From Desulfobulbaceae bacterium (GTDB lineage Bacteria; Desulfobacterota; Desulfobulbia; Desulfobulbales; VMSU01), in NCBI GenBank assembly GCA_015231515.1, contig JADGBM010000025.1:1-33256 (forward strand): DNA of 33,256 bases, given 5' to 3'. The first letter of the stretch is position 1. Each line of letters opens with the position of its first letter. Shown here piece by piece: positions 1 to 33,256 of this stretch. A program made the position numbers and the translations under genes. Below the pieces are notes generated by a model. It saw nothing but the letters and a program-made list of their open reading frames with translations. It was not told where the DNA came from and did not search any database.

Positions 1-1
1 G

Positions 2-1015
2 TCTCTGAAAATGCGCCTCTGCAATCTACCCATTGATGGTGCCAAGTGTGGCATCAACTACGACCCCTATTCGCCAGGAAAGCGCCAAGCCATGAAAAAA
101 TTCATGGCGGCGATTAAGCCCTACATCACGACATCATACTCCATGGGACCAGATCTCAATACTGACATGGAAGAGCTTGAAGCAATTGCCCATGAACTCG
201 ACATCCCTTCTGTCAAAATCGCCATTGCCAAGACACAGGGAATGGACATCGCTTCATTTACCGACAGATACGCTATTCTCCAGTCTCCTGCTATCGACTC
301 CTGGCCTCTTGGTAAAGTAAGGGCCGGATACGGGGTTGCCATGGCTGCATTAGCAACCCTTACATACCTCAACCTACCAGCCAAAGACAGCGTAATCGCC
401 GTCCAGGGTTTTGGCAATCTGGCCAAATCCACTATAGTTGGGCTATTAAAGGCAGGAGTCAACATACGAGCAATTGCAGACACCCAAAAATGCTACATTG
501 CAAAGGCCGGTCGCCATCTACCACTTGATTATCTGCTCAGCCATAGCGGCACGCTTCTGCCAGAACTGTCGTTTCCTGATCATGACGTAATCAGCACAGA
601 TAAAGAGGCTGTTCTCTCCAGTGACTGCGATATATTAATCTTAGCGGCGGTTGAAAATGTGGTGACTTCCAGGAATGCCCACCAGATTCGAGCCAAGGCA
701 ATTGTGCCAGGCGCAAATCTGGCTATCGATGCCTCAGGGGAGCACGCCCTGTTCAAAAAAGGAATTCTGGCCCTCCCCTCTTTTATGGCTGGCTGCGGAG
801 GCTCATTGTCTATGAACGGGCTCTTTGGCCCACAGTCGCCACCAACGCCTGCGGAAGTGCTTGCCTACATAGAGCATAGCATGACCGAGATGACCATGAA
901 GGTTCTCTCTGTCGCCCAGACTCAAACAGTAACTCCATCTGCTGCCGCTTTGGAAATATGCAACAGCGCCATCGTACCTCTAAGAAATAAACCATATATG
1001 CAGACCAAGGCATAA
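2..1015 (+). CDS. Glu/Leu/Phe/Val dehydrogenase family protein, 5'-truncated by the window edge
   Basis: NAD(P)-dependent oxidative deamination of an amino acid is the family activity; the substrate cannot be told from this fragment. The frame is open to the first base, so the N-terminus lies outside the window and the ATG at 11 is internal. The first residues seen are S-L-K-M. That Lys, and the Lys of PIDGAKCGI twelve residues on, match the two lysines of the glutamate/leucine dehydrogenase active site, and GPDLNTD carries the family's catalytic Asp. The Rossmann domain follows with VQGFGNLAKSTI (GxGxxx type), then AAVENVVTS and IVPGANLAI as in the C-terminal NAD domain. Deviations from the family consensus (GGAKGG read as DGAKCG, GFGNVG as GFGNLA) suggest a divergent paralogue rather than housekeeping GdhA. 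It is followed by a terminator-like hairpin and, 243 bp on, by two C-N/C-O lyase genes on the same strand. Confidence 0.85.
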   Translation, partial: SLKMRLCNLPIDGAKCGINYDPYSPGKRQAMKKFMAAIKPYITTSYSMGPDLNTDMEELEAIAHELDIPSVKIAIAKTQGMDIASFTDRYAILQSPAIDSWPLGKVRAGYGVAMAALATLTYLNLPAKDSVIAVQGFGNLAKSTIVGLLKAGVNIRAIADTQKCYIAKAGRHLPLDYLLSHSGTLLPELSFPDHDVISTDKEAVLSSDCDILILAAVENVVTSRNAHQIRAKAIVPGANLAIDASGEHALFKKGILALPSFMAGCGGSLSMNGLFGPQSPPTPAEVLAYIEHSMTEMTMKVLSVAQTQTVTPSAAALEICNSAIVPLRNKPYMQTKA

Positions 1016-1043
1016 TGTTAACAACACCAATTTCTTATTTTGA

Positions 1044-1099
1044 ACAATGGCTTAGCTTGTTGTCATCGCCCCGGCAAAGCCGTTGTATTTTTATTTTTA
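1044..1099 (+). terminator. Probable rho-independent terminator after the dehydrogenase gene
   Basis: ACAATGGCTT (1044-1053) pairs with AAGCCGTTGT (1077-1086) with one G-U pair. A small CGGC/GCCG hairpin overlaps the right arm, and the run ATTTTTATTTTTA follows directly. It begins about 28 bases after the TAA of the dehydrogenase gene. The remaining spacer to 1258 is AT-rich and holds no gene I can recognise. Confidence 0.5.
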
Positions 1100-1258
1100 A
1101 TGTGGGTAATGCAATGGAGCATTATGTATTAAAAATATAACGACTTAACTCCACAAAAAAACAGTACAACAGACTGTATATACGTATTTTTTATCAAATA
1201 ATTACTGTACACGAATTTTGCTTATTTCCATTACTCCAGAGCTCAGAGCCAACGTCAA

Positions 1259-2653
1259 ATGCCATCACATCCAATTGATTTTACGATACAATCGCTGGTT
1301 TTCTCTACCAAAGAAAGCGCCCTGATTTTTGATGAACAAACCCGCTTCTCCCGCTGGCTCTCCTTTGAGGCCGCTCTGGCCAGTTCTCAGGCCGAGCTTA
1401 ACATTATTCCCCAACAAGCCGCCGACACAATCTGTAAAAATGCACGGCTTGAGTCTCTGGATATTAATCAAATTGCCCTGGAATACACGACCAATAGAAA
1501 TTCGCTGGTTCCAGTCCTGAAAGTTCTGCGTAAAGCCTGCGGGAAGTATGGCGATTATGTTCACTTTGGCGCAACTACTCAGGATGTGCTTGACACCTGC
1601 CTGATCCTCGAAATCAAAGATTCACTCTCTTTGGCATACCGAGATCTTCGGACCATCGAAGATGCTCTTCTGCGCCTGGCAAAAGAGCACCGGCTTACCC
1701 CGATGATTGGCAGAACACATAGTCAACAGGCTATGCCTATCACCTTTGGACTAAAGGTCTCAATCTGGCTCGCAGAGTTGCGCCGACATATCGAACGCCT
1801 CAAATCGGTAGCGCACAGAGTTCTTTGTGGTCAGTTAAGCGGTGCGGTCGGCACTATGGCAGCCCTGGGTGATAAAGGTCTTGAAACATCAGAAAGAACA
1901 ATGGCCAAACTTGGACTAGCCTCAAGCGCCCTACCTTGGCACACATCCCGTGACAATATCGCCGAAACTTGTGGCGTCTTTTCCATGATAACTGCTACAG
2001 CCTGTAAAATTGCAAACGAAGTTTTTCAACTTGGCAAAACCGAAATCCTTGAACTGCGTGAACCATCAGCTGCCGGTAAAAGTGCAGGAAGCAGCACCAT
2101 GCCCCATAAACGCAACCCCGTTTTGTGCGAAAGAGTTGCCGTGCTCGCTACCCATGTCCGCGCCCTGGCTCAAATTACTCAAGAGAGTATGATCCATGAA
2201 AATGAGCGAGACCCTCGCTCCCTCTGGGCCGAGTGGCTTGCAGTGCCGCAGATCTCGATATACACAGCAACCGCCTTGAATTACCTTAAGCAAATAACTG
2301 CCAATCTTGAGGTTTTTCCAGACCGAATGCTAAGCAATATCCATCTGCACAAGGACTCTATTCTTTCAGAATGGCTGCTTTTCAAAATCAGCTCAGTGAC
2401 TGGAAAGACAAAGGCCCTTGAACTCATTAATGATTTTAGTGTCGAGTCCAAACAGAGTGGCCGAGCTACAAAAGAACTTATTGCTGCCCATAAAGATCTT
2501 GCACCACATTTCAGCCCTGAAGATTTATTGATGTTTGATTGCCCGGAACGCTACATTGGCCTTGCGCCAGAAATTGTTGATGTTACAATTAGGGATATTG
2601 AGAAAAAGCGAGCTCAGGATCCGCTTAAACTTGACAAACTCGCAAAAAGTTAA
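1259..2653 (+). CDS. PcaB/PurB-like lyase of the fumarase/aspartase superfamily (copy 1)
   Basis: A 464-residue member of the class II fumarase/aspartase superfamily, whose enzymes eliminate fumarate from succinyl-amines or open/close lactones. Visible family blocks are HFGATTQDVLDT near residue 101, GRTHSQQAMPITFGLK near 150 (the His of the TH motif is kept), and the signature SSTMPHKRNP near 280 with the mobile-loop serine used as general base. The HFGATTQD block resembles 3-carboxymuconate cycloisomerase (PcaB) more than PurB, while the TH motif, lost in some PcaB proteins, is retained. The substrate is therefore open: adenylosuccinate lyase, CMLE-like or an aminodicarboxylate lyase are all possible. 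The start has only a weak Shine-Dalgarno match. It is clearly paralogous to the gene at 3406; both follow the amino-acid dehydrogenase on the same strand. Confidence 0.85.
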   Translation: MPSHPIDFTIQSLVFSTKESALIFDEQTRFSRWLSFEAALASSQAELNIIPQQAADTICKNARLESLDINQIALEYTTNRNSLVPVLKVLRKACGKYGDYVHFGATTQDVLDTCLILEIKDSLSLAYRDLRTIEDALLRLAKEHRLTPMIGRTHSQQAMPITFGLKVSIWLAELRRHIERLKSVAHRVLCGQLSGAVGTMAALGDKGLETSERTMAKLGLASSALPWHTSRDNIAETCGVFSMITATACKIANEVFQLGKTEILELREPSAAGKSAGSSTMPHKRNPVLCERVAVLATHVRALAQITQESMIHENERDPRSLWAEWLAVPQISIYTATALNYLKQITANLEVFPDRMLSNIHLHKDSILSEWLLFKISSVTGKTKALELINDFSVESKQSGRATKELIAAHKDLAPHFSPEDLLMFDCPERYIGLAPEIVDVTIRDIEKKRAQDPLKLDKLAKS

Positions 2654-2696
2654 AAAAGGTTCAGCGCCACTTAACGAAATCAACTCGTTAAAGAGC

Positions 2697-2724
2697 GAGC
2701 CGGGGATGTCGAGCGGCTTTTTGC
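2697..2724 (+). terminator. Weak terminator-like hairpin after lyase copy 1
   Basis: AGCCG (2698-2702) pairs with CGGCT (2714-2718) and TTTTTG follows. The five-base stem is short, so termination here is only possible, not certain. It lies 45 bases past the TAA of the lyase gene. Confidence 0.35.
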
Positions 2725-2934
2725 GAGACCATCAAACTTGGGGCTTAAAAAACGATTTACTTTCACCACCGAGCACAGAAAAAACTGCTTTAATATTAGC
2801 CACGGAACCACACAGAAACACACGAAAAAAGAAAATAACTAACTTTCGTAAATTTGAGTTCTGAGTTCTTTTTTTAGCCAGCAGTGCTATGGGAATGACA
2901 ATAGTAGCTGAAAGTCAGGGGTAATCACATAAAG

Positions 2935-3243
2935 TTTCCTGATTAGCGCTAATCTTCCTCAACAAGCTCAACATCTCCAGCGGTTTTTTATCGGTGATCA
3001 ATGATTTCGGACGGTTATAATTGGACAGTAAGGAGTTTTCATTTATACATAAGATAAAAAATCCCCCTGAGTCCCCCTGCAAAGGGGATTCAGGGGGATT
3101 TTGTGAAGTCTGAGACTAACTCATATTTGTTGCTGCTTTAATATCTAAATCCCGTCCGCAGGACATTAAGTTTGTTCCGGGTCAAAAGCGCTTCAGAAAT
3201 AAGACTTTTAGTGTGCTGCGGAAGATTAGCACTAATCAGGAAA
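2935..3243. repeat. 309-bp MITE-like element bounded by 24-base inverted repeats
   Basis: The 24 bases at 2935-2958 are the reverse complement of 3220-3243 with one mismatch. Each arm also contains its own palindrome, GATTAGCGCTAATC on the left and GATTAGCACTAATC on the right. No open frame of note lies between, and I find no target-site duplication in the flanks (ACATAAAG on the left, GATTAACT on the right). It could be a non-autonomous insertion, the relic of an insertion sequence, or a paired protein-binding site. Confidence 0.55.
3058..3102. repeat. C/G-rich dispersed hairpin repeat
   Basis: A 19-base arm, AAAATCCCCCTGAGTCCCC (3058-3076), faces its reverse complement at 3084-3102 with one mismatch and a 7-base loop. 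Hairpins of the 'AATCCCCC...GGGGGATT' type are familiar as dispersed intergenic repeats in many bacterial genomes (recalled, not searched). This one lies inside the 2935-3243 element. Confidence 0.65.
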
Positions 3244-3264
3244 GATTAACTGCTTAAATTATTA

Positions 3265-3339
3265 GCCACGAACACACACTGACACACACGGACAACTGCT
3301 TTTTCTTTTTGTTTGTGTGGGTCTGTGTGGGTCTGTGGC
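3265..3339. repeat. GT/CA-rich dispersed hairpin repeat
   Basis: GCCACGAACACACACTGAC and following bases (3265-3289) pair imperfectly with the GTGTGGGTCTGTGTGGGTC-type arm at 3315-3339 across a T-rich loop. It belongs to the 'gccac...cacacac' class of intergenic repeats. A single-arm relative is seen at about 2797-2830. It lies 67 bases before the second lyase gene. Confidence 0.55.
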
Positions 3340-3405
3340 AAAAAAATTATATCGCTTTCATTTTTTAAAAAGTCCTAACAACGACTCAGAATACTTAAGA
3401 GACCG

Positions 3406-4764
3406 ATGACTGACCATTACAGCCATATTATTGATTCCAGATTTTATCGTGACGGCTACAGCACTGAAGAGACGCGCCAAATTTTCGGTGATATGCGCAG
3501 AATGCAGCGCTGGCTTGATGTTGAGCTCTGCCTGACAAACTGCCAGGCAGAGCTTGGCATCATTCCCAAGAAAGCCGCAAAAGCTCTCGCCCTGACAGCC
3601 TCTCTGGAAAAGTTCGATATCCAGAGAATCCAAGACGATATTGCCAAAACCGGACACTCACTTATTCCTCTGCTTAATGAGTGGCAGAGAATTTCCGGTG
3701 AAGACGGACAATATATTCATTACGGCGCTACAACCCAAGACATACAGGATACCGCCCAATCTCTTGAGATACAGGAAGCAATAGACCTTCTGGAAAGAGA
3801 TATAGCAGAACTTATCTCGCTTCTTGCGGACAAATCCAAACAATATCGTGATGTTATCTGTGTAGGGCGCACTCACGGCCAGCAGGCGCTTCCCACAACT
3901 TTAGGCCTGAAAATCTCCACCTGGCTAGACGAAACAATGCGCAATCAGCAACGCCTACAGCAGTGCAAGCAGCGGGTCTTGGTCAGCCAGCTCTTTGGCG
4001 GGGTTGGTACCATGTCGGCTTTATCGGCACAGGCCCAGACATTACTGGAAAACTTCTCCGCCGCTCTGGGCCTGACTGCGCCGGACAGTTCATGGCACAG
4101 TGCTCGTGACCGAACCGCGGAGCTGATCAGCGTTTTGGCTCTGATCAGCGGCGGACTTGCCCGCTCTGCCAATGAGATATGTCAGCTCGCTAAAAATGAG
4201 ATCGGCGAACTAGCTGAACCTTTTACCGCTGGTCAGATCGGCAGCAGCACAATGCCCCACAAGCGAAACCCTGAGCTTTGCGAACAGGTTGTCGTTTTGT
4301 CAAAACTCATTAAGGCAAATGCCATGAGTGGTTTCGACACGTTATGCGGTGAGCATGAACGCGACTACCGAACAGTTCGCCTTGAGTGGGTCGCTCTGAC
4401 AGAAGCGATCACCTTTTGCTGCGCCGCCCTGAAGTTTCAGAAAAAGATTATTAAAAATCTTGTTGTAAATGAGGCGCAGATAAAGAACAATCTGAACCAG
4501 GCAGCCATCTTTATTTCAACCGAAGCGCTTATGTTTTTACTTGGAGAGAAAATTGGCAAGCAATGCGCCCATGAATTAATTTACAAGGCCTCTCAGCTGT
4601 GCAGCAGCAGCGGCAAGGAGTTAATCGACATTTTACTTAAGGATGAGCTGATACGTGGGAATTTCTCGAGATCTGATTTAGAGCAGGCTATACTTCTCGA
4701 AAATCATGTGGGACAATCCGCTCAATTAATTGATCGGCTTACCCAAAAAGCAAGGCAGCTTTAA
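3406..4764 (+). CDS. PcaB/PurB-like lyase of the fumarase/aspartase superfamily (copy 2)
   Basis: A 452-residue paralogue of the gene at 1259 with the same block order: NCQAELGIIP near residue 45, HYGATTQDIQDTA near 105, GRTHGQQALPTTLGLK near 155, and the signature GSSTMPHKRNP near 280. The TH histidine and the signature-loop serine are both present, so an active enzyme is expected. The family forms tetramers with active sites at three-subunit junctions. Two similar lyases in a row could be two steps of one pathway or a mixed oligomer; the sequence does not decide. The ATG has an AAGAGA-type weak ribosome site. The repeat-filled spacer upstream argues against tight co-transcription with copy 1. 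Confidence 0.85.
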   Translation: MTDHYSHIIDSRFYRDGYSTEETRQIFGDMRRMQRWLDVELCLTNCQAELGIIPKKAAKALALTASLEKFDIQRIQDDIAKTGHSLIPLLNEWQRISGEDGQYIHYGATTQDIQDTAQSLEIQEAIDLLERDIAELISLLADKSKQYRDVICVGRTHGQQALPTTLGLKISTWLDETMRNQQRLQQCKQRVLVSQLFGGVGTMSALSAQAQTLLENFSAALGLTAPDSSWHSARDRTAELISVLALISGGLARSANEICQLAKNEIGELAEPFTAGQIGSSTMPHKRNPELCEQVVVLSKLIKANAMSGFDTLCGEHERDYRTVRLEWVALTEAITFCCAALKFQKKIIKNLVVNEAQIKNNLNQAAIFISTEALMFLLGEKIGKQCAHELIYKASQLCSSSGKELIDILLKDELIRGNFSRSDLEQAILLENHVGQSAQLIDRLTQKARQL

Positions 4765-4826
4765 AATTGAGAACTTAAGAGTCTCCCTGATACGTCCGGG
4801 TTATTTTATGACAATGGCTTAGGGCC

Positions 4827-4854
4827 TTGCGGTTAAAATCACAATGCTTATATT
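4827..4854 (+). promoter_or_regulatory. Candidate sigma-70 promoter for the OpuAC-like gene
   Basis: TTGCGG (4827-4832), a 16-base spacer and TATATT (4849-4854) lie about 130 bases before the ATG at 4984. The -10 is good and the -35 fair. Confidence 0.4.
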
Positions 4855-4889
4855 CATAGTACATTTTTCAAAGAATAGTATTTAGAGTG

Positions 4890-4906
4890 TGGTCAGTCTA
4901 TGACCA
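4890..4906. promoter_or_regulatory. Operator-like inverted repeat
   Basis: TGGTCA and TGACCA face each other across five bases (gtcta), about 30 bases past the predicted transcription start of the OpuAC-like gene. A repressor site is the simplest reading; no cognate regulator is encoded nearby. Confidence 0.35.
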
Positions 4907-4983
4907 ACTTTACAACAATTAAACCATAGTACCAGTACCTGCCAATGCCTTGAGCTCGCAGGTCACAAACAGAGGAAGTTTCA

Positions 4984-5583
4984 ATGAGAAAAAATATTTT
5001 TACCCTTTTAGTCCTTTTACTATTTTTAAGCCTTACCTCCTACGCCTCTGCCTGTGTCGGCAGAACTCTTTACATAGGTTCGCTTAGTAGCACAGAAGAT
5101 ACTATTATGTCTGAAATGCTCGCTCTGCTCATTAACGAGCGCACCGGAACCACCGTACAAACCAGGTACTTTAAAACCAATGATGAGCTCTACGCCGCCC
5201 TGAGCTCCTCTGTAGAGGAAGAGCGCGTTGATATATTGGTTGAAGATACCAGCGACGCACTGGCTATTATAAAAAAAGATCGGACTAATAATCCTGATCA
5301 GGATTATCTGGTGGCCAAGGAACATTATGACAAAAACCTCAACGTTATCTGGCTTAACCCTTTTGGATACGGTAACAGCAAAGGAGATACCACAATTTCG
5401 GTCAGCGCCCCCCTTGTTCGCAGGGATGTGTTAACTAATTTCCCTCTCCTGCCCCGTGTTCTCAACAAACTTGCCGGGGCCATCACTGACAAGGCCTATC
5501 AGAATCTTGCCAAGGATGTTTCCTCAGGTGAAAAACCCAAAAATGCCGCTAAAGATTTTCTCAGGAAGAAAAAATTCATATAG
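4984..5583 (+). CDS. Exported OpuAC-like solute-binding protein lacking one lobe
   Basis: 199 residues with a signal peptide ending at SYASAC; either ordinary cleavage after ASA or a poor lipobox is possible. After it, LYIGSLSSTEDTIMSEMLAL matches the start of the glycine-betaine/osmoprotectant binding fold (OpuAC type). The tail, with APLVRRDVL, FPLLPRVLNKLAGAITD and the final helix ending in DFLRKKKFI, matches the end of that fold. The middle of about 100 residues that forms the second lobe is missing, and the protein is shorter than the usual 270-300. Since both ends of lobe 1 are present, this looks like a real single-lobe protein and not a broken gene. The start has a strong GAGGAAG ribosome site. 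No ABC permease or ATPase is adjacent, so a transport role is doubtful. Confidence 0.7.
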   Translation: MRKNIFTLLVLLLFLSLTSYASACVGRTLYIGSLSSTEDTIMSEMLALLINERTGTTVQTRYFKTNDELYAALSSSVEEERVDILVEDTSDALAIIKKDRTNNPDQDYLVAKEHYDKNLNVIWLNPFGYGNSKGDTTISVSAPLVRRDVLTNFPLLPRVLNKLAGAITDKAYQNLAKDVSSGEKPKNAAKDFLRKKKFI

Positions 5584-5664
5584 GCCTGGGCCTGATAGTC
5601 AAATTCCTGAAGAATATTTTTCTTAGCGCATACTTCTAATCTTCAATCTTTCAAGACGGTTTTC

Positions 5665-6582
5665 ATGAAAAAACTTGCTATAGTTATACTTGCAACGCTG
5701 CTTCTCTCTTCTTGCAACTCTGCTGATACGGATACCCCGAAGAAGGTTGACCGCTCAGGCCTGCCTACCTATAAAATCGGCTACATGATCTGTAATAGTG
5801 AAAATGAAACCAATGATCGTTTTCACGCCTTCACCGAATATTTAAGCCAGCAACTTAACGCCAACTTCGAAATGGCGGCTATCGACACCACCGATTTCTT
5901 AAAAGAGCTGGATAGCCTCCATTTTACCCATACTAACTCGCTTTTATACATCATAATGAACCAGTTTAATGGTGTTGAGATCCTTGCCACCGAGAAAAAA
6001 GACTCCCTTGGCTCCTATTCGCAAGGCGTTATTATCGCTCGAACAAACAACGACACAATAAACTCTATTGCTGACCTGAAGGGAAAGACCATGATCTTCG
6101 GCCCAACGCTGGCTCCGACCGGCTTTATGGCCCAGATAGATCTGCTCCAGCAAAATAGCCTTGACCCGGAAAACGACTTATCCTTTTACACAATTCCGCG
6201 AGGTTCCTTTAAACATGAAAAGGTTGTCTACGGCGTTCTTTTTGAAAAGTACGACGCTGGCGCCCTACCTATTGGTGATGTTGAAAACATGGTTAACGAA
6301 GGTCGAATTGCCGCTGATGATCTTAAAATAATCGCCAAGGCAGACCCTATTCCCTACTGTAACTTTGCAGTTACTCAAAAGGTTGACGACGATCTGGCCC
6401 AAAAGTTTAAGAAAGTAATCATATCAATTACCAAAGATACAACTGTTGAATATAATGGTGAAGTGGTCAAGGTACTTGACCGTGCTCTGGTCGATGGATT
6501 TGAGGACAGTAAGGATTCTGATTTTGATATTGTCCGTGACATTGCGAAACGAACCAACATGCCGCCTTACCAGAAATTCTAG
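5665..6582 (+). CDS. PhnD-like phosphate/phosphonate-type solute-binding lipoprotein
   Basis: A 305-residue lipoprotein: MKKLAIVILATLLLSSC is a lipoprotein signal with the lipid-bearing Cys at 17. The mature part has the order of the PhnD/periplasmic-binding type 2 fold: YKIGYMICNSENE at the start, SQGVIIARTNNDTINSIADLKGKT typical of the hinge strand (a 'dl+Gk' motif), FGPTLAPTGF as the anion-loop region, and YDAGALPIGDVENM later. The ligand is unknown. No permease or ATPase genes adjoin it, so it may serve a remote transporter or a sensor. It lies 81 bases after the OpuAC-like gene on the same strand, possibly co-transcribed. Its TAG overlaps the stop codon of the opposing gene in a shared CTAG at 6579-6582. 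Confidence 0.75.
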   Translation: MKKLAIVILATLLLSSCNSADTDTPKKVDRSGLPTYKIGYMICNSENETNDRFHAFTEYLSQQLNANFEMAAIDTTDFLKELDSLHFTHTNSLLYIIMNQFNGVEILATEKKDSLGSYSQGVIIARTNNDTINSIADLKGKTMIFGPTLAPTGFMAQIDLLQQNSLDPENDLSFYTIPRGSFKHEKVVYGVLFEKYDAGALPIGDVENMVNEGRIAADDLKIIAKADPIPYCNFAVTQKVDDDLAQKFKKVIISITKDTTVEYNGEVVKVLDRALVDGFEDSKDSDFDIVRDIAKRTNMPPYQKF

Positions 6583-7004
6583 AATTTTTGATCGAAAATA
6601 ATACCGCTTTCTTTTTGAAGCCTTGCAAAAAGGCTTTGCAACTCCTCGACTCCGACAACCATGTCATGCACAACACGGCATCTATCACCACCGGAACAAT
6701 CGTATATATCGAGAACCAGAGTATCTTCTTCCTGAATCAATACAAGATGGATATCCGAACCATTTTGCTGCAAGCGTAAGTTGACAAGTTCCACCAGACG
6801 CTTGACATCACTTACATCTGCAGGACTTGTCGTTACCGGATCCCTCCGCTCGCGCTTTCTCTCATCAAACAACTGACGACCATACAAATGGCTGATCGCC
6901 TTTGATTTGTCGACAGGCAGCGGTGGAAAGATATCCTTTCGAATGGGTTGCGGTTTTTTAGACTGTGAAAGTTTCGCAGTATCTTTAACCTCATAAATAA
7001 CCAT
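6579..7004 (-). CDS. Hypothetical protein with a FlaG-like C-terminal domain
   Basis: 141 residues. The first 65 are charged, proline-containing and look disordered. Residues 66-141 follow the FlaG pattern: a helix (VKRLVELVNLRLQQ), a strand segment with LVLIQEEDTLVLDIYD, a 'v.r.v...el' helix (RVVHDMVVGVEELQSLFAR) and the ending GIIFDQKF that mirrors the G-L-F-D ending of FlaG proteins. FlaG modulates flagellar filament length in other bacteria; no flagellin or FliD gene is near, so I give only the fold. The start is supported by an AAGGTGG ribosome site. It is the last gene of a leftward run with the MBL and HDOD genes, 95 bases after the MBL gene. Confidence 0.55.
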   Translation of the reverse strand: MVIYEVKDTAKLSQSKKPQPIRKDIFPPLPVDKSKAISHLYGRQLFDERKRERRDPVTTSPADVSDVKRLVELVNLRLQQNGSDIHLVLIQEEDTLVLDIYDCSGGDRCRVVHDMVVGVEELQSLFARLQKESGIIFDQKF

Positions 7005-7099
7005 AGACTCACCACCTTTTCGTTAATCCCTACATAACGTATCGGCAGGTGGAAGGTGGCGCATTAATAGGAGGTTCGCCAGAACAGTGGTTTAGATAA

Positions 7100-8017
7100 C
7101 TACAGAATTATTTCCATTCCCTCTTTGGCAAAAAAGATCTCGGTTCCACCGTCGTTACCGGGAGAACAATGCTTTGCAGTAAGTGCATCAAGCTGCTTAT
7201 CAGTGCGCATTGGCTCGTGGTGGAAAAGGGCCATTTTCTTTACTTGACTGCGTGCCGCCAGCTGCACAGCAAACTCCATTGGAGAATGCCCCCAGCCCAC
7301 CTTTGACCCCTCATACTCTTCCTGGGTATACTGGGTATCAAATATCAGAAAATCGGCACCCGTCACAAAATCTTGGAGTACCTTATTCTGCTCGGCTACA
7401 ACCAACTCCCCCTCAACGGCCATCGCTTCATCATAAGAAGGATCTTCAGGGTCACTGCAAAAGATGTTCGTGTAGGGCTCGGTATCATAGGCAGTACAAA
7501 ACGATTTCCCCTTGTACTCAAACCGATACCCCAGGCACAAGATTGGATGGTTTAGATATTTAGTAGTGAGTTTAATTCCATCGCCCAGGTCAAACTCGCC
7601 CTCTTTAAGATGAAAATACTGAAGATTTGCGGCAAGCTCTGCATCACGAACCGGAAAGTAACGATAGGTCATCTGTCCGCCGACAATCTTCTCCAGGGTA
7701 TCCGCTTCATGAGTAACCGGACCATGAACACGGACAGTGGTCGTCGGCAGATAGAGGGGCACAAAAAACGGAAACCCCATAATATGATCCCAATGCGTAT
7801 GGGACAGGAATAGGTCGATATCAATCGGTCCTTTTGGCAAATCATTGGCCATTATAAAATTGCCCAGCTCCCGAATACCGGAACCGGCGTCAATAATTAT
7901 CAGACGATCGATTTCATCAAAGCGCAGCTCTATGCACGCCGTATTACCACCATACTCTGTAGTTTGAGGGCCAGGACAAGGAATCGATCCGCGCACACCC
8001 CAGAATTTCACCCTCAT
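7100..8017 (-). CDS. MBL-fold metal-dependent hydrolase
   Basis: A 305-residue metallo-beta-lactamase-fold protein. MRVKFWGVRGSIPCPG and EYGGNTACIE are the usual opening of the phosphodiesterase-like branch. IIDAGSGIREL is followed by the zinc motif SHTHWDH (H73, H75, D77, H78), then LNHP, FDTQYT and the C-terminal GWGHS and LFHHEP histidines. The metal site appears complete, so it should be active; cyclic nucleotide or other phosphodiester substrates are plausible but not shown. Its ATG comes two bases after the TAA of the HDOD gene, and its ribosome site AAGGGG lies inside the HDOD coding end, so the two are translationally coupled. This pairing suggests a shared signalling role. Confidence 0.85.
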   Translation of the reverse strand: MRVKFWGVRGSIPCPGPQTTEYGGNTACIELRFDEIDRLIIIDAGSGIRELGNFIMANDLPKGPIDIDLFLSHTHWDHIMGFPFFVPLYLPTTTVRVHGPVTHEADTLEKIVGGQMTYRYFPVRDAELAANLQYFHLKEGEFDLGDGIKLTTKYLNHPILCLGYRFEYKGKSFCTAYDTEPYTNIFCSDPEDPSYDEAMAVEGELVVAEQNKVLQDFVTGADFLIFDTQYTQEEYEGSKVGWGHSPMEFAVQLAARSQVKKMALFHHEPMRTDKQLDALTAKHCSPGNDGGTEIFFAKEGMEIIL

Positions 8018-8019
8018 AG

Positions 8020-8985
8020 TTACCCCTTTTCAACTCCTTGCAGAAACACCTGAGCCTTTTCTATTTCACTCATAACCGTTACACCAAGCCCCCTTAGATC
8101 ATCCCATTTCATCCCCATAAGTTCAAGAACACTGAGCAGATGCTGACTTTCTGAATACAAGTCACCAGCCGAACCAATCTCATAAATGTTTGCATAGAGA
8201 TTGGCCAAGGCCACAGCAGCGACAATTTTTCGGTTTTTCTCTGAGGCTCGTTCCGGAGAATGGTGAAAGGAAAGCGTTTCAACAATAGTATCGTTCAACT
8301 GCCATTTTTTAGCGATCAACGAACCAGCTGCTCCATGATCAATGCCAACGATCAGTTTTTCAGAGCGATACAAGGCGCTCTGTTCAAGATCCGCCAACTG
8401 AAGTGCCTGCACATAGGTTTCTGCAAAACAGTTATTAAGGGGTATTTTGCCAAGATCATGAAGCATTCCAGCCACAAAGTATTCCTCTCTCTCAGCCGTT
8501 GGTACATTTATCATGGCAGCTAGAAGCTTAGCCGTAACCCCTACACAGATCGAGTGCGCCCAGAAGGCATCCATGGGCAAACTCTTAAAGGACTCCTGTT
8601 TACCTAATGTGCCGATAATAGCCGTACTTAGGGCGAGATTCTTTACTGTATTGAGACCAAGCATAATGATGGCTCTGGTCAGCGACGAAATTTGATTCGG
8701 CAGCGAATAATAGGCAGAGTTAATCATTTTCAGGACCTGCCCGGTCAGAACTGGATCGAGCGAAATAACCCTGTTCAGATCGTTTGGAGCGGCATTCGGA
8801 GTATTACAAACCTGAAGCACCTTCGTTACGGTCGTTGACAAACTGGGCATGCGGTCTATGTAGTCTTTGATTGTCTCTTCTTGATCCTGCATTTCCGTTA
8901 TAACTCTGTAGCCCTTGCCAGCCGAGCGCAAAATTAATAAAGATTGATAACCAACACCAGTTAAGATGGTATCATGGAAAAGCAT
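8020..8985 (-). CDS. HDOD domain signalling protein
   Basis: 321 residues from the first ATG. The HDOD domain runs from about residue 46: MPSLSTTVTKVLQVC, then LDPVLTGQVLKMINSAYYSLP and LGLNTVKNLALS are its hallmarks. The later HD-like part keeps H144, HDLGK (H176-D177) and SFHHSPE near residue 240, more than many HDOD proteins retain. Such proteins act in stress and motility signalling, often without catalysis. The start is uncertain: residues 1-31 are not typical of the family and neither the ATG at 8985 nor the one at 8892 (residue 32) has a clear ribosome site. It heads the run HDOD, MBL hydrolase, FlaG-like protein. Confidence 0.85.
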   Translation of the reverse strand: MLFHDTILTGVGYQSLLILRSAGKGYRVITEMQDQEETIKDYIDRMPSLSTTVTKVLQVCNTPNAAPNDLNRVISLDPVLTGQVLKMINSAYYSLPNQISSLTRAIIMLGLNTVKNLALSTAIIGTLGKQESFKSLPMDAFWAHSICVGVTAKLLAAMINVPTAEREEYFVAGMLHDLGKIPLNNCFAETYVQALQLADLEQSALYRSEKLIVGIDHGAAGSLIAKKWQLNDTIVETLSFHHSPERASEKNRKIVAAVALANLYANIYEIGSAGDLYSESQHLLSVLELMGMKWDDLRGLGVTVMSEIEKAQVFLQGVEKG

Positions 8986-9038
8986 CTTGTGTAAAAGAGT
9001 TTTTTAGTTTCTCACTGAAAGTCTTCAGTAAAGAAAAA

Positions 9039-9092
9039 CACGAGATATCGGCAGTGACTGTTCCAGCATATTGTCCGTTTTTGCTATTAGCA
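9039..9092 (+). repeat. Dispersed about 54-bp intergenic repeat, copy 1
   Basis: Starts CACGAGATATCGGCAGTG and ends in CCGTTTTTGCTATTAGC. It resembles 14018-14072 over its whole length with roughly seven matches in ten by hand alignment. An inverted repeat ACTGAA-agtc-TTCAGT lies beside it at 9014-9029. It sits between hisA and the HDOD gene. Confidence 0.45.
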
Positions 9093-9109
9093 TTCAGCCA
9101 TAAGCTACC

Positions 9110-9144
9110 AACTAAACGCTAAAGGCTAAAAGCTAAAAGCTAAA
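9110..9144. repeat. Heptamer tandem repeat array (nnCTAAA type)
   Basis: Five 7-base units: AACTAAA, CGCTAAA, GGCTAAA, AGCTAAA, AGCTAAA. The array ends two bases before the stop codon of hisA. A second heptamer array with the same period lies at 33159-33212. Confidence 0.7.
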
Positions 9145-9146
9145 TA

Positions 9147-9914
9147 TCATTGGCCCTGAAGGCGATTAAAGGCAACAGCCTCCTGGTAGGTAATTCCGGA
9201 ACCGCCAAAAATATCCAGGGCACTACCGATAGTCACGTCCAGCTTGCCCTTGCCAAGGAGTTTCACCTGCTCAAGGTCGTCACTGTTTTTTACACCGCCG
9301 GCATAGGTTGTGGGAATCGTGACCCATTCACCTATATCACGAGTTAAATCTGTCTCAATACCTGCACATTTACCTTCAACGTCGACAGCGTGGATTAAAA
9401 ACTCACAACAAAATGCCGAGAAATACCGTAACGATTCCGGCGAGATAGACACCTCTGTAAACTTTTGCCAACGATCAGTAACAATAAAATAGGCATCACC
9501 TTTTTTCCGACAGCTCAAATCAAGTACCAATCGGTCCTTACCGACAAGTTTGAGCAAAGAGCGCAACCTGTCTTCATAAACATGGCCGTCCTTAAAAACA
9601 TATGAGGTAACAATCACCTGACTGGCCCCCTGATCGAGCCAATATGCTGCATTTTCTTCGGTAATACCGCCACCTATCTGCATTCCGCCTGGATAGGCGT
9701 TCAAGGCAACAACCGCGGCCTCATCACACCCAGCCCCTAATTTAATAATGTGACCACCGGTCAATCGATCGTTACGATAGAGCTCCGCATAAAAAGACGA
9801 GGGCTTGTCCGATGAAAAATTAGTGGTAAGTTCTGAGGCAGCATCATCGAGGGTTGAACCGACGATCTGCTTGACACGGCCTTCATGCAGGTCTATACAC
9901 GGTCTAAATTTCAT
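9147..9914 (-). CDS. hisA: HisA, eukaryotic (HIS6) type ProFAR isomerase
   Basis: A 255-residue TIM barrel that should catalyse the fourth step of histidine synthesis, the Amadori isomerisation of ProFAR to PRFAR. It follows the yeast/plant HIS6 pattern rather than ordinary bacterial HisA: CIDLHEGRVKQIVG with catalytic Asp8, TNFSSDKPSSFYAELYR, GGHIIKLG, MQIGGGI, VIVTSYVFKDGH, KDRLVLDLSCRKK, EFLIHAVDVEGKCAGIE near 171-187, TYAGGVKNSDDL and IGSALDIFGG near 229-238. That block order, in particular DLSCRK and HAVDVEGKCAGI, is diagnostic in my memory of the family. No other his gene lies in the window. Upstream is a terminator-like hairpin ending about 24 bases before the ATG; the ribosome site is AAGGGA. 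It likely comes from transfer between domains or from an old bacterial branch of the family. Confidence 0.88.
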   Translation of the reverse strand: MKFRPCIDLHEGRVKQIVGSTLDDAASELTTNFSSDKPSSFYAELYRNDRLTGGHIIKLGAGCDEAAVVALNAYPGGMQIGGGITEENAAYWLDQGASQVIVTSYVFKDGHVYEDRLRSLLKLVGKDRLVLDLSCRKKGDAYFIVTDRWQKFTEVSISPESLRYFSAFCCEFLIHAVDVEGKCAGIETDLTRDIGEWVTIPTTYAGGVKNSDDLEQVKLLGKGKLDVTIGSALDIFGGSGITYQEAVAFNRLQGQ

Positions 9915-9937
9915 GATCGATAGATCCCTTAGATGTT

Positions 9938-9985
9938 AAAACAAAAATGGCCAAAAAAGGATCCGTTACGAATCTTTTTTGGCCA
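9938..9985 (-). terminator. Rho-independent terminator just before hisA
   Basis: Read leftwards, TGGCCAAAAAA-GAT pairs with ATCC-TTTTTTGGCCA (arms at 9972-9985 and 9948-9962, one bulge), followed by TTTTTGTTTT. It closes the ATPase/fusA transcript, or acts as an attenuator for hisA, whose start is only 24 bases further. Confidence 0.6.
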
Positions 9986-10036
9986 CTCGAGTATACTATT
10001 GGAAAATTCAAGATACTAACCCCGATGAACGGGATA

Positions 10037-10096
10037 AGTGCCTTTCGCAGAGTATTTTCTTGTAAAAAAAAGCAAGAATATACTCTGCAAGGCACT
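10037..10096 (-). repeat. Long near-perfect hairpin at the stop codon of the ATPase gene
   Basis: The arms 10037-10062 and 10073-10096 pair over about 24 bases with one mismatch and small bulges around a loop of mostly A (T in the leftward transcript). The right arm starts inside the TAG at 10095-10097. Such a stem can protect an mRNA 3' end; no T-run follows it, so it is not itself a standard terminator. Confidence 0.65.
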
Positions 10097-10814
10097 AAAA
10101 AGTGGTTCCCCAGACTACCATACTGGTTGGGTCAAGACGAAGCGACTTGCCGGGCTCTACACAACCAGTGGCATCTTTTAAGACGTTCAAAAATATTTTA
10201 CTATCACCTTCAGACTGAGCCTCTAGCAAGATGACAGTTTCAAAGAGATCGGCAACCTCATTACAAGGAACCGGAACCCCCTCTGCACTAACCTCAGTTT
10301 TGTCTCTGTGGGTCAGGGCTGAAAACCAAAGGCTCATTCCAGCCTGTTGCTGTAGATCACGCATATCTTCAATAGCCTGGCGATTAATAGTAGCAAAATC
10401 AAGACCATCAATAACCATACAGCTCGGACGAAAGATATCTTGATATATAAGATCATTCAGACGTTCCTCAAGTTTCGGTCGGCTAAAGGAGGATTCATTA
10501 AAAGTCATGATCATACGATTACGCATGACTTCATACTGAAGATCTGCAAGTCTCTGATCCTCACATCCAGAGGCTATATCCGCCAGGATATCATCATACC
10601 AGGCCTTGGTCTTCTGAATATTCTGTCCTATGGTTACGTGCAGTACCTGCCGGCCTTTAAGCATGTTATCAAGGGCAATCTGCACCAATATAGCGGTTTT
10701 ACCCAGGCCGGCACGAGCCATTACCAGGCCCATGCGCATATTACTATCACTACCGCTCACCTCTGCACTGAAGGCCCCTAGTGGATTTTTCGTTATCAGA
10801 TCATTTTTCAACAT
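10095..10814 (-). CDS. RecA/DnaB-like P-loop ATPase of unknown role
   Basis: 239 residues with the core of a RecA/KaiC/DnaB-type ATPase and nothing else. Walker A is ARAGLGKTA (residues 33-41), followed by the LVQIALDNMLKGRQVLHVTIGQ pattern seen after the P-loop in DnaB and KaiC. Walker B is SCMVIDGLDF near residue 136-139, and the ALTHRDK segment sits where DnaB/RecA proteins have a sensor strand. No DNA-binding or KaiC second domain is present. The start has an AAGGAAG ribosome site. It lies 53 bases after fusA on the same strand, so the two are probably co-transcribed. A role next to translation elongation is a guess. Its stop codon lies in the foot of a long hairpin. Confidence 0.75.
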   Translation of the reverse strand: MLKNDLITKNPLGAFSAEVSGSDSNMRMGLVMARAGLGKTAILVQIALDNMLKGRQVLHVTIGQNIQKTKAWYDDILADIASGCEDQRLADLQYEVMRNRMIMTFNESSFSRPKLEERLNDLIYQDIFRPSCMVIDGLDFATINRQAIEDMRDLQQQAGMSLWFSALTHRDKTEVSAEGVPVPCNEVADLFETVILLEAQSEGDSKIFLNVLKDATGCVEPGKSLRLDPTSMVVWGTTF

Positions 10815-10867
10815 TATATCTTCCTTAACTTATTTTTTTCAAGGATGCAGGTTCCCCCGATACCCTA

Positions 10868-12955
10868 CTATTTCTTTTCTTCATCTGCCTTTTTCTTTAC
10901 AGCGGCAATTACTTCTTCAGACACAGATTTTGGAACTTGTCGATAGGCGGCAAATTCCATCGTAAACTCAGCTTTACCCTGAGTCATAGAGCGTAAGTCT
11001 GTTGAGTAGCCAAACATCTCAGCAAGCGGCACTTCCGCCTCAATAACGGTATATTCGTTTTCTTCAAGGGTTCCGATAATCATACCGCGACGCTGATTCA
11101 AACTTCCCATAACTGAGCCCTGGAACTCAGTCGGCCCTTCTACTGCCACCTTCATGATTGGTTCCATGAGTACAGCACCTGCCTTGCCGTAACCTTCCTT
11201 GAACGCCCCTTTTGCCGCAAGCTGAAACGCTATATCAGAGGAGTCAACAGAGTGCGCGGCACCATCGTTAATTACGCAGCGTACATTGGTTACCGGAAAG
11301 CCTGCCAAGGCACCCTTGGCCAGACTTGCGCTAAAACCTTTGTCACAAGAAGAGATAAACTCTCGGGGGATAACACCGCCGACAATTTTATCCACAAATT
11401 CGTACTCTTTCTCCTCACAAGGCTCCAGATAGCCGCCAACTCGTCCAAATTGCCCCGAACCTCCGGTCTGTTTCTTGTGGGTATAATTAAATTCAGCCAT
11501 TTTAGTAATTGTTTCACGATAGGCAACCTGAGGAGCACCTACATGAACTTCCGCGGCATACTCACGCTTCATACGCTCAATATACACTTCCAGATGCAGC
11601 TCGCCCATACCGGAAATAATTGTATCACCCGTCTCATGATCAACAAAGGTCTTAAAGGTAGGGTCTTCTTTGGTGAAACGGTTCAGGGCCTTGGACATAT
11701 TGCCCTGAGCCTTGTTGTCTATTGGCTTAATGGCCAGCGAAATAACCGGGGCAGGGACATGCATAGAGCTCATGGACATATCAATCTCCGGAGAGGTAAA
11801 TGTGTCACCTGACGCACAATCAACACCAAAAAGAGCCACGATGTCACCGGGGCCCGCCACATCAATATCTTCCATTTCATTAGAATGCATACGAGCCAGT
11901 CGACCGACCTTTACCTTCTTACCGGTGCGACTGTTAACAATGGTATCACCTTTACGCATTGTGCCCTGATAGGTCCTGATATAGGTCAACTGGCCATAGC
12001 GCCCATCTTCAAGCTTGAAGGCCAGGCATACAAGGGGGGCATCAGGGTTGCTCTGAAGTATGACCTCCTCTTCATTATTATTAATATCAAGAGCGATATT
12101 TTCAATATCTGCCGGAGCCGGAAGATATCGAACAACAGCATCCAACATAGCCTGCACACCCTTATTTTTATAGGCTGAGCCAATAAAGACCGGGGCAAGC
12201 TCAAGCGAAAGTGTTCCAGTTCGGACAGCGTCCATGATCATCTTTTCGGTCGGCGTTCCCTCAAGAACAGCTTCCATAAGTTCGTCAGAAAACATCGAGG
12301 CAGCGTCAAGCATCAACTCGCGCTTTTCCTCAGCCTTCGCAACTAATGCAGCTGGAATCTCTGCTTCACGGATAATTTCGCCGTTATCACCTTCAAAGTA
12401 AATGGCCTTCATGGTAACCAGGTCAATAACACCCTCAAGATTGGCCTCGAGCCCGATGGGAAGCTGCATAAACACTGCATTGAGTTTAAGTTTATCACAT
12501 ACCTGATCTGCAACTCGCTGTGGGTTGGCGCCAGTTCTGTCACACTTGTTAATAAAGACAATACGTGGCACCTTATAACGCGTCATCTGACGGTTAACGG
12601 TAATACTCTGTGACTGTACACCGCCAACTGAGCAAAGAATCAGAACCGCCCCATCCAGAACTCGGAGCGCCCGTTCAACCTCAATGGTAAAATCAACATG
12701 ACCAGGGGTATCAATAATGTTGATGTCATGTCCCTTCCAAGTACAATAGGTTGCCGCAGACTGGATAGTGATACCACGCTCTTTTTCCAACTCCATAGAG
12801 TCCATGGTTGCACCGACACCGTCCTTACCACGAACCTCGTGAATAGCATGGATTTTATCTGTATAAAAGAGCACTCGCTCGGTCAAGGTTGTCTTACCCG
12901 AGTCAATATGAGCACTAATCCCAATATTTCGAACTTTTTCTAGATCCTTTTTCAT
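10868..12955 (-). CDS. fusA: Elongation factor G, mitochondrial EFG1/spdEFG1-like
   Basis: A complete 695-residue translational GTPase that moves tRNA and mRNA through the ribosome. G motifs: AHIDSGKTT (15-23), [24 protein letters not shown] and GSAYKNKG. Domains II-V follow with [38 protein letters not shown] and [19 protein letters not shown]. The P-loop Ser in place of Ala, the segment [19 protein letters not shown] and [15 protein letters not shown] are typical of mitochondrial EFG1 and its bacterial kin (spdEFG1 of spirochaetes, planctomycetes and some deltaproteobacteria), not of ordinary EF-G. In line with that, no rpsL, rpsG or tuf gene is beside it. An AAGGA ribosome site precedes the ATG. 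A candidate promoter and a leader hairpin lie upstream; the P-loop ATPase gene follows after 53 bases. Confidence 0.93.
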
Positions 12956-13023
12956 CTCTGCTTCCTTTTACATGTAACAGTCAAATCTTCTGTATTTACT
13001 AGTGTCTGAATGAATAGCACAAT

Positions 13024-13077
13024 AAAAAAAACGGCCATTACATGGGTGGTACTAAACAACAATCACCCTGCGACCGT
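13024..13077 (-). terminator. Terminator or attenuator in the fusA leader
   Basis: Read leftwards: ACGGTC, then an inner stem GGGTG/CACCC, then GGCCGT followed by eight T. It lies between the candidate promoter (13102-13130) and the fusA ATG. Either fusA is attenuated, or this ends transcripts coming from the SLOG-like gene and fusA has a nearer promoter I cannot see. Confidence 0.55.
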
Positions 13078-13101
13078 TAATAACGCATCGAAAAACAGCT
13101 A

Positions 13102-13137
13102 TATCTACATGGTTCCCAGCGCTTTGTCAAGACAAAG
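13102..13137 (-). promoter_or_regulatory. Candidate fusA promoter with overlapping palindrome
   Basis: On the minus strand TTGACA (13125-13130), 17 bases, then TAGATA (13102-13107). A perfect palindrome CTTTGTC-AA-GACAAAG (13122-13137) overlaps the -35, as an operator would. The leader to the ATG at 12955 would be about 140 bases. The rest of the 290-base gap holds no gene. Confidence 0.45.
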
Positions 13138-13245
13138 AACGCCACCACCTTTTGCACCTTTTGGCGAAAGCCGTCTCCACCTTTACGCTGCACCGAAATT
13201 CCCAGAGGTCCCTCTTTTCAAAAGGGGGCTCTAGGGTCTGCTGCC

Positions 13246-13803
13246 CTATGAGCCAAAAGCGCTATCAAACAGATCCGCAATAGCCTTACGCCCGTTCTCA
13301 GTCAAGTTTCTGGTTCCAGAACAGGCCAGGGTATCAAACTTAATTTGAGGAATGCCTTCAATCCATGTGCCACTATCCCAAACAAACCATTTATCTCTAG
13401 TTTGATCAAAGACGCTCAACGGCCGGTTAAAGAGTTTTGCCAATTCGACTGTCCAGCCGGTGCCCCCCTTAACGGTATTATCCTCAAGAATTTTACCGAC
13501 AACAATCACCTGATGACCGCTGTTAACAACATGAAAAAGCACCTGGAGCACTTTGCGAATTTTCTCCGAACCATAATATTTACGATTCATCATCTGCGAG
13601 ACGATTTCCATACTTATATTACCGCGGGCAAGCTCATCAGCAGCCAGCACGTTGACACATTGGGCGTTGACTCGGTCAACCTTCTGGTCGGCAAAGGTAT
13701 AGACACACTCCTGCATGCCTCTTTTAACTGCTTCTTCTCCAAAAGCAGCCTCTGCTCCCCTTAAACCGCTGGTAAACACTGTACATTTGCCCTTAGTCAC
13801 CAT
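13246..13803 (-). CDS. SLOG-like nucleotide-binding family protein
   Basis: 185 residues. TSGLRGAEAAFGEEAVKRG near residue 11-29 is a glycine-rich loop followed by a helix, as in Rossmann-like SLOG/LOG proteins that bind nucleotide-like ligands. LARGNISMEIVSQMMNRKY and TVKGGTGWTVELAKLFNRPLSVFDQ (about 111-136) match a conserved family I recognise by pattern but that has no assigned function as far as I know. The KGGTGW loop is the likely second half of the ligand site. W-rich KWFVWDSGTW follows. The start is well supported by GAGGAGAG four bases before the ATG. It lies upstream of fusA on the same strand but about 290 bases away. Confidence 0.6.
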   Translation of the reverse strand: MVTKGKCTVFTSGLRGAEAAFGEEAVKRGMQECVYTFADQKVDRVNAQCVNVLAADELARGNISMEIVSQMMNRKYYGSEKIRKVLQVLFHVVNSGHQVIVVGKILEDNTVKGGTGWTVELAKLFNRPLSVFDQTRDKWFVWDSGTWIEGIPQIKFDTLACSGTRNLTENGRKAIADLFDSAFGS

Positions 13804-13971
13804 AATGCTCTCCTCGTCTTATATATGATCTGCACTTCAACGTATTCTCGCCAAACCAATTGCACTCTCAATTTATTAACGACAGGAGTACTAAAAGTAA
13901 AGTTAATATTTTGGTAGTTGTTATCACCCGATCACTCAACCACACTTGGCTCACCAACACACTCTTTCTGC

Positions 13972-14001
13972 TTGACATTGCCGGGCCAGGCATTCGATAA
14001 T
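13972..14001 (+). promoter_or_regulatory. Sigma-70 promoter for the sensor operon
   Basis: TTGACA (13972-13977), 18 bases, GATAAT (13996-14001). The match is near consensus. The transcript would have a leader of about 120 bases containing the dispersed repeat before the ATG at 14131. Confidence 0.6.
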
Positions 14002-14017
14002 CATTTTAAACCTATAC

Positions 14018-14072
14018 ACACGAGATAAGAGCAGTGGCTGTTCCTTCATCAGGTTCGTTTTTTCCTAACAGC
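14018..14072 (+). repeat. Dispersed about 54-bp intergenic repeat, copy 2
   Basis: Starts CACGAGATAAGAGCAGTGG and continues CTGTTCC...TTCGTTTTTTCCTAACAGC, like 9039-9092. In this copy it falls inside the predicted leader RNA of the sensor operon. Confidence 0.45.
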
Positions 14073-14130
14073 CCACAGTCTGACTGTCTAAACAACCTGA
14101 GTAGTTACCCGTCTGCAACATTGAGTCAGA

Positions 14131-15714
14131 ATGAATAAAATTGTTTTCCAGGAGACCAACAAAACCGCAATACTGTTAGACAGCGGCATCGCTCTTGGGG
14201 TTCTTATTGGCCTTTATTTTACCAGCCGCATCAACTATCTCCTCTTCCATAGTCTCGCCGAAATTTTCAGTATTGTTATTGCCTTTTCAGTTTTTGTCGT
14301 TGCCTGGAACTCAAGATCCTATATTAAAAATCAGTACTTACTCTTTATCGGCATAGCCTATTTGTTTATAGGAATCATCGACCTCCTGCACACACTTGCA
14401 TATAAAGGCATGCCAATTTTTACTGATTATGATTTCTACGCCAATCAACTATGGATCGGGGCTCGGTACCTGGAAAGCATCTCCCTCCTTGTCGCATTTT
14501 ACTTTCTTACTGCTGAAATAAAAATTCGGCCCTATGTATTGGTGGCATTTTTCACAATTGCCACAACGTTGCTAATCACAAGCATTTTTGTGTGGAAGAT
14601 ATTTCCAGAATGCTTTGTCGTCGGCCAGGGACTTACACCTTTCAAAAAAATCAGTGAATATTGTATTTGCATTATTCTGACCCTCAATCTCTTTCTACTA
14701 TTCAAAAACCAGAACAAGTTCGATCCGGCGATTCGGGGCTACCTTTATTGGGCGCTTATTTTCAGCATTATCGCTGAGCTGGCTTTTACTTTTTATATCA
14801 GCAACTATGGCCTCTCTAACCTTATTGGCCATTACTTCAAGATTTTTTCTTTTTTCATGGTTTACCTGGCAATTGTAAAGACAGGAATTAATAAGCCCTT
14901 CGATCTTATTTTTCTTGAGTTGGATTGCACCAACCGACAATTACATGAAGAAATACTCATTCGCACGCAGACTGAAACAGATCTAAAAAGCGCTCTATTT
15001 GAAGTGAAACAGTTAAGCGGTATGCTGCCCATCTGTTCTTCGTGTAAAAACATCCGCGACGACAAAGGATACTGGCGACAAATCGAATCCTTTATCAGGG
15101 AGCACTCTGAGGCCAAATTCAGTCATGGCATATGCCCAGACTGCGTCAAAAAACTTTATCCTGAAATAACCCAAGGCAGTTTTAAGGTAAAACTCCCCGA
15201 GGCTCGTTACACAGGATTGGCAAGTCGCGCCTACTTTGACAAGATATTGCAAAAAGAGTGGGCCCGATGTGCGCGTGACAACAAGCAAATCTCCATCATT
15301 ATTTTGGATTTTCGAGATGTGATACACTATGAGAAATGTGCAATACTTGACATCGAAAAAGTACTGCGGGACACCTTGAACAGGGCGACGGATTACCTGG
15401 CCGGATATGAAGATAACTCTTACGGGATTGTTCTCTCAGACACAAACCGCCAGGGAGCACGACGTGTTGCCGACAACATTCTCAATAAATTCAGGGCGTT
15501 TCGTGATTCTTATAGAAATTCCGACATCACTAAACTCCCTCTCAGGATTGCCGTGTTAACGACAACCCCCTCCGGAAATTCAGTACCGGAAGCTCTCTTA
15601 TCGGAAACCAACAAGATTCTCAAGGCAATCGGCAGTACCAGCGAAGACCAGATCGTCCAGAAAGACCTCAACAGCTGTCAGAACGCACCTACAGGACAAG
15701 CCCATGCCGAATGA
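14131..15714 (+). CDS. MASE3 membrane sensor with Cys-rich linker and degenerate GGDEF domain
   Basis: 527 residues. Residues 14-250 form about eight membrane segments of the MASE3 sensory type; AYLFIGIIDLLHTLAYKGMP is a good marker. A short coiled segment (261-298) leads to LPICSSCKNIRDDKGYW with C302/C305 and HGICPDC with C335/C338, a probable metal-binding linker common in this kind of regulator. Residues about 357-500 have the length and pattern of a GGDEF domain (TGLASRAYFDKIL, then ISIIILDF), but the signature is GYEDNS near 425-430, so diguanylate cyclase activity is unlikely. It may bind ligand or serve as a scaffold. Its stop overlaps the start of the hybrid kinase by 11 bases, so the two proteins very likely work together. 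Confidence 0.8.
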   Translation: MNKIVFQETNKTAILLDSGIALGVLIGLYFTSRINYLLFHSLAEIFSIVIAFSVFVVAWNSRSYIKNQYLLFIGIAYLFIGIIDLLHTLAYKGMPIFTDYDFYANQLWIGARYLESISLLVAFYFLTAEIKIRPYVLVAFFTIATTLLITSIFVWKIFPECFVVGQGLTPFKKISEYCICIILTLNLFLLFKNQNKFDPAIRGYLYWALIFSIIAELAFTFYISNYGLSNLIGHYFKIFSFFMVYLAIVKTGINKPFDLIFLELDCTNRQLHEEILIRTQTETDLKSALFEVKQLSGMLPICSSCKNIRDDKGYWRQIESFIREHSEAKFSHGICPDCVKKLYPEITQGSFKVKLPEARYTGLASRAYFDKILQKEWARCARDNKQISIIILDFRDVIHYEKCAILDIEKVLRDTLNRATDYLAGYEDNSYGIVLSDTNRQGARRVADNILNKFRAFRDSYRNSDITKLPLRIAVLTTTPSGNSVPEALLSETNKILKAIGSTSEDQIVQKDLNSCQNAPTGQAHAE

Positions 15715-17629
15715 TACTCCAAAAAATCTACTCAAACCTGAAAAACTGCTGATCGCCCTTAAAGCCAGTGGACTTGGCTTGTGGGAGATGAATATTCAGA
15801 GCGGCAAGGGCACAGTTGATAAAAAATGGGCAGAAATGCTTGGTTATCGCCTTGATGAAGTCAACTCATCCATGGAGTTCTGGAACTCGAATGTTCATCC
15901 AGACGATAAAGCGAGAGCACTTAAAAAACTAAACACCTGCTTAAGCGGAAAATCGACTACCTACAGCTCAGAGTATAGACTTCGCACTAAGGACGGCCAC
16001 TGGAAGTGGATTCTTGATAGAGGGCAGATTACCGAATGGGATAAGGATGGCAGGCCGCTGCTCCTTGTCGGAACACATAAAGATATCAGCGAAAGGAAAC
16101 TAGACAAAGAAACCCTTACCCAAGAGCGCAATAAACTTGAAGCCGTGATTTCAGCGCTAGGTGACGGCCTCACTGTCCAGGATAGAGATTTCAAAATCAT
16201 CTACCAAAATGCAGTCCAAAAACAGCGTCAAGGCGCGCACGAAGGCGATTTCTGCTATAACGCCTATCAAAACAAAAGTGAAGTCTGCGACGGCTGCCTG
16301 ATTGAAAAATGCTTCCGAGATGGTCAGATCCACAGAAGAGAAACATCTTCCATCTCGCCTGATGGTCGCGATATATTCATGGAAGTTTCGGCAAGTCCCA
16401 TAAAAGATTCCCAGGGAAACATAATTGCCGGAGTTGAAACTGTTCGCGATATCACACAAAGAAAGTTGCTGGCAAATCAACTACAGCAAGCCCAAAAGCT
16501 TGAAGCCATTGGCACCCTGGCCGGAGGCATTGCCCATGATTTCAACAATATTCTCTTCGTTATTTATGGGTATGCGGAGCTGGTTCAGTTACAGTTACCA
16601 AAGGACAGCAAGTTATGGGAAATGCAGAATCAAATCATCTCTGCCAGCACCAGGGCCAAAGAACTGGTGCAACAGATACTTTCCTTCAGCAGAAGAGAAG
16701 GCCGTGAGTTAAAACCACTTATACTGACCAGTATCATTAAAGAAGCCCTGAAAATGCTGCGCGCTTCAATACCGACAACAATTAAATTCAAAGAGAATAT
16801 TGAGACGCAGACTGGAACCGTCCTTGCCGATCCGACCCAAATCCATCAGATCATCATGAATCTGTGCACAAACGCCTACCATGCAATGCGCGAGACCGGA
16901 GGCATTCTCTCTGTAGGTTTAAAGAACGTTACTGTTGACGACCGCGACATCAAAAGTATCGGACTCAAGATACCTTCCGGCCAATATGTCTGTCTGACAG
17001 TCGGTGACACCGGCCACGGCATAAACAAAAAGATCCAGGGCCTGATTTTTGATCCCTACTTTACCACCAAGAAAAAAGGTGAAGGAACTGGTCTTGGCCT
17101 GGCTATTGTTCATGGAATCATACAGAGCTATGGCGGTTGCATTACTATCTACAGTGAACCCAACAAGGGTACCGCCTTTAATGTCTACATACCTCAAACA
17201 GCCCCCCCTTCAACAAGGCAAAACAAACAAGGGTCGACTGATCTGCCCCGAGGAAACGAGCATATCCTTGTTGTTGATGACGAAGAGCAAATTGTCAATC
17301 TTGAGAAAGAGACACTTAAGGGGCTTGGCTATCAGGTTTCTGCCATAACGAGCTGCGAAAAAACCTTAGAACTGTTCTCCTCCGCCCCAAAGGCATTTGA
17401 CCTCATCATTACCGACATGACTATGCCGACCATGACAGGACTTGAGTTATCCAGTAAAATACTTGCTATTCGTCCCGATATTCCCATTATTTTGTGCACC
17501 GGTTTCAGCAATCTTATCGATGAACAGAAAGCAAGTAATGCCGGTATCCGCAAGCTTCTCGTGAAACCTGTTTCTCGAGAAGAGCTTGCCCACGCTGTCA
17601 GAAAAACTCTCGATTCTTCTCCCCAATAA
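15704..17629 (+). CDS. PAS-PAS hybrid sensor histidine kinase with receiver domain
   Basis: 641 residues, no membrane segment. First PAS/PAC about 15-130 (LGLWEMNIQSGKG ... HWKWILDRG ... GTHKDISERK). Second PAS about 140-252 holds four cysteines (C184, C195, C198, C203), a layout suited to metal or redox sensing. HisKA follows with GTLAGGIAHDFNNIL, phospho-acceptor His278. The HATPase has N-box NLCTNAYHAM near 386, GDTGHGI near 434 and GTGLGLAIVHGI near 461. A receiver domain from about 519 has VVDDEE, phospho-acceptor Asp571 (IITDMTMP), and KP at 621-622. The start overlaps the MASE3 gene by 11 bases and has AGGA eight bases upstream. Its membrane partner may supply the input. No separate response regulator is adjacent. 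Confidence 0.92.
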   Translation: MPNDTPKNLLKPEKLLIALKASGLGLWEMNIQSGKGTVDKKWAEMLGYRLDEVNSSMEFWNSNVHPDDKARALKKLNTCLSGKSTTYSSEYRLRTKDGHWKWILDRGQITEWDKDGRPLLLVGTHKDISERKLDKETLTQERNKLEAVISALGDGLTVQDRDFKIIYQNAVQKQRQGAHEGDFCYNAYQNKSEVCDGCLIEKCFRDGQIHRRETSSISPDGRDIFMEVSASPIKDSQGNIIAGVETVRDITQRKLLANQLQQAQKLEAIGTLAGGIAHDFNNILFVIYGYAELVQLQLPKDSKLWEMQNQIISASTRAKELVQQILSFSRREGRELKPLILTSIIKEALKMLRASIPTTIKFKENIETQTGTVLADPTQIHQIIMNLCTNAYHAMRETGGILSVGLKNVTVDDRDIKSIGLKIPSGQYVCLTVGDTGHGINKKIQGLIFDPYFTTKKKGEGTGLGLAIVHGIIQSYGGCITIYSEPNKGTAFNVYIPQTAPPSTRQNKQGSTDLPRGNEHILVVDDEEQIVNLEKETLKGLGYQVSAITSCEKTLELFSSAPKAFDLIITDMTMPTMTGLELSSKILAIRPDIPIILCTGFSNLIDEQKASNAGIRKLLVKPVSREELAHAVRKTLDSSPQ

Positions 17630-17646
17630 GCCCTAAAACAGGATGG

Positions 17647-18711
17647 TTAAAGCCAGTTTCTTCTCTTAAAAAACCTGACCATTACCAGGGCCACGGTAAT
17701 CATGACGCCCCAAAAGATAAAATAACTATAACGGAAACGCAGTTCAGGGAGATACTCAAAATTCGTTCCATAAACTCCAGCGATAAAGGACAGGGGGATA
17801 AAGATGGCTGAAAAAATCGTCAGAACTTTCATTATCTCATTAAGATGGTTGCCGACTCTGGTGTTATAGATATTCAGGTGATCTGAAAGCATCTCCCTGT
17901 AGGTGTCAACAACCTCGACCGATTGAGTCGACAGATCAAGAAGATCTTTCAAAAAAGGCACTGTCTGCTCATGGATAAGGTTTGAGTCAAGCCGGCTCAA
18001 CTGCAGAAGAAACTCCCTGGCCGGTCGAATAGATTTTCGCAGATAGTTCACCTCTCGTTTGTAGGTGTTTATCTTGCCGAGGATCTCATTGCTTGGGTTA
18101 TCAAGTATTTCGTCCTCTATGTCTTCAATCTGTTCCCCCAATCGTTCAACAATGAAGATATAGTTGTCGACAATCGTATCCAGCAAGGCATACGCTAAAT
18201 AGTCATTCCCAACACCTCGAATCCTTCCTTTCTGTCTACGGATTCGTTCCCGCACCGGCTCAAAGACATCTCCCGGCCTCTCTTGAAAGGTGAGAAGAAA
18301 TGTTTTCCCCAGAATCATACTCAACTGTTCACTACGTATCAGTCCTTCCTCCGAGTCATAGCGCATCATCTTGATTACAAAAAACAGATAGTCGTCATAC
18401 TCTTCCATTTTCGGACGCTGCCCTGTATTGAGAATATCTTCAAGAACCAGGGGGTGAAGCCCAAACCCTTTACCAATAGCACTGATGGGCTCAGAGTCAT
18501 GCAGGCCGTGCACATTGATCCAGGTAACAGACGCTGTCTCCTTGTAAGCAACCCCCTCTTGGATGTCATAAAGAGCCATCTCAGACAGATGTTCTTTGTC
18601 ATAATCTATCAAACGGATGGAGACATGATCTACTTTCTGTTCACCGACAAACACTAATTCGCCGGGAACTTGCCCGATTGACACATCTTTGTTCTTTATG
18701 AATCTGGCCAC
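17647..18711 (-). CDS. corA: CorA-family divalent cation transporter with GTN motif
   Basis: 354 residues, the usual CorA length. A long cytoplasmic N-terminal part (1-290) ends in the extended helix region around YREMLSDHLNIYNTRVGNHLNEIMKVLTI. Two membrane helices follow (about 293-312 and 329-347), then the basic end FFKRRNWL. The selectivity motif after helix 1 reads AGVYGTNFEYLPEL: G315-T316-N317 instead of GMN. The Thr codon is ACG, one transition from ATG. Such a change could alter Mg2+/Co2+ selectivity or uptake rate. The start is GTG with GGGGAGA four bases upstream. It is convergent with the kinase gene (17-base gap) and lies 183 bases after dgkA on the same strand. Confidence 0.9.
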   Translation of the reverse strand: MARFIKNKDVSIGQVPGELVFVGEQKVDHVSIRLIDYDKEHLSEMALYDIQEGVAYKETASVTWINVHGLHDSEPISAIGKGFGLHPLVLEDILNTGQRPKMEEYDDYLFFVIKMMRYDSEEGLIRSEQLSMILGKTFLLTFQERPGDVFEPVRERIRRQKGRIRGVGNDYLAYALLDTIVDNYIFIVERLGEQIEDIEDEILDNPSNEILGKINTYKREVNYLRKSIRPAREFLLQLSRLDSNLIHEQTVPFLKDLLDLSTQSVEVVDTYREMLSDHLNIYNTRVGNHLNEIMKVLTIFSAIFIPLSFIAGVYGTNFEYLPELRFRYSYFIFWGVMITVALVMVRFFKRRNWL

Positions 18712-18894
18712 AATATCTCCCCTGTGTTTTACAACTAAATCAAAAATTCTGTATATACGCTGATCAAACAGCCGCTGGTTTAAGCCTTTTCAAACTGCTT
18801 TCAAGCTAGCCAGGTGACAACCTCATCGGCAGCTGCTCTAGTCGTTCGGAACGAATTTGCCGGTGAACTCATGTCTGGGTAGCTGTCCATGAGG

Positions 18895-19275
18895 TCAAGA
18901 AAGAAAAATTGTAACTATAGCACTAACCCACAAGGTCATAGCGATGGCTATACTTACAAACACCGCAGCACTGCCAATATCTTTGGCCTGTTTGGCAAGA
19001 ACATGATATTCCGGAGAGGCCAAGTCAACAACAGCCTCAATCGCCGAATTCAATAGTTCGACCACAAGAACAGATGCGGTCGCAAAAAAAATGAGCCCTT
19101 TCCACAGGGGGGAGAGTGGTAAAAGGCACAAGACAACCAACGATATAGCTGTCAGAACCGCCTCCTGGCGGAAAGCGGCTTCACCGAAAAAAGCGGTACG
19201 TAAGCCGCTAAGAGAATAAAAAAAGGCAGCCCATACCCTGTGGATGCCGGTTTTCGCTTTTGGTTTACAATCCAT
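18895..19275 (-). CDS. dgkA: Diacylglycerol kinase DgkA
   Basis: 126 residues, the normal size for the small integral-membrane diacylglycerol kinase that recycles diacylglycerol, for example from membrane-derived glycan synthesis, to phosphatidic acid. FGEAAFRQEAVLTA is the conserved first helix region, ELLNSAIEAVVDLASPEYHVLAKQ near 74-96 carries the catalytic Glu/Asn motif, and AKDIGSAAVFVSIAIA is the third membrane helix. All catalytic positions seem kept. The ATG lacks a clear ribosome site. Upstream, 125 bases away, is a small unknown gene; corA follows downstream. I see no feature that ties the three into one operon. Confidence 0.93.
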   Translation of the reverse strand: MDCKPKAKTGIHRVWAAFFYSLSGLRTAFFGEAAFRQEAVLTAISLVVLCLLPLSPLWKGLIFFATASVLVVELLNSAIEAVVDLASPEYHVLAKQAKDIGSAAVFVSIAIAMTLWVSAIVTIFLS

Positions 19276-19400
19276 CGGTTAACATTCTTACTCGTTACTG
19301 TTTTTTTTAAAGCGTTATATGTTCCGTTGCCAAAGCGGCATGATAACCCGGAACTTGCTTGCAACAATTTCAACACAATTTCAATGACAGCCTTCAACCA

Positions 19401-19871
19401 TCACTGTTTATTTTTTAATTGCTCCAACCGATCTTTCTGTGGAGAGGTGAAGCACATCGGGCTGACTATCAAAAATTTATCGACATCAGCAATCTTGATA
19501 ACACCAATAAATTTTTCGAAATACTCATCATTCACGACATACTTTGAACTGTCGACACCGCGCTCCGTTAACAGTTCCGCATGCTCCGAAGACTGAAAAA
19601 ACGGCTTAAGGCAGTCATAATATCTTTTTTGGGCGTTAAACCATGTGGCAAAAACATATGAGAGAACCTCTTCATCAACGAGACACTTTTTCTTCAGAGC
19701 CGGGACAAAGAATCTCTTGTTCTTTTCATTAAGTCTGATACCACCAACGGGAATAAATTTCCCCAAATCGACATCCTGAATGATAGTTTTCAAATTAGCC
19801 CAAGACAATGCTTTGAGAATATCATCAAGTTCGCTATTAATTTTTTCGTTTTTATCCTGTTCCGTTGCCAT
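19401..19871 (-). CDS. Hypothetical protein, soluble
   Basis: 156 residues that I do not recognise. It is hydrophilic, with no signal peptide or membrane segment. The first 15 residues are charged (DKNEKINSE), then come mixed helix/strand segments with VGGIRLNEKNKRFFVP and YVFATWFNAQKRYYDCLKPFF, and the tail QKDRLEQLKNKQ is helical. It has three cysteines in no obvious motif. The start is supported by AGGTGG five bases before the ATG. A perfect inverted repeat lies 30 bases upstream of the start. Confidence 0.6.
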   Translation of the reverse strand: MATEQDKNEKINSELDDILKALSWANLKTIIQDVDLGKFIPVGGIRLNEKNKRFFVPALKKKCLVDEEVLSYVFATWFNAQKRYYDCLKPFFQSSEHAELLTERGVDSSKYVVNDEYFEKFIGVIKIADVDKFLIVSPMCFTSPQKDRLEQLKNKQ

Positions 19872-19900
19872 GTTCCACCTATTAAGTCCCTTCCACAGAG

Positions 19901-19921
19901 AAGCTAAAGGATTTAGCTTCT
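19901..19921. promoter_or_regulatory. Perfect inverted repeat upstream of the 156-aa gene
   Basis: GAAGCTAAA and TTTAGCTTC face each other across GGA, 30 bases before the leftward start at 19871. It could be an operator or an mRNA leader hairpin; it also resembles single units of the heptamer repeats (GCTAAAG), so a repeat origin is possible. Confidence 0.4.
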
Positions 19922-20139
19922 AAAGCTCTAAGATACCCCAAATTTTATATACCGACAATTAAGAAGGGCAATGAATATCTGTTTTGCCTGAAACTGCCGA
20001 TAGAAAGCATTGAATTTGAAAGGCTGGAATACGATTGTAGTGGCAAGAAACGCCCTCAGGAAGTATTTTAATTCACCTTTTTAAAATTGATATCTTGATA
20101 CAACGCTGACCCATCTGACAACCGGGACGAACTTAACCA

Positions 20140-21321
20140 ATGCCATTAGTGCTCTACTCATATATCGCATCCGAGATACTGGCGCCCTTCTTCGGCAGCC
20201 TGATTGTTCTTAACGGTATTCTATTCACCGGCCGGCTTATGCAGGTTATCGACCTGATTTTCAGTTTCAATATTGGCTTTGCCGATTTCATTCGGCTCTG
20301 CGCCTACCTTCTTCCCAACTTACTCCCGTTTTCAATTCCGATGGCCAGTACTATGGCAGTAATCATCGCCTTCTCCCGCATGAACAATGACAACGAAATA
20401 CTTGCTCTCAAAGCTGCAGGCATAAGCCTGTACAGACTACTGGCACCAATTGTTGTTTTTGGATTGTGTGCCTCACTGCTAACATTTTTTGTCTCCACAA
20501 GGCTTATCCCGGCCGGCTCGGTCTCAATGAAGGGTCTTTTTTTAAAACTTGTTACCAAAAAAATTGAAAAAGGAATTATTCAGGAAAAACGTTTCAGCGA
20601 AAACACCGGCAGCCTGGTTCTATACGCAGATAGTGTTGACAAAGACACCAAAAAGTGGAGTGGAGTGTATATTTCAGATCTTCGCGACACCAACAACCCG
20701 ATTACAGTTTTAGCCAAAGAGGGCTCGTTATCTTCCCGCCTTGATCAAATGGTCATGACCCTTGACCTTGCGGATGGCAGCATGTATCGCTCCATCGATG
20801 AATCAACCCAGATAATCGCCTTTAAGCACTATACAACCAACCTTCCACTAGAACCACCAAAAGCCATTGGCGACATGTCAAGTTCTGTCGTTACCAAAAA
20901 CGACCTCAACCAGACAGAACTTTTACAGCATGCCGACCAATATGGCCGCAAAACCCCGAGGGGAATAAGTTTTCTCGTTGAATACCACCTGAGGCTGGTT
21001 TTGTCTGTTGGCTGTTTTATTTTGAGTTTGTTAGGTCTGCCAATTGCGTTTAAAAGCCGCGCAGGATCACGCAACATCGGCATACCTCTTGGGTTAGGTT
21101 TTTTTATTCTGTATTATGTAACTGTGACCGCGGCAAAAGGTATGTGCGACAGTTCGTCAATACCTGTGGCCATACTCATGTGGACACCCAATGCAGTCTT
21201 TGGCACATTGACATTGGCCATTCTTTACATTACCGCCAGCGAGAAGTGGCATACCATGATGAATCCAGTTATCGCCATTTCCCACAGGCTTATTGGTAGA
21301 AAAAAAGAGGCAACACCTTAA
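20140..21321 (+). CDS. lptF: LptF/LptG-family lipopolysaccharide export permease
   Basis: 393 residues of the YjgP/YjgQ family, the inner-membrane permease half of the LptB2FG exporter that extracts LPS for transport to the outer membrane. There are three N-terminal membrane helices with the family run RMNNDNEILALKAAGIS near residue 79-95, a periplasmic beta-jellyroll of about 150 residues (around 135-290) and three C-terminal helices from GISFLVEYHLRLVLSVGC. The family match favours LptF over LptG. The partner LptG is not adjacent, though in many proteobacteria the two are neighbours. The ribosome site is weak. A DUF2914 gene follows after 23 bases and is likely co-transcribed. Confidence 0.88.
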   Translation: MPLVLYSYIASEILAPFFGSLIVLNGILFTGRLMQVIDLIFSFNIGFADFIRLCAYLLPNLLPFSIPMASTMAVIIAFSRMNNDNEILALKAAGISLYRLLAPIVVFGLCASLLTFFVSTRLIPAGSVSMKGLFLKLVTKKIEKGIIQEKRFSENTGSLVLYADSVDKDTKKWSGVYISDLRDTNNPITVLAKEGSLSSRLDQMVMTLDLADGSMYRSIDESTQIIAFKHYTTNLPLEPPKAIGDMSSSVVTKNDLNQTELLQHADQYGRKTPRGISFLVEYHLRLVLSVGCFILSLLGLPIAFKSRAGSRNIGIPLGLGFFILYYVTVTAAKGMCDSSSIPVAILMWTPNAVFGTLTLAILYITASEKWHTMMNPVIAISHRLIGRKKEATP

Positions 21322-21344
21322 CAACCCGTGCGGAGGAATTTAAA

Positions 21345-21773
21345 ATGATTATGCAAAACCTCAAGTGTAACGTTTTCTTTGTGCTAGCGCTTATCGGGCT
21401 GGCGCTGTTTCCTTATTCATTCGCACAGGCCGATGAAATACCTGACACTGAGGGCTTTAGCATCGCACGCCTCGTGGTTGCCGAGGCTGTTGAAGATCAT
21501 GAGCCTGTTCGACCAGGCAGCACCTTTTCCAGTAAAACAATGAAAGTATTCTGCTTTCTTGAAGCGAGAAATATTGTCGAACGAACCCCAATTGTTATGC
21601 TCTGGTCTCATGAAGGCAAGGAGTCAGCCCGAGTTGACTTAGTGCTTAAGCAGGGAGCCCGATGGCGGACATTTTCAAGTAAAAATATAGTAGGTCAGCG
21701 CGGGGCATGGAGAGTAGAGATTATGGACACGCACAGGAAATCGTATGGATCTTTAGATTTCACCGTTGAATGA
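21345..21773 (+). CDS. Secreted DUF2914 domain protein
   Basis: 142 residues. A signal peptide of about 29 residues ends at FAQADE. The mature part is a DUF2914-type beta domain: FSIARLVVAEAVEDHEPV, then VFCFLEARNI, IVMLWSHEGKES, GARWRTFSSKNI and GAWRVEIMD with a final LDFTVE. The paired Trp-Arg motifs are typical. Function is unknown; proteins of this kind are periplasmic. The start is well supported by GGAGG eight bases upstream. It follows lptF by 23 bases, which suggests a link with envelope export. Confidence 0.8.
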   Translation: MIMQNLKCNVFFVLALIGLALFPYSFAQADEIPDTEGFSIARLVVAEAVEDHEPVRPGSTFSSKTMKVFCFLEARNIVERTPIVMLWSHEGKESARVDLVLKQGARWRTFSSKNIVGQRGAWRVEIMDTHRKSYGSLDFTVE

Positions 21774-21800
21774 TTTCCAATAACCACGGTGTGCCGATAA

Positions 21801-21828
21801 CGGGAATGGTACCACGGGAATGGTACCA
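21801..21828. repeat. 14-bp tandem duplication
   Basis: CGGGAATGGTACCA occurs twice in direct succession without mismatch; each unit holds the palindrome TGGTACCA. It lies 28 bases after the DUF2914 gene. Confidence 0.7.
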
Positions 21829-21932
21829 TATCTTGCAATATCACTTTCTTATTTCCCAAGACCTCTGACCCCAGGAATGCTTATGTACCAGTATTGTTAA
21901 ATCGGCGACATAATCATGCAAAATGGGGCCTA

Positions 21933-22220
21933 TTAGTGCCCATGCACAACCTGAGACAAAGTATCAGCGACCCACTTATTAAGGCTTTTTCCGGCCTGAA
22001 CGGCTGCTGCAGCAAGTTCTGCATGCAAAGAAGACTCAACACGCACCACGAACTTGCCAGAAAACGGCTGATTTGGCTCTCTTCCCGCTTTTTCGCAACT
22101 CACAAGATAGAAATCAACAGTCTCTTGAAAAGCATCTTTCAGCTCACTAACGGACTCGCCATGGAATCCAACGGTATCACGTTTACTAGGGCAGATATTT
22201 TTAAGATTAGCAGTATGACA
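21933..22220 (-). pseudogene. hicB: hicB-like antitoxin remnant, 5' end missing
   Basis: An open frame of 95 codons on the minus strand without any usable start codon; a TGA at 22221-22223 precedes it in frame. From RDTVGFHGESVSELKDAF to the end it follows the HicB antitoxin family: an N-terminal partial-RNase-H-like fold end, then AGREPNQPFSGKFVVRV, SSLHAELAAAAVQAGKSLN and KWVADTL, the ribbon-helix-helix DNA-binding part. The first 35-40 residues of a normal HicB (starting like KYKGY) are absent. No hicA toxin lies upstream, where a PilZ gene stands. It is best read as a decayed toxin-antitoxin remnant; the intact C-terminal frame could suggest recent loss. Confidence 0.75.
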
Positions 22221-22287
22221 TCATAAGTGTCGCAGAAATTCATATCTTGACCACGTCACATAAGAAAAAGCAGACAAAGAGCACAAG

Positions 22288-22965
22288 CTAACTTAACTCT
22301 TCAATGGAGCGCATATCAATATAGTCCGATAAAACCTTTGAATCTTTTTGGCTCAAGTCAAAATTAACTCCAAAAACAGACATTGATTCTTCTCCTTGTT
22401 TCGTCCATATAACAGTAGCTTCTGGCACATTAATTGTTGTTTCTTTTGAGGTCACATCTTTACCTAATAGCGTCATTGTAAAAGGCATCACAATATCGCC
22501 TTTGGATATTTGAACATTAAATGTCCCTGAAACCTTAGCTCCTTCCATTGAAATATCTCCAATTTTCCCAATAAAGATTCGTTGTCTTTTTTGGAGGGAA
22601 AATGTTACCGAAGACCTTGGAGTTGCAACTCTTGGAGAACAACGCCGATGTACGTTAACAATGTTTGTAGGGAACTTGTAACCTATATAGGTTTTTACTT
22701 TTTTTAATCTTTCACATTCAAAACACCTGAGTGGTTGACCCTCTCGATGATAATAAAAAGTGCATTTTGATGCTGAGCAGGTTGGTTCATGAGGGTGATT
22801 TACGATAAGAATTTCTGTTGCTCCACTCTTGGATGTTGTTTTAACGGACAACCGGCACTCAGTTTTCAGTCCCCTGCGAGCGCACAACAGTTGAACTTTT
22901 TCTTTTACCATAGAGTCAATTTCATTTTTTATATTTTCAATTTCTTCAAGACCGACAGATCCCAC
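22288..22965 (-). CDS. PilZ-domain protein with a four-cysteine cluster
   Basis: 225 residues from GTG 22965, which has AGGAGA eight bases upstream; an earlier GTG at 22971 sits too near that site. An N-terminal helix (about 6-24) precedes a region with C63, C68, C81 and C84 (CSASKC, then CFEC), which looks like a zinc-binding knuckle. The PilZ domain has RCSPR (RxxxR, R108/R112) and DISMEG (DxSxxG, 137-142), the two c-di-GMP contact motifs, followed by VPEATVIW and FGVNFD. Binding of c-di-GMP is therefore expected. The combination of Cys cluster and PilZ is unusual to me. It is divergent from fapA, with a regulatory gap between them. Confidence 0.75.
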   Translation of the reverse strand: MGSVGLEEIENIKNEIDSMVKEKVQLLCARRGLKTECRLSVKTTSKSGATEILIVNHPHEPTCSASKCTFYYHREGQPLRCFECERLKKVKTYIGYKFPTNIVNVHRRCSPRVATPRSSVTFSLQKRQRIFIGKIGDISMEGAKVSGTFNVQISKGDIVMPFTMTLLGKDVTSKETTINVPEATVIWTKQGEESMSVFGVNFDLSQKDSKVLSDYIDMRSIEELS

Positions 22966-23390
22966 AACCACTATCTCCTAATTTTTATACCACTAAACAA
23001 ATTTTCATTAACACACTCGTCCATACTACGAAATTAATTTCACATAAAGCAAGTGACATTCTCTCCAGGAAAGCTGTTAATTGAAAATGGTGGAGCATAC
23101 GTGATAAACGTATTTGTTCATATTTTTTTAAATATAGCCAAAAACCCTTCTGCCTTCTGTAAACCTTGACAATATGGTATATACATACCATATTTCATTT
23201 TGCGGATATTAAAAGCGAAATGTAACCTTATTTGGGTTTGATCCCCGCAGCTTCCTAAGCAAATTAAACTGTAAATTCCGAATTAATAGAACGTATTGCG
23301 AAAAAAAGGCTCGCCTAAGAGAGAAAAGCTTACTCCGGGAATCGTTTGCTCTCATGTTGATTGCATTTTCCTTACTTTTTAGGTGTTGAT
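22966..23390. other. Regulatory gap between the PilZ gene and fapA
   Basis: 425 bases. It contains the promoter/operator at 23166-23194. The 195 bases after it form a long leader for fapA; I recognise no riboswitch in it, although it includes several short self-complementary stretches. Confidence 0.5.
23166..23194 (+). promoter_or_regulatory. Promoter with an embedded 24-bp palindromic operator, ahead of fapA
   Basis: TTGACA (23166-23171), 17 bases, CATATT (23189-23194). A perfect palindrome, AATATGGTAT-atac-ATACCATATT (23171-23194), fills the spacer and the -10, the classic position for a repressor. The start of fapA is about 195 bases downstream. Confidence 0.6.
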
Positions 23391-25151
23391 ATGAACGAAA
23401 AAAAATCTGAAGATATCGAGATAGTTGACATAAGTAAGGCGATTTATGCGTCCTTATCTTTTGACAGCGACCAGAAGTTAAATGCGCACCTGAACCTGCC
23501 GCAAAGAGGCCAGGTCGACAATGAGCTCTTAGCTCTAGCGTTACAGTATCTTTTTCTCAAAGCGTTTAGATTACATTTTCCTGCCGTGGAGATGGCTAAT
23601 GTCAGAAACGGTCTGGATGTAGAGTTTAGTGAAGAAGATTCTCCCGAAGGGCCACTCCCCAGAACGGTATCTATCTTACTAAATAATGAATTTAGTACGG
23701 TCACGATTACCGGAGCCCTGCCAGCTCATGGTAAAGATGGTTTCTCAGAACTGCATTTTAATTGGCAGAAACAGGCCGGCGCTGAAGACTCACATGGCAA
23801 TAGCAACCTTAAAAAACTTAACACTTTTCCTACAGCGCAACAAGACCAGCTGCTTGCAACAATTTATGATCATACGGCAGGCAGACCTGGCACTTCAGCC
23901 CAGGGGAAAGTTATAAAGCCTAACTCAGGCCGGCCTCTGACCTTAAAGATTGACGAAAACACCATCAAACGACAAAACGACGAATCAGACCCATCCAAAA
24001 CTTACCTTTATGCCAAAAAATCAGGAATTGCAGCGTTTAAAACGCTCCTGAATAACGACCCCAAAACACTAAATCAACTTGCCATAAAAGATACCATTAC
24101 TATCAATGGAGATATTGATTATAGCGTTGGTGATCTGAGCGATGAAGATCTTGGCTGCGGTGCGATTAACATCGTGGTTAAAGGCGATGTCCGAGGAGCC
24201 TTTAGTCTTAAAAGCAAAGGATACGTGAGCGTATCAGGCACTTTTGAGGGCCAGAAAATCATTGCTAAGGATGTCAAAATCAATGTCATCAACGCTGGGA
24301 GCCAGGTTCTCGCCGAAGATCAAGTCGTAATAGGTACTTCTATCAAAGCCAAGGCACAAGGACGAGTTGTCACCTTGAAACGTGCCTCGAATGACTCTGA
24401 GTTAATTGGTTTAGAACAAGTTGTTTTAGATAAAGGGGCAGACTGCCTCTCCTTGACTGTCCGCACAAGAGACTTCCAAGCAAACACCTGTAACTTCTCA
24501 GGTCGCACAAAGGTCATTTTGGGCCAGGAACTTTTCGACCAGGAACAGAAGATTATACAGGAACATGATGAGGCTACCAAGTCTCTGAAAAATAGCTTTA
24601 CTGAAATCAAGAAAATTGGCGAATCTGTTCTATTTAATTTTCGCCAGCTTAAGGTTTTTATCGTCCAAGGCATTCCATCCGCCACAGCAGAGTGCCGAGA
24701 ACAGTTAAATCAGATTAACGAGGAGCTTGAAACGATTCTTCATATCATGAATCGCCCCCTTAGCCCAAAATTAATCAACCAATGTTATTCACTAAGTAAT
24801 TACATAGGTGACCAGCAAGCGGCAGATTCCATACTCCCTAAAGTTGAGGCACTCATTGCTCCCTTACAAACCCTGCAAAGCAATCTTCACAAACGCTGCA
24901 AAATGCTTCGCATAGTTGAAGCAACCGACAGTCTAATGGATGGGTTACGACAAGAGGCTGAATTCCTCAGAGCCCAATTCGAAACCCCCAAGTTCTTATC
25001 AAATACCAGTGAAGTTTTTGTCCAATGCGGCCGCCATGGGCTTCTTATAAACTCCAGTACCATCCCCGAAGCTTCCTTTCAAGTCAGCTACGAGCTAAAC
25101 TCTGAAACTGGAATAAGCGACGGCGTCCTGGTTTTTGATTCATCTTTTTAG
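23391..25151 (+). CDS. fapA: FapA (DUF342) family protein
   Basis: 586 residues from ATG 23391, chosen because AGGTG lies five bases upstream; a TTG 30 bases earlier has no such site. The N-terminal third is variable. The middle (about 180-380) has the FapA/DUF342 layout: GKVIKPNSGRPLTLK, then the beta-helix repeat region ITINGDIDYSVGDLS, INIVVKGDVRGAFSLKSKG, VSVSGTFEGQKI and QVVIGTSIKAKAQGRVV. A long helical coiled-coil part follows (about 385-535) and a small C-terminal beta section. Members are linked to polar flagellum assembly and polymer surfaces in other bacteria. It has a palindromic promoter and a divergent PilZ gene, consistent with motility or surface regulation. Confidence 0.82.
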   Translation: MNEKKSEDIEIVDISKAIYASLSFDSDQKLNAHLNLPQRGQVDNELLALALQYLFLKAFRLHFPAVEMANVRNGLDVEFSEEDSPEGPLPRTVSILLNNEFSTVTITGALPAHGKDGFSELHFNWQKQAGAEDSHGNSNLKKLNTFPTAQQDQLLATIYDHTAGRPGTSAQGKVIKPNSGRPLTLKIDENTIKRQNDESDPSKTYLYAKKSGIAAFKTLLNNDPKTLNQLAIKDTITINGDIDYSVGDLSDEDLGCGAINIVVKGDVRGAFSLKSKGYVSVSGTFEGQKIIAKDVKINVINAGSQVLAEDQVVIGTSIKAKAQGRVVTLKRASNDSELIGLEQVVLDKGADCLSLTVRTRDFQANTCNFSGRTKVILGQELFDQEQKIIQEHDEATKSLKNSFTEIKKIGESVLFNFRQLKVFIVQGIPSATAECREQLNQINEELETILHIMNRPLSPKLINQCYSLSNYIGDQQAADSILPKVEALIAPLQTLQSNLHKRCKMLRIVEATDSLMDGLRQEAEFLRAQFETPKFLSNTSEVFVQCGRHGLLINSSTIPEASFQVSYELNSETGISDGVLVFDSSF

Positions 25152-25303
25152 CAACATCTGAATCAATTTTTGATGTCTTCAGGATCTTATTCAAAAGAAG
25201 ATTGTACCGTATACACTTAAGATGTGCCTTTCAGCTCTTTTCCCTTTACAAAGTCAACACCTTCCATAAGCATACGAAAGCTAAGTCTAAAATGGAGCAC
25301 AGG

Positions 25304-25525
25304 TTAGTCTTCGCTGTCTTCAATAGCGGACATCACTTCATCCTGGAAAGCTTCATCCTCTGTCAATTTCTGGCCTATTACTGTGCAAATTGCGCCAGCT
25401 AAGTCACCTGCCTCATCAACTTCTTCAGGAAAAGCAGCTTCTACACTCACTTCACCTTCTGGTGATACTTCCAGAATAAGAGCGGCTTGATTTGATTTAA
25501 GTTTTAATTGTGCCATTCTATTCAT
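25304..25525 (-). CDS. Small acidic hypothetical protein
   Basis: 73 residues, strongly acidic, without signal or membrane segment. MAQLKLKSNQAALILEVSPEGEVSVEAAFPEE suggests two or three strands, followed by a helix (GDLAGAICTVIGQKL) and an acidic tail (EDEAFQDEVMSAIEDSED). I recall similar small proteins in sulfate- and metal-reducing bacteria but know no function. Two starts are possible, ATG 25525 with AGGG five bases upstream and ATG 25516 (residue 4). It is convergent with fapA, with 152 bases between them. Confidence 0.6.
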   Translation of the reverse strand: MNRMAQLKLKSNQAALILEVSPEGEVSVEAAFPEEVDEAGDLAGAICTVIGQKLTEDEAFQDEVMSAIEDSED

Positions 25526-25759
25526 TAACCCTATAACTGTTAGTATTAGATAAAAGGATACACGGATTAAAATGTTGCAAGTCCGTTGTGCGCTGATAGG
25601 CTAAACCAGCTAGCAGTCTACGTATTCAGTAACGCCCTAAACATTTACCGCTTGATTGATGTTATTGATGTTGAAACTTGACATGATTATTTATAATAAA
25701 ATCAGCAACATAACGTATGTTTCACTAAATTTTCTGCACAACTACCAGAGAGCGACCAG

Positions 25760-25803
25760 AAAAGAAAAAAGGGGTTACAGCGAAAAGTGCTGTAACCCCT
25801 TTA
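25760..25803 (-). terminator. Rho-independent terminator of the tRNA-Phe unit
   Basis: Read leftwards, AAAGGGGTTACAGC pairs perfectly with GCTGTAACCCCTTT (14 bp, 7-base loop), followed by TTTCTTTTC. It lies 6 bases past the CCA end of the tRNA. Confidence 0.9.
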
Positions 25804-25808
25804 AACAT

Positions 25809-25884
<76 letters not shown>

Positions 25885-25898
25885 GAAAAGAAAGCGTT

Positions 25899-25927
25899 AA
25901 TATATGTTAGGGGCATTCGTATGTCAA
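25899..25927 (-). promoter_or_regulatory. Promoter of tRNA-Phe
   Basis: On the minus strand TTGACA (25922-25927), 17 bases, TATATT (25899-25904), ending 14 bases before the mature 5' end. This is near consensus, as expected for a stable RNA. Confidence 0.8.
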
Positions 25928-25963
25928 CATTTTTTCTAGCAAGAGCATTTTTACCATAACTTT

Positions 25964-26449
25964 TCAGCCGTAGACAACCCTTGTCCCAGCCAACCTGTCG
26001 TGCCAGGTACGCCCCTCAATATCCAGTAAGGCCCATAGAAATCCAAAGAAAAACGGAAGTGCTGAGGCTATGTAGCCCACCCAGCGCAGAAAACATATCC
26101 CCACACCCAGACCATTTGCCGAATACGACTCAAGTCGTATTCCCATGATTTTTTTCCCGATGGTCTGACCACAACAAGCATGCATAAGGCAAAAATAGCA
26201 CATACTTGATAAGCACACGCCCATTAGCAGCCAGACCAACCAACCACCCAGCAACTGAACGTTTGCCAAAAAACTCTGACCAGAGCTTGACAATGCCACT
26301 ACATTTAGACCTGTAGCCAGAGATACCAGCGCCATTAAAAAAAAGAGCAGAACACAGTCAATCGTGAAAGCCATAAATCGAGACCTGAAACCAGCAATAA
26401 CAGTTCTTGGAACTAAAGCCGTTTCATTCTCTCCGTTATTTATCGTCAT
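25964..26449 (-). CDS. RDD family membrane protein
   Basis: 161 residues with three or four membrane helices. The RDD pattern is clear: RTVIAGFRSRFMAFTIDCVLLF at residues 15-36 (Arg/Asp of the first helix), then CCGQTIGKKIMGIRLES after the second block, and the closing DIEGRTWHDRLAGTRVVYG. Members are inner-membrane proteins of mostly unknown role; some take part in ion exchange. The start overlaps the end of the zinc-ribbon gene by 14 bases, with a GATGACGATAAATAA overlap, so translation is coupled. The acidic upstream protein is the likely functional partner. Confidence 0.85.
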   Translation of the reverse strand: MTINNGENETALVPRTVIAGFRSRFMAFTIDCVLLFFLMALVSLATGLNVVALSSSGQSFLANVQLLGGWLVWLLMGVCLSSMCYFCLMHACCGQTIGKKIMGIRLESYSANGLGVGICFLRWVGYIASALPFFFGFLWALLDIEGRTWHDRLAGTRVVYG

Positions 26450-27689
26450 CGATTTCCAGGTCTAATTCCATGCCGTCATCGTCGGCACTGTCAACAGAGA
26501 TATCCAGACTATCAAAGGGATCATCCAAGGCAGAAGCGTCTACAAGATTGTCGGCACCACCTTCAAAATCCAATGGTCGACCAACTGAATCAGAAGTATC
26601 GCCGTTATCATTTTCCAGGCTCAACATTCCAAGATCACCGAGCTCATAATTGCCGTCGGTGCCTTGCCCGCCTGGGTCAGTATCGGCCTCAGAAATTTGC
26701 GGTTCAATATCGCTTTCCAATTTTAGTGATAACTCATTATCGGGAACGCAACTTTTGATCACACCAGCAGCAGGCTTGTCGCCATCTGCCTCCATATCTC
26801 CTTGGCTGTCGGGATCCAGGGCATATACCAAGTCTGAAAGATCTATATTGCCCAGATCTATCCCTGTTGCTCCTGCTGACTCAATTTCAACTCCGTCCTG
26901 GTCCCCTTCAAACGTGAGCCCGGAACCCTGGTCGTCATCGTCTACCTCCAAAGTCAACGCCGAGTCTTCAATACCCAGATCAGCAGAATGAATACCCTCC
27001 AACTCCGTAAAGTCCTCCATCTGCTCGTCAGCCAAGGCTGAGGCCTGGGGCTGATCTTCATATTCTTCATCAGCAGCGTCAGAACCTGACTCAGCCTCCA
27101 GATGAAGCTCGGGCAAAGGGGTTTGCTGTTCGCCAACTTCATCAGTTTCACCCATCACAATCCCGGCCGAATTAGCAGCTTCCGTCTCGGGTTCATCACC
27201 CGCATCATCCGAAGATGACTCACGATTCGATTCAGCGCCGGATTCCGAAGTTTGGAAAGCATCCAGATTCAACACAGGTGGCATAGTGAAATCAATTTCA
27301 GGTCTGCTATTGTCACCCGTATCATGCCCCTCCAGTTTCAACTCAAGACCAGTAGCTTCATCTTCAGAAAGATTCACTTCAGTATCAGGCTCCAGCGCCA
27401 ACGACTCTTCATCAGATAACTCAACCAAATCTTCTTGTTCTGCAAACGAATCACTGTAGTCGGCGCCTGAATCAAGACCTTCCCCATCAACCAACTCGGT
27501 ATCAGTGGCAAATATATTTTCAGCATCATCGCCAGCAGTTATTTCATCAGCAATTCCGAGATAATTCACCTGAACGCTGATCACACTTGTTCCGTTAAGC
27601 AGTGATGCTATCTCGGCCAGGTCATGATTGCATTTTGCGCAATTTGTCAGGTGGTCAAATGAAATGTAGTCGCATTTGGGACAGAGCAT
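26436..27689 (-). CDS. Highly acidic protein with an N-terminal zinc ribbon
   Basis: 417 residues. C3-x2-C6 and C17-x2-C20 (MLCPKCDYIS, NCAKCNHDL) form a small zinc ribbon. From about residue 55 nearly the whole chain is rich in Asp, Glu, Ser and Gly, with repeated runs such as LDLEIDDDK, LSLKLESDIEP and DLGNIDLSDLVYAL; it is probably disordered with short amphipathic stretches. I see no catalytic domain. Many such zinc-ribbon proteins occur beside membrane proteins in deltaproteobacteria. The start has GAGGAAAA six bases upstream. It overlaps the RDD gene downstream. Function is unknown; binding to a partner or to the RDD protein is a guess. Confidence 0.75.
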   Translation of the reverse strand: MLCPKCDYISFDHLTNCAKCNHDLAEIASLLNGTSVISVQVNYLGIADEITAGDDAENIFATDTELVDGEGLDSGADYSDSFAEQEDLVELSDEESLALEPDTEVNLSEDEATGLELKLEGHDTGDNSRPEIDFTMPPVLNLDAFQTSESGAESNRESSSDDAGDEPETEAANSAGIVMGETDEVGEQQTPLPELHLEAESGSDAADEEYEDQPQASALADEQMEDFTELEGIHSADLGIEDSALTLEVDDDDQGSGLTFEGDQDGVEIESAGATGIDLGNIDLSDLVYALDPDSQGDMEADGDKPAAGVIKSCVPDNELSLKLESDIEPQISEADTDPGGQGTDGNYELGDLGMLSLENDNGDTSDSVGRPLDFEGGADNLVDASALDDPFDSLDISVDSADDDGMELDLEIDDDK

Positions 27690-27957
27690 AGCGTTTTCCT
27701 CATCCAGTAGAAATTATCTAAATTCAATATCTATCATCTTAAAACACGAGTTCGCCGCCGGTCAAGAAATTCCATTCAAAAACAGTGATTTAAAAGATTA
27801 ATTGGCTGCCCAAAGACAAAAACTTGCAAAATAGCTGTGATCACGCTAAAAAGCCTTTACTCCGTCATATCTCGTGCCGTTTTTTTTGCACGATTCGATA
27901 GAATACAGCTGTAGGGGCTGATCAAATTAACATTAAGGCCGATTGACATACCCACTA

Positions 27958-28404
27958 ATGAACAAATCAAAAAAAACTTCATTTACAACTGTTAATGCAC
28001 GCCTCTTGCTTAAACAATGGCTGACATGCTGCCTTATGACCTTTACACTACTGACGGTTATACCGGGCTGTTCATCTAAGGATCAGATCAGACATCTCGC
28101 CTCAGACGCCATACTCATAGTCCCCCAACAATCAACCTCAAAAGAGGTCCTCTCTCTTTTAGGCCAACCGGTACAGCGTCGAGAACTTGCTGATGGGACA
28201 GAAGAATGGATTTATTTTCATAAAAATCAAAGCCTATTAAGAAAGACGCCTTTTATCGGCGATAAGTTCGGTCGAGAAGAGTTCGACCTCGTCATCATTC
28301 ACATCAAGGCAGACATTGTCAAATCATGCACATACCGACTTTTAACAGAAGAAGATTTTAAGAGTTCAGGCATCAAGTCAGACCATCAACTCCATGCGGA
28401 ATAA
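27958..28404 (+). CDS. BamE/SmpA-like outer-membrane lipoprotein
   Basis: 148 residues from ATG 27958; a TTG at 27943 with AAGG four bases upstream is an alternative. The N-terminus has a hydrophobic stretch (LTCCLMTFTLLTVIPGC) ending in a lipoprotein-like Cys, with Ile-Pro in the usual Leu-Ala/Ser positions, so lipidation is likely but not certain. The mature part shows the BamE/SmpA fold: STSKEVLSLLGQPVQRRELADGTEEWIYF (turn with G-x-P and a W-x-Y strand), then a beta hairpin and IVKSCTYRL. In the family this domain supports outer-membrane protein insertion or binds other envelope proteins. The end overlaps pcm by 11 bases. Confidence 0.7.
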   Translation: MNKSKKTSFTTVNARLLLKQWLTCCLMTFTLLTVIPGCSSKDQIRHLASDAILIVPQQSTSKEVLSLLGQPVQRRELADGTEEWIYFHKNQSLLRKTPFIGDKFGREEFDLVIIHIKADIVKSCTYRLLTEEDFKSSGIKSDHQLHAE

Positions 28405-29041
28405 TTACGATAAGGCTCGAAGCAGGCTAGTAGAAGAACAACTCATCCCCCGAGGCATTACCAGCCCTGCAGTTATACACGCCATGCAGACCGTGCCTCG
28501 TCACATGTTCGTTGACGATGCCCTGCATGGTCAAGCCTATGGCGATTTTGCCCTGCCAATCGGGGAAGGACAAACCATATCACAACCCTATATCGTAGCC
28601 CTGATGACCCAGGCGCTGGCCTTGACACCCACTTCAAGAATTCTTGAAATCGGCACAGGCTGTGGCTACCAGACTGCCATTTTGTCACTCATCTGCGAGA
28701 AGGTTTACACTGTCGAACGCATCAAAGCTCTGTTCATTAAAGCCCGTCGTAATTTTGACCGCCTGCACTACCTGAACATCCTCTACAAACTCGATGACGG
28801 CAGCTTAGGATGGCAGGAACACGCCCCCTTTGATGCGATTATTGTCACTGCAGCAGGCCCGGAAATCCCCAGCGCCCTGGTGGATCAACTTGCCGACCCC
28901 GGCATTATGGTGCTCCCCGTTGGGGAAAGACAAAGCCAGGAGCTTACCGTTATCAAGAAACAAGATGGCGTCACCACCCAAGAAGTTATCGAACATGTAC
29001 GTTTTGTTAGGTTGATAGGCGAGCAGGGATGGCAGACCTGA
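28394..29041 (+). CDS. pcm: Protein-L-isoaspartate O-methyltransferase
   Basis: 215 residues. It methylates isoaspartyl residues in damaged proteins using S-adenosylmethionine to start their repair. The conserved blocks are all present: VPRHMFVDDALHGQAYGDFALPIGEGQTISQP (as MFV...Y.D..LPIGEGQTIS), SAM-binding motif ILEIGTGCGYQTAILS (about residue 83-98), FDAIIVTAAGPEIP and MVLPVGERQSQEL. The size is normal. The start is inside the end of the upstream lipoprotein gene with no independent ribosome site, so coupling is expected. The next gene follows after 33 bases. Confidence 0.95.
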   Translation: MRNNYDKARSRLVEEQLIPRGITSPAVIHAMQTVPRHMFVDDALHGQAYGDFALPIGEGQTISQPYIVALMTQALALTPTSRILEIGTGCGYQTAILSLICEKVYTVERIKALFIKARRNFDRLHYLNILYKLDDGSLGWQEHAPFDAIIVTAAGPEIPSALVDQLADPGIMVLPVGERQSQELTVIKKQDGVTTQEVIEHVRFVRLIGEQGWQT

Positions 29042-29074
29042 ATAGTTACCAAAATTACAGATAAAGAATACAAC

Positions 29075-30043
29075 GTGACAGAAAACAGATCGAAACAATC
29101 CTGGAAAGACAGTATTTTCAATGGCCCTGGCCCCAAGAACCTTAAAGAAGCTGTAGTTTTGCTCAGCAAGGGAATTGCCATGGGCTGTGCCGACCTGGTT
29201 CCAGGTGTTTCGGGCGGAACCGTAGCGCTTATCACAGGCATTTATGCCGATCTGCTTAAAGCGATAAGTTCCGTGGGGGACGGTTTAAAACAGTTTGCCA
29301 CGCTACAGTTCAAAGAGGGGCTTTCGACAATTCACATCCGCTTTCTGTTCTGCTTAATGCTGGGAATCGGCTTGGCCATTGTCGGACTCGCCAGCTTGAT
29401 GCACTTCCTTTTAGAACAGTATCCCATACCGACCTGGGGTCTGTTTTTTGGCTTAGTTGCTGCCTCAATTTTCGTGGTTGGCACCGAGGCTAATGTCTGG
29501 AGGAGTGGTCTTGCGCCCTTTTTTATTGGCACAATGCTGGCCTATCTGGTCGTCGGGATGATACCGGTTTCAACGCCAGAAGCGCTTTGGTTTATCTTTC
29601 TCGCAGGCATGATCGCGATTTGTGCCATGATCCTACCGGGCATCAGCGGAGCTTTTCTCCTCCTGATTCTCGGCAAGTATCAATTTATTACCGGTGCATT
29701 AAAAAATCCGTTTGTGACTGACAATATTGTAATTATTGCAATCTTTTGTACTGGCTGTGCGACCGGCCTGCTGGGCTTTTCCCGATTTTTATCCTACATG
29801 ATGGACAAGCACCGGGGCGCCACTATGGCCTTACTTACCGGCTTTATGCTGGGATCAATGCGTAAAATATGGCCCTGGAAAGAGATATTGGAAAGTATAA
29901 CCGTGCGCGGCAAAGTTCATGTGCTCAGCACAAAAAACATCATACCCACTGCCTTTGACTCCGAACTAGTGATCACAGCGGCCTTAGCCCTGACTGGCTT
30001 TATTGTTGTTATCACCCTCCAGAAAATGACCCGCGCAGATTAA
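29075..30043 (+). CDS. DUF368 (PopT-type) polyprenyl-phosphate translocase
   Basis: 322 residues, about eight membrane helices. The two DUF368 signature turns are clear: GCADLVPGVSGGTVALITGIY near residue 37-57 and LPGISGAFLLLILGKYQ near 187-203, an internal repeat typical of this family. DUF368 proteins were identified as undecaprenyl-phosphate translocases that recycle the lipid carrier of cell-wall and LPS synthesis. That role fits the nearby lptF, dgkA and mrdA-rodA genes. The start codon is GTG with a weak ribosome site. The gene is convergent with rodA, 19 bases apart. Confidence 0.85.
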   Translation: MTENRSKQSWKDSIFNGPGPKNLKEAVVLLSKGIAMGCADLVPGVSGGTVALITGIYADLLKAISSVGDGLKQFATLQFKEGLSTIHIRFLFCLMLGIGLAIVGLASLMHFLLEQYPIPTWGLFFGLVAASIFVVGTEANVWRSGLAPFFIGTMLAYLVVGMIPVSTPEALWFIFLAGMIAICAMILPGISGAFLLLILGKYQFITGALKNPFVTDNIVIIAIFCTGCATGLLGFSRFLSYMMDKHRGATMALLTGFMLGSMRKIWPWKEILESITVRGKVHVLSTKNIIPTAFDSELVITAALALTGFIVVITLQKMTRAD

Positions 30044-30062
30044 GCCTTACAGATAAAACCCG

Positions 30063-31175
30063 TTAATTTGTACCCACCAAGAAGCGGCGCATCCGGATAT
30101 TAAACAATATGCCGATGGCAGCCAGGGTAGTTAGCATGGATGAACCTCCATAGCTGACTAGGGGCAGCGGCATGCCAACCACGGGCAGCAACCCTAAAAC
30201 CATAGCCAGATTGATTATAGCCTGCCAAAAGATTAACGATACTATCCCGAACGCCAAAAGGACACCAAACTTATCCCGAGACGAAAGAGCAATATTTAAT
30301 CCCAAAAAAACAAGAAAGAAGTAACAGGACAAAAAGAACACAGACCCTATAAAACCCCACTCTTCGGCCAACACAGAAAATGCAAAATCAGTATGGCGCT
30401 CGGGCAGAAAGTCCAAGTGGACCTGTGTTCCCTCCAAGTATCCCTTGCCAAATTTAGCTCCCGAGCCGACGGCAATTTTCGACTGCATAATATGATACCC
30501 TGAATTTAACGGGTCACTTTCCGGGTTCAGGAATGTTTCTATTCGCTGCCGCTGATAAGGCTTAAGACCAAACTTCCAGCCCAGAGGCACAATAACAGCG
30601 CAACAGGAACATAATGTTACGAGGGTAGACCAACGCAACTTGACAAATAAAGTCATAGAGACAAAGACACAGCCCAACATTAAGGCTGTACCAAGATCCG
30701 GCTGTTTAACAATAAGAACAAATGGCAGGCCAGTCAGCAAACCAGGGACCAAAAGCTCTTTAAGTGAAAACCCTTTTCCGGTGTCTTTACGGTAGTAATA
30801 ACTGGCCAAAGCAATTACCAATGACAACTTGGCTGGTTCTGAAGGCTGGAGATTGAAGAAGCCAAGATTGATCCAACGTTGAGTCCCAGCTGTTGTTTTA
30901 CCAAAAACCATTGCAATTATGATTAGGACAATTATCAGGACATAGATTGGGTAATTAACAGTTATCAAGGCCCGATAATCGAAACTGATTATCAATAAAA
31001 TGGCACAACAACCCATCAGGAAAAAATATATCTGCTTCATATAGGCCGGGGTACCATAAAATCCCGTGTATGATGCACTGTAGAGATTGGCCAGCGCCAT
31101 TGCCACCACTGCCGCAAGAACCACCAAAAGCGTCCAATCAAAATTCACCAGAAGTCTTCTATCAAACTTGAACAT
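30063..31175 (-). CDS. rodA: RodA, SEDS-family peptidoglycan glycosyltransferase
   Basis: 370 residues, ten membrane helices. RodA polymerises lipid II in the elongation complex together with PBP2. Marks: GTQRWINLGFFNLQPSEPAKLSL near residue 96-118, VKQPDLGTALML near 156, GSGAKFGKGYLEGTQ and LDFLPERHTDFAFSVLAEEWG near 240-273, then PLPLVSYGGSSMLTTLAAIGI. The essential Glu/Asp and Trp positions of SEDS proteins look intact. It follows mrdA by 79 bases on the same strand, the normal order. The start has only a distant AGGA. Confidence 0.96.
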   Translation of the reverse strand: MFKFDRRLLVNFDWTLLVVLAAVVAMALANLYSASYTGFYGTPAYMKQIYFFLMGCCAILLIISFDYRALITVNYPIYVLIIVLIIIAMVFGKTTAGTQRWINLGFFNLQPSEPAKLSLVIALASYYYRKDTGKGFSLKELLVPGLLTGLPFVLIVKQPDLGTALMLGCVFVSMTLFVKLRWSTLVTLCSCCAVIVPLGWKFGLKPYQRQRIETFLNPESDPLNSGYHIMQSKIAVGSGAKFGKGYLEGTQVHLDFLPERHTDFAFSVLAEEWGFIGSVFFLSCYFFLVFLGLNIALSSRDKFGVLLAFGIVSLIFWQAIINLAMVLGLLPVVGMPLPLVSYGGSSMLTTLAAIGILFNIRMRRFLVGTN

Positions 31176-31254
31176 TATCTATCTAATCCTGCAGTTACTC
31201 CGACAAAGCCGGACTCTGTTTATCCCAGTATCGAGGAATTCCGTTTAATTTAAT

Positions 31255-33120
31255 TTATTTTTTGTCCTTTTCCTTGTGCACCAATCTATCCGAAAAATAG
31301 CTTTCTAAAACTAATTTTGCAACTGGCCCCGCCCCCGAACTCCCATGCAAACCGTGCTCGACCAATACCGTTACGGCAATTTCAGGTTTTTCAGCCGGCG
31401 CATAACAGGTAAACCAGGCATGATCACGATATTTGTAGGGGATCTCATCTTCCGGAACATTCTTATTTTGGGCAAGTTTAACAACCTGGGCCGTGCCCGT
31501 CTTTCCGGCAACTGTAATCCCATCCAGCCTCACGAGCTTGGCCGTACCACGCTCACCATTTACCACCGCCAGCATACCGGCCTTAATCAGGCCGAGAGAC
31601 TTTGAATCACCAAGCATGCGCCCATCCTCAATGGGCTCAAATTTCTCAGTAATAGTACCACTCTCATCCATTATTGACTCTATAATCTGGGGACGATAAC
31701 GAATCCCATTATTGGCGATTGTTGCTGTCATCTGACAGACCTGGAGAGGCGTGGCGAGATTAAATCCCTGGCCGATGGCCACCGACATGGTCTCACCTTC
31801 CTGCCACCCCTCCTTGCGTTGCTTAAGTTTCCAGTCGGTGGTCGGAATAAGCCCAGGTTTCTCATGTTCCACATTAATCCCAGTTTGCGTACCGAAACCA
31901 AGAGATCTGGCATATTTGGCCAAGGAATTAACCCCAACCTTTAATCCCACCTGGTAAAAATAGACATCACATGACTGCGCCAGGGCGTCTACCAAGCTGA
32001 CTGCACCATGCCCACTTCTCTTCCAGCAATGGTATCTTCGGCCATGCAACATCATCGAACCGGCACAGTAGTAAATAGTATCCTGATTAATTACCCCTTC
32101 GGACAATCCTGCCAAGGCGGTAACCATTTTATAGGTGGAAGCAGGCGGGTATTGGCCCTGAACCGTTTTGTTGAGGAATGGATGCATTATATTCTGCTGC
32201 ATTTTATCCCAGGCCTTTTGAGAGATACCACCAATAAACTCTTCGAGTTCCAGCGGAGGGGAGCTGGCAAAAGCAAGAAGGCGACCACTGTTAACCTCCA
32301 TGACAATAACAGCGCCGCCCTTATTTTCAAGGGCATCCTCTGCGGCCTTTTGTATATCAAGATCAATGGTAAGCTTAATATCATTTCCCGACAATGGTTC
32401 ATGAACCGCAATCTCACGCTGCTCAAATCCCTGCACATCCACTTCTACGTAGCGCTGCCCCTTTTCCCCCCGCAGTTTATCTTCGTAAAGTTTTTCAATG
32501 CCAAGTTTACCGATATGATCATTCGGCTGGTAGTTTACATTTTTCGCATCATTGAGCTCTTTTTGGTTAATCCGCCCGAGATAGCCAATCAGGTGTGAAG
32601 CGAGATTATCATGAATGTATTTACGTGACGGCAAAACCTCAATACGAATGCCCGGCAGATCATACCTGTGATTTTCGATATAGACTAATGTCTTCCAGTC
32701 AATATCTTCTTTCAGCCTGATCGGCACATACCGAGGGTAATCCTGCCCCTCTCTAATTCGCTCCAGCAGCTCACTGATATCTACCTTGAGAATCACCGCC
32801 ATTTTCTTCAGAACCATATCGGGATTCGGAGCGTCCTCCCTCACCCATGTGACATTAAAAAATGGCCGGTTAGTTACAATCTCCTTGCCGTTTCTATCCC
32901 AAATATTACCTCGAGGCGCATTAACCCACTGCATACGGATGCGATTGTTTTCTGACAATTTAACATAGTCAGGCCCCCGCAAAATCTGAAGATACCAGAG
33001 TCGAACAACCAGAATCATCACAAAAAACAGAATAATAAGCGTAGCAATATTAACTCGCCTTTTAAGCTCAGTAAGTTCTGCTTCGTTAATTTTTTGTATT
33101 TTGGATATAACCTGACGCAT
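31255..33120 (-). CDS. mrdA: Penicillin-binding protein 2 (elongasome transpeptidase)
   Basis: 621 residues, the normal size for PBP2, the RodA-associated transpeptidase that crosslinks lateral-wall peptidoglycan. A membrane anchor spans about 24-43, followed by the dimerisation/pedestal domain (NAPRGNIWDRNGK, residues 68-79). The transpeptidase motifs are STYK (S328-K331), SCD in the SxN position (S383-D385) and KTG (K540-G542). The SxD form is also seen in other PBP2 proteins. Heptamer repeats lie directly upstream of its start, which has no obvious ribosome site. Confidence 0.96.
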   Translation of the reverse strand: MRQVISKIQKINEAELTELKRRVNIATLIILFFVMILVVRLWYLQILRGPDYVKLSENNRIRMQWVNAPRGNIWDRNGKEIVTNRPFFNVTWVREDAPNPDMVLKKMAVILKVDISELLERIREGQDYPRYVPIRLKEDIDWKTLVYIENHRYDLPGIRIEVLPSRKYIHDNLASHLIGYLGRINQKELNDAKNVNYQPNDHIGKLGIEKLYEDKLRGEKGQRYVEVDVQGFEQREIAVHEPLSGNDIKLTIDLDIQKAAEDALENKGGAVIVMEVNSGRLLAFASSPPLELEEFIGGISQKAWDKMQQNIMHPFLNKTVQGQYPPASTYKMVTALAGLSEGVINQDTIYYCAGSMMLHGRRYHCWKRSGHGAVSLVDALAQSCDVYFYQVGLKVGVNSLAKYARSLGFGTQTGINVEHEKPGLIPTTDWKLKQRKEGWQEGETMSVAIGQGFNLATPLQVCQMTATIANNGIRYRPQIIESIMDESGTITEKFEPIEDGRMLGDSKSLGLIKAGMLAVVNGERGTAKLVRLDGITVAGKTGTAQVVKLAQNKNVPEDEIPYKYRDHAWFTCYAPAEKPEIAVTVLVEHGLHGSSGAGPVAKLVLESYFSDRLVHKEKDKK

Positions 33121-33158
33121 ATTTTCAGAAGGGTTTAGAGGGGAAAAAGGGTTAAGGG

Positions 33159-33212
33159 TTAGGGGTTAGGGGTTAGGGGTTAAAGGCTAATGGCTAATGG
33201 CTAATTGCTAAT
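33159..33212. repeat. Telomere-like and GGCTAAT heptamer arrays upstream of mrdA
   Basis: Three perfect TTAGGGG units (33159-33179) follow a degenerate GGGTTAAGGG start, then GGCTAAT three times plus TGCTAAT (33185-33212). TTAACCTTTAACCTTT just after is partly complementary to the first array. The period of seven is shared with 9110-9144. Confidence 0.75.
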
Positions 33213-33256
33213 GAATTTAACCTTTAACCTTTGACCTAAGCGATACCGATTTCCTG

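Follow-up and report, generated by a model that had tools for sequence, protein, structure and literature searches.

Gene content of the window and family assignment

The window, that is, the whole stretch of DNA analysed here (33,256 nucleotides from a Desulfobulbaceae bacterium), carries a predicted isomerase gene of the histidine pathway with three recognizable neighbours on the same strand (Table 1). The open reading frame of this gene starts with ATG and extends over 255 codons, and the plus-strand frame across the same interval is interrupted by stops. Elsewhere in the window, at positions 11-4764, two Lyase_1 genes come after a glutamate-dehydrogenase-like gene. The two Lyase_1 genes resemble adenylosuccinate lyase and the 3-sulfopropionylcysteine synthase XcbD, with scores below the curated XcbD cut-off, and the region is possibly an uncharacterised lyase cluster.

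Table 1. Positions of hisA and its neighbours in the window
Feature	Position	Strand	Evidence
Elongation factor G gene, upstream of hisA	10868..12955	minus	TIGR00484 EF-G, 1007 bits
AAA-type ATPase-like gene, directly upstream of hisA	10095..10814	minus	Weak PF13401 match, below the Pfam cut-off
hisA, eukaryotic type (HIS6/HISN3, TIGR02129), 255 aa, predicted ProFAR isomerase	9147..9914	minus	Profile and PDB matches, structure model
HDOD-domain gene, downstream of hisA	8020..8985	minus	PF08668, 189 bits

A first-pass annotation, made from the sequence without database searches, had assigned the protein to the yeast and plant (HIS6) type on the basis of four short blocks, all of which were found. 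It proposed that the eukaryotic and bacterial family models be compared, and a better bacterial score would have spoken against the assignment. The protein scored 362.6 bits with NCBIfam TIGR02129 (hisA_euk; cut-off, 229.3), with residues 2-251 aligned to positions 2-255 of the 255 in the profile, and only 68.5 bits with the bacterial HisA model TIGR00007 (cut-off, 228.95). A third model, TIGR01919, which describes the dual PriA/HisA-TrpF enzymes, gave 19.3 bits against a cut-off of 306. The best sequence matches in the PDB were HISN3 of Medicago (287 bits) and His6 of yeast (224 bits), the third reaching 35 bits; identities in a multiple alignment were 54% and 47%, respectively. An AlphaFold model built with bacterial relatives only had a mean pLDDT of 91, and the top three Foldseek matches to it were 9fcg (TM-score 0.95), 9fcf (0.93) and 2agk (0.86), followed by HisF (0.76). 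Given the TIGR02129 score, the PDB matches and this ranking, the family assignment of the annotation was correct. Since TIGR02129 belongs to NCBI's prokaryotic annotation set, the gene is a newly seen member of a kind that is already known. Among the papers that could be searched, none naming TIGR02129 or a bacterial eukaryote-type HisA was found.

Active-site residues

In the structure paper on yeast His6, Asp9 and Asp134 are reportedly described as the catalytic acid/base pair. Counting along the PDB alignment matched these residues to positions 8 and 132 of the window protein, so that we take Asp8 and Asp132 to be their equivalents. Asp8 (in CIDLH) is kept in 106 of 107 members of the TIGR02129 family, the sole exception being the sequence of the Medicago crystal structure, in which D57N had been introduced on purpose. 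Both Asp132 (VLDLSC) and His175 (EFLIH) are conserved in all 107. Because these residues are conserved, including both aspartates of the yeast pair, the window protein is expected to have ProFAR isomerase activity. Profile-profile alignment with canonical HisA by hhalign gave a probability of 97% (E 5.5e-11); strand 6 is shifted in that alignment, and the second catalytic Asp was therefore not assigned from it. Two other bacterial members (L007 and L105) have a His in place of the otherwise conserved Asp178 of the DVEG motif.

The histidine pathway of the genome

The annotation had also suggested looking for a second, normal hisA, and a search of the window's own genome for canonical HisA found none. 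The same genome encodes a HisH-HisF fusion of 535 aa on another contig (G000:C45:1821-3425; L033:229-1836), which passes both the HisF and the HisH models and matches yeast HIS7 with 602 bits over residues 9-535, including blocks missing from bacterial HisF. Further contigs carry hisD and hisB. The pathway is scattered and looks usable. As the only HisA in its genome, the window protein is most likely a working ProFAR isomerase. It would catalyse step 4 of histidine biosynthesis, and the PRFAR that it forms would most likely be passed to the HIS7-type fusion. Another genome of the same order (G261, 99% complete) retains HisHF and hisB, lacks hisD and HisA of either type, and represents a partly lost histidine pathway.

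Barrels of the HisA/HisF kind are frequently recruited to new reactions, and we know of no assay of a bacterial hisA_euk member. The protein might accordingly be a paralogue with another job, such as a cyclase or a PriA-like dual HisA/TrpF enzyme, rather than the pathway isomerase. We regard this as very improbable, because the genome has HisHF, hisB and hisD and offers no other HisA candidate, because the catalytic residues of the protein are retained, and because hisA_euk and canonical hisA were mutually exclusive in all genomes checked (see below). A dual HisA/TrpF function in particular was ruled out, since a separate TrpF (174.6 bits) is encoded on a further contig of the genome and makes such a role unnecessary.

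Distribution among bacteria

Proteins of this type had been thought, in the annotation, to be rare in bacteria, a view that the genome counts contradict. In the phylum to which the window belongs, 25 of 297 genomes scored above the TIGR02129 cut-off, among them 11 of the 12 from its order. So did 102 of 241 Verrucomicrobiota (the phylum of Victivallis) and 8 of 151 Armatimonadota; none of 14 control genomes did. Among named bacterial and archaeal genomes, at least 591 stretches were confirmed, where one gene can yield two stretches, and 80 loci were kept from these. The 80 loci come from Desulfobulbales, Verrucomicrobiota, Lentisphaerota, Kiritimatiellota, Bacillota (Paenibacillus and Gracilibacillus) and Armatimonadota, with single metagenome-assembled genomes (MAGs) of Nitrospirota, Spirochaetota and Rokubacteria. 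Several of the bacterial records are MAGs. The single representatives of Nitrospirae, Rokubacteria and Spirochaetes could be binning errors, and the labels "Myxococcota" and "Pseudomonadota" belong to loosely named MAGs that are probably Desulfobacterota.

Canonical HisA (TIGR00007 above its cut-off) was absent from all 50 genomes with hisA_euk in which it was sought (25 of the phylum and 25 named ones), where the other matches to this model were, by position and frame length, hisA_euk itself, HisF or HisHF. Conversely, among seven genomes of the phylum that have HisHF and lack hisA_euk and were examined for comparison, canonical HisA scored above the cut-off in six and just below it in one. 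Thus, hisA_euk replaces canonical HisA in the genomes checked. More broadly, the His6/HISN3 branch of the HisA/HisF barrels would be a long-standing bacterial family, in a form that plants and fungi also use, and it would substitute for canonical HisA in the Desulfobulbales, in a large part of the Verrucomicrobiota and in parts of several other phyla.

The survey also turned up some irregular copies. Two genomes have two hisA_euk copies each: in G186 (G186:C20:32377-33114) one of them contains an in-frame TAG, and in G478 (G478:C42:48040-50726) some 1.2 kb separates the two copies, whose scores are identical. In two Armatimonadota (L216 and L217) the gene is part of much longer open frames of 463 and 470 aa. 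The read-through of L217 continues after the barrel into a cysteine-rich segment (CPCCGY...CPVC) and is possibly a fusion. Two putative viral contigs of IMG/VR carry hisA_euk (L187:2995-3771 and L188:2992-3741), in the latter next to Hsp20, GroEL and an endolysin-like gene; these may be phage-borne metabolic genes or misassigned bacterial contigs. The scan of viral contigs gave these two relatives only, and no recognizably eukaryotic sequence.

Gene neighbourhood

The annotation had described the gene as standing alone behind a terminator. No other his gene was present among the window genes scanned, in agreement with the first part of this description. As to the second, one terminator-like site does lie on the minus strand at 9974-9960, but it is weak, and 1.8 such sites are expected by chance.

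The surroundings of hisA are shared with related bacteria. Of the 80 named loci, 31 have EF-G about 3 kb upstream in the same orientation as hisA, and almost all of these come from Desulfobulbales or from unspecific "Deltaproteobacteria". An ATPase motif occurs between EF-G and hisA in many Desulfobulbales loci, as it does in the window. In some Desulfobulbales an HDOD-type gene follows hisA on the 3' side, with a similar gene start in L082, L083, L088, L090 and L118. The closest relatives of the window protein are from Desulfobulbaceae, with 73% identity. The conserved order EF-G, ATPase, hisA and these relatives point to old vertical inheritance within the Desulfobulbales rather than recent import.

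The scattered his genes and the match to a "eukaryotic" model could, at first sight, suggest that the window bacterium alone acquired the gene recently, or that eukaryotic DNA contaminates the assembly. Either event is extremely improbable. The gene lies on a bacterial contig of 33 kb, its gene order is common to some 30 other loci of the Desulfobulbales type, its nearest relatives are bacterial (the 73% above, as compared with 54% for Medicago), and hisA_euk is present in 11 of the 12 genomes of the order. Recent transfer and contamination were ruled out on the synteny and the nearest relatives.

Co-occurrence with a HIS7-type fusion

Within the window's phylum, 48 of 297 genomes carry the HisHF fusion. 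It is present in 18 of the 25 genomes with hisA_euk and in 30 of the 272 others (Fisher p 5.5e-11, a value that ignores the relatedness of the genomes). Seven genomes of the phylum have hisA_euk and no fusion, and the hisA_euk-positive Verrucomicrobiota and Bacillota that were checked have a separate HisF. The link between the two genes is statistical and not obligate. In a tree of the HisF domain, yeast HIS7 joins the bacterial HisHF in a group that excludes single HisF (100/100), and it lies inside that group.

Trees and the origin of the family

Trees of hisA_euk contained only two eukaryotic rows, Medicago and yeast, of which yeast forms a very long branch. In a careful tree of 80 rows with no outgroup, Medicago grouped with an Armatimonadota MAG and one genome of a Desulfobacterota family (100/96), and yeast adjoined the Verrucomicrobiota without firm support. 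With extra rows of Armatimonadota and Verrucomicrobiota, Medicago stayed in a group rich in Armatimonadota (81), and yeast remained close to the Verrucomicrobiota with weak support. Monophyly of the eukaryotes costs 15 log units and was not rejected by the AU test (p-AU 0.279). In a tree rooted on canonical HisA and HisF by a quick method, hisA_euk formed one clade (100) separate from both outgroups, with both eukaryotes inside it; the window protein thus lies outside bacterial HisA, and the placement that the annotation had named as a refutation is not seen. In a second rooted set, from which yeast was omitted, the plant, Armatimonadota and G208 rows took an unsupported basal position, and a tree that holds all bacterial rows together, apart from the plant, was not rejected (p-AU 0.404). 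The outgroups are only about 20% identical to hisA_euk, so that the rooting is unreliable, and the order at the base varied with the rows used, so that the root supports no claim on the direction of transfer.

Two origins had been offered in the annotation, transfer between domains and an overlooked bacterial branch from which eukaryotes were supplied. The latter fits better, in view of the spread over phyla, the synteny and the grouping of Medicago; a recent transfer from a eukaryote to this bacterium is unsupported, and the AU tests reject neither monophyly of the eukaryotes (0.279) nor that of the bacterial rows (0.404). The tree results lean towards a bacterial origin without settling the direction. 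With the yeast and plant type of HisA so widespread in several bacterial phyla, the eukaryotic gene is as likely to have come from bacteria as to have passed to them.

The opposite direction has a precedent in the literature. Fani et al. (2007; PMC1963479) reported HisHF in two delta-proteobacteria and, from the clustering of three bacterial HisHF sequences with plants, proposed that hisHF was transferred from plants to these bacteria. By extension, bacteria could have received hisA_euk in ancient times from a plant or an alga, along with the HIS7 fusion, and the gene could later have moved from one bacterial phylum to another. The clustering in that study, the co-occurrence of hisA_euk and HisHF in the phylum, and the AU test that allows the plant outside the bacterial rows are all compatible with such a donor. 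Nonetheless, we consider it unlikely. The family extends across Desulfobacterota, Verrucomicrobiota, Bacillota, Armatimonadota and others; bacterial diversity encloses both eukaryotes in the tree rooted on HisA plus HisF; HisHF in the phylum goes well beyond two species, and yeast HIS7 falls within the bacterial fusions; and the seven hisA_euk genomes without a fusion imply that any transfer of the two genes was not strictly joint.

A more recent paper (2021; PMC8305728) names two possible sources of the fusion, an origin within eukaryotes or a "still unknown" prokaryotic donor. In a tentative scenario, which we hold to be less likely than not, bacteria supplied eukaryotes with both HIS6 and HIS7. 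HIS7 would stem from a Desulfobacterota-like lineage in which HisH and HisF were already fused, and HIS6 may have been taken up more than once, with the plant gene near Armatimonadota and the fungal gene near Verrucomicrobiota.

Our main reading, to which we give a probability of roughly 85%, is that the window gene would encode the only 5'-ProFAR isomerase of the cell, that it belongs to the His6/HISN3 branch, and that this branch has long existed in bacteria, where it takes the place of canonical HisA. For the branch itself we infer that it arose in bacteria and was not handed over by eukaryotes in the distant past.

Significance

What deserves note is how widely hisA_euk occurs among bacteria, and that it keeps company with a HIS7-type fusion. 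In the literature, HIS7 is regarded as a fusion of eukaryotes. About one-sixth of the genomes sampled from the window's phylum carry the fused enzyme, and several bacterial phyla commonly have the eukaryotic-type enzyme of the preceding step. The source of the middle of the eukaryotic histidine pathway has thus become a question that a well-sampled tree can test. On the practical side, annotation that seeks canonical hisA alone would report a gap in the histidine pathway of many Desulfobulbales and Verrucomicrobiota.

Comparison with known systems

The closest characterized relative is HISN3 of Medicago truncatula (PDB 9fcf/9fcg), which shares the TIGR02129 model and has the blocks CIDLH, LDLSCRK, DVEGK and SALDIFGG identical to those of the window protein. 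A longer segment near residues 23-28 and a two-residue "AD" insertion in the LGAD block are plant features that the window protein lacks, and its gene is on a bacterial chromosome with no plastid setting. Yeast His6 (PDB 2agk) is of the same family and similar in fold (the TM-score of 0.86 given above), but it evolves much faster, as seen in the longest branch, and has no RPC motif. Canonical bacterial HisA (TIGR00007) shares the (beta/alpha)8 barrel superfamily and the predicted reaction, whereas it has about 22% identity to the window protein and forms a separate clade; the yeast His6 structure paper reportedly places its second catalytic Asp at another sequence position. Finally, eukaryotic HIS7/HISN4 (yeast PDB 1jvn) is a HisH-HisF fusion resembling the 535-aa protein of the window's genome, which is encoded outside the window and would act at step 5, directly after the step 4 predicted for the window protein.
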